Shown here in pieces: positions 1-64,000 of a stretch of DNA of 64,000 nucleotides (its first letter is position 1; the number at the start of each line of letters is the position of its first letter). Made by a program: the position numbers and the translations under genes. The notes under the pieces were generated by a model. The model made no database searches. It was not told where the DNA came from and worked only from the letters and a program-made list of their open reading frames with translations. Origin of the DNA: Halodesulfovibrio aestuarii DSM 17919 = ATCC 29578 (lineage in GTDB: Bacteria; Desulfobacterota; Desulfovibrionia; Desulfovibrionales; Desulfovibrionaceae); the NCBI RefSeq assembly GCF_000384815.1, contig NZ_ARQF01000021.1, positions 496,001 through 560,000 of the forward strand. The letters run 5' to 3'.

Positions 1-1
1 A

Positions 2-520
2 TCTATCAATACCCTTTGTGATCAGATTGAAGAACGTATTGCGCAAGGTGGCGGTGTTGTACCTGCGGGCACGAAACGCCTGTTACTTTCTGGTTGTCCT
101 ATGGCAGTTCCGAACTGGAAGTTGCCATACGTAATGGAAAGTTCCAATGCTGTTATAGTGGGAGAAGAGTCTTGTATTGGTTCCCGAAATGTTCGTGATC
201 TTGTAGATGATTCAGCCGATACTATTGAAGGCATGCTTGATGCGCTTGTCGATCGCTATATGAAAATTGACTGTGCATGTTTTACTCCGAATGATGAACG
301 CATGGTTAATGTGCAAAATATGGTTAAAGATCTGAATGCGGACGGTGTGGTTCATTATGCTTTATCTTTCTGCCAGCCATATGCACATGAGGCAATTAAA
401 TTGCAGGATGTTCTATCTCAGAAGGGCATTCCTATGCTGAGTGTGGAAACTGGCTATAGTATGGAAGATGTTGAACAGCTGAAGACGCGTGTCGAAGCTT
501 TTGTTGAGATGTTAGACTAA
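2..520 (+). CDS. 2-hydroxyacyl-CoA dehydratase D-component family / double-cubane-cluster protein, C-terminal part
   Basis: The reading frame is already open at the left edge, so only about the last 172 residues are present and the start lies outside. The visible part has the Cys motifs of the family (SGCPM, EESCIGSRN, DCACFTPN) and the typical end GYSMEDVEQLKTRVEAF. Members are iron-sulfur proteins activated by an ATP-driven partner; they either dehydrate 2-hydroxyacyl-CoA or, as single-subunit double-cubane-cluster proteins (YjiM type), do low-potential reductions. The activase gene follows after 2 bases. The DCACFTPN stretch resembles YjiM-type proteins more than HgdA/HgdB, which is inference. 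The missing N-terminus prevents a firm choice between the two groups. Confidence 0.85.
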   Translation, partial: SINTLCDQIEERIAQGGGVVPAGTKRLLLSGCPMAVPNWKLPYVMESSNAVIVGEESCIGSRNVRDLVDDSADTIEGMLDALVDRYMKIDCACFTPNDERMVNVQNMVKDLNADGVVHYALSFCQPYAHEAIKLQDVLSQKGIPMLSVETGYSMEDVEQLKTRVEAFVEMLD

Positions 521-522
521 GT

Positions 523-1290
523 ATGTTTGGCGGCATTGATATAGGCTCGCGGTCAACGGAGTTTGTGTTGCAGGAGGGCGGTTTCGTCGTGCATCGCGCT
601 CAGTTACCCACTACGTTTTCTCCGTTAGAGCAATGTAAGAGACTGCTTGAAGGGCATTCTCCAGAGTATTTAGTCGCAACCGGGTATGGACGGGAGTTGG
701 TTAAAACTCTCGATTTACCATATTCAGTTGGTGCTATTACGGAAATTAAAGCTCATGCTTTGGGTGCTCATGCGTTATTTCCTGAAGCTCAAACCGTTTT
801 GGATATTGGCGGGCAGGACACAAAGGCCATTTTGTTGAACTCCAAGGGCGGTGTCGTCCGGTTTGAAATGAATGATCGATGTGCTGCTGGTACAGGAAAA
901 TTTTTAGAACACACTGCGAATGTTTTTCAAGTGGATATTGAAAATTTTGGTCCATACGCTTTGCTGGGGAATCAGCCTCCGTTGATTAATAGTATGTGTA
1001 CTGTTTTTGCGGAAACGGAAGCTACTTCGTTAATGGCACAGGGGGTTCGGCCTGAGGATATTGCATTGGCATTGCACAAGTCTGTCGTCCGGCGAACTGG
1101 TTCAATGTTGAAGCGGGTTGGGCTTGCTTTTCCGTTAGTTTTTTCTGGTGGTGTTGCAAATAATGCCTGTATCCGTAAACTGTTACATGAAGAGTTTGGT
1201 GGGGCAGAGTCTATCTGCATTGCTGAAGAGCCTGATATGTGCGGTGCCTTTGGTGCTAGTCTGTGGGCGGAAGTGTGCTTTAATGCCTGA
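523..1290 (+). CDS. Acyl-CoA dehydratase activase-type ATPase (BadF/BadG/BcrA/HgdC family, YjiL-like)
   Basis: A 255-residue ASKHA-fold ATPase. Visible motifs are the N-terminal phosphate loop GGIDIGSRSTEF, the second phosphate motif DIGGQDTKAI near residue 92, the cluster-binding segment NDRCAAGTGKF near 117, a second Cys in NSMCTVF near 156, and the adenosine motif FSGGVANNAC. In this family a homodimer holds one [4Fe-4S] cluster and injects electrons into the partner on ATP hydrolysis. It sits 2 bases behind the partner gene and ends at a terminator, so the two form the end of one operon. The size is normal for a single-domain activase. Which substrate the pair serves cannot be read from the sequence. 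Confidence 0.9.
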   Translation: MFGGIDIGSRSTEFVLQEGGFVVHRAQLPTTFSPLEQCKRLLEGHSPEYLVATGYGRELVKTLDLPYSVGAITEIKAHALGAHALFPEAQTVLDIGGQDTKAILLNSKGGVVRFEMNDRCAAGTGKFLEHTANVFQVDIENFGPYALLGNQPPLINSMCTVFAETEATSLMAQGVRPEDIALALHKSVVRRTGSMLKRVGLAFPLVFSGGVANNACIRKLLHEEFGGAESICIAEEPDMCGAFGASLWAEVCFNA

Positions 1291-1336
1291 TGTCTTGATC
1301 TGTTAATCCACAGTGAGAATAGTATGAAATAAAGAA

Positions 1337-1372
1337 AACTCCGCAGTTCAGCATTGTACTGCGGAGTTTTTT
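1337..1372 (+). terminator. Intrinsic terminator after the activase gene
   Basis: An 11-bp stem (AACTCCGCAGT pairing with ACTGCGGAGTT) with a 10-base loop is followed by a T run. It ends the operon that enters from the left edge. Confidence 0.85.
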
Positions 1373-1473
1373 CATTTCAATGGCTCTAGAGCAGGGATAA
1401 TGGAGATTACCTTGTGCAGTTTTTTGTGGTCAGAGTTAGCGATTTTTTTTGACGGGGAAAATTTTTTGTCTTA

Positions 1474-1513
1474 GCAAAGGTCCGTTTTACAAAATTGTAA
1501 AACGGACCTTTGC
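1474..1513. repeat. 40-bp near-perfect palindrome in the nifA upstream region
   Basis: Two 19-bp arms (1474-1492 and 1495-1513) are exact reverse complements separated by only two bases. No T run follows on the plus strand, so it is not a standard terminator for the upstream genes. It could be a cruciform-prone site, a binding site for a dimeric regulator or a read-through barrier. It lies about 390 bases before nifA. Confidence 0.75.
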
Positions 1514-1736
1514 GCTCGGTTGTGATTAAATTCTTGGTTTGTTCTTAATGTCTGAGATGTGCCCTGGCTATCCCGCAAGATAAAAATAAGTATAATTTAA
1601 GTAGCTAATATAAAACCAAAATAATTCTTGATATAAAAGTTGTTTTATATATCTGTGTGTATCTAATTATGCTTCTCGACATTAAGAAATAATGTTCGCT
1701 TATGTAATCTCATACAATTTTTAGTTTATGATGATA

Positions 1737-1760
1737 CTGCTTATAGTAAAATATAAGCAG
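1737..1760. promoter_or_regulatory. Inverted repeat in the nifA leader/promoter region
   Basis: CTGCTTATA (1737-1745) pairs perfectly with TATAAGCAG (1752-1760) around a 6-base spacer. It lies about 140 bases before nifA in AT-rich DNA. It is either an operator or an RNA hairpin; I cannot tell which. Confidence 0.5.
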
Positions 1761-1784
1761 AAAACGTATAGAAAATTGAAAAAA

Positions 1785-1798
1785 TGACAAATATGTCA
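1785..1798. promoter_or_regulatory. Possible operator palindrome before nifA
   Basis: TGACA-AATA-TGTCA forms a 14-bp dyad about 100 bases before the nifA start. The layout resembles binding sites of CRP/FNR-class or other dimeric regulators but matches no consensus I can name with confidence. The gap 1514-1736 next to it is AT-rich and shows no gene. Confidence 0.4.
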
Positions 1799-1899
1799 AT
1801 CAAACTTTTTGTTTTTGGGAAGACTACATGCTAGGTGAAAGAGGTTTAACTTTAATTTGCTGATATATAAAGATAAAAAAATGATGGGACAGAAAATGC

Positions 1900-3510
1900 A
1901 TGAGTGTGTGCATGCGATCTCGAATACATATACTCAAATTTTCAGCATTACTTGCTATTTGCGAAACCATGGAACGAGCTTTAGATCTTGAAGCTGCTCT
2001 TGATGGGGTGCTGTGCATGCTTTCTGAAAAATTAAGTATGCAACGAGCAACCGTAACATTATATGACCCAGAAATTCAGCAACTTACAATTAATGCATCA
2101 TATGGTTTAACTTTAGAGGAAAAACAGCGTGGTGTGTACCGTTTGGATGAGGGAGTAACTGGGAAGATTTTTAGATCAAATGAACCTTTTTATGTGCCTG
2201 ACATTAGTAAGGAGCCTCTTTTTTTAGACAAGACTGGTGCGCGAAAACTCCAAAGGGGAATGACATCTTTTATCGGGGTGCCAATCGTTTTGCAGGGTGA
2301 TCCTATTGGTGTTCTAAATGTTGACAGATTTTTTGATGATCATGTCTCTATTGAAGAAGATATAGATTTTTTAAAAATAGTAGCAACACTTATTGGGCAG
2401 TTTCTGAGCCTTAATAAAAAAGTAATGGAGCGCGAAGCCGTATTCAAACGAGAAAATGCTTCCTTACGTTATCAAATTTCTCAGCAAAATAAGGGATTAT
2501 ATATTGTTGGGAAAAGTTCCGCCATGATGGAAGTGCAAAGGCAAATAGAACGAGTTGCCCCAACGAGGGCTACAGTTCTACTGCTTGGTGAGTCTGGCGT
2601 TGGTAAGACATTAATTGCGCGTATCATACATGAATTGTCTGATAGAGACGGGCACCCTTTTGTTAAGATCAACTGTGCCTCTATTCCGGAAAATTTACTT
2701 GAAGCGGAACTCTTTGGTTATGAAAAGGGGGCTTTTACCGGCGCAACTTCCAGTCGGCAAGGTCGTTTTGAGGAGGCTGACTGCGGAACCATATTCCTTG
2801 ATGAAATTGGAGAACTTCCCTTAAATTTGCAAGCAAAGCTGCTTCGGGTACTGCAGGAAAAAGAACTGGAGAGGCTTGGGTCTAATAAAACACGAACTGT
2901 AGATATCCGTATTATTACGGCAACGAATAAGGATTTGGGAAAGCTGGTAGAGCAAAACGAATTCCGCCTTGATTTATACTATAGGCTGAATATTTTCCCC
3001 GTTGTAATTCCAGCTCTTTGTGAGCGTCGCGAAGATATTACAGGGTTATTGAACCATTTTTTACAGAAAGCGGCACAGAACTATGGGCGTACAGTCACAT
3101 TCACGGCAGGCGCTCTGGATGCCCTTATCCAATATGAGTGGCCGGGTAATGTTCGTGAAATGGAAAACCTTATTGAACGCCTCGTTATCATGTCTGATTC
3201 AGAGTATATTTCGCTTGAATTTATTGCACCGTATTTAGAGTCTATTACTCCAATGCATGAGCATGAAGTTGTTGATGGAACGGCCTGTTTACTTGCTTTA
3301 GATAAAAATAAGCCGATGCGTCCACAGCATGCTTCCCTGCAAGACTTAGAAAAAAACGAAATATTGTATGCGTTAGAAGATAATGATTGGATTCAATACA
3401 AGGCCGCTGAAAGTTTAGGTCTTACGGCTCGCCAAATGGGATATCGCGTAAAACGTTATCGTTTGGAAGAGGCTATAGCTATAGGTAGAGCACGACTTCG
3501 AAAAAGATAA
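1900..3510 (+). CDS. nifA: Nif-specific sigma-54 activator NifA
   Basis: 536 residues in the NifA order: GAF sensor domain (about 20-170), AAA+ sigma-54 interaction domain (about 203-435) and a C-terminal helix-turn-helix (about 500-530, [12 protein letters not shown]). The AAA+ part has Walker A GESGVGKT (230-237), the sigma-54 contact loop GAFTGA (277-282) and Walker [14 protein letters not shown]. It should activate the sigma-54 promoters found in the nifH-nifV gap. The linker before the HTH has a single Cys, so the multi-cysteine oxygen-sensing motif of rhizobial NifA is absent, and no nifL is nearby. The start is chosen because the GAF domain begins directly after it; the ribosome site is weak. 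It converges on nifB across a shared terminator. Confidence 0.95.
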
Positions 3511-3604
3511 AGAAATAGGTTAGTAGAAACTTAAATTCACTTGATTGACTCGATACTGTAATTGAACTGGTTGCAGGCCACGGTTGATAAACGCAAGATA
3601 ATAC

Positions 3605-3654
3605 AAAGCCATCGTTTGATAGAGTTGTCCTCTACCAAACGATGGCTTTTTATT
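3605..3654 (+). terminator. Terminator between convergent nifA and nifB
   Basis: A 14-bp stem (AAAGCCATCGTTTG with its complement at 3636-3649) is followed by TTTTTATTTT on the plus strand. The minus side has only a weak T run, so it mainly ends nifA and may also slow transcription leaving nifB. Confidence 0.85.
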
Positions 3655-3681
3655 TTAGGGAGGAAATGCAACGCTGCTAAG

Positions 3682-4947
3682 TTAGCCACACGCTGTCCCT
3701 GTTCCCTGACACCCACCAGCAATGCCAGCACGTCGGCATTTTAAAGACTCGATGTTGCCCGTATGATATACAGCTTCTAATCCATCTTGGATAAGTCCAC
3801 TCAATGTATGTGAAGATATTCCATGTTCTTCTAAGTAGACCTTCGGGGTTTCGCCAATTGCTGCTGTTAACACAGTGCGGCAATCATTAAGAAGGAGGGC
3901 GAGTTCTTCCCAACGCTTTGGCCCACAGGCTTTAGGAGGAACTTTACGTTCTTCAATAAGACTGAAGTTTCCTTTTTGGTCTTCACCCCAGATATAAAAC
4001 GATTTTGTTTCTCCAAAGTGCTGATTTATAAGTAAACCTTCTCGGGAGGAAATAGCCACGTATGGGCGGGGCTTTTCCAGTTCCAGTGGTTTATGTTGTG
4101 CACACGCTTGCAAGGTTCCACACAGTGAAGCTGATTGGTCTTTAGAAAGTAACCCGACAGCATCTGCGCGGCAGCGTTTGCAGTGTGTCATTTGTTTAAT
4201 ATATGGAGTTGCTGCTTTTCGAAGCGGCCCGATCAGGTTGTGGTTCGGTTCTTCAATATCAGCAAAAAGCGTATCTGCGGTTGGCTTCAGTGGAATAATA
4301 TTTTGAATGTCAGCACCAAGTTCAGATGCCACCTTAGCTACTTCTAAAAGATGGTCGTCGTTAATTCCCGGGATGGCAATGGAATTTATTTTTACGATGA
4401 TATTCCGATCTTTTAAACCCTTAATTGCTTTCAACTGGCGATCAAGTAAAAGCTTTGCGCCTTCTTCTCCATAGTGGATAGTGTTTCCATCCTGTACCCA
4501 AGAGTAAATTTTTGCACCAATTGCAGGATCTACAGCACTCATAGTAATGGTCACATGGGACACTCCCAGTTCGGCAATGTCGTCAAGGTAAGGCAGGATT
4601 CCCATACCGTTTGTAGAGAGGCAAAACAGGAGATGCGGGTGCTTTTTATTAAGCAGACGCATAGTTTCCAATACTTCTTGCGGGTTAGCAAACGGGTCAC
4701 CGGGGCCGGCAATGCCTGCAACTGTGATACGTGGCTCTTTTTCCAGCACAGCGTCCATGTATTCAGCAGCCTGAAACGGTTTAAGTATGCTGCTGGTAAC
4801 GCCGGGGCGGGATTCGTTAACACAGTCGTATTTTCTGTTACAGTAGTTACACTGTATGTTGCACTTTGGTGCTACCGGTAAATGAACTCTTCCGCAGCTG
4901 CCTGCATTTTCTTTATTAAAGCATGGATGTTTTGTTGTATCTTTCAT
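3682..4947 (-). CDS. nifB: FeMo-cofactor biosynthesis protein NifB with fused NifX-like domain
   Basis: 421 residues. The N-terminal two thirds is a radical SAM enzyme that makes NifB-co, the [8Fe-9S-C] precursor of FeMo-co. The radical SAM cluster motif CNIQCNYC is at residues 29-36 and AGPGDPFANP near 80-90. From about residue 295 the protein continues as a NifX/NafY-type cofactor-carrier domain (FGETKSFYIW, CRTVLTAAIGETP), so precursor synthesis and handling are joined in one chain. There is no separate nifX in the window. The start has AGGTG 7 bases upstream. It is the last gene of the minus-strand nif operon, 85 bases after nifN, with no promoter seen in that gap. Confidence 0.97.
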   Translation of the reverse strand: MKDTTKHPCFNKENAGSCGRVHLPVAPKCNIQCNYCNRKYDCVNESRPGVTSSILKPFQAAEYMDAVLEKEPRITVAGIAGPGDPFANPQEVLETMRLLNKKHPHLLFCLSTNGMGILPYLDDIAELGVSHVTITMSAVDPAIGAKIYSWVQDGNTIHYGEEGAKLLLDRQLKAIKGLKDRNIIVKINSIAIPGINDDHLLEVAKVASELGADIQNIIPLKPTADTLFADIEEPNHNLIGPLRKAATPYIKQMTHCKRCRADAVGLLSKDQSASLCGTLQACAQHKPLELEKPRPYVAISSREGLLINQHFGETKSFYIWGEDQKGNFSLIEERKVPPKACGPKRWEELALLLNDCRTVLTAAIGETPKVYLEEHGISSHTLSGLIQDGLEAVYHTGNIESLKCRRAGIAGGCQGTGTACG

Positions 4948-5032
4948 TGCAATGCACCTATATCTTTTTCGTAAAATCTATCTGAGATTACTGCATGACA
5001 GCAATTTGAGAGGGTAAATAGATTTTTAATTA

Positions 5033-6388
5033 TTACAGATAACCATATCCAACAGGGCTGTCGTTCTGTTTTTTCTCAAGAAGAGCGTTTATTATACGGT
5101 CAAGTAAGGAAAGAGTGCCTTCGTATCCAATATGTTTTGTTCTTTGACCACCAAATCTGTCGTGGATAGGGAAACCAACTCGGATCAAAGGAATATCCCA
5201 GGCTTTTGCGTACTGATATCCCTTGGAATGTCCGATAAGGATATCTGGTTTTAACTCTTCAGCCCGCGCTGCAATATCAAAGAAATCTACACCTTCGTGG
5301 ACTTCTGGTACACATGTCGCCACATCTCGCGTGATGTCTTTAATGTGAGTTTCCAAATTTTTGTTTTTAGAACCAGTACCTACCAGAATAACGTCTATGC
5401 CAATTTCTGTTAAAAATGAGCACAATCCGGTCACCAGATCTTCTTCTCCGTACACAACTGCACGTTTTCCAAAAACATATTTATGACCATCGACGAAGGC
5501 GTCTACGAGTCTTCCACGCTGCTGCTCGTAGCGTCTCGGTATTTTTTTTCCGGATATTTTGCTGAGTGTTTCAAAGAACACATCACTTTCACGCAATCCT
5601 ATAGGCAGCCCAATGCGGTAGTTTGGAGTTTTAAATCGTTCCTGTAAGCTGGCTCCGCCAGTTTTTTCAGGAAGGCAACGCCCAAACTCAATAGTTGCCT
5701 TTGAACCGGACATCTTTTTAATATCTTTAAGAGGGGTACCACCCGTAGGGATCTTGACATAATCCTCGAGAGTTATACCGTCCAATGTTTCTGAAATGTC
5801 CGGCAGGATGGTTGATGCTATTTCAAAGTCTTCGCAAATCTCTCTTAGATGGCGAATGTCTTCACAGGAAACCATATTAGGCAAAATGTTAACAGTGTCG
5901 GAAGCAGACGTTTTTTCAAGACAGAGTTGTTCCGTTATTGCCTGTACGGCTCCGTGCCAACCGTCGGTGTGTGTGCCGTTATAGCTTGGAGTAGCTACTT
6001 GTACTATTTCCGGAAGTGGTAATTCGCTAAATTCTTTTTTAAATTCAGAAAGAAACATCGGGACATTGTCACCAATCGTTTCTGTAAGGCATGTTGTTGC
6101 AACGCCAACCACTTTGGGTTCGTACTTTATCATCACGTTTAGAATGCCCTTTTTCAAATTGGGGCCGCCGCCGTAAATAGCGTTTTTTTCACCAAGGGCA
6201 GAGGACGCGATGTCTATTGATTCGCGGAAGTGACTGATAATGTAACGGCGCATGTATGTGGCACAGCCCTGTGAACCATGCAGGAAGGGAATACCGCCTT
6301 CCACGCCTCGAAAAGCCAGTGAGGCACCCAACGGTGTACATAATTTACAAGCATTAGTTGTAGATACATAATTACTGGTCTTAGACAT
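5033..6388 (-). CDS. nifN: Nitrogenase FeMo-cofactor scaffold subunit NifN
   Basis: 451 residues, homologous to NifK. With NifE it forms the NifE2N2 scaffold on which NifB-co is matured with molybdenum and homocitrate. Motifs GGIPFLHGSQGC near residue 35 and TTCLTETIGDN near 100 mark the family. Its ATG overlaps the end of nifE by 8 bases, so the partner subunits are probably translationally coupled. The start is fixed by that overlap and by the conserved N-terminus. Length is normal for a stand-alone NifN, without a fused NifB or NifX. Confidence 0.96.
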   Translation of the reverse strand: MSKTSNYVSTTNACKLCTPLGASLAFRGVEGGIPFLHGSQGCATYMRRYIISHFRESIDIASSALGEKNAIYGGGPNLKKGILNVMIKYEPKVVGVATTCLTETIGDNVPMFLSEFKKEFSELPLPEIVQVATPSYNGTHTDGWHGAVQAITEQLCLEKTSASDTVNILPNMVSCEDIRHLREICEDFEIASTILPDISETLDGITLEDYVKIPTGGTPLKDIKKMSGSKATIEFGRCLPEKTGGASLQERFKTPNYRIGLPIGLRESDVFFETLSKISGKKIPRRYEQQRGRLVDAFVDGHKYVFGKRAVVYGEEDLVTGLCSFLTEIGIDVILVGTGSKNKNLETHIKDITRDVATCVPEVHEGVDFFDIAARAEELKPDILIGHSKGYQYAKAWDIPLIRVGFPIHDRFGGQRTKHIGYEGTLSLLDRIINALLEKKQNDSPVGYGYL

Positions 6389-7769
6389 TGCCCGTCTCCT
6401 TGTTTACTCCCTTATTGCGGTTCGCACGCCTCGGGACAAAATTCCATACGGGACTCATCACTGAAGAATGTACTTCCTTTGCGAAGTTCAACATTCCTTC
6501 AAACCCACCAAGCGCTTCTTTCCGTTCATGGTTATGATCACAAAAGCCTACGCCCAGTTTGTATGCTATGGGGCGTTCTTTTACGCCGCCTACAAATAAA
6601 TCAACATTTTTTTCTTTAATAAATTCTGCAAGTTCCAAAGGGTTGGCGTCGTCAACTAAAATGGTGTCCGGGTCTGCAATCTCGGCCAGTTCATTGTAAT
6701 CTTCTTTAGTGCCAGTTTGTGATCCGCATACAACAACCTTCATACCTAAGTGTCGAAAAGCTTTAATTAGTGAAAATGCTTTAAAAGATCCGCCGACATA
6801 CATGGCCACTTTTTTCCCTTCTAAGTCTTTGCGATAGCGGGCAATTTCAGGCATGAGTGTGGACAATTCTTCACGTACAAGAGTTTCTGTCTTTTCAACA
6901 ATTGTCGGATCTATCTCTTTAAAGAAATCGGAGATCTGGTAGAGGGAGTCTGCCATATCCTCTATGCCAATATATGAGACACGAATAAACGGAGTGCCGT
7001 AGGTCTCTTGCAGCATTTTTGCTAAATCGAGTGTCGCACCGGAGCACTGTACAAGGTTGAGGGACGCTCCGTGGCAACGTCCGATATCTTCTACGCGACC
7101 GTCACCGGTAATGTTTGCAACGACCGTAATCCCCATTCGCTCAAAATATTTTCTAATAATCCAAATTTCGCCAGCAAGGTTGAAGTCGCCTAAGATGTTC
7201 ACTGAAAGTTTTGGCACATCAGAAATATCTTGAGTTCCGACAAGCTGAAACATAGCCTTGCAAGCTGCTAGGTATCCTGCACGTTTGTTGCCTTTAAAAC
7301 CTTCAGACATAACAGGTAGTACTGGGATTTTCTTTTTCAGGCTCATTTCTTTGCAAACGGCTTCAAGGTCATCACCAATGATGCCAACTATGCATGTTGA
7401 ATAAACAAAAGCAGCTTTAGGCTTGTGTCTGTCTATAAGTTCATCAAGAGCCGCAGTAAGTTTTTCTTCACCGCCAAAAACAACATCCAGTTCTTGCAAA
7501 TCTGTTGAAAATGAAAGCCGGTGCAGTTCTGGGCCACTTGATAATGCACCGCGGATATCCCATGTATAAACGGCACACCCGATAGGGCCATGAACGAGAT
7601 GCAGTGCGTCAGCAATGGGGTAGAGCACAACTCTGGAGCCGCAAAATACACATGCGCGCTGGCTTACAGCACCGGCAAGAGATTCTTTGTTACATGCGAT
7701 TTCAACAGGATTGCCATGACCTGTACGGTGCACCTGGTCTTTTCTTTCTTCTAAAATGGCTTTACTCAC
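6381..7769 (-). CDS. nifE: Nitrogenase FeMo-cofactor scaffold subunit NifE
   Basis: 462 residues, homologous to NifD. Visible motifs are QRACVFCGSRVVLYP, HLVHGPIGCAVYTWDIRG and YSTCIVGIIGDD, which carry the cysteines that bind the scaffold's own cluster. It pairs with NifN, whose start overlaps its stop. The start codon is GTG (read on the minus strand), preceded by AGGGGG at a proper distance. It follows the GNAT gene after 51 bases. No sigma-54 promoter is seen just upstream, so it should belong to the long nifH transcript. Confidence 0.96.
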   Translation of the reverse strand: MSKAILEERKDQVHRTGHGNPVEIACNKESLAGAVSQRACVFCGSRVVLYPIADALHLVHGPIGCAVYTWDIRGALSSGPELHRLSFSTDLQELDVVFGGEEKLTAALDELIDRHKPKAAFVYSTCIVGIIGDDLEAVCKEMSLKKKIPVLPVMSEGFKGNKRAGYLAACKAMFQLVGTQDISDVPKLSVNILGDFNLAGEIWIIRKYFERMGITVVANITGDGRVEDIGRCHGASLNLVQCSGATLDLAKMLQETYGTPFIRVSYIGIEDMADSLYQISDFFKEIDPTIVEKTETLVREELSTLMPEIARYRKDLEGKKVAMYVGGSFKAFSLIKAFRHLGMKVVVCGSQTGTKEDYNELAEIADPDTILVDDANPLELAEFIKEKNVDLFVGGVKERPIAYKLGVGFCDHNHERKEALGGFEGMLNFAKEVHSSVMSPVWNFVPRRANRNKGVNKETGNV

Positions 7770-7820
7770 GGTATTCCCCCTAGTTGATTCACACGAATAC
7801 TTGCTTCTTGAATGTGTTGA

Positions 7821-8276
7821 TTAGTGCTTTTTGGAAAGGCACACTAATTGTGTTTTGTTCCAGTTTCTTGCGTTATAAAAGTCTAGAGCCTTAGTGTTAT
7901 TTGTATCTGCCAAAAGCTGGGAACGTGTTGCCCCATACTTTTGAGCAAATTGTTCCATGCCTTTTAACAGCAATGTTCCTATTCCCATGTGCTGTATATG
8001 GGGGTGCACAACGACATCTTCAACCAGTACAGAAAAACCACCTTCTGCTGTCGAAACAAGTAATTGTCCTGTGCACATCCCCACGGTGTTTTTGTCTGAT
8101 TCTGCTACAAGAATACACGATGTGGGTGAGCGTAACAGGAGCTTCAATCCTTTTTCCTGTTTCGCAAAATCGCTTTTGAAATCGGCCTCGATGGAGAAAA
8201 GTATGTGGAGTAGGTCACATAGCTGTGTAAGGTCGTTTTCATTGGCTTCACGTATGGTAACTTGAGGCAGACTCAT
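7821..8276 (-). CDS. GNAT-family N-acetyltransferase inside the nif operon
   Basis: 151 residues with a typical Gcn5-related fold. Beta-strand 4 and the acetyl-CoA loop are visible as VEDVVVHPHIQHMGIGTLLL (residues about 87-106), where the usual R/Q-x-x-G-x-G/A motif reads QHMGIG. The C-terminal NTKALDFYNARNW is the common alpha4/beta6 signature. The gene starts 4 bases after the ferredoxin stop and lies before nifE, so it is co-transcribed with nitrogenase genes. The substrate is unknown. A role in modifying a nitrogenase component or a small molecule of the pathway is only inference from position; a housekeeping passenger is also possible. Confidence 0.85.
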   Translation of the reverse strand: MSLPQVTIREANENDLTQLCDLLHILFSIEADFKSDFAKQEKGLKLLLRSPTSCILVAESDKNTVGMCTGQLLVSTAEGGFSVLVEDVVVHPHIQHMGIGTLLLKGMEQFAQKYGATRSQLLADTNNTKALDFYNARNWNKTQLVCLSKKH

Positions 8277-8280
8277 TTCT

Positions 8281-8586
8281 TTACGATTCCATAAGGTATT
8301 CTTCGCATGGTTCGCCGTCTTCGAGGCTGTCTAAAATTGCGTCAATAGCTTCTTCAGAGTTCACCCCTTTGTACCACCAGTTTTCAGGCTGGATAACCAT
8401 GACAGGGCCGGATTCACATTGCTTCAGGCAGGTTGTCGCAATCACAAGGGCGTCTAGCCCACGGTCAAGGGCCTCTTCTTCAATATACTGTAAGAATCCT
8501 TCAGTTTGTTTATGACAAATGCCTTTGGGACTACCAGCAGCACGAAAGCTTTGGCAGCAGATGAGCATTCTTTCAGGAGTGGCCAT
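8281..8586 (-). CDS. Thioredoxin-like [2Fe-2S] ferredoxin, nif-associated
   Basis: 101 residues. Cysteines at 10/11 (ICCQSF), 24 (GICHKQ), 53 and 57 (TTCLKQCESGP) match the spacing of thioredoxin-fold [2Fe-2S] ferredoxins such as the Clostridium pasteurianum 2Fe protein and Azotobacter FdI, which are known to contact the MoFe protein. The acidic C-terminus fits an electron-transfer or docking protein. It lies between nifK and the GNAT gene and has AAGGA before the ATG. It may deliver electrons, or help assemble or protect the MoFe protein; the sequence alone does not decide. Confidence 0.92.
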   Translation of the reverse strand: MATPERMLICCQSFRAAGSPKGICHKQTEGFLQYIEEEALDRGLDALVIATTCLKQCESGPVMVIQPENWWYKGVNSEEAIDAILDSLEDGEPCEEYLMES

Positions 8587-8617
8587 TCTATAATCCTTTC
8601 ATGTTGGGTTAGTAGGC

Positions 8618-8647
8618 ATCCTGCACCACAGGAGCGCGGTGCAGGAT
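8618..8647 (-). promoter_or_regulatory. Intercistronic hairpin between nifK and the ferredoxin gene
   Basis: ATCCTGCACC and GGTGCAGGAT form a perfect 10-bp stem with a 10-base loop in the 81-base gap. No T run follows in the minus direction, so it looks like an mRNA processing or stabilising hairpin rather than a full terminator. It would protect the upstream nifHDK part and lower expression of the downstream assembly genes. Confidence 0.7.
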
Positions 8648-8667
8648 ACGAGTGTTGTCGTGTGGAG

Positions 8668-10041
8668 TTACAGAACCAATTCAAAGGTCTCTTCAGGAGC
8701 ATCGCGATCTTTGCGAGCTAATAGAAGATCAAGAATTTTTTCCAGTAAGCGCAGTCCGCCTTTGTAACCCACTGTAGGGAAGTACTGATGACCCTGTCTG
8801 TCCAGAATTGGGAAGCCCCAACGCAGGAATGGAGTGTCTTCATCTCGTGCAATGTATTTGCCATAAGTGTTGCCAATAATAAGATCTACCGGCTCATTTT
8901 TCATCCACTGATGCAGCAGGAACATGTCACCTTTTGCTTTTACTTTTACTTCAAAAGGCATATCCGCTGTTATTTCTTTAATGCGCTTTTCAAACTTCTT
9001 GCCCGGAGTACCTGTTACAACGTACGCAGGATACATATCAATGGAACGAAGGAATTCACACATCGAGATGACCTGATCCGGATCACCAAAAATAGCTACG
9101 CGTTTGCCATAGAAGTATTGGTGCATGTCTGAGATGAGGTCCACAAGCTGTCCTCGCTCTGTTGTAATGGAGTCAGGAATGCTTGCTCCCGCAACAGTAC
9201 GCAGCGCATCAATGAATCTGTCCGTAGCTGCGAGACCAAATGGCATGTCGAGAACAGAACAAGGAACTTTGTGTTTCGCATCTAACCAGCGTGCAGCTTC
9301 GGCAGAGCACCATTCTCCAAGAGCCAGAGTTCCTGTAGCCTGTCCAGACTCTTTAAGTTCTTTTACTGTTACACCACCATCAGGAAACATTTTGTATTGA
9401 CCTGTGAGAGGTGTATTAAGAACGCCGGAAGTATCCGGGAATAGTGTGATATCCACACCGATAAGCGATGCAAGGCGTTTAATCTCTTCCATGTCACTAG
9501 GTTCCACCCAGCCTGGAATGATATTCACTTTGCCGTTTTTCTTATCAGTTTCGTCTGCCAGCTGTGCCATAGCTTTCACCATGTTGCTAAAGCCTGTGAC
9601 GTGGGAGCCGACATAGCTTGGTGTTGGAGCACCAATAATGGTTTTACCTTCCGGTACCTTACCTTCGGAAACTGCTTTGGCTGCGATTTGTTTTAAATCG
9701 TCACCGATGGTTTCAGACAGACAAGTCGTGTGTACCGCGATCACCTCGGGGTCGTAGACGGTAAAGATGTTGTTAATGGCCTGAAGCAAGTTTGCCTGCC
9801 CGCCAAAAACTGATGCACCTTCAGTAAAAGAGCTTGTAGCTGCTGAAATAGGTTCTTTGTAGTGCCGAGTCAGCGTTGAACGATGGTATGAACAACAGCC
9901 CTGCGAACCGTGACTATGTGGCAGACAGCCTTTGATACCGAGTGCGGCATACATTGCGCCAATAGGCTGGCATGTTTTGGCGGGGTTAATAGTCAGAGAT
10001 TTACGCTCTGCTACCTCTGTAGGTGTATGTTTAAGTAACAT
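8668..10041 (-). CDS. nifK: Nitrogenase MoFe protein beta subunit NifK
   Basis: 457 residues, the short form lacking about 50 N-terminal residues found in Azotobacter NifK and so like the clostridial subunit. P-cluster cysteines are visible at C24 (INPAKTCQPIG), C49 (HGSQGC) and C107 (HTTCLSETIGDD). With NifD it forms the alpha2-beta2 MoFe protein that reduces N2. GGGAG stands before the ATG and the gene starts 15 bases after nifD. A hairpin follows the stop. The short N-terminus agrees with an anaerobic host and a group II/III nitrogenase. Confidence 0.98.
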   Translation of the reverse strand: MLLKHTPTEVAERKSLTINPAKTCQPIGAMYAALGIKGCLPHSHGSQGCCSYHRSTLTRHYKEPISAATSSFTEGASVFGGQANLLQAINNIFTVYDPEVIAVHTTCLSETIGDDLKQIAAKAVSEGKVPEGKTIIGAPTPSYVGSHVTGFSNMVKAMAQLADETDKKNGKVNIIPGWVEPSDMEEIKRLASLIGVDITLFPDTSGVLNTPLTGQYKMFPDGGVTVKELKESGQATGTLALGEWCSAEAARWLDAKHKVPCSVLDMPFGLAATDRFIDALRTVAGASIPDSITTERGQLVDLISDMHQYFYGKRVAIFGDPDQVISMCEFLRSIDMYPAYVVTGTPGKKFEKRIKEITADMPFEVKVKAKGDMFLLHQWMKNEPVDLIIGNTYGKYIARDEDTPFLRWGFPILDRQGHQYFPTVGYKGGLRLLEKILDLLLARKDRDAPEETFELVL

Positions 10042-10056
10042 TCTATTTCTCCCTGC

Positions 10057-11694
10057 TTATTCCCATACAAACGTGGCGGTTAGTTCCGGATTTTCCTGCC
10101 AAGGTGCTTTCATGTAGCTCCAGACCTTGCTGTTTACCAGACGGTCAATTTCTTGGTAGAAATTGATTGCGCCTTTAAATCCTGCATATGGTCCGCCGGA
10201 ATCGTAGCTGTGCAGCTGCTTCATTGGAATTCCAAGCTTCTGGATAGAGAATTTCTCTTTAATACCTGCGCAGAACAAATCTGGTTTTAAGAGTTCAACA
10301 AGCTTTTCCGCTTCGTACTGGTTGAGGTCATCAATAATGATAGAACCTTTATCTAAATCCGGATTAAGACCATCGTAATGTCTGAATTTGAGACCTGCAT
10401 CTTCAAGAGCTTTTAACTCTGCTGGTGTCTTACGGGCTTTGAACTCATCAGGCGAAGGCGTGATTTCCAGTTCTTCAATGTTACGAGAATCAGCATCTAC
10501 TTTGATATTTGGAATAACCTGACGGCCTTCATAGTCGTCTCTGTGTCCAAATTCGTACCCGGCAGATATTGTTTTCATTCCTAATTCGGCAAACAGGTCA
10601 TTGTAATGGTGAGCTCGTGAGCCACCAACGAATAACATGGCTGTTTTGCCTGCTGTGCGTTCTTTTATATCTTCGATTGCAGCTTCAACCTCAGGCATTT
10701 CTTCTGCAATGACGTCGTTAACTTTTTTCACTAATTCTGGATCATTGAAGTATTCAGCAATTTTCCGAAGTGACTTTGCGGTGCTTTTTGCGCCAATAAA
10801 GTTAACCTTAATCCAAGGGATGCCGTATTTTGTCTCAAGCATGTCAGCTACATAGTTAATGGAACGGTGGCACATTACACAGCTGAGGTCTGCGTGTTGG
10901 GCAGAGGCAAACTGATCGTATGTTGAGTTACCGGAAAAAGTTGCGATGTTTGTAATTCCGCACTTTTTAAGAATTCGATCAATTTCAAAACCGTCTCCAC
11001 CGATATTGTATTCACCAAGGAGGTTGATTTTGTATTTGCCTTCCTTAGGTTCCTTGTTTTCACCTACAAGGTGGGTGAAAACCTGGTTGTTCGCAATATG
11101 GTGACCGGCAGACTGGGATACACCTTTGTATCCTTCACAGGAAAATCCAAAGACGTTGCAGTCGCCGAATTTTTCTTTCATTTTTCGGGAGACAGCATGA
11201 ACATCATCACCAATCAATCCAACAGGGCAAGTGGAGAAGATACAGATGGCTTTTGGGTGGAACAAGTCATAGGCTTCCTGAATCGCAGCCTCTAACTTTT
11301 TTTCACCGCCAAAGATAATGTCCTGATCCTGCATATCTGTTGAAAAACAGTACGGGATGTAGTTTTCGCCATCCACGCCTGGATCTGTTTGGTTACGGCG
11401 AGTGAGCCATGAGTAGAAGCCGCAACCGATAGGGCCGTGTGTAATGTTAACGATATCGCGTGTAGGGCCCATAATAACGCCCTTACAACCGGCGTATGTG
11501 CAACCGCGCATGGTAATAATGCCGGGGATAGTACGGACGTTGGCAACGATTTCTGGTGGTGCTTCACATTCGGTTGCTTCGTTAATCATTATTTGTTTGG
11601 CGCGCTTGCGGGCTACTTTGGGTGGATACTTCTTAAGAAGTTCCTTTTTAATATCAGTAGGGTCCCACTGCACCATTTTCGGTTTGATACTCAT
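10057..11694 (-). CDS. nifD: Nitrogenase MoFe protein alpha subunit NifD
   Basis: 545 residues. FeMo-co ligands are C275 (SCVMCHRS) and H495 (QLHSYDSGGPYAGF); the catalytic H198 lies in GVSQSAGHH; P-cluster cysteines are C65 or C70, C91 (GPIGCGFYSW) and C156 (STCPVGLIGDD). Compared with the Azotobacter subunit there is an insertion at about residues 385-440, as in clostridial NifD. Those features, with nifI genes upstream, place it in the anaerobe-type Mo nitrogenases. VnfD/AnfD is unlikely because no delta-subunit gene lies between alpha and beta. AAGGAG precedes the ATG, and nifK follows after 15 bases. Confidence 0.98.
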   Translation of the reverse strand: MSIKPKMVQWDPTDIKKELLKKYPPKVARKRAKQIMINEATECEAPPEIVANVRTIPGIITMRGCTYAGCKGVIMGPTRDIVNITHGPIGCGFYSWLTRRNQTDPGVDGENYIPYCFSTDMQDQDIIFGGEKKLEAAIQEAYDLFHPKAICIFSTCPVGLIGDDVHAVSRKMKEKFGDCNVFGFSCEGYKGVSQSAGHHIANNQVFTHLVGENKEPKEGKYKINLLGEYNIGGDGFEIDRILKKCGITNIATFSGNSTYDQFASAQHADLSCVMCHRSINYVADMLETKYGIPWIKVNFIGAKSTAKSLRKIAEYFNDPELVKKVNDVIAEEMPEVEAAIEDIKERTAGKTAMLFVGGSRAHHYNDLFAELGMKTISAGYEFGHRDDYEGRQVIPNIKVDADSRNIEELEITPSPDEFKARKTPAELKALEDAGLKFRHYDGLNPDLDKGSIIIDDLNQYEAEKLVELLKPDLFCAGIKEKFSIQKLGIPMKQLHSYDSGGPYAGFKGAINFYQEIDRLVNSKVWSYMKAPWQENPELTATFVWE

Positions 11695-11713
11695 TTTTTA
11701 GTCTCCTTGGTGC

Positions 11714-12088
11714 TTAAGCTATAGATTTTTCGCCGCACTCACCTGATCTGACACGAACGGCGTCATCAACAGGGCTGACAAAAATCTTACCATCGCCGGG
11801 CTTACCTGTTTGGTTGGCAGCAATAATCGTTTGAACGATGTCATCGACTTCACTATCCGGGACAACTGCTACAAGCATGCGTTTTGGGTATAGTTTGCCC
11901 TTTTCACCAAGAACAGCAGCGGCTTCTTCGTAGCCTTCTTCCATACCGGCAAGAACTTTTTTATTAACAAAGCCTTTGCCTCTACCTTGGACTTCATATG
12001 CATAAAATGCATCCAGTCCGAGTTCTGTAAGTGCCTTTTTAGTGCGGTTCATCATGTTCATACGCACGACTGCAGTAATCTCTTTCAT
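11714..12088 (-). CDS. nifI2: Nitrogenase regulatory PII-family protein NifI2
   Basis: The PII-type chain starts at MKEITAVVRMNMMNRTKKAL and is about 124 residues long. The longer frame upstream is rejected because GGAGGG stands just before this ATG and overlaps the end of nifI1. NifI1 and NifI2 form a hetero-oligomer that binds the MoFe protein and shuts off activity when ammonium is present, relieved by 2-oxoglutarate and ATP. The conserved GDGKIFVSPVDDAVRVRSGE stretch binds effectors in PII proteins. It sits 19 bases before nifD and is separated from nifI1 by 4 bases, so the pair should be made in step. Confidence 0.95.
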   Translation of the reverse strand: MKEITAVVRMNMMNRTKKALTELGLDAFYAYEVQGRGKGFVNKKVLAGMEEGYEEAAAVLGEKGKLYPKRMLVAVVPDSEVDDIVQTIIAANQTGKPGDGKIFVSPVDDAVRVRSGECGEKSIA

Positions 12089-12092
12089 ACTG

Positions 12093-12440
12093 TTAGCCCT
12101 CCGCTGCTGGAGAAGCTTCTTTAATACCAGAGCTGATGGTATATACGTCTTCAACTGGTGTTACGAAAATTTTACCATCACCAAATGCACCTTTTTTACC
12201 AGAGCGTGCTGCATCCATAATTGTTTCAATGAGATAATCTTTATCTTCAGCTTTGACTGCACATAACAGCATTACTTTAGGCAACTCGTCGTATGTTACT
12301 TCACCAATTTTAATGCCTCGTTGCTTACCACGCCCTGCAACAGCAAATTTTGTTACTGCAGGAAAACCCTTGTCCATAAGTTCCTTAAGTACATCATCTA
12401 CTTTTTCAGGACGGACTATTGCTTTAACCATGATCATCAT
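12093..12440 (-). CDS. nifI1: Nitrogenase regulatory PII-family protein NifI1
   Basis: About 115 residues starting MMIMVKAIVRPEKVDDV. The ATG at 12440 is preferred to the one at 12446 because GGGAG lies 7 bases before the former but only 1 before the latter. PII signature regions are AGRGKQRGIKIGE (T-loop) and GDGKIFVTPVEDVYTI. It works with NifI2 for post-translational switch-off of nitrogenase. The gene lies between nifH and nifI2, the order found in methanogens, clostridia and many sulfate reducers. There is no draT/draG in the window, so this pair is the visible control of enzyme activity. Confidence 0.95.
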   Translation of the reverse strand: MMIMVKAIVRPEKVDDVLKELMDKGFPAVTKFAVAGRGKQRGIKIGEVTYDELPKVMLLCAVKAEDKDYLIETIMDAARSGKKGAFGDGKIFVTPVEDVYTISSGIKEASPAAEG

Positions 12441-12511
12441 ATTCATTCTCCCGTGCAGCGTTATACTGTGCTATAATGCAGTTGTTGTGCTTGTGTTTCG
12501 TGGTTTGCGAT

Positions 12512-13387
<876 letters not shown>

Positions 13388-13391
13388 TTAA

Positions 13392-13407
13392 AGCGAATGG
13401 CGTGCCA
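13392..13407 (-). promoter_or_regulatory. Sigma-54 (-24/-12) promoter of the nifH operon
   Basis: On the minus strand the sequence reads TGGCACG-N4-TCGCT, with GG and GC exactly 10 bases apart. Only the -12 box (TCGCT instead of TTGCA) departs from consensus. Transcription should start about 12 bases after the GC, near 13381. Confidence 0.9.
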
Positions 13408-13487
13408 AATATTGCAACTTGAAAAATATCTTTAAAATAAAGTGTCTTATGTCGTTTGTGTGAGCTTAGAAGGTACAAGCATAGGCA

Positions 13488-13501
13488 TGTAGGAACCTAC
13501 A
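13488..13501. promoter_or_regulatory. Putative shared enhancer site 1 (TGTAG-N4-CTACA)
   Basis: TGTAGGAACCTACA is a 14-bp palindrome apart from its two central bases. It lies about 81 bp from the nifH -24 box and 107 bp from the nifV -24 box, the usual distance for an activator of sigma-54 promoters. The TGT...ACA ends recall the NifA site TGT-N10-ACA, but the spacer here is 8. Confidence 0.7.
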
Positions 13502-13517
13502 AACCTGTCTACAGAAA

Positions 13518-13531
13518 TGTAGTTTCCTACA
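13518..13531. promoter_or_regulatory. Putative shared enhancer site 2 (TGTAG-N4-CTACA)
   Basis: TGTAGTTTCCTACA repeats the half-sites of site 1, exactly 30 bp away (about three helical turns, same DNA face). It is about 77 bp from the nifV -24 box and 111 bp from the nifH -24 box. An extra half-site CTACA lies between the two at 13509-13513. Confidence 0.7.
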
Positions 13532-13606
13532 AAAAGGTATGTGTAATTTGGGAGATGGTGTGTGTGGATGCACTATGTTTTGTGAGAATTACGATGATGG
13601 GCATGT

Positions 13607-13623
13607 TGGCACTATTAATGCTT
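13607..13623 (+). promoter_or_regulatory. Sigma-54 (-24/-12) promoter of the nifV-modAB operon
   Basis: TGGCAC (13607-13612) and GC (13620-13621) keep the exact GG-N10-GC spacing; the -12 box reads ATGCTT. The start of transcription should be near 13633, leaving a leader of about 60 bases before nifV. Confidence 0.85.
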
Positions 13624-13695
13624 GTATCTGAGTATCGTGTAATTGCCATCTGACGTTGTTAACGATGGTTAAATGGTCTTATATGAGGAGTTATT

Positions 13696-14829
13696 ATGTT
13701 GTTAGATACAACGTTAAGAGAAGGTGCTCAGTTATTCGGTGCATATTTTACTATAGATACACGAAAGCAAATTCTATCCAGCTTATTACAGGTTGGGGTA
13801 GATGAAATAGAATTGGGGTGGATAGGGCAAAGTGAGCTGACTGAGTTTTCGACGTACGCTCGAAGTCAAACATCTTCTATAAAGTTGAGTGTGTGGTCGC
13901 CGTGTAGAGAAGCTGACATTCGCGCAGTGGCAAAGTTGCCCGTGGATAGAATAAACATTGGCGTTCCATCGTCTGATTTACATATAGAAAAAAGATTATC
14001 CACGCAGCGGGAAGTGTTACTGGAACGCCTTGTCGCAAATATCAATGTGGCAAAAGAATGTGGCATTCCTTACATCTCAGTTGGGCTGGAAGATGTGTCG
14101 AGAGCTGATGAGTTATTCGCTTTACAGATGGCATTGGTAGCAGAAACGCATGGAGCATCCCGTGTGAGGCTAGCAGATTCTTTAGGCCAATTAACACCTC
14201 TTACTATGGCTAAACTCATGAACCGGTTTCGGGATGCGTTTAGTATAGACATAGCTGTTCACTGTCACGACGATTTCGGTATGGCTACGGCTAATTCTAT
14301 CACTGCGTTAGAATGTGGTGCTGATTATGCCGATATAAGCGTTCTTGGGGTGGGTGAACGGTCAGGAATCGCGGCAACGGAAGAGTTGGTCGCTTATTTA
14401 GCAATAAAACAGAAAGACACTCGTTATGCTCCTGATATTCTAAAGCGGTTATGCGAATTTGTAGCTTCTGCGGCGCATGTATCCATCCCGCGAACTAAAG
14501 CTGTTGTGGGAACTGATGTCTTTGCTTGCGAGTCCGGTTTGCATGCACACGCTTTGAGTAAGTCTCCAGAGTTATTCGAGCCCTACGATCTTGAACAAGT
14601 AGGGATTACAAGGAAAATTCGTGTCGGGAGCAAAAGTGGCAGAAGTGCTGTGCTGATAGCTCTAAATGAGTATGGGCTTGTGGATGAAGCTAATACTCTT
14701 GCTCAGGAATATATTACGGACGTGACGAAAGCAGTATGCCAATTGTCCTGTAAGCTCGAAAGGCCGTTAACTGAAGATGAATTGGGTGATGTGTGGAAAG
14801 AGACAATACATGGGGTTGAAGTTCATTAG
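13696..14829 (+). CDS. nifV: Homocitrate synthase NifV
   Basis: 377 residues of the DRE-TIM metallolyase family: it joins acetyl-CoA and 2-oxoglutarate to homocitrate, the organic ligand of FeMo-co. Metal and catalytic motifs are LDTTLREGAQ (residues 3-12) and HCHDDFGMATAN near 190. GERSGIAATEELVAYL matches the conserved GxGERxGN/I segment. The length agrees with NifV and lacks the regulatory domain of LeuA. GGAG lies 6 bases before the ATG. It is the first gene behind its own sigma-54 promoter, and the position beside nifH argues for homocitrate rather than isopropylmalate or citramalate synthase. Confidence 0.93.
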   Translation: MLLDTTLREGAQLFGAYFTIDTRKQILSSLLQVGVDEIELGWIGQSELTEFSTYARSQTSSIKLSVWSPCREADIRAVAKLPVDRINIGVPSSDLHIEKRLSTQREVLLERLVANINVAKECGIPYISVGLEDVSRADELFALQMALVAETHGASRVRLADSLGQLTPLTMAKLMNRFRDAFSIDIAVHCHDDFGMATANSITALECGADYADISVLGVGERSGIAATEELVAYLAIKQKDTRYAPDILKRLCEFVASAAHVSIPRTKAVVGTDVFACESGLHAHALSKSPELFEPYDLEQVGITRKIRVGSKSGRSAVLIALNEYGLVDEANTLAQEYITDVTKAVCQLSCKLERPLTEDELGDVWKETIHGVEVH

Positions 14830-14878
14830 TCGTTGTTTTTGATTTAAAAAAGAACCATTTAATAAGGTTGGTACCGCT

Positions 14879-15631
14879 ATGTTGAAGAAAAAATTTACTA
14901 TATGTGTATTGCTGCTGATGGTTTTTGCGGTAGTCGCGCAAGCAGGTGCGACATCGAAAGTTGGGAAAGTCTCCATCGCTTGTGCTGCCAACTTTACAAA
15001 TACGCTTAAAAAACTGGCTGCTGAATATGAAAAAACAGGAGCAAAGGTGACATGTTTATTTGGATCAACAGGAATGCTATACGGACAGATTATTAATGGT
15101 GCACCCTTTGATATTTTTTTCGCAGCGGATGAAAAACGACCAGCGATGTTGTTCGATAAAAATATTGCATTGCAACCTAAGGTCTATGCTCAGGGGAAAG
15201 CAGTATTGTGGTCTATGAAGCCAGAGTTAATGTCCCTGCCTACATGGACGGACGTACTTGTTTCTCCTCATCTGGTGCATTTAGGAATTTCAAATCCTAA
15301 AACAGCGCCATACGGAGCAACAGCAGATGCTTCGCTACGGGGTGCACAGCTATATTCAGAAGTTGAATCTAAAATCGCAGTTGGCAAAAGTGTGGGAACT
15401 GCTTTTCAATATGGGTATACGGGCGTCGCAGATGCGACTTTTATCGCATTATCACAAGCTCTTTCTGAAAAAGGTCTGCAGGGGAAATATTGGGATATCC
15501 CGAATTCAAATAAAATTAATCAGGCTGCCTGTATTTTGCGATCAGGTGACGTTGAAAGTGCCAAAAGATTTATGAAATGGATTGAAAGCAAGGAAGCACG
15601 TTATATTATAAGTAGGTACGGTTATGAGTAG
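14879..15631 (+). CDS. modA: Molybdate ABC transporter substrate-binding protein ModA
   Basis: 250 residues with an N-terminal signal peptide (KKK, hydrophobic core, cleavage near AQAGA at about residue 24). The mature part begins KVSIACAANFTNTLKKLA, typical of ModA, followed by CLFGSTGMLYGQI and PFDIFFAADEKRP, which line the oxyanion pocket. It captures molybdate in the periplasm for ModB. It starts 49 bases after nifV without a promoter of its own, so molybdate uptake is tied to nitrogenase expression. Its stop overlaps the modB start by 8 bases. Tungstate binding cannot be excluded from sequence. Confidence 0.93.
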   Translation: MLKKKFTICVLLLMVFAVVAQAGATSKVGKVSIACAANFTNTLKKLAAEYEKTGAKVTCLFGSTGMLYGQIINGAPFDIFFAADEKRPAMLFDKNIALQPKVYAQGKAVLWSMKPELMSLPTWTDVLVSPHLVHLGISNPKTAPYGATADASLRGAQLYSEVESKIAVGKSVGTAFQYGYTGVADATFIALSQALSEKGLQGKYWDIPNSNKINQAACILRSGDVESAKRFMKWIESKEARYIISRYGYE

Positions 15632-16382
15632 TGAAGACATTAGTGCCCTATGGGTAACGTTCAAGCTTGCAACAATTGTTATGATAGTGTTGCTGCTATT
15701 CTGTACGCCTCTTGCGTATATGTTGGCCAAAGGGAATATGCGGGGAAAACGCTATATACAAGCCGCCTGTAATTTACCAATGGTTTTGCCTCCAACTGTA
15801 TTAGGGTTCGGACTGTTGTTCATCATGGGGCCATACTCTGTGGTTGGCAGTACTTGGAAATCGCTAACAGGGTTCTCCCTTACGTTTTCTTTTACCGGAC
15901 TAGTTATAGGCTCCCTACTGTATAGTTTGCCTTTTGGGATATTGCCTATGCAGGCTGCTTTTGAAAAAATTGATGATAGCCTTATAGAAGCAGGTCGGGC
16001 TCTAGGATTTTCTAATATACAAACTTTTTTTTATATAGTGCTTCCTAATAGCCGTGGTGGGATTGCAGCATCAGCAGCACTTATCTTTGCTCATACAGTT
16101 GGGGAATTCGGAGTAGCATTAATGATAGGCGGCTCTATTCCTCATCAAACTCGGGTGATCTCTATCGCAATTTTTGAGCATACGGAAAGTATCAATTATG
16201 AGGCCGCAGCTGTACTTTCTTTAGTTTTGCTTGTTGTTAGCTATATTTCTTTAGTTTTTATAGGAAAAAGTTCTTCTAGTGTTCTAATGGGACGGAACTT
16301 TGCTGGAAATAACAATCCTAAAACAATGAGGTTGTCTTATGGAACCGCGCAAACCACATGTGTCAGAATTTGTGACCAGTGA
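15624..16382 (+). CDS. modB: Molybdate ABC transporter permease ModB
   Basis: 252 residues with five or six membrane segments. The cytoplasmic EAA loop that docks the ATPase is visible as EAGRALGFSNIQTFFYIVLP (about residues 120-140). PMVLPPTVLGFGLL and HTVGEFGVALMIGG are family signatures. The C-terminal 30 residues extend past the last membrane segment and their codons overlap the next gene by 44 bases, which is unusual. No modC ATPase gene follows, nor occurs elsewhere in the window, so the ATPase must be encoded elsewhere or shared. Confidence 0.93.
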   Translation: MSSEDISALWVTFKLATIVMIVLLLFCTPLAYMLAKGNMRGKRYIQAACNLPMVLPPTVLGFGLLFIMGPYSVVGSTWKSLTGFSLTFSFTGLVIGSLLYSLPFGILPMQAAFEKIDDSLIEAGRALGFSNIQTFFYIVLPNSRGGIAASAALIFAHTVGEFGVALMIGGSIPHQTRVISIAIFEHTESINYEAAAVLSLVLLVVSYISLVFIGKSSSSVLMGRNFAGNNNPKTMRLSYGTAQTTCVRICDQ

Positions 16383-17295
16383 AAATGTTGAGTTGTACGA
16401 GAACGGAAGTGTTGCCGTATGTTCGTTTGTTGCTCCTTGTGTCGTAGCAACTCAAGCCGGAAGTCTTATACCTCAATATTCTACAGACGATCTTCGTAAG
16501 AAAACTCTTCAGGCAGTAGCTTTTTACCGTAGTGGTTTTTTACGTTCATTGCCCTTAGAGACGCAGAGCTCAGTGTTAACTCCTATAGGTGAAATGTCCG
16601 CAGAGCTAATCACCTTTTATGAGAGTGGTGCCGTAAAAAGAGTGTTTCCTCTTAACGGAAAGCTCTCTGGGTATTGGGGGGAGGAAGATGAAGCCTCTCT
16701 TGCCAAGAGTATTTCCATAGATATTGGTGGCCATAGCGTAAGAGCAAAATGTATTAATGTTAGTTTTTATGAGCAGGGTAGCGTAGAGAGCATAACTCTT
16801 TGGCCCAATGAAACTATCGCATTAAATACTCCGGCAGGAAAAGTGCAGACGCGAATAGGAGCAAAATTTAGCCATGCGGGCGGGATTCTTTCTGTTGAAC
16901 CGGCTGTTCCTACCGTAGTAAAAACTCCGATTGGAAAGATAACTGCGTACGATCAAGATGCTGTCGGAGTTATAGGTGATAACAATTCATTAGCGTTTTT
17001 TGAAACTGGTGCCATTCGTCGTGTCACGGCTATGCATACAAAAATTATTGCGAAAGACTTAGCAGGTAAGATAACCGTATTGCATCCTGCAACACGCGAA
17101 AGTTTATGCGGGAATGAGGAAGAAGAACTTATTCCAATGGTTATAGAATTTAAGCCTAACGGAATACAAGTGACCACAGGTGTAAGTGATTCGTCATATA
17201 ACCTTAGTTATGATGAGTATGATATAAAAACACAAACATTCATTCCTGGGTTTGACGCTGTTTCATTTTGTAACCCTATACCCAAACAAATGTGA
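16339..17295 (+). CDS. Uncharacterised repeat protein of the nifV-modAB operon
   Basis: I do not recognise a named family. The 318-residue protein has no signal peptide or membrane segment and looks cytoplasmic and beta-rich. It has at least five copies of a short core, [FL]-[YF]-x-x-G-x-[VIL] (LYENGSV 19, FYRSGFL 62, FYESGAV 93, FYEQGSV 143, FFETGAI 220), in part alternating with T-P-x-G motifs (81, 164, 196) that start the next strand. The pattern recalls MORN/YwqK-like repeats. GELNGKLSGYW-type spacing after the third copy (NGKLSGYWGEEDE) breaks the regularity. It overlaps modB by 44 bases and ends at a strong terminator, so it is the last gene of the sigma-54-driven operon. A role in molybdate or cofactor handling is inference from position only. 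Confidence 0.9.
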   Translation: MEPRKPHVSEFVTSENVELYENGSVAVCSFVAPCVVATQAGSLIPQYSTDDLRKKTLQAVAFYRSGFLRSLPLETQSSVLTPIGEMSAELITFYESGAVKRVFPLNGKLSGYWGEEDEASLAKSISIDIGGHSVRAKCINVSFYEQGSVESITLWPNETIALNTPAGKVQTRIGAKFSHAGGILSVEPAVPTVVKTPIGKITAYDQDAVGVIGDNNSLAFFETGAIRRVTAMHTKIIAKDLAGKITVLHPATRESLCGNEEEELIPMVIEFKPNGIQVTTGVSDSSYNLSYDEYDIKTQTFIPGFDAVSFCNPIPKQM

Positions 17296-17319
17296 TTTTT
17301 TTGCAAGCAAAGTTAATAC

Positions 17320-17353
17320 AAAAAAAAGCCCGCTACGTAGCAGGCTTTTTTTG
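17320..17353. terminator. Bidirectional terminator after the nifV operon
   Basis: GCCCGCTACGTAGCAGGC forms a compact stem flanked by A8 on the left and T7 on the right, so it can stop transcription from both strands. It ends the nifV operon and may also stop read-through from the DJ-1 gene 300 bases away. Confidence 0.88.
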
Positions 17354-17508
17354 TATTTAGTAAACAGCATTGCTGTCCAGTCCGCAGTTAAGCTGAAAAG
17401 GGGAGTATCAATACCTGTGGACGGTTACTGAAAATAGCGATTCAGACTTTCGGTACGGGATAAGTAGGTGTTTTAAAAACAGAAAGTAGAGTATTTCGAT
17501 AATTTTTT

Positions 17509-17545
17509 AGGGCAGCGGAAAAAGCAAATATTTTTACGCTGCCCT
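17509..17545. repeat. Hairpin in the 17354-17650 gap
   Basis: AGGGCAGCG and CGCTGCCCT form a 9-bp stem around 19 A/T-rich bases. The T run after it is poor in either direction. Apart from this I see nothing in the gap 17354-17650. Confidence 0.45.
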
Positions 17546-17650
17546 ATTTATACGCAGTTAGAAAAGACTGTTGAGTCCCAAATGTATCGAGTCAATTTGG
17601 TGGACAGGCTCCGAGAGAATGAATAACGTCCTATAATTCAGAGAAGTTTT

Positions 17651-18172
17651 TTACTTCGTTGCCTGTTTTACAATGGCTCGACAGAAAGCTGGTAAGTCCT
17701 CAGGTTTGCGGGAGGAAATCTGGTTCCGGTCTACAACGACTTCCTCATCAATCCAGTTGGCCCCAGCGTTCTTCAAATCATCCTTAATCCCAGGAGTGGA
17801 GGTGCAGGTAAAGCCTTGCATTATCCCTGCGGAGATAGGAATCCATCCTCCATGACAGATGTGGGCAACGATTTTTCCGGCTTCGAAGATTTCACGGGTG
17901 AGTTCGAGCACTTTTGGGTCGCGTCTGAGTTTATCTGGAGCAAAACCGCCAGCAATGACAAGAAGATCGAAATTTCTTGCCTGCTGATCTGTAATGGCTG
18001 CATTGGAGCGAAATGGATAACCGTTTTTGCCTGTGTAGACGACATTGGCTTCTGGTCCAGCCACTACGACTTCTGCACCTTCTTCAATCAATCTATAGTA
18101 CGGATACAGAAGTTCCATGTCTTCAAAAATATTATCTATAAACATTAAAACACGTTGACCTTTCATATTCAT
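17651..18172 (-). CDS. DJ-1/PfpI family protein (glutamine amidotransferase-like)
   Basis: 173 residues of the PfpI/YajL/YhbO group. The nucleophile elbow is AHICHGGW with the reactive Cys near residue 108, followed by IPISAGIMQG; the acidic partner lies in the FIDNIFEDMELLYP segment near the N-terminus. Members are reported as peptidases, deglycases or glyoxalases, so only a stress-protection role can be proposed. The start is the ATG 5 bases after GGAGG; the ATG 12 bases upstream contains the ribosome site and is rejected. The gene stands alone between a terminator and the mntP leader. Confidence 0.9.
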   Translation of the reverse strand: MNMKGQRVLMFIDNIFEDMELLYPYYRLIEEGAEVVVAGPEANVVYTGKNGYPFRSNAAITDQQARNFDLLVIAGGFAPDKLRRDPKVLELTREIFEAGKIVAHICHGGWIPISAGIMQGFTCTSTPGIKDDLKNAGANWIDEEVVVDRNQISSRKPEDLPAFCRAIVKQATK

Positions 18173-18234
18173 TTGAACCTCCATCTTTTAGAGTAAACGT
18201 ACGTAGAGAATCTGCCCCTGTAATGGTGAGGGGA

Positions 18235-18372
18235 AAAGCAAACTAGAGAAGACGGGATGTCTCTATGCTTTACCAAGCTTTTAGTTCAGGTGTAGCGATG
18301 GGAGACAGTGCCCGATACGTTTCGCAAAACTAGGTGTCGTGTACAGCTTAGTGAGCACCTCGTAAAGCTGGT
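18235..18372. promoter_or_regulatory. Candidate structured RNA leader upstream of mntP
   Basis: Two adjacent helices are clear. The first pairs 18235-18240 with 18266-18271 and 18244-18249 with 18260-18265 (AAAGCA/TGCTTT and TAGAGA/TCTCTA). The second pairs 18272-18281 with 18364-18372 (ACC-A-AGCTTT with AAAGCTGGT) and contains a further helix AGGTG/CACCT (18288-18292 with 18356-18360). The element ends 150 bases before the manganese exporter gene. The GGGGAGTAG core of the yybP-ykoY manganese riboswitch is not present, so it is not called as that. No gene is seen in 18173-18521. The strand of the RNA is not proven. Confidence 0.5.
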
Positions 18373-18521
18373 AGGCAAACCAGGCAGGGAAGGATTCGGA
18401 AAGTGAGAAACGGAGGGGGCGTTGGTTGATTCAAAAAAGGGAAAACTGATTGCTTTATTTTTTCTTGTAAAAGTACAAATTCCTGAGTAGCTGCTTTTGC
18501 AGTAACTAATAGGAGAATTTT

Positions 18522-19091
18522 ATGGGCATTATAGAGCTTGTTTCTATTTCCATTGCGCTTGCGATGGATGCTTTTGCAGTCGCCATTGCTTCAGGCGTTG
18601 CATTAAAAAGAGTCAATTCTCGTCAAACATTTCGGTTGGCATGGCATTTTGGCTTATTTCAGGCACTGATGCCGATAGTTGGTTGGTACTTAGGAAGTAC
18701 TGTTCGGTCTTCTATAGAAGCTTATGATCATTGGATTGCTTTTGGGCTGTTGGGATATATAGGTTATAAAATGATCCGCGAAGCCTTTGATGAGGGCGAA
18801 GATTCTAAAGGTGATCCAACTAGAGGGATGACACTTGTTGTTCTTTCTGTTGCAACCAGTATTGATGCCCTAGCCGTTGGCTTTAGTTTGTCTATGCTTG
18901 GTCTTTCAATTTGGTGGCCTGCACTTGTTATCGGTGTGGTAGCATTGCTTTTTACAGCGATAGGACTGCATCTTGGAAAATTCGTTTCAAAGGCAAAGGG
19001 CATTGGTCGCTATGCAGAATTAGTAGGTGGAATTGTTCTTATTGGAATAGGAATAAGGATTCTATGGGAGCATGGAGTACTGGCTGTGTAG
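18522..19091 (+). CDS. mntP: Manganese efflux pump MntP
   Basis: 189 residues with six predicted membrane helices, matching the MntP (YebN/DUF204) family in length. The paired acidic transport motifs are visible in the two halves: IALAMDAFAVAIASG near residue 12 and VATSIDALAVGFSLS near 110, reflecting internal duplication. It exports Mn(II) from the cytoplasm. AGGAG stands 8 bases before the ATG. The 349-base upstream gap contains strong potential RNA structure, which would fit metal-responsive control, although the known riboswitch core was not found. A terminator follows closely. Confidence 0.95.
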   Translation: MGIIELVSISIALAMDAFAVAIASGVALKRVNSRQTFRLAWHFGLFQALMPIVGWYLGSTVRSSIEAYDHWIAFGLLGYIGYKMIREAFDEGEDSKGDPTRGMTLVVLSVATSIDALAVGFSLSMLGLSIWWPALVIGVVALLFTAIGLHLGKFVSKAKGIGRYAELVGGIVLIGIGIRILWEHGVLAV

Positions 19092-19097
19092 TCTTGC

Positions 19098-19166
19098 AAG
19101 TAGCCGAAAGAACAGGGTGCTGAGGGAAGCCACTGGGTTCCGTTCCTTTTGGCTACTTTTGTTCGG
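19098..19166 (+). terminator. Terminator after mntP
   Basis: AAGTAGCCGAAAGAAC and its near-complement ending at 19158 (GTTCCTTTTGGCTACTT) form a stem of about 15 pairs with one bulge, followed by TTTTG. Confidence 0.75.
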
Positions 19167-19236
19167 AGTTCGAAGGCATAAAAAGATGGTTTTTTGGACT
19201 TACAGGTCAGGAACAGCAGACGAATAGAAGGCCCGG

Positions 19237-19274
19237 AAAATGAAAAAGGATCATAGATTTTCATCCATGATCCT
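19237..19274 (-). terminator. Terminator of the tRNA-Met transcript
   Basis: On the minus strand AGGATCAT-G-GAT pairs with ATC-T-ATGATCCT and is followed by TTTTTCATTTT. It lies 12 bases after the 3' end of the second tRNA. Confidence 0.85.
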
Positions 19275-19285
19275 AGTCTTCTTTT

Positions 19286-19362
19286 TGGTAGCGAGGGAGG
19301 GAATTGAACCCCCGACACTGCGGATATGAGCCGCATGCTCTAACCAACTGAGCTACCTCGCC
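19286..19362 (-). tRNA. tRNA-Met(CAU), downstream copy
   Basis: 77 bases with encoded CCA. The 5' side GGCGAGG pairs with CCTCGCT (G-U at the first pair); the D arm has AGCTCAGTTGGTTAGAGC; the anticodon stem is TGCGG/CCGCA around CTCATAT; the T loop is TTCAATT. The anticodon CAT and the overall sequence fit elongator methionine tRNA; tRNA-Ile2 with lysidine is less likely. It is identical to the copy 100 bases away. Confidence 0.95.
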
Positions 19363-19385
19363 ATCAAAATTATGTTCAAGAGACG

Positions 19386-19462
19386 TGGTAGCGAGGGAGG
19401 GAATTGAACCCCCGACACTGCGGATATGAGCCGCATGCTCTAACCAACTGAGCTACCTCGCC
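19386..19462 (-). tRNA. tRNA-Met(CAU), upstream copy
   Basis: Identical over 77 bases to the copy at 19286-19362, with encoded CCA and anticodon CAT. It is transcribed first, with 23 bases between the two tRNAs. A hairpin GTGTTTAAG/CTTAAACAC at 19498-19520 lies just upstream, between it and uppP. Confidence 0.95.
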
Positions 19463-19566
19463 ATCTCTTGTACGCCGTACTTTGTGTCGACGGGAGAGTG
19501 TTTAAGGAAATCTTAAACACAATGCAAGCGTTTTCTGAAAAAAAGTTATTTTGGAAACAAAAAAAT

Positions 19567-20376
19567 TTAAGTCCAGAAAAGATATACTAACGGGGCGATG
19601 ATTAGGCGGTACCACGCAAAAGGTTTAAACGTCATTTTGCCGACAAGAGTGATAAATGCTTTAACTGCAACCAGTGCTGAAACAAATGAGACTATGAATC
19701 CTACAGCAAAAAATGGGATGTCGGCAGTAGTGAAGAGTTGATAATTTTTCAGAACGTCATATCCCGTTGCAGCAAACATAATAGGCACAGCCGCTAAAAA
19801 AGAATATTCCGCAGCAAGGGTACGGCGTGTTCCAAGAAGCATTCCGCCCATGATCGTTGCCGCTGAGCGGGAAAAGCCCGGCCATAGGGCGAGACACTGA
19901 AAACAGCCGATCCCAAAGGCAAGTTTTGGAGTCATTTCATCTAAAGAGTGAAAGGTTGCCTGTTCAATATCATGTGCTGGAGCATATTTTTCGACGCAAA
20001 GAATGAAGACTGCACCTACCGCAAGGGCAAAAGAAACAGTGATTGGGTTGAACAGGTAGGTTTTAATATACCCGCTGAGTAGTAATCCAATAATGCTGGC
20101 AGGGAGTGATGTAAGGAAAAGCATCCATAGGCCGCGTATGCCGGAGAAAGGAACTTCAGGTGTGTTTTTCAGTAATCCTAAAAATCTGTTAAGATACAGC
20201 ATGACAACAGCGAGAATGGCTCCAAGCTGAATAAATACTTCGAAAACTGTTGCCTTTGGACCGGTATAGTCGAGAAGGTGTCCAGAGATAATAAGGTGCC
20301 CAGATGAAGAGACTGGTAAGAATTCAGTCAAGCCTTCGATAATACCGAGAATTCCAGCGGAGAAAAGTTCAGTCAT
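19567..20376 (-). CDS. uppP: Undecaprenyl-diphosphatase UppP (BacA)
   Basis: 269 residues, an integral membrane enzyme that recycles undecaprenyl diphosphate to the monophosphate lipid carrier for peptidoglycan and O-antigen synthesis; it also gives bacitracin tolerance. Conserved motifs are GIIEGLTEFLPVSSSGHL at residues 11-28 and PGFSRSAATIMGGMLLG near 165-181. Eight or so hydrophobic segments span the chain. It is transcribed alone, divergently from the lptFG group, toward the tRNA genes. No clear terminator follows it. Confidence 0.96.
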   Translation of the reverse strand: MTELFSAGILGIIEGLTEFLPVSSSGHLIISGHLLDYTGPKATVFEVFIQLGAILAVVMLYLNRFLGLLKNTPEVPFSGIRGLWMLFLTSLPASIIGLLLSGYIKTYLFNPITVSFALAVGAVFILCVEKYAPAHDIEQATFHSLDEMTPKLAFGIGCFQCLALWPGFSRSAATIMGGMLLGTRRTLAAEYSFLAAVPIMFAATGYDVLKNYQLFTTADIPFFAVGFIVSFVSALVAVKAFITLVGKMTFKPFAWYRLIIAPLVYLFWT

Positions 20377-20530
20377 AAATATGTCACATATGGTTTAGGG
20401 TTAATGGCAACAACCGCGGAAAAATACAGTATAGTAGACTTAGTTGCAAGGTGTTGGTTAGTGAGTTAGATTACCACGTTTTTCCATGTTAAGGGCTTAG
20501 GTCGTATTTACTACCAATGGGGAGTCGCAG

Positions 20531-20716
20531 ATGACTACTATTATGCCGCAGAGTGAGCTCGTGAAAAAAGCTGTTGTCTATATTTATGAGCAGCGAAAAA
20601 AGTATCCCAAAAATTTTAATAAATTGTTGGATCAAGCGGGGATGCGATTTAACCTGAGTCCTAAGGAAGCAGAAATGCTTAAGGATTTTTTTAAACAATC
20701 AGAAAGTGACCACTAG
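20531..20716 (+). CDS. Small uncharacterised protein upstream of lptF
   Basis: 61 residues, charged and mostly helical, with no membrane segment. GGGGAG stands 7 bases before the ATG, which supports translation. The C-terminal part FNLSPKEAEMLKDFFKQS looks like a short helix-turn-helix-like or protein-binding hairpin, but no family is recognised. Its stop is 29 bases from the lptF GTG, and the lptF ribosome site begins at its stop codon, so the two are probably co-transcribed. Function unknown. Confidence 0.7.
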   Translation: MTTIMPQSELVKKAVVYIYEQRKKYPKNFNKLLDQAGMRFNLSPKEAEMLKDFFKQSESDH

Positions 20717-20745
20717 GGGGGGCTGTTCTGTTTAATATCAGTTTA

Positions 20746-21921
20746 GTGCACAGACAGATTTTTAAGGAACATGTATCCATTTTTTGTCTGGCGATGTTTT
20801 CTCTGGTTTTTTTGATAGTAATCGGAAAGGTCTTACAGCTTCGAGAATTGTTTCTTGGTCTGGATATCGGGATTCTCGAAATGTTGAAGCTTTTTGGATT
20901 CTTAATTCCTGCCGTTTTGCTTATGATTATTCCAATAGCAACCATGCTATCTGTGTTTCTTACTTTTTTGCGCATGAGCTCTGATAGGGAGCTTGTCGCG
21001 TTGAAAGCAAGCGGTGTTAGTTTATATCAGTTACTCCCGGCACCAGTTGTATTTGGAACGCTTTGTACTTTGCTTACCCTTTGGGTTTCCATGTTTGGAA
21101 TTTCATGGGGCATGAGTAATTTCCGTTCATCAGTTTTGGAATTGGCACAGACACGTGCCAAGGTTGTACTGCAACCGGGCGTTTTTAATAAATCTATTCC
21201 TAACTTAATGATTTATTCGCGTAGCTCCAGCCTTGCAACAGGAGAATTGGAGCATGTGCTTGTTCAGGACACCAGTAGAGATACAGGCGGGGTCACCATT
21301 GTTGCTCCGACAGGAAAACTTATCTCAGATACGGCTCAGGGAGAAATCCGTTTTGTTTTGCATGATGGTAAAATATACCGTCAGAACGGTAATAAGATTA
21401 GCGTACTTGGCTTTAATCGGTATGTAGTCCGCCTTGCGTTGTCGCAGCTAGTGAAGGGCGTCCATCTAGGCAAACTTCGTCCTTCCGGCATGTCTTATTC
21501 TCAACTACAGGCCATTAAGAAAGATCCATCCATTGCTGAGAGTAGATCCTTTATACACAAAACGGATGTTGAAATTCCAAAGCGCTGGGCGATGCCGTTT
21601 GCCTGTCTTGTGCTTGGTTTATTTGCCATGCCGTTAGCATGTGCTTTTGAAGGGATGCGGCAGCAAATGGGGGTTGTCATGGCTCTCGGGAACTTCCTTG
21701 TTTACTACAGCCTGCTTTCTATTGGGATGAAGAGTGGCGAAAGTGGCAGTGGTTTTTCTCCGGACATTACCCTTTGGATTCCTAACGTTCTTTTTGGCTG
21801 TTTAGCAATTGCAGGACTATATTTTACTGCAAAAGAACGAACAGTGAATGTTACTGCCATGATTACACATGTATTATTCAATCGTCGCAAAGGAAAAGGT
21901 GATGGAACATGTCGCTCTTAA
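20746..21921 (+). CDS. lptF: Lipopolysaccharide export permease LptF
   Basis: 391 residues of the YjgP/YjgQ family: three membrane helices at each end with a large periplasmic jellyroll domain between (about residues 120-270). With LptG and the ATPase LptB it extracts LPS from the inner membrane and feeds the LptC-A-D bridge. MSSDRELVALKASGVS near residue 78 is the coupling-helix signature. The GTG at 20746 is the first ordinary start, but the strong G-run 20715-20722 lies 23 bases from it and only 5 from an in-frame CTG at 20728; translation may begin there, adding six residues. The 3' end overlaps lptG by 13 bases. Confidence 0.92.
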   Translation: MHRQIFKEHVSIFCLAMFSLVFLIVIGKVLQLRELFLGLDIGILEMLKLFGFLIPAVLLMIIPIATMLSVFLTFLRMSSDRELVALKASGVSLYQLLPAPVVFGTLCTLLTLWVSMFGISWGMSNFRSSVLELAQTRAKVVLQPGVFNKSIPNLMIYSRSSSLATGELEHVLVQDTSRDTGGVTIVAPTGKLISDTAQGEIRFVLHDGKIYRQNGNKISVLGFNRYVVRLALSQLVKGVHLGKLRPSGMSYSQLQAIKKDPSIAESRSFIHKTDVEIPKRWAMPFACLVLGLFAMPLACAFEGMRQQMGVVMALGNFLVYYSLLSIGMKSGESGSGFSPDITLWIPNVLFGCLAIAGLYFTAKERTVNVTAMITHVLFNRRKGKGDGTCRS

Positions 21922-23027
21922 CTCGCTACATGCTTAAGCAGAACCTTTTTTTAATGCTGCTTATCTTGGGGATTGGCACCGCCGTTTATTTGTTGACCGA
22001 CTTATTTGAAAAGCTGGATGACTTTCTCGAAGCTGGACTCGGTTTTTATACCGTTGCCATGTATTTTATTTGCAAGCTTCCTCTTATTGTTTCGCAGATT
22101 CTTCCTGCGGTATTTTTGCTTTCTTGCACAGTTCAACTATGTGTTATGTCCCGTAACAAAGAGCTTGTAGCGTTGCAGGCTGGTGGCGTTTCTTTTGTGT
22201 CGCTTGCCCGTTTTATCGTGTACATGGGATTATTTTGGGCTGTGATTCAGCTTGGTTTTTCACAGTTTCTCGGGGTAATGGGCGATGTTGAATCGCGGCG
22301 TATCTGGAATGAAGAGGTACAAGGAGAAACGGCTGCCAATACTACAGTCCGTGATATATGGTTCATTGAAGATGAGTATATTATCAACCTTGGTGTGGCT
22401 CATCTGAATGATGAAACTGCTGAGGGTGTCACCATTCTGCGTGTGTTGGAACAGGGTGACACTATTAAGGAAGTTATTAAAGCGCAGCGTGTTTCAATTC
22501 AGCCTGAGGGCTGGGTCTTGACCTCCGTGCTGCGCACAGAACCGGGTAGTTATGTCGAATCGACAATCCCGAAATTAGTTTTGCCGATACAACAGAAGCT
22601 GGGTGTATTTAAAACAGTATCTGCTGATGCAGACTTGAACAAGTTGGCATTATGGGAGCTTGGAGCAGCTATAGATAGACTGAAGTCATCCGGTTCTAAC
22701 GTTGAAGCTCTTCAAACAGCGTATCAGCAGAAAATTGCCTACGCCACGGCAGTCTTAGTAATGGGGCTGGTGGCATTGATGCTCCTCACTTGGAGAGACA
22801 GCCTTTACATAAACATTTCTGTCGGGCTTGTCCTTACCTTCGTATTTTATGCACTCTTTACATGGTTTGGTGCTCTTGGTGAACGGGGCTATATTAACCC
22901 CGTACTTGGTGCTTGGTTTGCCAACATTCTGTTTGCAGCGGGTACCCTTGGGCGAGTGCTTTGGTATACTCGTTCCCGTGTTAAGAAAACGTCTTCTATG
23001 ACGCTTTCCGGCAGTACTGCTACCTAA
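21909..23027 (+). CDS. lptG: Lipopolysaccharide export permease LptG
   Basis: 372 residues, paralogous to LptF: N-terminal LTRYMLKQNLFLMLLILG, coupling segment MSRNKELVALQAGGVS near residue 78, a periplasmic beta domain (about 130-265) and three C-terminal helices. It forms the LptF-LptG heterodimer. The start overlaps lptF, so the pair is probably translationally coupled. lptB, lptC and lptA are not in this window. The C-terminus ends with a short Ser/Thr-rich cytoplasmic tail. Confidence 0.95.
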   Translation: MSLLTRYMLKQNLFLMLLILGIGTAVYLLTDLFEKLDDFLEAGLGFYTVAMYFICKLPLIVSQILPAVFLLSCTVQLCVMSRNKELVALQAGGVSFVSLARFIVYMGLFWAVIQLGFSQFLGVMGDVESRRIWNEEVQGETAANTTVRDIWFIEDEYIINLGVAHLNDETAEGVTILRVLEQGDTIKEVIKAQRVSIQPEGWVLTSVLRTEPGSYVESTIPKLVLPIQQKLGVFKTVSADADLNKLALWELGAAIDRLKSSGSNVEALQTAYQQKIAYATAVLVMGLVALMLLTWRDSLYINISVGLVLTFVFYALFTWFGALGERGYINPVLGAWFANILFAAGTLGRVLWYTRSRVKKTSSMTLSGSTAT

Positions 23028-23089
23028 TTAATTTTTCCTTACAGCAATAACATTTGTCATGCGCTTTACTATAGGTGTATGGAGATTGT

Positions 23090-23914
23090 ATGTTTGAAAA
23101 TAGCTTTTTTTCTGAATGGTTAGATGCTTTCTCTGTCGATGACGATCGTTTTGGTACAGCATATGATGCCGTACCGGATAACCGTCGTGCATGGTTGAAA
23201 ACTACAATTGCCCGACTTCATGTGTTGTACGGAACCCCTCAGGTTATGTGGGGAAGGCAGGAACGACACTGGCGGCAGGGACATGTTTCTATTGCAGAAA
23301 GCCGACCGGTAGATTGGACTGCTGTGGTTGTGGATTCTGCCTATATGTCGGGTGTACGTCTTCTGGCGGCAGCAATGATCCCTTTGCTCAGCGGTGTCGA
23401 AGATATTCTTGTTGTTTTTACTGGTGATGCGCCAGTTGCGGCGGAATGCCTTGCCGCGCTTGAACTGGCAGGCATTGAGCGGGCTGTGCAGTTAGATACA
23501 GAAAAAACAGTAGCTTTTATGGCAGCGGTTTCTGGTGCTGAACTTAGCGGAAGAGTTCTTGCTCTTGGTGACACTGCTCTACAGGTTGTACACGACGCCG
23601 GAATTCCAAGTAACGGTGTTTCTATGTGGTTCGAACCTCAGTTCACGAGTATTGGTGTTCTTTCGGGCGGGTCTTTTGATAGAAAGCTATTGGCGTGGGC
23701 GCATCCTGATTTGAACATTGTTGATGTTACGGTGGACGATCTTGCATCGTTGCCTTCAGTTGCTGCGGTTTGCTGTGAAGGTGATGTTGTTGATACTGTG
23801 GTGGATACAGTTCCTGTTTCTTTAGGAGCAGGACAGGAAGGCTGTTGGATTTGGCCGGATTTATTGCCGCAGTGGTTTACGCATCGCCGTTTTTCTCTTC
23901 TTTCTGAAGTGTAA
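23090..23914 (+). CDS. Uncharacterised protein, faintly histidinol-dehydrogenase-like
   Basis: 274 residues, no signal or membrane segment. The start is the ATG with GGAG 5 bases upstream; the ATG 15 bases earlier is rejected because GGAG lies after it. The stretch VRLLAAAMIPLLSGVEDILV and the following LAALELAGIERAVQL resemble the nucleotide-binding region of HisD-type proteins, but the zinc and catalytic His residues are not recognisable and the chain is much shorter than HisD (about 430). It may be a degenerate dehydrogenase-fold protein. It sits 63 bases after lptG and 27 before the EF-G gene; no function is proposed. Confidence 0.75.
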   Translation: MFENSFFSEWLDAFSVDDDRFGTAYDAVPDNRRAWLKTTIARLHVLYGTPQVMWGRQERHWRQGHVSIAESRPVDWTAVVVDSAYMSGVRLLAAAMIPLLSGVEDILVVFTGDAPVAAECLAALELAGIERAVQLDTEKTVAFMAAVSGAELSGRVLALGDTALQVVHDAGIPSNGVSMWFEPQFTSIGVLSGGSFDRKLLAWAHPDLNIVDVTVDDLASLPSVAAVCCEGDVVDTVVDTVPVSLGAGQEGCWIWPDLLPQWFTHRRFSLLSEV

Positions 23915-23941
23915 CATCTCATTTGAGCGAAGGTGGATTCA

Positions 23942-25981
23942 ATGAGCAAGAGCGCGACTTCATATCTGCATGGCTTGAGAAACATTGGCATTATTGCACA
24001 TATTGATGCTGGAAAGACTACGCTTACTGAGCGAATCCTGTACTACACTGATAAAATTTATCGCATGGGCGAGGTGCACGAAGGTACCGCAACCATGGAT
24101 TTTATGCCGGAAGAGCAGGAACGAGGAATTACGATTGCTTCAGCTTGCACCACGTGTGAGTGGAAAAACGGTGTTATTAACATTATCGATACTCCGGGGC
24201 ATGTTGATTTCACTATTGAGGTTGAACGTTCATTGCGGGTGCTTGATGGTGCGATTGGGGTTTTTTGTGCTGTTGGCGGTGTTGAACCGCAATCCGAAAC
24301 TGTATGGCGCCAGTCAGAAAAATTTAATGTTCCTAAAATCGCTTTGATAAATAAGATGGATAGGCTTGGCGCTGATTTTACTTCTGTGCTTGCGTCTATG
24401 CGCGAACGTCTGAAAGCTAATCCATTGTTGCTTGTGGCACCTCTTGGAGAGGGTGATGAGTTTTCTGGTCTTGCAGACGTTTTGACTCTGGAGCGTCTGG
24501 ACTTTGATCAAGAGTCTGAAGGCCGCAACTACACGCGCACTCCTCTTTCAGGTGAAGAGTTGATTTTTGCTGAAAAATGGCGGGAAAAAGTACTCGAAAC
24601 GGTTGCAGATTTTGATGATGAGATCATGGAAATGTACCTTGGCGGGGAAGATGTTCCACTTGAACTGATCAAGGATTGTATCCGCAAAGCGACACTAAAT
24701 TTGTCCGTTACTCCTGTTTTTTGTGGTTCTGCTTTGAAAAATGTGGGCGTACAATGTGTTTTGGATGGTGTCTTTGACTATCTTCCAGAGCCGCTTAGTG
24801 TTCCTGCACCAAAGGCAATTATACAGGAAACTGGTAAGGTTCAGGAGCTTGTTGTTTCACCGGAGAGTCCCTTAGGCGCTCTTGCCTTTAAGGTGTACAT
24901 GGATGAAGGGCGTAAAATGGTGCTGGCGCGTATTTACTCCGGTATGCTACGTTCTAGTGACTCTATTCTGAATGTCACACAGGGTAAAAAAGAAAAGCCT
25001 GCCCGTCTTTATCGGTTGCATGCAAGCCACAGGGAGCAGGTAGAAGAAGCGCGCGCAGGTGAGATTGTTGCTCTGGCCGGAATGAAATTCGCAAAAACAG
25101 GCGATTCCCTTGCGACAGAAAAACATCCATATTTGCTTGAAAATATTGCAGGGTATCGACCTGTTATTTCGCGTGCGCTTGAGCCGGCTAATTCAGAAGA
25201 GGCCGATAAGCTTGATGAAGTGTTGCAAAAATTATTACTTGAAGATCCGACATTACAGTATGAACAAAGCCCTGAAACCGGACAGCGTGTTATTTCCGGC
25301 ATGGGTGAGCTTCATCTTGAGGTTGTTGTAGATCGTCTTCGTCGAGAGTTTCATGTTACACCGCGTGTGGGCAACCCGCAGGTTGTTTATCAGGAAACAA
25401 TCAGCAGTACAGGTTCTGCTTTTGAAGAGTTTGATCGGGAATTAGGAGATAAACGTCATTACGGTTACGCAAGCCTGACGGTTACTCCTCGTGATCGTGA
25501 TGCCGGCAACATGGTTCGGTTTACATTTGATACCACTGAATGGCCGGATGCATGGGTTGATGCTGTTGAGCAGGGCGTTAAAGACGGTTTGCAATGCGGT
25601 GTTATTAAAGGATATCCTGTGCAGGATGTAGACGTTGCTATTACAGAAATTAAACGCAATGAATGTTCTTCTGAACCTGGTTATCGAATGGCCGCAGGTA
25701 TGGCTCTTAAGACTGCGCTTGAGAACGCAAAACCGGAGTTGCTTGAGCCAATAATGGATGTAGAGATTTCTGTTCCTGACGAGAACGTTGGGGACGCTAT
25801 TAGCTTGCTTGGCGCAAAGGGCGCAAAAGTTGAAAACCTTTTTGACCGCGCAGGGCTTAAAATGGTGCAGGCATTGGCCCCTATGTGCAGTCTTTTCGGG
25901 TTTTCAACGGACTTGCGTTCTGCAACACAGGGGCGCGCCGGGCTTGTAATTCAATTTTTACGATTTGATACTTTGTCGTAA
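23942..25981 (+). CDS. fusA: Translation elongation factor G paralogue (EF-G2-like GTPase)
   Basis: 679 residues with all five EF-G domains. GTPase motifs are AHIDAGKTT (G1), ERGITIASA (G2), DTPGHVD (G3) and NKMD (G4). The last domains include the conserved LEPIMDVEISVP. EF-G moves tRNA and mRNA through the ribosome and, with RRF, splits it. This copy is not in the rpsL-rpsG-tufA neighbourhood, so a second, possibly recycling-specialised EF-G is likely; the main copy may be elsewhere. The ATG at 23942 follows GGTGG; the in-frame GTG 9 bases upstream is part of that site. Confidence 0.92.
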   Translation: MSKSATSYLHGLRNIGIIAHIDAGKTTLTERILYYTDKIYRMGEVHEGTATMDFMPEEQERGITIASACTTCEWKNGVINIIDTPGHVDFTIEVERSLRVLDGAIGVFCAVGGVEPQSETVWRQSEKFNVPKIALINKMDRLGADFTSVLASMRERLKANPLLLVAPLGEGDEFSGLADVLTLERLDFDQESEGRNYTRTPLSGEELIFAEKWREKVLETVADFDDEIMEMYLGGEDVPLELIKDCIRKATLNLSVTPVFCGSALKNVGVQCVLDGVFDYLPEPLSVPAPKAIIQETGKVQELVVSPESPLGALAFKVYMDEGRKMVLARIYSGMLRSSDSILNVTQGKKEKPARLYRLHASHREQVEEARAGEIVALAGMKFAKTGDSLATEKHPYLLENIAGYRPVISRALEPANSEEADKLDEVLQKLLLEDPTLQYEQSPETGQRVISGMGELHLEVVVDRLRREFHVTPRVGNPQVVYQETISSTGSAFEEFDRELGDKRHYGYASLTVTPRDRDAGNMVRFTFDTTEWPDAWVDAVEQGVKDGLQCGVIKGYPVQDVDVAITEIKRNECSSEPGYRMAAGMALKTALENAKPELLEPIMDVEISVPDENVGDAISLLGAKGAKVENLFDRAGLKMVQALAPMCSLFGFSTDLRSATQGRAGLVIQFLRFDTLS

Positions 25982-26004
25982 AGATTAGAAACGAGGAGTT
26001 TTTG

Positions 26005-26526
26005 GTGCGGTTCTGGGAATCATTTAAACGAGCTATACGATATAATTACTTACGAGTAATGCGTTTGAAGGTTTCAACGCATTCTGTTGCGTTGGGTGTG
26101 GCCGCTGGTGTCTTTACGGGGTGCCTGCCTATTCTTCCGTTCCAAACGGTCGTGGCTGTTGCGTTGGCCTTTGTGCTGCGATGCAGTAAAATTGCAGCAG
26201 CTGCTGGAACATGGATTTCCAATCCGTTGAACTGGGTGCCTTTTTATACAGCGTGTTTTATTATTGGGAACTTGATTATTCCAATTGATGTAACGTTTGA
26301 TCCTCACCATATGGAGTTGAAAGAACTTTTCGCACAAGGCGGCGGGATTGTTGTCGTTATGATGGCTGGCGGACTGGCAATGGCAATACCATGCTCCATT
26401 TTGTCATACATTATTACGTTTAGGGCCGTTGCACGTTTCCGCCAACGCCGCATGATACGACTTATAAATAAATATAAGAGTAAGCATGGAGGCCAGAGCA
26501 GCAATGATCAAACCTTGGACCGTTGA
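26005..26526 (+). CDS. DUF2062 membrane protein
   Basis: About 173 residues with a cationic amphipathic start and three or four membrane segments. The signature STHSVALGVAAGVFTGCLPI near residue 25 and the segment WISNPLNWVPFY are typical of DUF2062 proteins, which have no settled function. A GTG at 26005 with GAGGAG 6 bases upstream is preferred over the TTG three bases before it. The gene follows EF-G by 23 bases and overlaps otsB by 23 bases, so it probably belongs to the same transcript. Confidence 0.85.
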   Translation: MRFWESFKRAIRYNYLRVMRLKVSTHSVALGVAAGVFTGCLPILPFQTVVAVALAFVLRCSKIAAAAGTWISNPLNWVPFYTACFIIGNLIIPIDVTFDPHHMELKELFAQGGGIVVVMMAGGLAMAIPCSILSYIITFRAVARFRQRRMIRLINKYKSKHGGQSSNDQTLDR

Positions 26527-27298
26527 ACAGCAAGCTGATTTTGGACAAAAACTGGCAGCCTGCCGCAGAGCTGTTCTCTTTCTTGACTATGACGGCACAT
26601 TGGCGCCGTTAGTTCCAGACCGTCATAACGCCCGCCCATTTCCCGGTGTTCGTGAGGCGCTGGAACGGTTGTTGGTTATTAAGCATTGTCGTACAGTACT
26701 TGTCAGTGGTCGTCCGGTGAAAGAGCTTCAGCCTCTGTTGCAAAGCCGTTTACCCTTTGAGGCATGGGGCTCTCATGGTGGTGAGCACCTGCGGGTATCT
26801 GGGCAGCTGGATTTGGTGTCTATTCCCGAAAAAGCCCGTGAGGGGCTTCGCATTGCTGCTGAAAGGGTAGCAGTTTTATTGGGTGACCATGCCATTGAAT
26901 GCAAACCCAACAGTGTCGCTGCACATGTGAGCAGTATCAATGCGGAACTGATTCCGCAGTATATAATCGATCTTGAAGAGTTGTTGGAACCTATTGCAGA
27001 AAATTTCGGACTGGAGCTTCTGGATTTCCATGAAGGAGTGGAAGTGCGTGTCCCGGGAATTAATAAATCTCGAGCTATTCATTCTGTCCTTTCAGAGGAG
27101 CCTAAAGATGCTGTTGTTGCATATATTGGTGACGATGTGACAGATGAAGATGCATTCCGTGCTTTGGGAGAACAAAGCTATACTATTCTGATAGGACGGG
27201 AGAAACGCTCATCTGCGGCTAGATGGTTGTTGTCCGAGAAGTCTGATGGTCTTCATATCGTTGAATTTTTGAATGCAACCGCGTCTGCTCTTTCATAA
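26504..27298 (+). CDS. otsB: Trehalose-6-phosphate phosphatase OtsB
   Basis: About 264 residues of the HAD superfamily. Motif 1 with the nucleophile Asp is LFLDYDGTLAP near residue 25; motif 2 is VLVSGRP; the last acidic motif is YIGDDVTDEDAF near 205. It removes phosphate from trehalose-6-phosphate to give the compatible solute trehalose. The ATG at 26504 is chosen because the earlier in-frame ATG (26486) contains the GGAGG ribosome site. It precedes otsA, but a strong terminator stands between them, so the synthase may need its own promoter. Confidence 0.95.
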   Translation: MIKPWTVEQQADFGQKLAACRRAVLFLDYDGTLAPLVPDRHNARPFPGVREALERLLVIKHCRTVLVSGRPVKELQPLLQSRLPFEAWGSHGGEHLRVSGQLDLVSIPEKAREGLRIAAERVAVLLGDHAIECKPNSVAAHVSSINAELIPQYIIDLEELLEPIAENFGLELLDFHEGVEVRVPGINKSRAIHSVLSEEPKDAVVAYIGDDVTDEDAFRALGEQSYTILIGREKRSSAARWLLSEKSDGLHIVEFLNATASALS

Positions 27299-27317
27299 CT
27301 AACGTACTTTGATGTTC

Positions 27318-27354
27318 CGCCCCGCACTGGCAAATGCAGTGCGGGGCTTTTTTT
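27318..27354 (+). terminator. Terminator between otsB and otsA
   Basis: GCCCCGCACTG pairs with CAGTGCGGGGC around a 7-base loop and is followed by T7. It separates the two trehalose genes into different transcripts. Confidence 0.92.
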
Positions 27355-27441
27355 ATCTCATCATGTTTCTTGGGAACTCTCATTGTCTCATCAGGGTAAG
27401 CTGGGTATTCTTATAGGCTGAACAATTTGTAAGGAGTTCCC

Positions 27442-28872
27442 ATGCCCAAAGCTATTGGAGAAGACCAGGGTGTTATTGTCGTTTCAAACAGGTTACCCGT
27501 TTCACTGGAGTGTGATGGGGGGATATGTCATTCTTCGCCTGTCTCAGGTGGATTGGTAACGGCATTGTCGCCTGTGCTTACTGCGAGTAAGGGGGTATGG
27601 ATTGGCTGGGCCGGCGCACCGGACGTTGAGGGGGTTGATGCTGCCTTGCGTCTTTTTTCAGAGGATACAGGGTACACACTGCGACAGGTTGGGTTGACAT
27701 CAGAGCAGATTGAGAACTTTTATTTTGGATTTACTAACCAGATTATTTGGCCGTTGTTTCATGCCTCTAATTTTGAGTGCAATTTTAACCCTGAATACTG
27801 GCGGGCATATTTAGATGTGAATGCGTTGTTTGCATTTCGCACTGTCGAAAGTGGTGATGAAGACGACTATGTCTGGGTGCATGACTATCATTTGATGCAT
27901 GTCGCAAAATATATGCGTGAAGCAGGTGACTGCAGGCGCACTGGCTTTTTTCTTCATATACCGTTTCCCAGTGTGGATTGTTTTAAGCGGCTACCATGGC
28001 GTGCTGAATTGTTGGAGGCACTTCTTGAGTATGATCAAATTGGTCTTCAAACCTTGCACGACAGGCGCAACTTCATTCGGGCTGTTTCTGCTTTGTTACC
28101 GCATGTTACCGTATCCGGCCGAGGGCAGGTTGTACGTGCTAAAATTGGTTCACGCACTGTGAAGATCGGTGCCTTTCCTATTAGCATTGATTATAAAAAA
28201 TTTTATAAGACGGCTCGGTCAGCCAGTGTTCGTAAGAGTGCACAGCAGGTACATAAGGCGTTGCCGAGCAGTCAGGTTATTTTGGGAATAGACCGTCTTG
28301 ACTATACGAAGGGGATACCACATCGCCTTAGAGCAATGCACCAATTGTTGACTGACCATCCAGAAATTCAGGGTAAACTTAGTTTACTACAGGTTGTTGT
28401 TCCAAGCAGGGCAGCTATCCCGATGTATGCAGAGTTAAAAAAAGAAATTGAAAGACTGGTCGGACAGATTAACGGTGAGTTCTCAGTGCCGGGCTATGTT
28501 CCGATTCATTATCAATATAGAAATTTGTCTTTTGACGAATTGATTGCGTACTATCGCGCTTGCAGTATTGCTCTGGTGACGCCGCTTCGTGACGGGATGA
28601 ATCTTGTTGCCAAAGAATACTGTGCCGCCAATGTGGAGCGTACGGGAGTACTGGTGCTCAGTGAGTTTGCCGGTGCTGCCGCACAGCTTAGAAATGGGGC
28701 TATACTGGTGAATCCTTTTGATGTAGAAGGTGTTGCTGCTGCTATTCATCAGGCATATACGATGGAGAAAAAGATGCGGCAAAGACGAATGGACAGAATG
28801 CGGGAATCAATCCGCAAAAACGACATTTTTAAATGGGTAGACAGCTTTTTTGCATCTGCTTTTGCAAAGTAG
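27442..28872 (+). CDS. otsA: Trehalose-6-phosphate synthase OtsA
   Basis: 476 residues, glycosyltransferase family 20, GT-B fold. It joins UDP-glucose (or another NDP-glucose) and glucose-6-phosphate. Signatures are VSNRLPVSL at 13-21, [23 protein letters not shown] near 145, [17 protein letters not shown] near 285 and [13 protein letters not shown] near 380. AAGGAG lies 6 bases before the ATG. It works with OtsB; trehalose is a common osmoprotectant in salt-adapted bacteria. rsmA begins 24 bases later on the same strand with no terminator between. Confidence 0.96.
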
Positions 28873-28896
28873 CGCTGCCTGTCTGGATATACACTC

Positions 28897-29715
28897 ATGG
28901 CATTGGATATTAAGCAAGGACCTCGCGCAAAAAAGAGTTTGGGGCAGAACTTTTTGCAGGATAAAAATACGGCTAACCGTATTGTTGATGCGCTTCACAT
29001 AGAAGCAGAAGACTATGTTATTGAAATTGGCCCGGGCCCGGGTGCGCTGACACATCTTATTCATGACCGTAAACCGGCATGGTTCACGATTCTTGAAAAA
29101 GATCACCATTGGGCACACGAGCATAAGCGCCAACCGCCTGCCGGTAATCCTGCGTTGCAGGTTGTGCTTACAGATGCCTTGTTGTTTCCGTGGGAGAACT
29201 TAACTCCTGAAAAGCCGTGGAAGGTTATTGGTAATCTGCCTTACAATGTTGCTTCTCCACTTATGTGGGATATTTTAAGTAAGGCTTCCGGCTTAAGACG
29301 TGCTGTTTTTATGATTCAAAAAGAAGTAGGGGACAGAATTGTTGCTACCCCTTCTTCCAAACAGTATGGGGCATTGTCTGTTTGGTTACAGAGTTTTTGT
29401 AAGCCAAGACGGGAGTTTATCGTTCCTCCGGGGGTGTTTATTCCGCGTCCCAAGGTGGATTCTGCTGTTTTGAGTTTTGTGCCGACTCCTGCCGAAGAAC
29501 GTGATTTTGACCCAGAAGCTCTTTCTTGGTTACTTAAAGTGACTTTTCAACAGCGTCGAAAGCAATTGCAGAAGATTTTAAAGGGTTGTGTAGCTTCAGG
29601 TGCTGAAAAAGCCCTTGAAAATGCCGGCGTGCAAGGATCTGCAAGGCCTGAGACGCTTACAACTCGTCAGTTTCAATTGCTGGCAGATGGTTTGAAAAGC
29701 TGCCCAAAAAAGTAG
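28897..29715 (+). CDS. rsmA: 16S rRNA dimethyladenosine transferase RsmA (KsgA)
   Basis: 272 residues. It dimethylates the two adjacent adenosines near the 3' end of 16S rRNA during late 30S assembly. The S-adenosylmethionine site is seen as KKSLGQNFLQD at 12-22, VIEIGPGPGALT near 44 and the catalytic NLPYNVASPL near 110. The C-terminal helical part with FQQRRKQLQKIL is also characteristic. The ribosome site is weak. It follows otsA by 24 bases. Confidence 0.96.
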   Translation: MALDIKQGPRAKKSLGQNFLQDKNTANRIVDALHIEAEDYVIEIGPGPGALTHLIHDRKPAWFTILEKDHHWAHEHKRQPPAGNPALQVVLTDALLFPWENLTPEKPWKVIGNLPYNVASPLMWDILSKASGLRRAVFMIQKEVGDRIVATPSSKQYGALSVWLQSFCKPRREFIVPPGVFIPRPKVDSAVLSFVPTPAEERDFDPEALSWLLKVTFQQRRKQLQKILKGCVASGAEKALENAGVQGSARPETLTTRQFQLLADGLKSCPKK

Positions 29716-29888
29716 GAAAGCCCTGTTTTCAAGGCTTTAAGAGCGTATAAACCGTTGCATATGCTGCATTCATCTGGTATCGACTAACAAGTTTGGGCTT
29801 ATATCTCAACTAACAGTAATATTTTTGTAGCTAGAGTGTGTGCGCTTTGGCAAAATGTATTGCAATTCCCAGAGAGGAGGACGTGGCC

Positions 29889-30161
29889 GTGACCAAGGCG
29901 GAACTCGTAGAACGAATTGCTGAGAAAGCAAATCTTACTAAAGCAAATGCAGAACGCTCCCTGAACGCATTTCTTGAATCTGTGCAGGATGTTCTTGTGG
30001 CTGAAGGTAAACTGACTTTGACCGGTTTTGGCACTTTCGTTGTTGAAGAGCGTAAAGAACGCTTGGGACGCAACCCGCAGAGCGGTGAGCCAATTATCAT
30101 TCCAGAAACTAAAGTAGTTAAATTCCGCCCGGGAAAACTGCTTAAAGAAGCTGTTAAGTAG
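29889..30161 (+). CDS. hup: DNA-binding protein HU
   Basis: 90 residues. The N-terminal helix reads [17 protein letters not shown] and the DNA-binding arm contains [22 protein letters not shown] bends and compacts DNA as a dimer. The GTG at 29889 has GGAGG 8 bases upstream; a GTG six bases earlier (29883) is only 2 bases from it and is less likely. The gap 29716-29888 carries the promoter; no other gene is seen there. A small membrane-protein gene follows after 12 bases. Confidence 0.95.
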
Positions 30162-30173
30162 TAGGAGACCGTT

Positions 30174-30356
30174 ATGCTGCATGGCGAAACTCTGCACAGT
30201 GCATTGCCTCAGGATATTCCTTGGTGGATGCCTGACCACTTCGTATTCTTCGGAGCACTCTACGCTGTTCTGTTCGTAATTCTTGGTGGACTGGGTTACG
30301 TAATTCTTAAGTCCGCTCTTCATGCTAGACATGAAAGTTCCGGACACAGTCACTAA
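30174..30356 (+). CDS. Small single-pass membrane protein
   Basis: 60 residues: a short N-terminal part with IPWWMPDHF, one strong membrane helix (about 24-46) and a His-rich tail (HARHESSGHSH). AGGAG lies 6 bases before the ATG and a strong terminator follows the stop, so it is a real gene co-transcribed with hup. The His-rich tail could bind metal, which is speculation. I recognise no family; small subunits of respiratory complexes can look like this, but no such complex is encoded nearby. Confidence 0.75.
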   Translation: MLHGETLHSALPQDIPWWMPDHFVFFGALYAVLFVILGGLGYVILKSALHARHESSGHSH

Positions 30357-30368
30357 TTTTTCGTTTGT

Positions 30369-30402
30369 TAAAAAAAGCCTACTGTTCTCAGTAGGCTTTT
30401 TT
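30369..30402 (+). terminator. Terminator after the hup transcript
   Basis: AAAAAAGCCTACTG pairs with CAGTAGGCTTTTTT around four bases and ends in a T run. The A-run on its 5' side lets it act in both directions. Confidence 0.92.
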
Positions 30403-30426
30403 TATGTGTAATATGTAAAAAATAAC

Positions 30427-30455
30427 TTGCAAAAAAACAAATCAGGCCGTAAATT
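30427..30455 (+). promoter_or_regulatory. Possible sigma-70 promoter of the rpsU cluster
   Basis: TTGCAA (30427-30432) and TAAATT (30450-30455) are 17 bases apart, about 60 bases before rpsU. Each box matches consensus at four of six positions. Confidence 0.4.
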
Positions 30456-30516
30456 ACGCTCTTGTCTTGAGCATGCTTGTGCTTGAGGTATTAAGTAATG
30501 AAGGTGGTGATATTTC

Positions 30517-30720
30517 ATGCCAGGCGTATATCTCGATGATGGTGATTACAACTTCGACATCGCGCTTCGACGCTTTAAAAAGCAGGTAGAAAAGGCAGGC
30601 ATTCTTTCAGAAATGAAAAAACGTCAGCATTTCGAAAAACCTAGCGTAATGCGTAAGAAGAAGAAAGCAGCTGCCCGTAAACGTCTTCTTAAGAAGATGA
30701 GAAAGATGAACCAGTACTAG
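30517..30720 (+). CDS. rpsU: 30S ribosomal protein S21
   Basis: 67 residues, strongly basic, with the S21 pattern [17 protein letters not shown] followed by a Lys/Arg-rich helix ([18 protein letters not shown]). It binds near the platform of the 30S subunit and helps initiation. AAGGTGG precedes the ATG. As in the E. coli macromolecular synthesis operon, rpsU heads a group that includes dnaG and rpoD; here yqeY and mutS2 are inserted. A strong hairpin follows, which could set S21 output above that of the later genes. Confidence 0.96.
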
Positions 30721-30745
30721 TACTGCGTTTACCGCTACGGCGGGT

Positions 30746-30791
30746 GCATCTATAGATGCTTCTTGGCGGGGATTCGTTATCGGATCCCCGC
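30746..30791 (+). terminator. Two hairpins after rpsU (attenuator or processing site)
   Basis: GCATCTATAGATGC (30746-30759) is a perfect palindrome. GCGGGGATTCG and its near-complement CGGATCCCCGC (30766-30791) form an 11-bp stem with a TTAT loop. The T run is poor (ATTATTCT), so partial termination or mRNA processing before yqeY is more likely than a full stop. Confidence 0.6.
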
Positions 30792-30826
30792 ATTATTCTA
30801 TGCAAAAATTACATAAGAGTGACAGC

Positions 30827-31270
30827 ATGAGCCTTATTCAGCAGATCGATAAAGATTACATTACTGCCTATAAAGCCAAGGAGCAAGTTGCACTTGGTGT
30901 ACTGCGTCATCTGAAAACTGCTGCGAAAAACATGCAGATTGACCTCAAGCGTGAACTTAATGATGAGGAAATGCTTGATGTTGTGATGAAGCAGGCGAAA
31001 CAGCGTCAGGACTCTATTGAACAGTTCCGTGCGGCAAATCGTGAAGACCTTGTTGCAGTCGAAGCTGCAGAACTCGAAGTTTTGCAGACTTACTTGCCAA
31101 GCCAGCTTTCCGATGAAGAACTTGAAGAACTTGTTACCAAAACCGTAGAAGAAACCGGTGCAGCCGGTATGAAAGATATGGGTAAGGTAATGAATGCTAT
31201 TATGGCAGAATACAAGGGTCGCGTTGACGGTAAAAAACTGAGCGCATCAGTTCGCGCAAAGCTCGCATAG
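30827..31270 (+). CDS. GatB/YqeY domain protein
   Basis: 147 residues from MSLIQQIDKDYITAYKAK. The family shares its helical domain with the tail of GatB, the tRNA-dependent amidotransferase subunit, and is thought to bind tRNA or nucleic acid; the exact role is not known. Signature segments are LRHLKTAAKN, EQFRAANREDLVAVEAAELE and a C-terminal AEYKGRVDGKKLSASVRAKL. A longer frame from 30800 is possible, but the residues before the chosen start are not conserved-looking. Ribosome site AAGAG is weak. It lies 4 bases before mutS2. Confidence 0.9.
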   Translation: MSLIQQIDKDYITAYKAKEQVALGVLRHLKTAAKNMQIDLKRELNDEEMLDVVMKQAKQRQDSIEQFRAANREDLVAVEAAELEVLQTYLPSQLSDEELEELVTKTVEETGAAGMKDMGKVMNAIMAEYKGRVDGKKLSASVRAKLA

Positions 31271-31274
31271 TTTT

Positions 31275-33575
31275 ATGGAGCAGCGTACTATACACAATTT
31301 AGAGTTCCGTAAGGTGCTTGGGCGCCTTGCGGACTTTGCTGTTTCGGAGGCAGGCGCGAATGCGTGTTTGTCTATTTCTCCTGTGTCTAATTATAATGAT
31401 GCGCAAAAAGAAGCGCAGTTATTTAGGCAAGGACAGGAATGGATGCGTACCGTGACTGTAAAGCTCTCTTCTTTTCCTGATCTTGCAGGAATGTTCCGTT
31501 TTATTGATACCCCGACCGCAGTTCTTGATCTTGATGATCTTTGGGCACTGCGTCAGGTGCTTGTTCAGGCACGGGATCTGCGGGCTTCCATTCGTGTAAG
31601 TACAGAAGAATCACCTTGGCCGCTTTTGTTGGCTATGGTGGATAAATTTCCTTGGCCGGAGCAGTGTGCTTCCGGTCTTTCCCGTTGTGTCGGGGATGAT
31701 GGTCTCATCCGTGATAACAGTACCCCTGAGCTTTTGCTAATACGTCAGGAGATTCGAAGAATCCACCAGACTTGTACTCGTAAAGCTAAGGATTTTGTTA
31801 ATTCACACGGCATCCTTCAATATCTTCAGGATGAGTACATTACACTTGCAAATGATCGTTATGTGCTGCCGCTAAAAAGTAACTTTAAGGGCAGAGTGCA
31901 AGGTATCATCCATGACTATTCTCAGACTGGTGAAACCTGTTATTTCGAGCCGATGTTCCTTGTTGATCTCAACAATGAGCTTGCGGAACTGAAAAAGCAG
32001 GAGCGCGAAGAAGAGCATAGAGTCCTTGAGTTCCTGACAGGTCTCGTCCGCGCCAACTATGGTGCATTACACGGCGTGTATGATCTGATGGTTCATGTGG
32101 ATGTTCTGCTCGCAAAGTGTGCTTTAGCTTCCAAATTTAATGGTGTCGCACTGGACTTTAGTAATGAAGGGAATCTGCATCTTGTTGATGCACTGCATCC
32201 ATTGCTTGCCCTCGCTGAAGGTGGAGCGCTTCCTGTAACTCTTGAGCTTCAGAAAGACCAGTTTGCCCTGCTTATAAGCGGTGGAAACGCAGGTGGTAAG
32301 ACGGTATGTCTTAAAACTATCGGGCTTATTGCTATCATGGCAATGAGCGGCTTGCCTGTTCCTGTGAAAGAAGGCAGCTCCATTCCATTCTGGAAAAATA
32401 TTTTTGCTTTTATCGGCGATGAACAAAGTCTTGAAGAAAATGTATCTACGTTTACAGCTCAGATTGCGAATTTAGGTGCTATCTGGGATGCCGCAGACGA
32501 CAGCACCCTTGTTATTCTTGATGAATTTGGTGCAGGGACTGATCCGGCACAGGGTGCGGCGCTTGCTCAGGCTGTTATCGACGAGCTGCTCGACCGTGGA
32601 GCGTATGTGTGCGCGGCAACACATTTTCCTGCGTTAAAGGCATACGCACTTTCGAACGATAAGGTTCGTGCGGCGTCTGTTCTTTTTGACCCAAGTACAA
32701 AGAAGCCTTTGTATCGTCTTGCTTATGACCAGGTGGGTGCGTCTCAGGCTCTTGATGTTGCGCGTGAACACGGTATGCCGGATTATGTGCTGCGTCGTGC
32801 AGAACAATACTTGCTCATGGACGGAGAAGATACTTCTGCGCTTATTGATCGTCTTAATACCTTGGCTGTTGAACGAGAACGCGAGGTTGCCAAGCTTGAT
32901 ACAGAGCGTCAGCGTCTTGAAGAACGTCGCAAAAAGCTGAGTACACGGTACGAACGAGAACGTGATAAGTTGTTTGGAGACATTCAAAAAGAAGCACAGA
33001 ATGTTCTTAACGAGCTAAAGAAACAAAAAATTACGCATAAGCAGGCTCTGAAAGAATTGGCAAAAACTCGCCAAAAGCTTGTTGAAGCAGATAAGGCCGG
33101 TCAGCCGACAGTGGAAGCGTTAGCTCCGCAGGAAATTAAGCCGGGTCAGACATTAAAATACAATCCTTGGAAAAAATCAGGGGTTGTAGAAGAAATTGAT
33201 GATAAACGTGGAAAAGTGAAGATTAACCTTTCCGGCGTTGCTATGTGGGTGAATTTACAAGATGTTTCCTTTGCTGAAGAAGAAAATAAAACTGTTCAAG
33301 CCTCGCGTACTACAGTAAAAGCAGAACGTAAAACATCTTTTAGGGTTGACTTACGTGGAAAGCGTGCTGATGTAGCTATAAGTGAACTTGACTCTTTTAT
33401 TGATAAGGCTCTTTTGAGCAATATTGAAGAGCTTGAAGTAGTGCACGGAAAGGGTACAGGCGCATTGCGTCGTGAGATTCATTCTTATCTTAAAAATGCT
33501 CCTGCCGTTGCTTCATTCCGTCTTGCACCTGCCGATCTTGGTGGTGACGGAATGACTATCGTTGAATTACGATAA
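31275..33575 (+). CDS. mutS2: Endonuclease MutS2
   Basis: 766 residues. The MutS-like clamp and ATPase occupy the first two thirds: Walker A SGGNAGGKTVCLKTIG near 336, Walker B LVILDEFGAGTDP near 412, and signature ATHFPALKAY. A long charged coiled coil (about 515-600) follows, and the last 80 residues form the Smr nuclease domain with VDLRGKR and VVHGKGTGALR. The mismatch-recognition domain of MutS is absent, as in all MutS2. The family limits recombination and acts on stalled or collided ribosomes. Stop and dnaG start overlap by one base (TAATG). Confidence 0.95.
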   Translation: MEQRTIHNLEFRKVLGRLADFAVSEAGANACLSISPVSNYNDAQKEAQLFRQGQEWMRTVTVKLSSFPDLAGMFRFIDTPTAVLDLDDLWALRQVLVQARDLRASIRVSTEESPWPLLLAMVDKFPWPEQCASGLSRCVGDDGLIRDNSTPELLLIRQEIRRIHQTCTRKAKDFVNSHGILQYLQDEYITLANDRYVLPLKSNFKGRVQGIIHDYSQTGETCYFEPMFLVDLNNELAELKKQEREEEHRVLEFLTGLVRANYGALHGVYDLMVHVDVLLAKCALASKFNGVALDFSNEGNLHLVDALHPLLALAEGGALPVTLELQKDQFALLISGGNAGGKTVCLKTIGLIAIMAMSGLPVPVKEGSSIPFWKNIFAFIGDEQSLEENVSTFTAQIANLGAIWDAADDSTLVILDEFGAGTDPAQGAALAQAVIDELLDRGAYVCAATHFPALKAYALSNDKVRAASVLFDPSTKKPLYRLAYDQVGASQALDVAREHGMPDYVLRRAEQYLLMDGEDTSALIDRLNTLAVEREREVAKLDTERQRLEERRKKLSTRYERERDKLFGDIQKEAQNVLNELKKQKITHKQALKELAKTRQKLVEADKAGQPTVEALAPQEIKPGQTLKYNPWKKSGVVEEIDDKRGKVKINLSGVAMWVNLQDVSFAEEENKTVQASRTTVKAERKTSFRVDLRGKRADVAISELDSFIDKALLSNIEELEVVHGKGTGALRREIHSYLKNAPAVASFRLAPADLGGDGMTIVELR

Positions 33576-35398
33576 TGTCTTCTGGGTATCGTAACGATTC
33601 TGGATCAGCTATGACAACAAGCGGTTTTTCTGCTGTAAAAGAAATTAAAGCCCGTCTGAATATTGCTGACGTTGCACGTCGCTACATGGAGTTGCGACAT
33701 GCTGGTGGCAGGTGGATGGGGCTTTGCCCTTTTCATCAGGAGAAAACACCATCATTTTCTATTAATGAAGATGAGGGTTTTTATTACTGCTTCGGATGTC
33801 AGGCTGCTGGCGATGTTATTGACTTTTTTTGTAAAGTAAACGGACTAGAGTTTCGGGAAGGACTGCAATTGCTTGCAGAAGAGACCGGAGTTCAACTTAC
33901 TGAATATAAAGCAGACCCGCATGCGAAAGAAGAGCGTGATTTTAAAAGGCAGTGTTATACTATGTATGACATTGCAAAAAATCACTTTCAGCAAAATCTT
34001 TCCAAACATGATGCGCGGGAATGCAGAACGTACATTAAAGGGCGTAAACTTACGCCGGAGATTGTCGAGCGCTTTGAGCTGGGCTGGGCACCTGATTCGT
34101 GGCAATCCCTTTCAGATGCACTTGTTGCAAGGGGGATGACACAGAAGCAGGCTGCTGAGGCTGGTCTTTTGTCACGCAATGACCGTGGTCGGATGTATGA
34201 TCGTTTTCGTGGAAGACTTATCTTCCCGATAAAAAATCTTTCCGGACAAGTTATCGCTTTTGGCGGTAGAATCATTGGAAAAAGTGATCAAGCGAAGTAT
34301 ATCAACAGTAGTGACTCAGTAATCTATAAAAAAGGTGAGCATCTCTACGGACTTTTTCAAGCACGTAGAGCTATTTCTTCGACCCAAAGTGCCTTTTTAA
34401 CAGAAGGGTACATGGATGTACTTACGTTGCATCAGTTTGGTTTTGAAAATGCCTGCGGGGTGCTCGGGACAGCTCTTACTCCCGATCAAGTTAAGCGACT
34501 TGGCGGTTTTTGTTCTTCCGTTGATCTCATTTTTGATGGCGATGAAGCGGGGCGAAAAGCTGCGTTAAAAAGTTGTGAAATGATCCTGACAAAGGGAATG
34601 AAGTGTCGTGTTGTTTTGTTGCCAGACGGAGAAGACATAGACAGTTTTTTACATGAGCGCGGAGTAGAGGCGTTTGAAAGGTTGCTTGCGCAATCTCCGG
34701 ACGGCTTAGCATATTGCACTGCAACTGTAAGTATGTATGCACCACGTGATGTAATGGATTGGACTACCCGTTTTTTAAGCAATATGGAACAACCTGAACT
34801 CTGTTCATTTTATGTGTCCCGTATTGCGTCCGGACTTGGACTGGATGAAATTGAATTACGTCAGCTTGTTGCACCGAAAAAGGCTGTTCAGGCCAGAGCG
34901 GACTCTTCTTTTTCGCAAAGAGGAAAACGCGACAAGTCCGGCAATTGGAGAAAAAGACAGGAGAATACGCAAGGCTCTGCCCCGCGTCCTGTGTTGGCTG
35001 CTTCATTGGAAGAGCGAGTGTTGCAGTTTGTAGTACGGTATCCACATCATATTCCCACGTTGGAACAATATGGCGGAATAGAACTTTTGCAGTCCTTATG
35101 GGCTGAATCGCTCTGGAACAAAATTTCTGCTTACGGCAATGATGCCGTTGAGTACCTTGAAGGTAAAGAAAAAGTATTTTGGATCAAGCACCGTATTGTA
35201 GATGCGGTTGCAATGCAAAAAGAACAGGAAGAATTGAACGACGTCTGTATGTTCCTGGAAAGAACTCGCCGCCAACAGCAAGGGCAATCCCTAGTAGCCG
35301 CAATGCGGCACATCACAGAGGGGGGCGAACAGGATGCAGAGATGGATTTTCTTCTGGCCTTAAAAGAATCCTTGGGGAGGTCCAATGGGGAATATTAA
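33575..35398 (+). CDS. dnaG: DNA primase DnaG
   Basis: 607 residues. The N-terminal zinc ribbon is [13 protein letters not shown] with [11 protein letters not shown] (about residues 50-80); the TOPRIM catalytic core has [15 protein letters not shown] near 275 and [14 protein letters not shown] near 320. The C-terminal part should contact the replicative helicase. It makes RNA primers for replication. Of two candidate starts, 33575 overlaps the mutS2 stop and is coupled to it; an ATG at 33611 gives a chain 12 residues shorter and is equally plausible. It overlaps rpoD by 14 bases. Confidence 0.95.
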
Positions 35399-37157
35399 GG
35401 ACATCCAGCAAATCAAGTCCTTGATTGCGAAGGGCAAGGTTAACGGGTTCCTGACCTTTGAAGAGGTCAACAAAGCGTTACCGGCTGAAGTGAATACTCC
35501 CGAACAGGTTGAAGAAATTATCGGGATTTTTGACCAGTTGAATATTGCTATTGTTGATACCAACAAAGCCAAGGATGAAATTCCTGTTGCCGATGCTGAC
35601 AACGATGAAGACCTGCCTTCTGAAGACGTTATTGAATTTAACGAAGAAGAAGAAAGTACCGATTACGCGTCACGTAGCACGGATCCCGTGCGTATGTATC
35701 TGCGTGAAATGGGTGCAGTTCCGTTACTCGATCGTGATGGCGAAGTAGTTATCGCTAAAAAGATCGAAATTGGTGAGCAGGATGTATTATATGCACTCGT
35801 AGAAGTGCCTGTGGCTGTTGAAGAACTCGTAAGCGTTGGTGAAGACCTTAGAGAGAACCGTGTTAAGCTGAAAGACGTAGTTAAGACCATCGAGGAAGAT
35901 GATCCTAGCGAAGACGAACTTAACCAGCGAGAGCGTGTTATCAAGCTTTTGGACGAGATTCGTAACATCTACAAAAAGAAAAGAAAGATCTACGATAAGC
36001 TTGATGATTGCTGTACTCTCGAGCGTCGAGTATACGGTTTGCAGAAAGAGATTATGCAGTACAAAGAAGACATTGTTATACGTCTTCGTGATATTAAACT
36101 GGAAAAAACTCTTATCGACCGTGTCATCGAAACTGTTGAAGATTACGTGCGGCAGATGCATAACTGTCAGCGAGATCTTTCGGCATATATTCTTTCAACC
36201 GGAAAAACCCAGTCTGAAATTCAGACTTTGTTTAAACAGCTTGATGATCGCGAAGTGAATCCTGTTGTTGCAGCGGACGAACTTGGACTTACCGTTGACG
36301 AGTTATTCTCCTTTAAGGAAATGATTCTTGGTAAGATTGAAATTCTGCATCGGCTGCAAGAGAAGTGTTGCCACAATGTTACAGATCTTGAAGAAGTTCT
36401 CTGGCGCATTAAGTATGGTAACACCGCGGCTATGCGCGCAAAGCAGGAGCTTATCCGTTCCAACCTGCGTCTTGTTGTAAGTATTGCTAAAAAATATACG
36501 AACCGAGGTTTGCAGTTCCTTGATCTTATTCAGGAAGGCAATATCGGTCTTATGAAGGCTGTTGATAAGTTCGAATATCAGCGTGGTTACAAGTTCTCCA
36601 CGTATGCGACTTGGTGGATTCGTCAGGCTATTACCCGCGCGATTGCGGATCAGGCTCGCACTATCCGTATCCCTGTGCATATGATTGAGACTATTAACAA
36701 GTTGATTAGAACCTCTCGCTACCTTGTTCAGGAACTTGGACGTGATCCGACACCTGAAGAAATCGCAGAACGCATGGACTACCCGATCGATAAGGTAAAA
36801 AAAGTCCTGAAGATTGCAAAAGAACCTATTTCTCTTGAAACTCCTATCGGTGACGAAGAAGACTCCAGTCTGGGTGATTTCATTGAGGATAAGAAAGCAG
36901 TTGCTCCAGCTGAAGAAGTGGTAAACACTAAATTGGGTGAGCAAATTGCAGGTGTCCTTGCAGATCTGACTCCTCGTGAGGAGCAGGTATTACGTAAGCG
37001 TTTTGGTATCGGTGAAAAATCTGACCATACTCTCGAAGAAGTTGGTAAGTTGTTTAACGTTACACGTGAACGTATTCGACAGATTGAAGCAAAAGCGCTT
37101 CGAAAATTACGCCATCCGGTTCGGAGTCAGACGCTCAAGTCTTACTACGAAAACTAA
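35385..37157 (+). CDS. rpoD: Primary RNA polymerase sigma factor RpoD (sigma-70)
   Basis: 590 residues. Region 1.1 is followed by an acidic linker and region 1.2 ([14 protein letters not shown] near 97). Core-binding and -10 melting regions 2.1-2.4 contain [17 protein letters not shown] and the [17 protein letters not shown] stretch near 405. Region 4.2 with [20 protein letters not shown] ends the protein. The non-conserved region between 1.2 and 2.1 (about 150-345) is present, as in proteobacterial RpoD. GGGGAGG lies before the ATG. It is the last gene of the macromolecular synthesis cluster. Confidence 0.97.
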
Positions 37158-37191
37158 AAAAAAGGCGGCTTCATTAGAAGTCGCCTTTTTT
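37158..37191 (+). terminator. Terminator after rpoD
   Basis: AAAAGGCGGCTTC pairs with GAAGTCGCCTTTT (one G-U pair) around a short loop, followed by T6. Confidence 0.9.
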
Positions 37192-37213
37192 GTGAACTGT
37201 CACAGGAGTTTTC

Positions 37214-37879
37214 ATGGTGAAGAAGAGAATATTTTTTTTAGGTATTTTATGTTTTTTATATGCTACAGCTTTAAGTGCTTTTGCCGATACTACACATGTT
37301 GTAACTGCAATTGTTGATGGCGATACGTTGATTCTTGAAAATGGAAAAAAAGTACGAATTGCATTTGTAGATACTCCAGAACTTGGGGATAAAAAAAGAA
37401 AGCAACAGTACTTTTCAAGTATAGCTAAAAAATTTATAGGAAGTAAAGTTCTTGGACGTGAAGTTTCGTTACAAAAAATTGTTGCAAACGATAGATATAA
37501 AAGATTGGTTGCAATTGTTCGATTGCGCAACGGGTGTGATTTAGGAGCGTTACTTGTCCAGAATGGCATGGCCTTTGTCTACCCACATGGTATGAAGCAG
37601 AGTTCATATATAACTGAACTTGAAAAACTACAAAAAAAGGCCATGGATGCAAGAGTGGGGATGTGGGATAAGATAATCCCTTACTTTAAAAACACCGGAA
37701 GCGTTATAGGGAACCGACGTAGCAGACGTTTCTTTGCATTAGATTGTAAATTTTCCAAAGAGATTGCAAACAAGAATAAAGTTCCCTTTATCTCTGCTGT
37801 TGATGCATTTTATAATGGATATGCTCCAGCACGAATTTGTAAGCTGTGGCCTAATGATACTGAGATATTAGAACAATAG
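37214..37879 (+). CDS. Secreted thermonuclease-family (SNase) nuclease
   Basis: 221 residues. A signal peptide (KKR, hydrophobic core, cleavage near SAFADT at about 24) is followed by an SNase OB-fold domain: VVTAIVDGDTLIL, VRIAFVDTPELGD, a YKRLVAIVRL segment with the catalytic Arg, and ALLVQNGMAFVYPHG. It should act in the periplasm or outside as a calcium-dependent DNase/RNase. About 60 residues follow the domain and are not recognised. AGGAG lies 6 bases before the ATG. The base composition is more AT-rich than that of rpoD, which may indicate later acquisition. Confidence 0.88.
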   Translation: MVKKRIFFLGILCFLYATALSAFADTTHVVTAIVDGDTLILENGKKVRIAFVDTPELGDKKRKQQYFSSIAKKFIGSKVLGREVSLQKIVANDRYKRLVAIVRLRNGCDLGALLVQNGMAFVYPHGMKQSSYITELEKLQKKAMDARVGMWDKIIPYFKNTGSVIGNRRSRRFFALDCKFSKEIANKNKVPFISAVDAFYNGYAPARICKLWPNDTEILEQ

Positions 37880-37943
37880 AAAATGTATCACGTGCCTTTT
37901 TTTAAGAAAATTATTGCCGAACTGTATATGTAAGGGGGCGGTG

Positions 37944-39023
37944 TTGCACTCTGGTAATCCTTTAGAAAAAATTTGTCGTTTTGATGTAGGTCATAAATAT
38001 TGTGATCTCTTTGAGCGCTTGGGGGTTCCTCGTGATGATCGTTGGCGTTCATTGCTCACATGTTTACGCAGTACCCAGAAGTATTCATATTATGCTCAAG
38101 AACAAAAAAAGTCAGTAGCTGACCTGTTGATAACGACACTTGAAGGCTCGGATTTTTCTGAGGAGAAATACTGCTTTGTCTTGCGTGAATATCAAGCGAT
38201 TCTTGCGAGCTCTTACGCAAAGAGGTTGGAAGAGGCCTTGCAGGAATCTGTCGATTTAGCAGATGATTTTCGGAAAAGTGTCTATCGTCATCAAGGTGTT
38301 GTTGAGGATCTGGAAGAATCCAGTGTGGCCGCGGTTCGTAGTGGTGCGGATCCGGAGGACGTTGTTGCACAGCTCCGAAGTACTTTTCAGGATGTTATAT
38401 CTGTTTTGAAAGAGGATGCCGAGCGTCTTGAGTATATTTGCAAAACAGATGGCCTGACAGGGTTGTTTAATCGTCGTGCCTTTGATGAAAGTCTGAAAGA
38501 AGGGATTTACGCATGGGAACATGCTGAAAAACCTTTTTGTCTGCTCCTTTTGGATATCGATAACTTAAAAATCTTTAATGATCGTTTTGGTCACCGCATT
38601 GGTGATCAGGCCTTGCAGACTTTTTCGCAAATAATGCAAGAGGTTGCACATAGGAACCACGATGATTCAGATGTTTGTTGTTGCCGGTTCGGTGGGGACG
38701 AGTTCGCGATTCTTTTGTTTGGAGATGCCGCAGCAGACGTAATTGATATCGCACAAACTATTCGCTCTCGTCTTGAAACATATGATTTCGTTATTCGGGA
38801 TAATCAGGGACGTATTATTAGGCGTAATGTTCAGATGACTGTTTCATGTGGTTTTGCGCACGCCTATGACTTCCGACTGGAAAATTTAGGTGCTTTGATG
38901 TTAGATGCGGCTGACTCAGCTCTTTACGAAGCAAAAGATCTTGGACGTAATAGAATTGTAGAATATTCAAAAAAAGATGGTAGTTGCTCGTTCACCGTTG
39001 TTTGCGGTGGTGAGGTTGCGTAA
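37944..39023 (+). CDS. Diguanylate cyclase (GGDEF domain protein)
   Basis: About 359 residues. The first 180 form a soluble, mostly helical region with a coiled coil (about 90-170) and no membrane segment. The GGDEF domain follows: DGLTGLFNRRAF, LLLDIDNLKIFNDRFGH and the active-site FGGDEFAILL, so it should make cyclic di-GMP. The I-site RxxD before the active site is not apparent, so product inhibition may be absent. A TTG start at 37944 with GGGGG 5 bases upstream is preferred; GTG 37941 and TTG 37914 are also in frame. The N-terminal region may sense an unknown signal. Confidence 0.9.
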   Translation: MHSGNPLEKICRFDVGHKYCDLFERLGVPRDDRWRSLLTCLRSTQKYSYYAQEQKKSVADLLITTLEGSDFSEEKYCFVLREYQAILASSYAKRLEEALQESVDLADDFRKSVYRHQGVVEDLEESSVAAVRSGADPEDVVAQLRSTFQDVISVLKEDAERLEYICKTDGLTGLFNRRAFDESLKEGIYAWEHAEKPFCLLLLDIDNLKIFNDRFGHRIGDQALQTFSQIMQEVAHRNHDDSDVCCCRFGGDEFAILLFGDAAADVIDIAQTIRSRLETYDFVIRDNQGRIIRRNVQMTVSCGFAHAYDFRLENLGALMLDAADSALYEAKDLGRNRIVEYSKKDGSCSFTVVCGGEVA

Positions 39024-39037
39024 AAATATTGATAAAA

Positions 39038-39072
39038 TGGTTCCAGTTATGTTGACACAACGGCTGGAACCA
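39038..39072 (+). terminator. Hairpin after the diguanylate cyclase gene
   Basis: TGGTTCCAG pairs with CTGGAACCA, with an inner GTTG/CAAC stem and a 3-base loop. The T run is poor, so termination efficiency is uncertain. Confidence 0.55.
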
Positions 39073-39098
39073 TATAGCCATTTTGTTAACGCGAATTT

Positions 39099-39235
39099 AT
39101 TCTCAGGGCAGGGTGTAATTCCCTACCGGCGGTAATCCTCTTTAGGAAAGCCCGCGAGCGCTTCGCTTTGCGAAGGACAGCAGATCTGGTGTGATTCCAG
39201 AGCCGACGGTTAGAGTCCGGATGAAAGAGAGTAAA
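39099..39235 (+). promoter_or_regulatory. FMN riboswitch (RFN element)
   Basis: The conserved blocks of the RFN aptamer are present in order: TCAGGGCAGGGTGTAATTCC, CTACCGGCGGTAAT, AGCCCGCGAGCG, GATCTGGTGTGATTCCAGAG, CCGACGGTTAGAGTCCGGAT and closing AAAGAGA. It binds flavin mononucleotide and should lower ribB expression when FMN is plentiful. A downstream hairpin ACAGCA/TGCTGT followed by TTCTATTCTTTT (39257-39284) may be the switching terminator. Confidence 0.96.
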
Positions 39236-39340
39236 TGCAGCCTGCATTCCTTTCTGACAGCAATAAATGCTGTTCTATTCTTTTGCACTGCTTTTTACTT
39301 GCCCTGATTCTTGCGATTCTTAAACTTTTTGGAGAATTCA

Positions 39341-39985
39341 ATGAATCAGTCATTACTTGATCAGTTTGGTACCTCAGAGGAACGTGTAGAAAAAGCTCTT
39401 GCCGCTTTGCAGCAAGGTTTTGGTGTTATCGTTACTGACGATGAAGATCGCGAAAACGAAGGCGATATGATCTTTTCTTCAGAGCACCTGACCCCTGCAC
39501 AGATGGCATTACTTATTCGTGAATGTAGTGGCATTGTTTGTCTCTGCATGACCGATGAGAAAGTTAAGCAGCTTGACCTGCCTATGATGGTTGATGAAAA
39601 TCACAGCCAGTACCAGACCGCGTTTACGGTATCAATCGAAGCTGCAGAGGGTGTAACTACCGGTGTATCGGCAGCTGATCGTGTGCGCACAATTAAAGCA
39701 GCATCTTGCGGCAGTGCAAGTTCTTCAGATATCAACAGTCCTGGTCATGTTTTTCCACTTCGTGCTTGTGAAGGCGGCGTTCTTGAGCGCCGGGGGCATA
39801 CCGAGGCAACTGTTGATCTTATGCGCCTTGCTGGCCTTGGAAACTGTGGCGTACTCTGTGAAGTTACTAATTCAGATGGTACAATGGCACGTATGCCAGA
39901 GCTTGTTAAGATTTCAAAAAAATATGAGATGCCAATGCTCACTATTGAAGATCTAGTAGCCTATAGAAAAGGAAAGAATATCTAG
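39341..39985 (+). CDS. ribB: 3,4-dihydroxy-2-butanone 4-phosphate synthase RibB
   Basis: 214 residues, the single-domain form (E. coli RibB is 217), without a GTP cyclohydrolase II domain. It turns ribulose 5-phosphate into the four-carbon precursor of riboflavin. The acidic metal loop is [14 protein letters not shown] near 33-46; [20 protein letters not shown] near 137 and TNSDGTMAR complete the site. The ATG at 39341 has GGAG 7 bases upstream; an in-frame ATG 30 bases earlier is not favoured. Control is by the FMN riboswitch just upstream. No other rib genes are adjacent. Confidence 0.96.
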
Positions 39986-40015
39986 GGGCAGCGCTAATCC
40001 CTATGACGCAACGAT

Positions 40016-40044
40016 AAAGACCGGACAATGTCCGGTCTTTTTTT
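40016..40044 (+). terminator. Terminator after ribB
   Basis: AAAGACCGGACA pairs with TGTCCGGTCTTT around a minimal loop, then T4 continues the run. Confidence 0.92.
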
Positions 40045-40083
40045 ATAGATATTAAATATGAACTCGTCGGATCCTGAACATAA

Positions 40084-40117
40084 AAATGGCTGCAAGGAAT
40101 ACTCCCTACAGCCATTT
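40084..40117 (-). terminator. Terminator after cimA
   Basis: AAATGGCTG and CAGCCATTT form a 9-bp stem; on the minus strand it is followed by TTTTTATG. It ends the minus-strand pdxJ-to-cimA group. Confidence 0.75.
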
Positions 40118-40166
40118 AGTTAACCTTATTCCCCGTCAATTTTTAGGACGAGGCGCGAAGCGAAGC

Positions 40167-41789
40167 TTAGTTTTTTTCAATTTGAGCACGTTGCTCGTGT
40201 TCATCTTTATAGAGCTTGTAAGTGATAGAATCAGCCACAGCTTGCCAACTGGCTTCAATGATGTTGTAGGACACGCCTACAGTTACCCATCGGGATAGAT
40301 GGTCACCAGATTCCACAAGAACGCGTACAAATGAAGCTGTACCACCGCCCGCAGGATCTTCCGCTGTCATGACTCGAACTTTGAAGTCAAGCAGCTTCAT
40401 CTCAGAGAGGCGTGGGTAGAAGTTGCAGAGTGCTTTACGCAATGCGTTATCTAAGGAGTTAACAGGACCACGGCCGGTTGCGGCAGTGTGCTCGGTAACA
40501 CCTTCAACTTCAACTATTACAGAAGCCTCAGAAATAGGATCTAGGTCCTGAGCTTCTTTTAGTTCCAGCACTCGGAACTGGTTGAGTTTAAAGAACTCTC
40601 TGACTCCACGACGACCAAGCTTCTTGAGCAAAAGCAACTCAACAGATGCTTCTGCTGCGGCATAGTCGTACCCCATGCTGGAACGTTTTTTTAATTCATT
40701 GAGCAGCCCTTTGACAACCGGTTCATTTTTATCCAGATGGAATCCGAATTTTTTAGCCATGTTGACAATGTTAGCCCGTCCGGCAAGTTCTGTGAGAAGT
40801 ACTCGCTGTCTGTTGCCGACAATTTCTGGATCAATGTGCTCGTACAGTGCAGAGTTTCGGTTAACCGCACTTGCGTGAACACCACCTTTATGCGCAAAAG
40901 CTGACCTGCCGACAAACGGCTGGCGGTTGAATGGCATAATGTTGGCAACGTCTGTAACAAATGCTGAGGTGCTCGTTAACAATGCCAATTTTTCCTTACC
41001 TAGAGTTGTGTATTCATCGTTGAATTTTAACTCAAGTGTAGGGATGATGGAACAGAGGTTCGCATTACCGCATCGTTCTCCGATGCCGTTAATGGTTCCT
41101 TGAACATGGGTGGCACCTGCTTGTATCGCGGCAATGGAGTTTGCCACTGCCAGTTCACAATCGTTGTGAGCGTGGATACCGAGCTGTGCATCCGGTAATG
41201 CTTTAGCTATCTGCTGTATAATCTGATATACTTCATGCGGCAGTGTGCCACCATTTGTATCACACAGACTAAGAGTTTGAGCTCCAGCACCGTATGCTGC
41301 CGTGATAGCAGCAAGTGCATATTCCTGATTTGCTTTAAAGCCGTCGAAGAAATGTTCGGCATCAAAGACAACATCGCGACCCATAGATTTTAGGAACGCA
41401 ACAGAGTCATGAATAATGTCCAGGTTCAGTTCCAGCGGAATTCGTAGCGCTTCGGTTGCGTGAATATCCCACGTCTTCCCGAAAATTGTACACACATCAG
41501 CCCCGGAACTAAGCAAGTTACGTAGATTGGGGTCGTTTTCCGCAGTAAAGCCTGGGTGATGAGTACTCCCGAAAGCCGCAATCTTTGCATGCCTTAATGA
41601 AAACTTTTTAATTTCATTAAAGAATGCCATATCCACAGGGTTAGACCCTGGCCAGCCGCCTTCAATAAAGTCTATACCAAGTTCGTCAAGCTTGAGAGCA
41701 ATCTTAAGCTTGTCATCATTGGTAAGGTTTATGTCTTCTGATTGAGTTCCATCACGCAAACTTGTGTCGTAGATCTGAATTTTTTTCAT
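40167..41789 (-). CDS. cimA: Citramalate synthase CimA
   Basis: 540 residues of the DRE-TIM family. It condenses pyruvate and acetyl-CoA to (R)-citramalate, a threonine-independent route to isoleucine. N-terminal metal motif YDTSLRDGTQSEDI, IHAHNDCELAVAN near 200, and NGIGERCGNANL follow; the long C-terminal part is the LeuA-type regulatory domain that usually senses isoleucine. The RDGTQSEDI sequence marks the CimA branch rather than LeuA or NifV. The ATG with AAAGGG just upstream is chosen over an earlier in-frame ATG that lies inside lysC. It follows lysC by 16 bases. Confidence 0.93.
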   Translation of the reverse strand: MKKIQIYDTSLRDGTQSEDINLTNDDKLKIALKLDELGIDFIEGGWPGSNPVDMAFFNEIKKFSLRHAKIAAFGSTHHPGFTAENDPNLRNLLSSGADVCTIFGKTWDIHATEALRIPLELNLDIIHDSVAFLKSMGRDVVFDAEHFFDGFKANQEYALAAITAAYGAGAQTLSLCDTNGGTLPHEVYQIIQQIAKALPDAQLGIHAHNDCELAVANSIAAIQAGATHVQGTINGIGERCGNANLCSIIPTLELKFNDEYTTLGKEKLALLTSTSAFVTDVANIMPFNRQPFVGRSAFAHKGGVHASAVNRNSALYEHIDPEIVGNRQRVLLTELAGRANIVNMAKKFGFHLDKNEPVVKGLLNELKKRSSMGYDYAAAEASVELLLLKKLGRRGVREFFKLNQFRVLELKEAQDLDPISEASVIVEVEGVTEHTAATGRGPVNSLDNALRKALCNFYPRLSEMKLLDFKVRVMTAEDPAGGGTASFVRVLVESGDHLSRWVTVGVSYNIIEASWQAVADSITYKLYKDEHEQRAQIEKN

Positions 41790-41805
41790 GGCCCTTTCAA
41801 CTTTG

Positions 41806-43020
41806 TTATTCTTTGCCGAGCCCGAAGGCATCGTGCAGTGTTCTTACTGCAAGCTCCGTGTACTTCTCCTCGATAAGGCAGGTAATTTTAATTTCTGAGG
41901 TGCTAATCATGAGAATGTTAATATTTTCTCTACGCAGAGCATCAAATGCCTGTGCAGCAACGCCGGAGTGGTTACGCATTCCAACGCCGATTGCAGAAAC
42001 TTTACAAACATGTAAATCGTGCAGAACTTCTGCCGCATTTGTTTCTTTCTGGATTTTGGCCATTAGTTCAAGAGTTTTATCCAGATCGCCGCGCGGAACA
42101 GTGAATGTCATGTCAGTCTTGTTATCACGGCTTGGGTTCTGAACAATCATATCAACAACAACGCCGCCTTCTGCAAGCGGACCGAACAAACTGGAAGCGA
42201 TACCCGGCACGTCCGGAACATCGCGCAGCGTTACACGCGCCTGATCCTTGTCATATGCGATACCTGAAACTAAAACGGCTTCCATGCGTGAATCCTCCTG
42301 AGTTACTAACGTGCCTGGGGCGTCTGAAAATGTTGAACGGACAAGTACTGGTACTTTATATTTTTTAGCAAATTCAACAGAACGAATTTGTAAGACCTTA
42401 GCGCCCATGGAGGCCATTTCTAGCATTTCATCATACGAAACGCGGTCCATTTTGCGAGCGTTGCTCACGATATTCGGGTCGGTGGTGTATACGCCGTCTA
42501 CATCAGTGTAGATTTCGCATTGGCAGCCAAGTGCTGCAGCAAAAGCTACTGCAGATGTATCTGAACCACCACGGCCAAGCGTTGTCACGCGGGATTCATC
42601 GGTGCAGCCTTGGAAACCGGCAACAGCAAGAACATCATGCTTTTCAAGAAGTTCCTGTAGTTTTTCTTGATTGATCCCAAGGATACGTGCGTTGCCGTGT
42701 GCACAGTCTGTGCTTACGGGGACTTGATACCCAAGCAGGGAACGGGTGTTAACTCCGGCATCTTTCATCAGCATCGAAAAGAGCGCTACAGATACCTGTT
42801 CTCCAGTAGAGACGAGAACATCAATTTCCGCCGGGTCAGGGGAGTTGGACCATTCTTTTGCAAGTCCTAAAAGTCGGTTAGTTTCTCCTGACATTGCAGA
42901 AAGAACAACCACTACTTTAAATCCCTTGGCTCGAGCGGCAAGAACTTTTTCACGTACTTTTTTCATGCACTCTAAGTTGGCAACTGAAGTTCCGCCGAAC
43001 TTCTGAACCAAAATACGCAT
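41806..43020 (-). CDS. lysC: Aspartate kinase LysC
   Basis: 404 residues, monofunctional. The catalytic domain starts QKFGGTSVANLECM and includes the STGEQVSVALF segment; GRGGSDTSAVAFAAALG binds the aspartate and nucleotide. The last 140 residues hold two ACT domains for feedback control by lysine and/or threonine. It catalyses the first step of lysine, methionine and threonine synthesis. Pairing with cimA puts two amino-acid branch enzymes together. It follows tsaE by 58 bases. Confidence 0.96.
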   Translation of the reverse strand: MRILVQKFGGTSVANLECMKKVREKVLAARAKGFKVVVVLSAMSGETNRLLGLAKEWSNSPDPAEIDVLVSTGEQVSVALFSMLMKDAGVNTRSLLGYQVPVSTDCAHGNARILGINQEKLQELLEKHDVLAVAGFQGCTDESRVTTLGRGGSDTSAVAFAAALGCQCEIYTDVDGVYTTDPNIVSNARKMDRVSYDEMLEMASMGAKVLQIRSVEFAKKYKVPVLVRSTFSDAPGTLVTQEDSRMEAVLVSGIAYDKDQARVTLRDVPDVPGIASSLFGPLAEGGVVVDMIVQNPSRDNKTDMTFTVPRGDLDKTLELMAKIQKETNAAEVLHDLHVCKVSAIGVGMRNHSGVAAQAFDALRRENINILMISTSEIKITCLIEEKYTELAVRTLHDAFGLGKE

Positions 43021-43078
43021 ACTGATTCCTTTGTCGTTAGAAAGAGAATGAGAAAGGTAGAGCGAGTCTACGAAATAA

Positions 43079-43570
43079 TTATGGTGCTACTTGCATCGAG
43101 GTCACAAGTGGTTTTAATGCCTCGATGACACGGGTAGCTCCTGCCCCTTTTACCAAAATGTCAATTTGTCGTCCTTCTTCGCATGGAATCCAACTGAATT
43201 GCAACCATTCATTCGGGTATTCCTGCTCAGGAAGGTGCTCCGCCCACTCGACAAGCATAAGTGTCTGTTCCTCATCCAACAGTTCGTGGAATGACTCGTC
43301 GACACTACCCCCTGCCAGCCTGTAAAGGTCATAATGGGCAGTCTCCGGGGTGGTCGGGTACAGGTTGTATACGTTAAAACTTGGGCTACTTACCTCGGCT
43401 TCATCCCCACCTGGGAGGTGTTGGACGAGTGAGCGGATAAGAGTTGTTTTACCCGAGCCGAGTGTGCCTTTGAACAATATAGTTTGCACAGGATCTGTAG
43501 AAACGAGAGCCTGTGCAAGATATTTTCCCAGAAGTTCAGTTTCTTCTGAGGTTTTTACATAAAGAAGCAC
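43079..43570 (-). CDS. tsaE: tRNA threonylcarbamoyladenosine biosynthesis ATPase TsaE
   Basis: 163 residues. P-loop FKGTLGSGKTTLIRSLVQ near residue 33 and the downstream SSPSFNVYNLYP and HYDLYRLAGG motifs identify the YjeE/TsaE family. It resets the TsaB-TsaD complex that adds t6A37 to tRNAs reading ANN codons. The normal length is about 155. It starts only 8 bases after the CBS gene stop. Confidence 0.95.
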   Translation of the reverse strand: MLLYVKTSEETELLGKYLAQALVSTDPVQTILFKGTLGSGKTTLIRSLVQHLPGGDEAEVSSPSFNVYNLYPTTPETAHYDLYRLAGGSVDESFHELLDEEQTLMLVEWAEHLPEQEYPNEWLQFSWIPCEEGRQIDILVKGAGATRVIEALKPLVTSMQVAP

Positions 43571-43577
43571 AGATTAA

Positions 43578-44045
43578 TTACTCTTTTGGTTCTTCCTTTG
43601 GAAGGAGTGTACGTAAGATATCTTCTTTTCCCACAATTCCTACCAATTTGCCATTTTTGACAACTGGCAGCGAGTGATACTTGTTATCCACCATAAGCGT
43701 CGCTATTTCGTCAATAGGTGTTTCTTCTGTTACAGATGCAGGAGCTGGAGTCATGGCCTCTGCAACCGTGCTGGCAGATATTTTTCTTATTTCTGCATCC
43801 GTATTGGAACTGAAACCTAGAGGGATAAGACCGTCAAGTACTGTAAAAAACGAAGGAACATTAAGACGTTTGTGCTGGTTGATGAGATCGCTTTGGCAGA
43901 TAATGCCAATTAAAGTTCCATCAGCCTCTACTACAGGTAGTCCGTTGTAGCGTTTATCAAGCATAATGCGCGCTGCTGTTACAACGTCATCTTCCGGGGC
44001 AATTGTCTGTGGATTCTGTGTCATCAGGTCGTAGGCTGTGAGCAT
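43578..44045 (-). CDS. CBS-domain pair protein
   Basis: 155 residues made of two CBS motifs: DLMTQNPQTIAPEDDVVTAA with GLPVVEADGTLIGI, and EAMTPAPASVTEETPIDEIA with SLPVVKNGKLVGIVGKEDIL. A pair of CBS motifs binds adenine nucleotides or S-adenosylmethionine and commonly senses energy state. There is no attached effector domain, so its target is unknown. The ATG at 44045, 7 bases after AAGGA, is preferred to the ATG six bases upstream. It overlaps the end of nnr by 22 bases. Confidence 0.9.
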   Translation of the reverse strand: MLTAYDLMTQNPQTIAPEDDVVTAARIMLDKRYNGLPVVEADGTLIGIICQSDLINQHKRLNVPSFFTVLDGLIPLGFSSNTDAEIRKISASTVAEAMTPAPASVTEETPIDEIATLMVDNKYHSLPVVKNGKLVGIVGKEDILRTLLPKEEPKE

Positions 44046-45589
44046 AAGCATTTCCTTACGGCTTTTGGCAAAGCATGAGCGATTTCTTGCGGTAGATTCC
44101 CTCTTTGCGGGAATTCATTTTCAAGAAATTCTCCAGCTAGCCCATGTTGATAGACGCCAAGACAGGCAGCTTCCCGTGCCGGAACTCCTTGAGCAAGGTG
44201 GGTTCCCAAAATTCCGGAAAGTACATCTCCAGATCCGGCAACTGCAAGTGCAGAAGTGCTGAATGGAGAGATGACCGTCGGCTTTCCTTGTTGCGCGATA
44301 CAACTTACTGCTCCTTTGAGGATAACAGTACCCTTGAATATGTCGGCAAGAAGGATTGCTGACCGAAGCCTGTTTACTTGAATTTCACTGATTGTTTTTT
44401 GACAGAGTCTTGCCATTTCACCCGGGTGGGGGGTGAGGATGTCATGTTCTGACAGTGATTGTAAAAGATTTTTATCTTCGGCAAGATGATAGAGAGCATC
44501 TGCATCAAATACCGTTGGTGGGCGGAGCAACGCAATCAGCTTTCGTAAAAACGTAGCTGCATCTTTAGAGCGTCCCATGCCGGGACCAATGATAATGCTG
44601 TCTGAATTTTCGATTGCCCGAATCAGAGTCTCGGGGACATGCATAGGCCATTCTTCTGTTGTACCAATGTCCAGTGTCAGAATTTCAGGTTGTCCTGCTT
44701 TGACTTCTTGAGTCAACAACGCTGGAGATGCAACAGTTACATAACCGGCACCGGAACGCATGGCTCCGAGTGCAGATAAGTTCGGCGCGCCGGTAAGTCC
44801 TTTTGAACCGCCAATAATCAACACTTTTCCTGCGGAGCCTTTATGCATTACTTCCAATGTAGGCCTACGCAAATTGAGCACTTTGTCTGTCATGATAAGA
44901 TGAGAAACAGGATGCATTTTTTGCACTTGTGCAGGGATTCCTATGGAGCGCACATACAGGTTTCCAACCCATTGAGAGGCTCCCGGCATAACAAGCCCGC
45001 ATTTAGCTGCTTCAAACGTCACCGTGGCATTGGCTCGAACTGCTATAGGGTCAGCAGTGCCAAGAGTGCCGTTTAAACCGGACGGGATGTCCAGTGCAAA
45101 CACAAAGGCTTTTTTACCCAGTGAATTGATGTGTTCAATGAGGCATATTTTATCAGAAGATAATGTGCCGCGCATACCCGTGCCGAGCAGGCCGTCTACA
45201 ATAATGTCAGGTTGTTCTGTGAGAAGAAGGCGTGAAGCATTCTTAGGCGTTAGCAACGCGTGCGAAGTGCCGATAGCTCTGGCCAGTTTGAAATGGTAAC
45301 CAGCTGTTTTATGGTACTCCCGTATCCGTTTTGTATGGAGAAGCAGAACATCTGCGCCAAGATTGTGCAGATGTCTGGCTACGGCGGCAGCATCGCCGCC
45401 GTTATTGCCGCTTCCCATAAATACAAGCACGCGTTTGTCTGTAATTGAACCCGTCAGCTCGAGAAGCACATGAAGTGCTTCCCGGCTGGCGTTTTCCATA
45501 AGAATTTCTTCACGGATACCGAAGGCAGTAATTGCTTGAGTATCCCAACTGCTTATTTCCGCCGGTGTCGGCAGGGGAAGGTATGTCAT
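44024..45589 (-). CDS. nnr: Bifunctional NAD(P)H-hydrate repair enzyme Nnr
   Basis: 521 residues. The N-terminal half is the YjeF_N epimerase (VFMGSGNNGGDAAAVARHL near 55; DIIVDGLLGTGMRG near 130) that interconverts the R and S forms of damaged NAD(P)H hydrate. The C-terminal half is the dehydratase (carbohydrate kinase-like fold) with IIIGPGMGRSKDA near 335, DADALYHL and AVAGSGDVLSGILG near 455. The two activities together restore NAD(P)H at the cost of ADP/ATP. It is in the same minus-strand group as acpS, a common neighbour. Confidence 0.95.
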   Translation of the reverse strand: MTYLPLPTPAEISSWDTQAITAFGIREEILMENASREALHVLLELTGSITDKRVLVFMGSGNNGGDAAAVARHLHNLGADVLLLHTKRIREYHKTAGYHFKLARAIGTSHALLTPKNASRLLLTEQPDIIVDGLLGTGMRGTLSSDKICLIEHINSLGKKAFVFALDIPSGLNGTLGTADPIAVRANATVTFEAAKCGLVMPGASQWVGNLYVRSIGIPAQVQKMHPVSHLIMTDKVLNLRRPTLEVMHKGSAGKVLIIGGSKGLTGAPNLSALGAMRSGAGYVTVASPALLTQEVKAGQPEILTLDIGTTEEWPMHVPETLIRAIENSDSIIIGPGMGRSKDAATFLRKLIALLRPPTVFDADALYHLAEDKNLLQSLSEHDILTPHPGEMARLCQKTISEIQVNRLRSAILLADIFKGTVILKGAVSCIAQQGKPTVISPFSTSALAVAGSGDVLSGILGTHLAQGVPAREAACLGVYQHGLAGEFLENEFPQRGNLPQEIAHALPKAVRKCLCSQPTT

Positions 45590-45615
45590 TGAGCCTCCGC
45601 TAAAGGCTATAGTGT

Positions 45616-45990
45616 CTATAAAGACTCAAGAATGACAACAGCAGAGGCTGTATCTCTGCCATGTGTTAAGCTGACATGGTACCGTGTTGCAGACAACGTG
45701 TCTGCAACTTCTGCTGCTTTGTTATGCAGTATCAAGATCGGTTTGCCGGAAGCTTCTGATTGTATTTCAATATCTTGAAATTGAATGCCCTGCGTGAATC
45801 CTGTTCCAAGCGCTTTCACTGCGGCTTCTTTTGCGGCGAAACGTGCTGCAAGATAGGCTACAGGATGCTTGGGTAGCGCCGCTTGTTCATTCGGATGCAG
45901 GATACGAGAAGTGAACCGGTCTCCATGTCGATCAAACGATTTTTCGATGCGGTCCAGTTCCGTTGTATCAATGCCAAGTCCGACAATCAC
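45616..45990 (-). CDS. acpS: Holo-[acyl-carrier-protein] synthase AcpS
   Basis: 124 residues, the normal size. It transfers 4'-phosphopantetheine from CoA to apo-ACP. The metal and CoA-binding motifs are [14 protein letters not shown] at 4-17 and [14 protein letters not shown] near 49-62; [15 protein letters not shown] closes the domain. It follows pdxJ by 19 bases. Confidence 0.95.
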
Positions 45991-46009
45991 TTAATACTCC
46001 GCGGTGTTG

Positions 46010-46735
46010 TTACTCAGCAAACGTGCTGATGATTTCGTTCATTTCGCGCACAGCGCGATCCATACCGACAAGAACTGCACGGGATACAATGGAGTGTCCG
46101 ATAGAGTATTCAGAGATACCCGGAACATTCGCGAATTCGTATACATTGGTGTAGTTGAGGCCGTGGCCGAGGTTCACTTTAAGACCAATGCCTTTTGCAT
46201 ATGCTACACCTTTGATGATCTTGTCGCGTTCGAGCTGCATTTTTTCTGGAGTTTTTGCATCTGCAAAATGACCGGTGTGAAGCTCAATATATTCAGCACC
46301 ACAAGCGTGAGCTGCATCAATCTGCTTTTCACTTGCTTCAATGAACAGACTGGATTTAACGCCAGCTGCATGGAATGGTGCAAGGTAATCACGGAAAAAC
46401 TCTTCGCGTCCTGCTACTGCAAGACCACCTTCGGTTGTAAGTTCTTCGCGTTTCTCCGGTACAAGACAAATCATGTATGGATTAATGCGAAGTGCAATTT
46501 CATGCATTTCTTCAGTTGCAGCCATTTCAAAATGGAAACGGGTATTCAGACAACGGGATACCAGTTCAATATCACGATCCTGAACATGACGACGGTCTTC
46601 ACGAAGGTGCATAATAATGCCACGTGCTCCAGCAAGCTCTGCAAAATGTGCAGCAGTTACCGGTTCTGGCTCGATACCTAAACGTTGTTGCCTAAGAGTA
46701 GCAACATGATCAATATTAACGACTAAAACGGGCAT
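46010..46735 (-). CDS. pdxJ: Pyridoxine 5'-phosphate synthase PdxJ
   Basis: 241 residues forming a TIM barrel. It condenses 1-deoxyxylulose 5-phosphate with 3-amino-2-oxopropyl phosphate. Signature segments are [13 protein letters not shown] at 5-17, [14 protein letters not shown] near 40-53 and [12 protein letters not shown] near 191. GAGGAG precedes the ATG. First gene of the minus-strand group down to cimA; the divergent ugd gene lies across a 392-base gap. Confidence 0.96.
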
Positions 46736-47052
46736 ATCTTCTCCTCATATAAGTAAACCCATATGTATGTAATCACTTTATATAAAGTCTCGCGCAAAGA
46801 AAACATTGTTTTTGCGGACTCTAAAGAGGTTATACACTCTTTTACAATAAACTTCATGTCCAAAGTGTAGCAAACCTGTGCGAAACAAGTTTGACCACGT
46901 CTACTAACTGATTTTGCTAAACCGACGGACATGCATAAATCGCCTATCACTTGTGCAGACTAAGTTTGTTTTTGTTGGCTATTGCATAATATTTTTCTGC
47001 ACATAATTGACTGTTCAGATACAACTCAGTAAGGAGTGTGTCCATATTTACG
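46736..47052. other. Intergenic region between divergent pdxJ and ugd
   Basis: No gene is supported here; the short frame on the minus strand has no ribosome site and no family-like content. The region is AT-rich and should carry the divergent promoters. No clear operator was identified. Confidence 0.6.
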
Positions 47053-47096
47053 TGAAATATGAAATTACATGAAATATGAAATTACATGAAATATGA
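47053..47096. repeat. 17-bp tandem repeat before ugd
   Basis: TGAAATATGAAATTACA occurs twice head to tail (47053-47069, 47070-47086), followed by ten bases of a third copy. The repeat creates extra ATG codons upstream of ugd, one of them (47086) in frame. Confidence 0.9.
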
Positions 47097-47127
47097 CATC
47101 TCAGCAGGGATGAACTGGAGTTCTTTT

Positions 47128-48462
47128 ATGAACGTTTGTATTGTTGGTACAGGTTATGTCGGTTTGGTAAGCGCAGCATGTTTTGCAGAAATGGGGAATG
47201 CAATCACATGTGTTGATGTTAATCCAGACGTTGTTGAAATGCTTTCTGATGGCCGGGTTCATATTTGGGAACCGGGGTTGGAAGAGCTTGTACAGCGTAA
47301 CTACGCAGAAAAACGTCTCACATTCACAACAAGCCTGCAGGAAGGTATAGAGAAATGCGACGTGGTATTCATTACCGTTGGTACACCTTCCAGCGAAGAC
47401 GGATCTTGTGACCTTTGCTATGTTGAGCAGGTCGCACGTCAGATCGGTGCGGTAATGACTTCCCCGAAAATTATTGTTGATAAATCTACAGTGCCTGTTG
47501 GTACTGCTGATTTTGTTACTTCCCTTGTTCAGGAAGAACTTGATAAGCGCGGTGAATCAATTGATTTTGCAGTTGTTTCTAACCCTGAGTTCTTGAAAGA
47601 AGGCGATGCGGTTAATGACTTTATGAAGCCGGATCGCGTTATTGTCGGTACTGAGAACGCAAATGCTGCAGCTGTTCTTGGCGAACTGTATGCACCATTT
47701 GCCCGTAGTCGTGAAAAGCTGATCGTAATGGGTGTTCGCAGTGCTGAAATGACTAAATATGCAGCAAACTGCATGCTTGCAACCAAGATTTCTTTCATCA
47801 ATGAAGTAGCAAATATTTGTGAACGTGTTGGCGCGGATGTTCGTGACGTTCGTACCGGCATTGGTTCCGACCATCGCATCGGATATGAGTTTATCTATCC
47901 CGGTGTAGGGTATGGTGGTTCTTGTTTCCCTAAAGACGTTAAAGCGCTTATCCATACGGCGCATCAGTACGAGTACACTCCAGAGTTACTCGAAGCTGTG
48001 GATAACGTGAACAAGCGTCAGAAAAAACGTATGGCAGAGCGCCTTGTTGAATACTTTGAACCACAGGGTGGTGTTGAAGGAAAGACATTGGCTCTGTGGG
48101 GTATCGCTTTTAAAGCAAATACAGATGATACTCGTGAAGCTGCATCATTATCTATTATTGAAGAGCTTACTGCAAAAGGTATGCGTATTCGTGCATTTGA
48201 CCCTGTTGCAGGCGAAAAAGTGAAGGATCGTTTTGCTGACAACGACCTGGTAGAGATCGTTGATGAGCAATATGCTGCGCTTGATGGTGCACAGGCCCTG
48301 ATGGTTGTTACTGAGTGGCATCAGTTCCGTATACCTGACTTTGACCGTGTGAAGAAACAGCTCACCGCACCTATTCTGTTTGATGGACGTAACCTTTACA
48401 ATGCCGCGACAATGGCCGAGAAAGGGTTTGCGTACTTCTGCGTAGGTCGTAAAGCAGATTAG
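47128..48462 (+). CDS. ugd: UDP-glucose 6-dehydrogenase
   Basis: 444 residues. The Rossmann motif is VCIVGTGYVGLVSAACF at 3-19; the catalytic Cys lies in YGGSCFPKDVKAL near 260; the DKSTVPVGTA segment near 117 and a C-terminal UDP-binding domain complete it. It oxidises UDP-glucose twice to UDP-glucuronate for surface polysaccharides. The ATG at 47128 with GGAG 7 bases upstream is chosen; an in-frame ATG at 47086 arises inside the tandem repeat and is less likely. No polysaccharide cluster adjoins it here. Confidence 0.95.
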   Translation: MNVCIVGTGYVGLVSAACFAEMGNAITCVDVNPDVVEMLSDGRVHIWEPGLEELVQRNYAEKRLTFTTSLQEGIEKCDVVFITVGTPSSEDGSCDLCYVEQVARQIGAVMTSPKIIVDKSTVPVGTADFVTSLVQEELDKRGESIDFAVVSNPEFLKEGDAVNDFMKPDRVIVGTENANAAAVLGELYAPFARSREKLIVMGVRSAEMTKYAANCMLATKISFINEVANICERVGADVRDVRTGIGSDHRIGYEFIYPGVGYGGSCFPKDVKALIHTAHQYEYTPELLEAVDNVNKRQKKRMAERLVEYFEPQGGVEGKTLALWGIAFKANTDDTREAASLSIIEELTAKGMRIRAFDPVAGEKVKDRFADNDLVEIVDEQYAALDGAQALMVVTEWHQFRIPDFDRVKKQLTAPILFDGRNLYNAATMAEKGFAYFCVGRKAD

Positions 48463-48515
48463 AGAGCGCGTAGAGAAAGTCTTCTACGCCTGATGGGCAT
48501 AAAGCCTTAAGAAAA

Positions 48516-48560
48516 GAAAACCCCTGCCGATGAGAAATCAACGGCAGGGGTTTTCTTTAG
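48516..48560. terminator. Bidirectional terminator after ugd
   Basis: AGAAAACCCCTGCCG pairs with CGGCAGGGGTTTTCT over 15 bp, with T-rich sequence in both directions. It also ends the small minus-strand gene beyond it. Confidence 0.9.
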
Positions 48561-48568
48561 GGAAAGTC

Positions 48569-48796
48569 TTATAGTTGAGCAGTAGCGGCACAGCGCCTGC
48601 AAGATCTCAGTTGAAGTTCCTGTAGAATCAGTTTTTCATATTGCATTGAGTCCTGATTTTGTACAGGGGTGCCTTCTTTCAGAAAGCGTTCAAGAAATTG
48701 TGTTTCTTCCCAGAAGTCAAGAAGTTCCTCGTCGCCAAGTGATTTTATCTGCATAGCAAGAGGCGTGTCTTCGGGGAATGGTAAGATGTTCGCCAT
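48569..48796 (-). CDS. Small uncharacterised acidic protein
   Basis: 75 residues from MANILPFPEDTPLAM. It is acidic in the middle (SLGDEELLDFWEETQFLERF) and ends with a Cys pair (SCRRCAATAQL). No membrane segment or known domain is recognised. GAGGAG lies about 10 bases before the ATG. A longer frame from 48832 is possible but has no ribosome site. It is a single gene between a terminator and the divergent cheW promoter. Moderately supported as a real gene. Confidence 0.6.
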   Translation of the reverse strand: MANILPFPEDTPLAMQIKSLGDEELLDFWEETQFLERFLKEGTPVQNQDSMQYEKLILQELQLRSCRRCAATAQL

Positions 48797-48999
48797 CAAT
48801 TTGGTACTCCTCGCGGATAGCGTTGTACTCAATTGCTTTTGAGCGAAGTTATATTATCTAACACTCTCTTTTTTTACAACCGCTTTTATGAACAGTGGTA
48901 TCACACTGTAGTTGCTTTGGATTGTGAGAACAGGTATATGTCGTTTCACTTAATTTTTTCCCGTACTACGCTGCTCGGGAAAGCAAGGAGTTGTTCTGT

Positions 49000-49476
49000 A
49001 TGAATGAGCCTCAGAAGAAGCAGGATGACGAGCTGATGCAACTTGTCACCTTTAGTATAGGTGAAGAGGAATTTGGTGTTGATATCCTTAAGGTACAGGA
49101 AATTATCCGTACTATGGAAATCACTAAAGTGCCTAAAGCTCCGGATTTTGTTGAGGGGGTAATTAACCTTCGAGGGAAAGTGATTCCTATCATTGACCTG
49201 AGAAGGCGTTTCGGGCTTAGCTCCAAAGAGCATGACAAACATACCCGAATCATTGTAATCGAAATCAACAACATGATTGTCGGGTTTGTCGTCGATTCCG
49301 TGTCAGAAGTTCTGCGTATTCCAGCAGGCACGGTTGAACCGCCTCCGGCTGTTGTTGCAGGTATGGAATCTGAGTACATTAGTGGTGTTGGTAAGCTTCA
49401 GGATCGTCTGCTTATTTTGCTTGATCTTGATCGTCTGCTTTCTAATGATGATCTTGAGGTGCTCGGACAGATTTAG
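49000..49476 (+). CDS. cheW: Chemotaxis coupling protein CheW
   Basis: 158 residues made of one CheW domain. It links methyl-accepting receptors to the CheA kinase. Conserved parts are LVTFSIGEEEFGVDILKVQE, ITKVPKAPDFVEGVINLRGK and a C-terminal LLILLDLDRLLS. AAGGAG stands 9 bases before the ATG; an in-frame TTG directly beside the ribosome site is rejected. It is monocistronic, with a terminator after it; no other che genes are in the window. Confidence 0.95.
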   Translation: MNEPQKKQDDELMQLVTFSIGEEEFGVDILKVQEIIRTMEITKVPKAPDFVEGVINLRGKVIPIIDLRRRFGLSSKEHDKHTRIIVIEINNMIVGFVVDSVSEVLRIPAGTVEPPPAVVAGMESEYISGVGKLQDRLLILLDLDRLLSNDDLEVLGQI

Positions 49477-49524
49477 TTTTTCCTCGAGGATGTCATCGAA
49501 GATGTTTAACTTCTCTTGAAAAGC

Positions 49525-49563
49525 AAAAGCCGCCTGCCTTCCTAAAAGGGCCGGCGGCTTTTT
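49525..49563 (+). terminator. Terminator after cheW
   Basis: AAAAGCCGCC pairs with GGCGGCTTTT, with an inner part GCCTTCCTAAAAGGGC, and is followed by a T run. Confidence 0.88.
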
Positions 49564-49599
49564 CAGTTTATATATTCAATAATCCGGGAGCAGGGACGA

Positions 49600-52500
49600 G
49601 TGCTGTTTTCTGAAATAGTCAGAAAAATTCAGAATGAGAAGAATGCCGTTGTTCATGTTGCGCGCAGCGGGCCTGCAAGTCAGGCGCGATTAGCCCGTAC
49701 ATTACGTGACAGAGGCGAAAATGTGGTAGTGATCGCGCGTGATGCCAAAGAATTTGCAGAACTGAATGGACTGCTTCGGCTGTTCACTCCTGATTGCTCT
49801 CGAGGGGCTGCCTCATTAGCTACACCTCAATGGGACGATGAATGGATTACCATTCCACAGCATCCAGCAGGTACGTATGGTAAATCACGTTGGGCAACAA
49901 GAATGGCAAGCTTGTATGGGCTGGGCTTGAAGCGTGCTGCTCAGGGTGTATTGCTTTCTATCGATAACTTTTTGCCTGCACTGCCTCCTGAAGATATTTT
50001 TACCCATAATGAGTTATTACTTACAATCGGTGACGAAACAGGTCCGGATCTTATTATCGAGCAGGCTGTAGAATGGGGGTACACTCGCGTTCCTCTTGTA
50101 ACGCAGCCGGGTGAAATCGCTCTGCGTGGTGATATTCTGGATATTTTTTGTCCCGGTTTTACACTTCCAATCCGAATGGAATTTTTTGGCGATCTTCTTG
50201 AAGAAATTCGCCTTTTTGAACCAACCTCACAGCGTTCCCGGGGTAATATTCAAGAACTCGTGTTGCTTCCTGCTGCCCCCGTTGTGTTGAATGACTCCAA
50301 TATTGCGCAGGCTTCCGTTTGGTGGAAACAGTTAGAGGCAGAGGGCACGTTAGCTCATGGCCAGTCTTCCGCATTGCAACACGCAGCAGCAAATGGAGAT
50401 TATACATTCCTTCCGGGGTGTTTCTATAAAAAATCAAGTTTCTTGGAGAGTTGGCTTCCGAAGGACGCTGTCTATGTTCTGCCGTCAGAAGGTGGGATGA
50501 ATGAAGCGCTGGAAGTTTCTGAACGTTCATGGGAAGCATTTCTTGACGCGCAGGCTGAAGAATATGGAGTGCGCCAGCCCGTAAGTTGCGTGCTTCGTTC
50601 TACGGGCACTGCCGATGCTGTCTGGCAGCAAGTCCGGAGAATCCATTTTGAAGAATTAAAAATGGGTGTGGAATTACAAGGCGCTTCATTGCAGGAACGT
50701 AGCTATGGAGCCTTTCAGGATATTTTTCAGCGGCCGGAGGATGCGGAACGGCCATGGCATGCTCTTGTTAGTCATTTACGTGAATGGATGAAAGAGAAGC
50801 GTCAGGTTGTACTTAGTTTTGCTACAGATCGTAGTCGAACAAAATTTTTAACACTCGCAGAGCAAGACGGCTTGATGCCGCATATGTGCTACTCCCCGAG
50901 AGAACGGGGATTGTTTGCGCTGGTGTCCTCTTTCCGGCGCGGGATAGATCTTGAATGGGATAATATCCTGCTGCTCGGTGAAGATGTATTACAGCCTAAA
51001 GTTGAGCGGCAGGTGCGTACCCGTTCCGGTGCATTTTCTGGGCTAAAGGATTACGACGATCTAAAAGTAGGCGCGCATCTTGTTCATAGAGATTATGGTA
51101 TCGCTACATTCGGCGGCCTTCATCGTCTTGATCTGGGTGATGTCTCAAACGACTTTTTACTGCTGCAGTATGCAGGTGAAGATAAGCTATATCTTCCTGT
51201 AGACAGATTGTCTTTGATCCAGCTCTTTAAAGGGCCGGATGGTGCTGCGCCTGTTTTGGATAAGCTTGGCGGAGCCGCATGGCAGGCAAGTAAGTCCAAG
51301 GCACGGAAAGCTATTGAAAAAATTGCCCATGACATCATGGAGATGTATGCATGGCGCAGACTTGCTAAGGGCTTCACATATGGGCCGGTGAATGAACTGT
51401 ATCGTGAATTTGAAGCCTCATTTGGCTTTGAGGAGACTCCGGATCAGGCAAAAGCCATTCAGGATGTGCTGGATGATATGCAAAAGCCGGAGCCAATGGA
51501 CAGGCTTGTTTGTGGTGACGTTGGTTTTGGCAAAACTGAAGTTGCAATTCGCGCAGCTTTCCGTGCAGCCTGTGAAGGTAAGCAGGTTGCGTTGCTTTGT
51601 CCGACGACTGTTCTTGCTGAGCAGCATTATCAGACATTCAAAAGTCGCCTTTCACGATTCCCTGTACACATTGGCCTGTTAAGTCGTTTTGTAACCCGCA
51701 CTCGCCAAAAAGACGTACTTTCTGCTGCAGCACGCGGGCAAATTGATATTTTGATCGGTACACACCGTTTGTTGTCAGACGATGTAGATTTACCGAACTT
51801 GAGTCTTCTTATTTTGGATGAAGAACAACGTTTTGGTGTTCGTCATAAAGAAAAGTTGAAGAAACTGAAGCGTAATGTTGACGTACTAACGTTGACTGCG
51901 ACACCGATTCCACGAACACTTCAGTTATCCATGTCTGGAGTGCGCGAGCTTTCTGTTATTGAAACGGCACCTGTTGGTCGTAAACCTGTGCAGACAGCCC
52001 TTATAGAGCGTGAAGCGCAGGAACTGAAAGGTGTGCTTGAGCGCGAACTTGCCCGTGAAGGTCAGGTGTTCTGGGTATATAACCGTGTTGAAGGGCTGGA
52101 ACGTGTTGCAGAGTATGTGCGGGAGTTGGTTCCTCATGCCCGGATAGGGATGGCACACGGCAGAATGTCCGAGAAAAATCTGGAAGAGACCATGCATCAG
52201 TTCTGGCATGGTGAGCTTGATGTTCTTGTTTGTACCTCGATTGTTGAGTCAGGTCTTGATTTTCCTCGAGCAAATACACTTATCGTCGATCAGGCCCAGA
52301 TGTTCGGGCTAGGGCAGCTTTATCAGCTACGTGGTCGTGTTGGGCGTTCTGACAGACAAGCATATGCGGTTTTTGTTGTTAACAATCTGGACAAACTGCC
52401 AGCTCCGGCTCGCAAACGATTACGCATTATTCTGGAATTGGATTACCTTGGTGCCGGATTTAGGGTTGCCATGGAAGACTTGCGTCTGCGTGGTGCCGGC

Positions 52501-53061
52501 AACATCTTAGGCGAAGCACAATCCGGACAGATGGCGCGAGTTGGTCTTGATATGTATCTTGAAATGCTTGAGGCGGAAGTAAAACGCCTAAAGGGTGAAA
52601 AAGAAAATGTTGTAGTTGAAACGGAGATCAACCTCGGCATCAATGCACATATCCCTGAATCGTATATTCCAGATGGTAAAGAACGTCTGAAGTTCTACAA
52701 AGCTCTTTCGTCCGCAACAGATTCCGGTCATATGCAGGATGTCGAACTTGAAATACGTGATCGCTTTGGGGCGTTGCCGCCAGAGCTTATAAGCTTCCTC
52801 GGTGTACTTGAGTTCAAACGCTTTCTTATGGAGATTCAGGTACAGAGGGCAGATATTTTACGAGATAAAGTGCGTCTTACATGGGCAGAGAATGCGGACG
52901 CTGTTTCGCCTGCGCTGCTTGTAGGCTGGGTAAATGATAATACAGACAGAGCAAAGTTGGCTCCTCCCGCAACGCTTGAACTGCGCTTGAAAGGAACTGA
53001 TGATTTGCGTACACGTCTTGCTAAGCTTAAAAAAGAACTTGAACCGCTTGTAACTGCATAA
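49600..53061 (+). CDS. mfd: Transcription-repair coupling factor Mfd
   Basis: 1153 residues. The N-terminal UvrB-like module is followed by the RNA-polymerase interaction domain (HLVHRDYGIATFGGL near 490), the RecG-like translocase with Walker A VCGDVGFGKTEVA near 635 and the LDEEQRFGVRHKEKL motif near 745, and the C-terminal TRCF domain. It pushes stalled RNA polymerase off damage and recruits UvrA. The start is a GTG with GGGA nearby. It is followed closely by the two SurA-like genes and rodZ. Confidence 0.97.
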   Translation: MLFSEIVRKIQNEKNAVVHVARSGPASQARLARTLRDRGENVVVIARDAKEFAELNGLLRLFTPDCSRGAASLATPQWDDEWITIPQHPAGTYGKSRWATRMASLYGLGLKRAAQGVLLSIDNFLPALPPEDIFTHNELLLTIGDETGPDLIIEQAVEWGYTRVPLVTQPGEIALRGDILDIFCPGFTLPIRMEFFGDLLEEIRLFEPTSQRSRGNIQELVLLPAAPVVLNDSNIAQASVWWKQLEAEGTLAHGQSSALQHAAANGDYTFLPGCFYKKSSFLESWLPKDAVYVLPSEGGMNEALEVSERSWEAFLDAQAEEYGVRQPVSCVLRSTGTADAVWQQVRRIHFEELKMGVELQGASLQERSYGAFQDIFQRPEDAERPWHALVSHLREWMKEKRQVVLSFATDRSRTKFLTLAEQDGLMPHMCYSPRERGLFALVSSFRRGIDLEWDNILLLGEDVLQPKVERQVRTRSGAFSGLKDYDDLKVGAHLVHRDYGIATFGGLHRLDLGDVSNDFLLLQYAGEDKLYLPVDRLSLIQLFKGPDGAAPVLDKLGGAAWQASKSKARKAIEKIAHDIMEMYAWRRLAKGFTYGPVNELYREFEASFGFEETPDQAKAIQDVLDDMQKPEPMDRLVCGDVGFGKTEVAIRAAFRAACEGKQVALLCPTTVLAEQHYQTFKSRLSRFPVHIGLLSRFVTRTRQKDVLSAAARGQIDILIGTHRLLSDDVDLPNLSLLILDEEQRFGVRHKEKLKKLKRNVDVLTLTATPIPRTLQLSMSGVRELSVIETAPVGRKPVQTALIEREAQELKGVLERELAREGQVFWVYNRVEGLERVAEYVRELVPHARIGMAHGRMSEKNLEETMHQFWHGELDVLVCTSIVESGLDFPRANTLIVDQAQMFGLGQLYQLRGRVGRSDRQAYAVFVVNNLDKLPAPARKRLRIILELDYLGAGFRVAMEDLRLRGAGNILGEAQSGQMARVGLDMYLEMLEAEVKRLKGEKENVVVETEINLGINAHIPESYIPDGKERLKFYKALSSATDSGHMQDVELEIRDRFGALPPELISFLGVLEFKRFLMEIQVQRADILRDKVRLTWAENADAVSPALLVGWVNDNTDRAKLAPPATLELRLKGTDDLRTRLAKLKKELEPLVTA

Positions 53062-53070
53062 AGGTAACGA

Positions 53071-54096
53071 ATGCGTCGAATCATACTATTACTGATTCTT
53101 CTACTGGTTGTTGGCTGTACGCAACATCCAGAAGAGAGAGGGGTTGTGGCACGGGTCAATGGTAAGCCCATCTACTTGAAAGAGTTGGAAGCCCGCTATG
53201 ATCTGAATAATCTTGGATGGGTCTCCGGAGTAGTCCCTTCTGTTGAAGCCATGAGCACAGAGTACGGGAATGTTCTTTCGGAGCTTATCATTTATAAGCT
53301 TGTGGGCTTTGCATTGGAAAACGAAGGTCTGCATGTTTCTTCAGAAGATGTGCAAAAAGAAGAAGCTGCTATCAGGGCAGATTATCCTGACGATCTTTTT
53401 GAGCGCACCTTAACAGAAGAATACATTGATATAGCTGTCTGGCGATTGTTTTTGAAACGCCATCTAGAAATGAAATTGTTTTTTAATGAAGTGTTGCGCC
53501 CGAAAGTTTCCCTGACCTATCAGGAAGCCGAAAAGTACTATAAAGAGAATTTGTCTGAATTTTATATTCCGGAACGGGTGCATGTATTGCTTGTGCGCGG
53601 TAATGACAGAACAAGCGTACAACGATCTGCTCTTTTATTAGAAAAAGCTGAAGATTGGAAAACTGTTGCTGAATCGCTGTCGTCAGAAATTACAGTACGT
53701 GAACTAAAGCTTAAGAAGGACCGTTTGCCGGTTCAGTGGGCTTCTACGTTGCAGCGTATGACTCCAAAAAGCAGCAGTAATGTCTCCACCACGGCATATG
53801 GTTTTGAACAGCTTGTTTTGCTTGCTGTTATTCCAGAGAAGCTTCTTGGACCGTCTCAGGCATATTCTGTTATAGAGCGTGTGTTGATAGATAAGAAAAT
53901 GAATGAGGCATTTGTTGAATGGTTAGAAAAACAGGTTGCCTCTGCTAAAATTGAAGTGACTCCGCTTCTTTCAAAAAAATTAAGCGGAAAAGTGCATCAG
54001 GATGTTTCGTCTAACCCGTCACAGGCGCAGGAAGAGCTGCAGGAAGAACCTGACAGGGAACCTGAGTCGGAAGTTGGCAAAAGTTCTGATCCATAA
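53071..54096 (+). CDS. SurA/PrsA-like chaperone lipoprotein
   Basis: 341 residues. The first 16 are a lipoprotein signal ending LLVVGC (lipobox Cys 16). VARVNGKPIYLKELEARYD is the SurA-N-type start and the chain is largely helical, with a middle part PERVHVLLVRGNDRTSVQ that resembles a parvulin strand, but the active-site residues of a peptidyl-prolyl isomerase are not clear. The C-terminal 40 residues are acidic and low-complexity (EELQEEPDREPESE). It starts 9 bases after mfd. Probably a membrane-anchored periplasmic chaperone for outer-membrane proteins. Confidence 0.85.
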   Translation: MRRIILLLILLLVVGCTQHPEERGVVARVNGKPIYLKELEARYDLNNLGWVSGVVPSVEAMSTEYGNVLSELIIYKLVGFALENEGLHVSSEDVQKEEAAIRADYPDDLFERTLTEEYIDIAVWRLFLKRHLEMKLFFNEVLRPKVSLTYQEAEKYYKENLSEFYIPERVHVLLVRGNDRTSVQRSALLLEKAEDWKTVAESLSSEITVRELKLKKDRLPVQWASTLQRMTPKSSSNVSTTAYGFEQLVLLAVIPEKLLGPSQAYSVIERVLIDKKMNEAFVEWLEKQVASAKIEVTPLLSKKLSGKVHQDVSSNPSQAQEELQEEPDREPESEVGKSSDP

Positions 54097-54149
54097 ACTT
54101 GAAATAAAATAAGAAATTATTTTACATGGTTTTGTTGTGAATTAGTCGA

Positions 54150-54196
54150 TCTGTATTATTCTCATTATTGCATAATTGCTTAAAAGGTAATACAGA
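54150..54196. promoter_or_regulatory. Inverted repeat before the second SurA-like gene
   Basis: TCTGTATTA (54150-54158) pairs with TAATACAGA (54188-54196) across 29 bases, in the AT-rich 177-base gap. It could be a weak attenuator or a regulator site. Confidence 0.35.
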
Positions 54197-54273
54197 CCCA
54201 AGAAGTAAGAACTCGCGCACCACGAGGGGAGCTGTGTTGTGCAGATGTTTATCACCTATATTGGGAGAAAAGT

Positions 54274-55206
54274 ATGGCCTCCAGATTTTTAATTGCGCTG
54301 GCAGCTGTTGTTATGTTTGCTGCACCTGTTCATGCTGAGCAGTTGGTTAATAAAATTGCCGCGGTTGTGAACGGTGAAATTGTAACGCTATATGATTTGA
54401 AACAACTGGCAATTCCGGAATTGAGAAAAGCCGGAGTGCTTGGTCCCAAATACGCTGACAGCCCAAAAGTAAAATCTATTCTGAACACTGTTCTTGAGAA
54501 CGTAGTGACAGAAAAACTTTTTTTACAGGATGCAGAGCGTCGCGGTATTTCCGTTGATGAGGCCGAAATTGAAAACGAGTTGCGCAAAATGGCGCAACAG
54601 CGTGGTTTGACTCTCGAGAAGGCAAAAGAACAGATTGTAAGCGAAGGTCTTACTGTCGAATCCGTGAAAGAGCGAGTGAAGACGTCTATTATTCGTCAGC
54701 GTCTTCTTGGGCTGATGGTTGGACGTAAAGTCGTTATCACCAAAGAAGAGGTTCAGCGTTTCTATGAAGAGCATAAAGCTGAATTTACAGCAGATGAAAA
54801 AGTCGAACTAAGTTTGCTTGTTTTTGCACCGACAGTAGATGCACTGAATGTTCATGATGAACTTTCTGCTGGTAAGATTTCATTTGAAGAAGCAGTTCAG
54901 AAATATTCTGTTGGACCAGGTAAAGAACAGGGTGGTTACCTTGGTGAACTTGGTGTTAAAGATGTATCACCGCAGATGATGGCGGCTGTTGACGGAATGA
55001 AAGATGGTTCTGTTTCTGATGTATTATCTCTTGGGTCTTCAAAAGCACTTATCAAATTGCATAGTAAGACCAAAGGTTCACTGCGTCCGTTTGAAGATGT
55101 GGCGCAGGCAATTGAAGCTAAGCTGAGGGCGCCTCGTCTGGAAGCAAGCTTTAAAGAATACGCTGAAAAACTGCGTAACAATGCCGTCGTAGACGTTCGG
55201 CTGTAA
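54274..55206 (+). CDS. Periplasmic SurA-like peptidyl-prolyl isomerase/chaperone
   Basis: 310 residues. A signal peptide (cleavage near VHAEQ, about 22) is followed by a SurA N-terminal domain (NKIAAVVNGEIVTLYDLKQL) and one parvulin domain (VELSLLVFAPTVDA, FEEAVQKYSVGPGKEQGGYLGELG). E. coli SurA has two parvulin domains; this is shorter with one. It should help fold outer-membrane proteins together with the lipoprotein encoded before it. GGGAG is 8 bases before the ATG. rodZ begins 12 bases after its stop. Confidence 0.9.
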   Translation: MASRFLIALAAVVMFAAPVHAEQLVNKIAAVVNGEIVTLYDLKQLAIPELRKAGVLGPKYADSPKVKSILNTVLENVVTEKLFLQDAERRGISVDEAEIENELRKMAQQRGLTLEKAKEQIVSEGLTVESVKERVKTSIIRQRLLGLMVGRKVVITKEEVQRFYEEHKAEFTADEKVELSLLVFAPTVDALNVHDELSAGKISFEEAVQKYSVGPGKEQGGYLGELGVKDVSPQMMAAVDGMKDGSVSDVLSLGSSKALIKLHSKTKGSLRPFEDVAQAIEAKLRAPRLEASFKEYAEKLRNNAVVDVRL

Positions 55207-55218
55207 GTGGAGGTACAG

Positions 55219-56178
55219 ATGTCTGAAATGCTGGAGCTCGGAACCTTGTTGCGTGAGGAACGTGAACGAAAAGGCTTATCACTCGAAGAACTTTCTGAAC
55301 GCATAAAATTGGCACCGCGCACACTTGCATTTATAGAATCAGGTACTAAATCAGAATTGCCTCATGCAGTGTATGTGAAAGGCTTTGTTAAAAGTTATGC
55401 AATGGTTTTAGGGCTGGATCCTGAAGAACTTGGTGCAATGGTAGACATTGCATATAAAGAAGAACTTGAGGAAGAGGTTGCTGAGCCTATAGTTGCCCGC
55501 AGAGCAAAAAGAGGTTGCCCCGTTAAGCTTATCGCCATTGTGGTGCTTATTGCCGGTCTCGCTGCGGCGGGCTACTTCTATATGCAGTCTGGTACTGCGA
55601 CTCTCGGTAATGAAGAAGCAACTGTTGAAGTTCCTGTCCAGCCTCCTGTCCAGCAGGAGGAACCGGCAAAACAGGGTACTGAGCAGGAGAATGCTCCTGA
55701 GATTGTTTCTGTTGAACCTGTAGTAGCCGCCCCTTCCGCGCAAGTGAAAGATGCTGCATCGGAAGTTACAACTGAAACACCTAAGGTGGCAGCAGTAGAA
55801 CCGGAACCAGTGGCTAGTAACAAAGAATCAACTCCTGCTGTTGAAGCAGTGGAGATTGTGGCCCCTTCTGATGTTGTTGCACAAGAGACAGAAAAAAAAG
55901 ATGTAGCAACCAAACAGACGAAGGAAAAAGCTGAAGTTGCAATGCGTTCTTTGCATATTCAAGCCATTGCGGATTGCTGGGTTGAAGCAACCGGTGATGA
56001 CTTTACACGCAAAGAATTTTTACTTCGTAATGGACAAGGGTATACACTTACTTTTCCCCAAAATTTGTCTTTACGTTTAGGCAACTCCGGCGGAATTTCA
56101 CTAACACTCGATGGCGCTCCATATTCTTTTAACGGTGCGGACGGTAAGGTACGTACTGTATATATTGCCGCCCAATAG
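55219..56178 (+). CDS. rodZ: RodZ-like cytoskeletal protein
   Basis: 319 residues. The N-terminal Cro/CI-type helix-turn-helix (LGTLLREERERKGLSLEELS, then YVKGFVKSYAMVLG) contacts MreB in RodZ. One membrane helix (about 104-122, KLIAIVVLIAGLAAAGYFYM) is followed by a Pro/Glu/Ala-rich periplasmic linker and a C-terminal DUF4115 beta domain (IQAIADCWVEATG). It helps organise rod-shaped wall growth. The ATG 5 bases after GGAGG is chosen over the upstream in-frame GTG. mreB is not in the window. recO starts 4 bases on. Confidence 0.92.
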   Translation: MSEMLELGTLLREERERKGLSLEELSERIKLAPRTLAFIESGTKSELPHAVYVKGFVKSYAMVLGLDPEELGAMVDIAYKEELEEEVAEPIVARRAKRGCPVKLIAIVVLIAGLAAAGYFYMQSGTATLGNEEATVEVPVQPPVQQEEPAKQGTEQENAPEIVSVEPVVAAPSAQVKDAASEVTTETPKVAAVEPEPVASNKESTPAVEAVEIVAPSDVVAQETEKKDVATKQTKEKAEVAMRSLHIQAIADCWVEATGDDFTRKEFLLRNGQGYTLTFPQNLSLRLGNSGGISLTLDGAPYSFNGADGKVRTVYIAAQ

Positions 56179-56182
56179 TTTA

Positions 56183-56923
56183 ATGATGGAGTTTACCGAA
56201 ACAGTTATCATCCTCCGTGTTGGAAGATTTAAAGAAGCGGACCTTTGGGTCCGCTTTTTGTCTCCAACGCGCGGAATCATGAACGCATTTGCTTTTGGCG
56301 GCTGTCGAAGCAGAAGGCGTTTTTGTGGTTGTCTGGATCATTTGAACCGGGTGCTGTTTCGTGTAAAAGGCAGCAAGCTCGCAACGTATTTTTCTCTGGA
56401 AGAGGGAACGTTGATGGATTCTCCCGAGAACCTTCGTGTTAGCCACGAGAGATTGGGGCTTGCCGTGAATTGTCAGAAATTTTTAGAAGCAATGGGTATA
56501 TCTTTTGAAGGTGCACCTGCTGCCTATAGTCTTTTTTCCGAGATGCTGATGTTATTGAACGAAGCAGAAACGTTGGATAAGCTTTGGCCTATTTTTTTTC
56601 GTGCTCGTTTTGCATTTGATCAAGGCTATAATCCAGAGTTGCACGTTTGTCAGGTGTGCTCTAACGAATTGAAATATCCGGTTTTTCATGTTCAGGAAGG
56701 GGTGCTTACGTGCGCCTCGTGTGCTCGTTCGCAAGGGCCTAGATTCAGATTAAGTAAGGAATCACTTGACGCTTTACGATTTGTGCAGGAAAATTCTCCG
56801 CTTCATTGGATTGAACTGAATCTTTCTGTAAGGGCTCGTAAAGAGCTTTCGAGAGCTATTGACGGCTTTATCCAATATCATATAGGTCTTTCCTGGGAAA
56901 ACGGAATGTTTAGACGCGTTTAG
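56183..56923 (+). CDS. recO: DNA repair protein RecO
   Basis: About 246 residues. It starts with the OB-fold segment [19 protein letters not shown], then helical part, and a zinc motif CQVCSNEL...CASC near 164-190. RecO helps RecA load on SSB-coated single strands with RecR. The frame continues upstream into rodZ, but the family begins at the chosen ATG. There is no strong ribosome site; coupling to rodZ, whose stop is 4 bases upstream, may suffice. glyQ follows after 68 bases. Confidence 0.92.
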
Positions 56924-56991
56924 CGCTACATAAAGTTACCACAACAACTCGGCATAGGCCGTGTAGAGAATATAGTATTCAGGGGAACAAC

Positions 56992-57873
56992 ATGAACTTC
57001 CAAGACGTTATCCTCACCCTGCAGGACTTCTGGTCCAAACAGGGCTGTGTATTGCAGCAGCCGTTCGATATCGAATGTGGTGCCGGTACATTTAACCCCG
57101 CAACTTTTTTGCGTGTTATTGGTCCGGAACCATGGAAGGCTGCATATGTAGAGCCTTCCCGTCGTCCTACAGACGGTCGTTACGGTGAAAACCCGAACCG
57201 TTTGCAGCATTATTTCCAGTTTCAGGCTATCTTAAAGCCTTCTCCTGATAATATTCAGGAAATTTATCTCGACAGCTTGCGTGCTCTTGGTATTGATCCG
57301 GCAGCACACGATATCCGCTTTGTTGAAGATGACTGGGAATCTCCAACACTCGGCGCCTGGGGACTTGGCTGGGAAGTTTGGCTGAACGGTATGGAAGTAA
57401 CTCAGTTTACGTACTTCCAGCAGGTTGGTGGTATTGATCTTCATCCTACCAGCGTAGAAATTACTTATGGTCTTGAGCGTATTTGCATGTACTTGCAGGA
57501 AAAAGAGTCTGTGTACGATCTTATGTACAACGACACAGTTACATACGGTCAGGTTTACCATCAGAACGAAGTGGAAATGTCCAAATATAACTTTGAGCAT
57601 AGTGATCCAAAGATGCTTCTTGAGCTTTTCAATATGTTTGAAAAAGAGTGCAAGCAACTTTGTGAGACAGGTCTTCCGCTTCCAGCGTACGATTACTGTT
57701 TAAAGTGTTCACACACGTTTAACATGCTTGATGCTCGTGGTGCGATTTCCATCACGGAACGTACTGGCTATATTGGCCGCGTACGCGCTCTTGCTTCTGC
57801 TGTTGCCCGTCTGTACGCACAGCAGCGTGAAGAGCTTGGTTACCCGTTGATGCCTGCAAAAAATAACGATTAG
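56992..57873 (+). CDS. glyQ: Glycyl-tRNA synthetase alpha subunit
   Basis: 293 residues, class II aminoacyl-tRNA synthetase of the alpha2-beta2 bacterial type. Signature segments are [20 protein letters not shown] at the start, [20 protein letters not shown] near 40 and [14 protein letters not shown] near 160. It holds the catalytic core for glycine activation. GGGGAA precedes the ATG. glyS follows after 18 bases, so the pair is co-expressed. Confidence 0.97.
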
Positions 57874-57891
57874 TCCATAGGAAGAATTGAG

Positions 57892-59982
57892 ATGTCCTTA
57901 TTTATTTTGGAAATCGGCACTGAAGAGCTTCCCGCCCGTTTTCAAAAGGGGTTGGAAAAAGAATTAATTACCCGCCTTTCTAGTTTTCTCAAAGAATCCA
58001 ATGTGGAATTTGATAAGGTAGAATCGCATGTAACCCCTCGTCGTGCTGCTGTAATGGTATATGACATTGCAGAAGTTCAGAAAGAAAGCGAAGAAGTTAT
58101 TCCGGGGCCTCCTGTCCGTATTGCATACGATGCTGACGGTAATCCGACTAAAGCCGCCGCTGGTTTTGCAAAAACACAGGGTGTGGAACTCGCTGACGCA
58201 TTCCGTCTTGAAACTGACAAAGGTGAATACCTTGCTGTCCGTAAAAAAATGGGTGGCGCAAAAACTGTTGATCTGCTCGCAGCATTTTGTCCGGAACTGA
58301 TTGCACATCTTCCTTTCGCAAAGAAAATGAAGTGGGGCGATCAGGAATTCACTTTTGCTCGTCCAGTGCGCTGGGTTCTTGCAATGCTCAACGATGTGGT
58401 TGTTCCGTTTGAAGTTGCGGAGTTGAATTCCGGCAATGAGACATACGGTCACCGTGTGCATGCAGCGGGGCCATTCGCTATTGAAAATGCAGCTGACTAT
58501 TACGCAACCATTGAAGAAAAGTGTGCAGTCGTTCTTTCTGCAGAAAAGCGTCGCGCTAAAATTATTGAAGAAGGTAATGCGCTTGCTGAAAAAGCAGGTG
58601 GGCGTATTATCTGGAAAGACAGCCTGTTGGATGAAGTTCAGGGACTTGTTGAGCATCCGATCGCTTGTCTTGGCGATTTTGATGCTTCCTTCCTTGAATT
58701 ACCACGTCAGGCGCTGCTTACCAGTATGCAGAGTCACCAAAAAAGTTTTGGTGTGGAAGATGCCGAAGGCAATCTCCTTCCACACTTCCTTACTGTACTG
58801 AACACAACTCCGAACGAAATGGAAGTTGTTAAAGTTGGTTGGGAACGTGTTCTACGTGCACGTCTTGAAGATGGCCGTTTCTTCTGGAATACAGACCTTA
58901 AGGTTGATGTTAATACATGGCTTGAAAAACTCGACAGTGTTATCTTCCTTGCTCCTCTTGGAAGCATGGGGAATAAAACACGTCGTATTTCCGGTTTATG
59001 TGCAGATCTAGCAGCTAAGGTTGCTCCAGAAATTCAAGCTGATGCTGAACGTGCAGGCCGCATCTGTAAGGCTGATCTTGTTTCTGAGATGGTTGGTGAA
59101 TTTGACAGCCTTCAGGGCATTATGGGTGGTATTTACGCGGCGCGTAAAGGCGAAACCGATGTAGTTGCTCAGGCAATTGCCGAGCAGTACCTCCCAGCAG
59201 GTCCTGATTCTCCAGTGCCATCTACCATGGGCGGTGCTTTGGTTTCCATGGCAGACAAAGCCGACACTCTTGCCGGTTGCTTCGGTCTGGGGATGATTCC
59301 AACCGGTGCTGCTGATCCATACGCACTGCGTCGTTGCTGTCTTGGTATTGCACGTATTATTATCGAAAAACATCTTCGCATTTCTACAGCAGAGCTTTTT
59401 GCGTCTGCACAGAGCCGTTACGAAGGTATTGCTTGGAAGCTGGATGAGCAGGAAGCTCTTACGAAGCTGAACGAGTTTTTTGCACAACGCCTGAAGAACT
59501 ACTTTACCAGCAAAGGATATGAAACCTTGCTGGTTGAAGCTGTACTTGGTGCAGATTCAGATGATGTATGGGCTGCAGATGCTCGCTTAAAGGCTCTTTC
59601 TACATACAGCAAGGGCGATGGCTTTGATCAGGCAGTTCTTACCTTTAAGCGTGCTGCAAACATTATTCGTAAGCAGGGTAGCGAAGCTGGTGTAGAGCTC
59701 AGCGGCGCTTATGATACTACGCTATTTGAAAATGACGCAGAGAAAGCTTTTGCTAAAGCACTTGAGGACGTAGCTCCTAAGTTTGCTCAGCTTTGGGCAG
59801 AAGAAGATTTCGATGCTCTCTTTGCGTTGCTTGCAGAACTTCGTCCTGCAGTAGACGCTTTCTTTGATAATGTAATGGTTATGTGTGATGACCAGAAGGT
59901 GCGCGCAAACCGTTTGAACCTGCTGAGTGCTCTTGTACAGCAGCTTGGCCGTTTGGCAGACTTCTCTGCGCTACAGATGTAG
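57892..59982 (+). CDS. glyS: Glycyl-tRNA synthetase beta subunit
   Basis: 696 residues, the normal size. The start LFILEIGTEELPARFQKGLE and the internal LLTSMQSHQKSFGVEDAEGN and MGGALVSMADKADTLAGCFG are characteristic. It binds the tRNA and is needed for charging by the alpha subunit; a C-terminal anticodon-binding domain ends the chain. Gap to rpsT is 145 bases and contains the rpsT promoter. Confidence 0.97.
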   Translation: MSLFILEIGTEELPARFQKGLEKELITRLSSFLKESNVEFDKVESHVTPRRAAVMVYDIAEVQKESEEVIPGPPVRIAYDADGNPTKAAAGFAKTQGVELADAFRLETDKGEYLAVRKKMGGAKTVDLLAAFCPELIAHLPFAKKMKWGDQEFTFARPVRWVLAMLNDVVVPFEVAELNSGNETYGHRVHAAGPFAIENAADYYATIEEKCAVVLSAEKRRAKIIEEGNALAEKAGGRIIWKDSLLDEVQGLVEHPIACLGDFDASFLELPRQALLTSMQSHQKSFGVEDAEGNLLPHFLTVLNTTPNEMEVVKVGWERVLRARLEDGRFFWNTDLKVDVNTWLEKLDSVIFLAPLGSMGNKTRRISGLCADLAAKVAPEIQADAERAGRICKADLVSEMVGEFDSLQGIMGGIYAARKGETDVVAQAIAEQYLPAGPDSPVPSTMGGALVSMADKADTLAGCFGLGMIPTGAADPYALRRCCLGIARIIIEKHLRISTAELFASAQSRYEGIAWKLDEQEALTKLNEFFAQRLKNYFTSKGYETLLVEAVLGADSDDVWAADARLKALSTYSKGDGFDQAVLTFKRAANIIRKQGSEAGVELSGAYDTTLFENDAEKAFAKALEDVAPKFAQLWAEEDFDALFALLAELRPAVDAFFDNVMVMCDDQKVRANRLNLLSALVQQLGRLADFSALQM

Positions 59983-60127
59983 AGTTGTTTTTCTTTGCTG
60001 GGATATGTTGATAAAAAATGGGAATTGGTTGACACAGCGCTTTGTTGCGCGTAATGAGCTATTTCCCGTGTTCCAGTAAGGTCTTTATTTTGAATCTTAC
60101 TACCATATAGTTTTGGAGGAAATTACC

Positions 60128-60394
60128 TTGGCTAACCATAAATCTGCCATCAAGAGACATCGTCAGTCCCTTAAACGTGCTGCACGTAACCGTGCAATGA
60201 AAACTCGCGTTCGTAACGTTGTTAAAGACGTTCGCGCAGCAGTAGTTGAAGAAGATATGACGAAAGCTCAGGAAGCTCTCCGCGTAGCTAACGGTATTCT
60301 GGATAAAGCAGCCGGTAAAGGCGTTATCCATTGGAAAACCGCTGGACGCAAGATCTCCCGTCTGAGCAAGGCTGTTGCTGGCATTAAAGCCTAG
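60128..60394 (+). CDS. rpsT: 30S ribosomal protein S20
   Basis: 88 residues, basic and helical: [20 protein letters not shown] is the S20 start, and [17 protein letters not shown] its end. It binds 16S rRNA early in 30S assembly. The start is TTG, with GGAGG 8 bases upstream; an in-frame TTG 15 bases earlier overlaps the ribosome site and is rejected. A TTG start is known for S20 in other bacteria and may limit its translation. A strong terminator follows. Confidence 0.96.
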
Positions 60395-60414
60395 TCTGTC
60401 CTGCTTGACTTTTC

Positions 60415-60447
60415 AAAAAAAGCCCGCTTTCGAGCGGGCTTTTTTTC
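60415..60447 (+). terminator. Terminator after rpsT
   Basis: AAAAAAGCCCGCT pairs with AGCGGGCTTTTTT around TTCG, a very stable tetraloop, followed by more T. Confidence 0.95.
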
Positions 60448-60726
60448 TTTTCAATATCTATACGTTACTCTGCTTGGTTGATGTTATACCTTGAATCTGG
60501 TAGCTTTTTTAATTACCCCAGATACCTTTCAGAAAAAATGCTGATGTCGTTGTTACATCTGTTTCAATTAGCTCACTGGTGGATGTTTTTGCGTCCAGTG
60601 TTGTGCTGTTGAGAAATCAATTAGTGTGAGACATTTTTAGTGGCAGGTACCGCTGCGTGTGGTCACTGTCATGGGGCATATGCCCCTAACTTCCTTTGTC
60701 TCACGTTTTTGGGAGTTACTCTCTAT
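60448..60726. other. Gap between rpsT and trkA
   Basis: No separate gene is seen. A perfect palindrome GGGGCATATGCCCC lies at 60673-60686, about 40 bases before trkA, and may be an operator or a hairpin in the leader. Confidence 0.5.
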
Positions 60727-62124
60727 ATGCGTTTATTTAATCGTGAACCCAAGGCTGACCAGCTGAAAGTCGTTATCGTCGGAGCTGGCGAGGTTGGTTA
60801 TCATATTTCACATAGACTTGCTCAGGAGCATAAGCAGGTTGTTGTGATTGATCAGGATGAAAACGCGCTTAGAAGAATTTCAGAGATTCTTGATGTGCAA
60901 ACAATTCTTGGTTCTGGTTCCAGTCCCAAAGTACTTAAAGATGCTGGTGCTGCTAACGCAGATATTTTTCTGGCAGTAACAGACAGTGATGAAGTTAATA
61001 TTATTGCATGCTTATTTGCAAATATTATTGCTCCGGATGCGAAGAAGCTCGCGCGAATCCGTAACGAAGAATACAGCGGTTACAGTAAAGAGCTTTCTGA
61101 AAATCTCCTCAATATTTCTGCTATCATTAATCCCGAAGTTGAAGTCATTAAGAGCATCGATCGGTTGCTATCTATGCCGGGAGCTGTGGACTATAACGAG
61201 TTTGCTGCTGGTAAAATCAAGTTGATTGGTGTTCGTATGGGACATGGTCCATTACTGGATCAGACTCTTATGAATTTTAGAAGCGTTGTTTCTGACTCTG
61301 ACGTTATTATTGCTGCAATTGTACGCGACGATGCGCTCATTATTCCGGGTGGTAGCGATACTATTCAAAAAGACGATATTGTTTACTTCGTATGTAAAAA
61401 TACAAGTCTTGAGTCCGTACGCAAGGCGTGTGGAAGAAGTCTTGATCCAATCAAAAATGCATTCATTATCGGTGGGGGCAATATTGGCTTTCGTTTGGCT
61501 TCCTTGTTTGAAAAGAAAGGGATCCATACAAAGATCGTTGATTCAAACCCTGATCGATGTAGTGTTCTGGCCGAGAAACTTGATGCAGCGCTCGTACTAT
61601 GTGGCGACGGCACAGATCAGGAATTTTTACAGGAAGAGAATATTGCTGAAATGGATGTGGTCGTCTCTCTAACTTCAGACGAAGAGACTAATATCCTTAC
61701 CTCCCTGCTAGCGAAAAATCTTGGTGTTAAAAAAACAGTTACCCGTGTGAACAAGCTTGCATACCAGCCTTTGATTAAGGCTGTCGGTATCGATCATTCT
61801 GTTTCACCGCGTCTGTCTGCTGTTAACTCCATCCTACAGTATGTACGTCAGGGAAACGTTCTGTCTTCGGTCTCAATCAGCGGTGAAGGAGCTGAGGCTC
61901 TGGAAGCTATTGCTGAAAGCCATTCTGAAATTGTCGGTAAGCCTATTAAGGATCTACCATTCCCGAAAGGAACGTTGGTCATCGGCATTATGCGTGACAC
62001 AGAGGTTATCATTCCAAACGGCGAAAGCGTAATCCTCCCTGATGACCGCATTATTATTCTGACTACTCCGGAAAATGTTGCACGAGTTGAACAAGCTTTA
62101 GTTGTAACGTTGCAATCCGTGTAG
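60727..62124 (+). CDS. trkA: Trk potassium uptake regulatory subunit TrkA
   Basis: 465 residues with two RCK (TrkA-N/TrkA-C) modules: VIVGAGEVGYHISHRLAQ near 16 and FIIGGGNIGFRLASLFEKKG near 248, each a Rossmann fold binding NAD(H) or ATP. It gates the TrkH channel. The ATG at 60727 is preferred over the longer frame from 60640, whose extra residues (Cys-rich, hydrophobic) are not TrkA-like; GGGAG lies 11 bases before it. trkH starts 7 bases after the stop. Confidence 0.95.
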   Translation: MRLFNREPKADQLKVVIVGAGEVGYHISHRLAQEHKQVVVIDQDENALRRISEILDVQTILGSGSSPKVLKDAGAANADIFLAVTDSDEVNIIACLFANIIAPDAKKLARIRNEEYSGYSKELSENLLNISAIINPEVEVIKSIDRLLSMPGAVDYNEFAAGKIKLIGVRMGHGPLLDQTLMNFRSVVSDSDVIIAAIVRDDALIIPGGSDTIQKDDIVYFVCKNTSLESVRKACGRSLDPIKNAFIIGGGNIGFRLASLFEKKGIHTKIVDSNPDRCSVLAEKLDAALVLCGDGTDQEFLQEENIAEMDVVVSLTSDEETNILTSLLAKNLGVKKTVTRVNKLAYQPLIKAVGIDHSVSPRLSAVNSILQYVRQGNVLSSVSISGEGAEALEAIAESHSEIVGKPIKDLPFPKGTLVIGIMRDTEVIIPNGESVILPDDRIIILTTPENVARVEQALVVTLQSV

Positions 62125-62131
62125 GTACTGT

Positions 62132-63580
62132 ATGCGAGTTAAGTACTGTCTTTACATTATCGGAGCATTGCTCGGAGCTGTTGGCCTCACCATGTTCTTT
62201 CCTATTGGTTGGGCCTTGTATTATCAGGATGCTGGGTTAGTTCCATTACTGGTTTCAACTGTGATTACGTTGTTGGTTGGTGCAGCGTTATTTTTGCTGT
62301 TTCGACCTAAGCAAAAAATGATGATGAACCACAGGGAGGGGATGGCGATAGTCGCCATCGGCTGGCTTGCCGCTGGCGTTGCCGGAGCTCTTCCCTTTTA
62401 TTTCGGCGATGTGTTCCCCACACTGACCGACTGTATCTTCGAATCCATATCTGGTTTTACTACAACGGGTTCCAGTGTCATGACGGACATAGAGTCCGTG
62501 GCAAGAAGTCTCCTGATGTGGCGTAGTTTAACACACTGGCTTGGTGGTATGGGGATTATTGTACTTTCTCTTGCTATTCTGCCATTTCTCGGTGTGGGTG
62601 GTATGCAATTGTACAAGGCTGAAGTGCCGGGTCCTGTTCCGGATAAGTTGAAGCCACGTATTAAGGATACCGCTGCTGCGTTATGGAAAGTATACGTTCT
62701 TTTTTCTCTTCTGCTGTGTGTTTTATTAATGTTTGGCGGTATGAACTTGTTTGATGCCATTTGTCATACCTTTGGGACAATGGCTACAGGTGGGTTCTCC
62801 ACTAAAAACACGTCTGCAGGGTATTACAACAGTGCATATATTGACTGGGTGATCACAATATTCATGTTTATCGCCGGTGCTAACTTCTCTCTGCACTTCA
62901 GGGCTCTTGCGGGAGACGTTAAGTGTTTTTGGAAGGACTCTGAATTCAGGTTCTACACTGCAATTATTGTATTGTTCACTGCGATTATTACCTTGGTAGT
63001 ATATGGCTCAAACTATGATTCTTTCGCAGATTCTTTGCGCTTTGCAGCATTTCAGGTCGCTTCTATTTGTACTACAACAGGTTTTGCTACCGCAGATTAT
63101 GAACTATGGGCTCCACTTGCTCAAGCTTTGCTCTTGTTCCTTATGTTCCTAGGAGGCTGTGCAGGCTCCACGGGCGGCGGTATAAAATGCATGCGTATAC
63201 AGCTGTTGCTCAAGCAGGGATACCATGAACTGTTTAGATTGGTTCATCCTCGTGCTGTAAAACATATTAAGCTTGGCGGGCGTACTGTTCAGGCGAGTGT
63301 TATGTCCGGCGTGCTAGGCTTTTTTGTTATCTACTTGGCAGTCTTTGTTCTTTCTGGATTCTTACTATCAGCTACTGGACTGGACGTATTGACGTCATTT
63401 GCTGCAGTTGTTGCCTGTATTGGCAATATTGGCCCGGGACTTGGCTCAGTTGGTCCTGCAGAAAATTTTGCGCACCTTCCTGACTTTGCAAAATGGGTTT
63501 TGACTCTCTGTATGCTGTTAGGGAGGCTGGAGATTTATACCGTCTTTATCCTGTTCATTCCTGAGTTCTGGAAAAAGTAA
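62132..63580 (+). CDS. trkH: Trk potassium transporter membrane subunit TrkH
   Basis: 482 residues with about ten membrane helices in four M1-P-M2 repeats. The selectivity-filter segments are visible as SGFTTTGSSVM near 105, TMATGGFSTKN near 215, CTTTGFATADYE near 310 and CIGNIGPGLGSVG near 430. With TrkA it imports K+, a first response to osmotic stress. Order trkA-trkH on one transcript implies balanced synthesis. A terminator follows directly. Confidence 0.96.
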   Translation: MRVKYCLYIIGALLGAVGLTMFFPIGWALYYQDAGLVPLLVSTVITLLVGAALFLLFRPKQKMMMNHREGMAIVAIGWLAAGVAGALPFYFGDVFPTLTDCIFESISGFTTTGSSVMTDIESVARSLLMWRSLTHWLGGMGIIVLSLAILPFLGVGGMQLYKAEVPGPVPDKLKPRIKDTAAALWKVYVLFSLLLCVLLMFGGMNLFDAICHTFGTMATGGFSTKNTSAGYYNSAYIDWVITIFMFIAGANFSLHFRALAGDVKCFWKDSEFRFYTAIIVLFTAIITLVVYGSNYDSFADSLRFAAFQVASICTTTGFATADYELWAPLAQALLLFLMFLGGCAGSTGGGIKCMRIQLLLKQGYHELFRLVHPRAVKHIKLGGRTVQASVMSGVLGFFVIYLAVFVLSGFLLSATGLDVLTSFAAVVACIGNIGPGLGSVGPAENFAHLPDFAKWVLTLCMLLGRLEIYTVFILFIPEFWKK

Positions 63581-63585
63581 AGATG

Positions 63586-63616
63586 AAGCCTAAGGAATGA
63601 TTTCTTAGGCTTTTTC
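63586..63616 (+). terminator. Terminator after trkH
   Basis: AAGCCTAAG pairs with CTTAGGCTT around 9 bases, followed by TTTC. It starts 5 bases after the stop codon. Confidence 0.85.
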
Positions 63617-63742
63617 TTAAGTAAAACGCAAAGCTATTTTTTGAGTACGTAGCAAAACAACGTACTGATGTTATTATTTTCTGCTGGTTCAGATTTATTG
63701 AGAGCTGTTTTTTTAAGACGGCGTTCGGTTTTATGCACAAAA

Positions 63743-63776
63743 AAAGACCTCTTACCTGTACAGGTAAGAGGTCTTT
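63743..63776 (-). terminator. Terminator after adk (34-bp perfect palindrome)
   Basis: The arms 63743-63759 and 63760-63776 are exact reverse complements over 17 bp with no spacer. On the minus strand it ends in TTTTTTGTG. It closes the adk gene and can also act on read-through from trkH. Confidence 0.88.
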
Positions 63777-63795
63777 ATATTCTAAAGCGGTATAA

Positions 63796-64000
63796 CTAGG
63801 AAAGCTTAGAAATAAGAGTATCTTTGATGGATTCGATAGAACCTTCACCATCAAGCTCAATGTATTTTGTTTCACCTTTTGCAGCAAGATCTTTGTAGAA
63901 GTAAGCTGCAGCGAGAGTTCCGTCGGTGGTGTTGTAGTAAATGTCGTGACGTTTGTTGATTGCACCTTCGTCCTGATCGTCAGCACGAGCAGTAAGAGCA
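63796..64000 (-). CDS. adk: Adenylate kinase, C-terminal part
   Basis: The minus-strand frame runs from beyond the right edge to a TAG at 63796-63798, giving about 67 C-terminal residues. It contains LTARADDQDEGAINKRHDIY, which holds the Arg residues and Asp of the lid/core region (the R-x-D-D-x-x-x-x-x-x-x-R pattern of adenylate kinases). The enzyme converts AMP and ATP to two ADP. The N-terminal P-loop lies outside. The tail GSIESIKDTLISKLS is less conserved. Stop codon and the following palindromic terminator confirm the gene end. Confidence 0.93.
   Translation of the reverse strand, partial: ALTARADDQDEGAINKRHDIYYNTTDGTLAAAYFYKDLAAKGETKYIELDGEGSIESIKDTLISKLS

Follow-up and report, generated by a model that had tools for sequence, protein, structure and literature searches.

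A MORN-like repeat protein that accompanies nitrogenase in anaerobes is probably a helper of the enzyme and not part of molybdenum uptake

Nitrogenase requires a set of accessory proteins, most of which are known through work on aerobic or facultative models. We analyzed a 64,000-nucleotide stretch of the Halodesulfovibrio aestuarii DSM 17919 genome (the window), in which ORF318, the gene downstream of nifV, modA and modB, represents an unnamed protein family that probably assists nitrogenase itself, as a helper so far undescribed, rather than taking part in the uptake of molybdenum. The family was detected in 44 genomes of Desulfobacterota and Clostridia, and nifH scored above its curated cut-off in all 44. 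ORF318 is a concrete candidate for a missing nitrogenase maturation step in anaerobes, and also for inclusion in parts lists for transferring nitrogenase to other hosts. The link between ORF318 and nitrogenase is strong, whereas the molecular step at which the protein acts is one that we infer from gene neighbourhood only.

The window contains a divergent nif region: the minus strand carries nifH-nifI1-nifI2-nifD-nifK, the plus strand nifV-modA-modB-ORF318. The nifD gene is of the Mo type (TIGR01282). The features of this region are:

12512-13354, minus strand: nifH, start of the divergent nifH-nifI1-nifI2-nifD-nifK (TIGR01287, above the cut-off)
13488-13531, no strand assigned: compound palindrome TGTAGGAACCTACA...CTACAGAAATGTAG...TGTAGTTTCCTACA in the nifH-nifV interval, presumed binding site of the activator (NifA)
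13607-13621, plus strand: sigma-54 -24/-12 element TGGCACTATTAATGC of nifV-modA-modB-ORF318, the best-scoring one within 400 bp ahead of nifV
13696-14829, plus strand: nifV, homocitrate synthase (TIGR02660 the best NCBIfam match; HMGL-like Pfam domain, 3.8e-56)
14879-15631, plus strand: modA, molybdate-binding protein (TIGR01256, 170 bits, cut-off 62.5)
15624-16382, plus strand: modB, molybdate permease (TIGR02141, 203 bits, cut-off 182.6)
16339-17295, plus strand: ORF318, nitrogenase-associated MORN-like repeat protein (ATG start, 318 aa; homologues in 44 nifH-bearing genomes)
about 17316-17356, plus strand: predicted intrinsic terminator (hairpin of -16.6 kcal/mol, z about -5.3, followed by a U tract)

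The TIGR02660 match of nifV (298 bits) lies below the strict cut-off of that model (463). According to the coordinates, ORF318 is the last gene of nifV-modA-modB-ORF318 and starts within modB with an overlap of 44 nt, as the initial annotation had stated; an overlap of this kind would be typical of translational coupling. The unit appears to be ended by the strong putative hairpin terminator at about 17316-17356, which was picked up by RNA folding and is absent from the list produced by a simple pattern scan. ORF318 is a real gene, which confirms the first observation made on this DNA. The modA and modB genes of the window (14879-16382) stand without modC, and no modC above the TIGR02142 cut-off was found in the whole genome, so the ATPase must come from another transporter.

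The ORF318 protein contains five [FY]xxxGxhxxh repeat cores (at residues 62, 93, 143, 177 and 220), interleaved with T(P/Q)xG motifs (residues 38, 81, 164 and 196). Among 38 homologues the mean number of cores per protein is 4.8, compared to 0.6 in shuffled sequences, and that of TPxG motifs is 3.6, compared to 0.15; the beta-repeat pattern originally claimed for this protein is therefore far above chance. Alignments of the homologues (A1 and A3) revealed three strongly conserved, family-specific blocks: R[VI]FPLNGxLSGYW, SLTLWPG and DxDAVGIxGDxNSL. The window protein showed no signal peptide or membrane segment (hydropathy over 19 residues at most 1.7), and by prediction it is cytosolic, soluble and all-beta. 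The copy in genome G765 is an intact ORF of 295 aa.

No NCBIfam model fits the family, and the window copy falls below every Pfam cut-off. The earlier view that ORF318 is neither a transporter nor a known Nif protein agrees with the Pfam and NCBIfam searches, which gave no transporter or molybdate-binding domain and no AnfO or PF02579 match. MORN_2 (PF07661) was matched at E<=0.01 by 10 of the 38 homologues, the window copy giving no match, and its gathering cut-off of 29.6 bits was passed by four Clostridial homologues (L068, L070, L071 and L076; 32.5-33.8 bits). The ORF318 repeats may thus be distantly related to those of MORN_2 proteins, with which they have the repeat cores in common. They differ in that their units are longer, with TPxG strands inserted, and in motifs specific to the family (R[VI]FPLNGxLSGYW, TLWPG, GDxNSL), and most Desulfovibrionales homologues, like the window copy, obtain no MORN_2 score.

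Matches to DUF7406 (in 8 of the 38 members, 1e-4 at best, with the window copy below the cut-off) and to WD40/WRAP-T (3e-5) were taken as beta-repeat cross-hits. A PDB sequence search with the single ORF318 protein returned nothing, and no homologue whose biochemical function is known was detected. Two AlphaFold models, built from two-sequence alignments, were weak (pLDDT 60.6 and 56.5) and consisted of all-beta hairpin arrays; they align best to the single-layer sheets of OspA (Z <=7.0), which is no proof of the fold. Foldseek searches with these models gave no convincing match, and the top match, to Rhs repeats (TM 0.11), was not used. A literature search, with most subscription journals outside its reach, found no paper on the family.

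The distribution of ORF318 was surveyed by profile searches in about 990 distinct genomes from two large groups, covering relatives of the window organism, its phylum, the Clostridia and the Clostridia phylum. Among the relatives, ORF318 is present in 20 of 30 nifH-positive and 0 of 29 nifH-negative genomes (Fisher 1e-8), and among the Clostridia in 9 of 28 and 0 of 263, respectively (Fisher 2e-10), these being the two sets in which both genes were scanned in every genome. The Fisher values overstate independence, as the sequences are related. The splits within genera and the test of detached promoters (see below) are independent of these values: ORF318 and nifH occur together in six genomes of the window's own genus and are both lacking in four, while in genus g40 the corresponding numbers are four and two. 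Further carriers comprise eight Desulfobacterota and seven genomes of the Clostridia phylum, all nifH-positive; one of the 44 carriers, G927, has a truncated remnant alone. Plasmid records, the N. vulgaris nif plasmids among them, yielded no homologue; a published N2 screen in D. vulgaris (PMC10102598) may for this reason say little about ORF318.

ORF318 is absent from 10 of the 30 nifH-positive relatives. The gene is dispensable and nifH alone is no guarantee of its presence, which counts against an accessory function. AnfG was found in only 4 of the 66 nifH-positive genomes scanned; most carriers, the window genome included, therefore have Mo nitrogenase only, so ORF318 serves Mo nitrogenase as well. 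In a test of co-transfer, the distances of ORF318 and NifD correlated (r 0.70, Mantel p 0.0005), but shared descent accounts for this correlation. The NifD of g40 is closer to that of Clostridia, and its ORF318, by identity, is not.

The nif control that the initial annotation had assumed for ORF318 gained support from two sides. In the window, the sigma-54 site TGGCACTATTAATGC was significant against Markov-resampled sequence (p = 0.015), and 11 of 15 detached copies of the gene carry a nif-type sigma-54 promoter. The latter were scored with position weight matrices derived solely from the regions upstream of nifH, taking 364 upstream regions of other genes in the same loci as background. For the 11 detached Desulfovibrionales copies, the sigma-54 site and the nifH-type palindrome ahead fall in the top 1.1% of this background; the count includes two ParA-linked copies at the operon start and covers about seven distinct genomic settings. 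The promoters of detached copies are the best evidence that the link to nitrogenase is functional and not one of mere neighbourhood. With nifH in 44 of 44 carriers and nif-type promoters far from the nif cluster, the suggestion of a function linked to N2 fixation in anaerobes is supported.

The four exceptions among the 15 are G018, G025, G019 and G024. In G018, ORF318 is divergent from a NifA-like gene; in G019 (L039, 7350-9316) and G024 (L040, 8679-10654) it directly follows a ParA/MinD-like gene, and an upstream sigma-54 site was not found. Outside Desulfovibrionales, G181 and G209 have a sigma-54-like site, with a palindrome that is not convincing.

Ahead of the window nifV, no textbook NifA site (TGT-N10-ACA) was found, and a shorter palindrome fits instead. 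The pair at 13488-13531 combines TGTAG-N4-CTACA with CTACA-N4-TGTAG and is conserved at the nif promoters of relatives. Paired sites of this type lie upstream of nifV in G007, G016, G005 and G006, and related sites precede nifH and detached copies of ORF318. These palindromes, unlike the textbook site, are probably the NifA site of this group, with NifA as the presumed binder.

Neighbouring genes were identified with simple ORF rules and by their resemblance to a small set of references, some of them being left without a name. Counting how often homologues adjoin nif or mod genes, as proposed initially, placed 19 of 45 ORF318 loci within nif or anf clusters and modAB beside the gene in 4 of 44 intact loci. 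Of the 19 linked copies, seven follow nifV in Desulfovibrionaceae, with modAB intervening in four of them, and four stand last in the nif cluster of g40. The remaining eight are Clostridial; here ORF318 diverges from nifH, immediately precedes nifH, occupies the far end of the nif cluster, or lies within an anfHDGK locus. The commonest direct neighbour is AnfO (PF09582), found at 13 loci (E 1e-33 or better where scored). Among the 28 nifH-positive Clostridia, ORF318 and AnfO occur together in 8 genomes, each alone in 1, and neither in 18 (p 2.5e-5). Most Desulfovibrionales copies are in genomes without AnfO, which counts against an AnfO-linked function. Two copies lie inside Fe-only anfHDGK loci, in G395 (L076) and G930 (L119), with anfO as a neighbour in both. 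G395 has two ORF318-anfO pairs, the first at its Mo nif cluster and the second immediately after anfHDGK, and the Fe-only identity of the latter locus is given by AnfD (1054 bits) and AnfG (175 bits).

AnfO was also seen in nine genomes with Mo nitrogenase and without AnfG, the Fe-only delta subunit (G167, G223, G248, G364, G421, G489, G506, G547 and G548; loci L064-L067, L069, L070, L074, L075 and L103). The published role of AnfO, guarding the Fe-only nitrogenase, therefore cannot be its only one.

The reading that we favour, and hold tentatively, is that ORF318 is a nitrogenase accessory protein dedicated to N2 fixation in anaerobes, controlled by NifA and sigma-54 and likely to act in component-1 maturation beside AnfO. 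The N-domain of AnfO binds the immature (apo) FeFe protein and its C-domain captures FeMo-co and FeV-co, preventing misincorporation, and NafY plays a comparable part for the MoFe protein (PMC11938142, PMC9310841). As a soluble, single-sheet (MORN-like) beta-repeat binding protein, ORF318 would bind immature component 1 (NifDK or AnfDGK) or its assembly scaffold, and would either keep the apo-protein competent or screen which cofactor enters. It would act in the pathway of AnfO (and of NafY in Azotobacter) whatever the heterometal, and hence would not be a molybdate transport or storage factor. Component-1 maturation is the most economical choice because ORF318 shares the genomic setting of AnfO, appears metal-independent and has the look of a soluble scaffold. 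A bolder version, which we regard as possible and somewhat less likely, makes ORF318 the founding member of a new class of assembly factors, a MORN-like protein that would grip apo-component 1 whichever the isozyme and, with or without AnfO, decide when or which cofactor is inserted.

Like ORF318, AnfO is encoded in nif and anf operons; it is a soluble accessory protein dedicated to nitrogenase, as ORF318 would be. However, the two sequences are unrelated: AnfO combines an apo-FeFe-binding N-domain with a cofactor-capturing C-domain (PMC11938142), whereas ORF318 is a beta-repeat protein with no detected AnfO-type domain, occurring without AnfO in most Desulfovibrionales. Neither ORF318 nor its homologues match PF09582, AnfO being a separate neighbouring gene. 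The cofactor carriers and apo-component-1 chaperones NafY, NifX and VnfY are, like ORF318, absent from many diazotrophs, and the level proposed to be shared with them is component-1 maturation; PF02579 (Nitro_FeMo-Co) has no match in the window protein or in 37 homologues.

Four other explanations were ranked in the order protection or regulation, homocitrate, molybdate handling and hitch-hiking. ORF318 might act on nitrogenase activity and not on maturation, as a protective or post-translational regulator (redox stress, inhibitors, ammonium switch-off) that binds the mature components. The co-occurrence and promoter evidence would fit equally well, NifI1/NifI2 are present in many linked clusters, and in G939 (L120, 8461-11675) ORF318 stands in a row with a P-II gene and an amtB-like gene of 458 aa, another nitrogen-regulated setting. 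We nevertheless consider such a function unlikely, since the commonest direct partner, AnfO, is a maturation protein (PMC11938142) and no known switch-off or protection partner recurs at ORF318 loci.

It is less likely still that ORF318 is a partner of NifV, serving the supply of homocitrate or its insertion into the cofactor. The gene immediately follows nifV in G006, G013 and G031, and nifV-modAB in four further genomes, while nifV genes precede anfO-ORF318 in g40 and are found near ORF318 in G548; anf loci would fit as well, because homocitrate is common to the Mo, V and Fe-only cofactors. However, nifV does not adjoin ORF318 at the Clostridial nifH-proximal or anf loci L069, L070, L073, L075, L076, L116 and L119, and many genomes have a nifH-divergent nifV with ORF318 elsewhere.

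The original proposal of molybdate handling, storage or delivery to the FeMo-cofactor did not stand and is now very improbable. ORF318 is last in nifV-modA-modB-ORF318 in four related Desulfovibrionaceae (the window genome, G007, G016 and G005), but 40 of the 44 intact loci have no adjoining modAB, nifV-ORF318 occurs without modAB in the relatives G006, G013 and G031, and G098 has nifV with modAB-like genes and no ORF318. Since Fe-only nitrogenase contains no molybdenum, the two copies in anfHDGK loci make a molybdate-specific role unlikely, and Pfam and NCBIfam indicate no transporter or molybdate-binding domain. ModA and ModB share a transcription unit with ORF318 in the four related genomes and yet have no sequence relation to it, ORF318 being found in Fe-only operons and mostly without nearby mod genes. 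The remnant in G927 (L118, 8127-8756; 210 aa, covering only ORF318 residues about 163-254) is preceded by the genes of a ModA / Mo permease / WtpC-like transporter, by a RarD-like gene and by a CBO0543-family gene; together with the four nifV-modAB-ORF318 loci, this Mo/W transporter setting forms a residual molybdenum connection. Cofactor assembly was the better half of the original proposal.

Least probable, by a little, is the hitch-hiking of a MORN_2-type protein of unrelated function with nif islands: MORN_2 repeats are widespread and functionally diverse and the gene is absent from many nif-positive genomes, but detached copies in about seven genomic settings have a nif-type promoter, presence follows nifH across the sampled genomes though most Desulfovibrionales copies lie outside the cluster, and G395 has one copy per nitrogenase isozyme.

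Two further observations concern the neighbours of ORF318. A small conserved protein with the motif HGTLSRKxRxGxKxQINEG and no Pfam family adjoins it in two distant Desulfobacterota groups (L029, 7888-8199; L032, 8091-8381; L061, 5083-5334; L062, 3546-3833). In G013 (L024, 6618-8719), homologues of the two genes at 101-1290 of the window immediately adjoin nifV-ORF318; judged by eye, we take these genes and their G013 homologues to resemble a 2-hydroxyacyl-CoA dehydratase and its activator.
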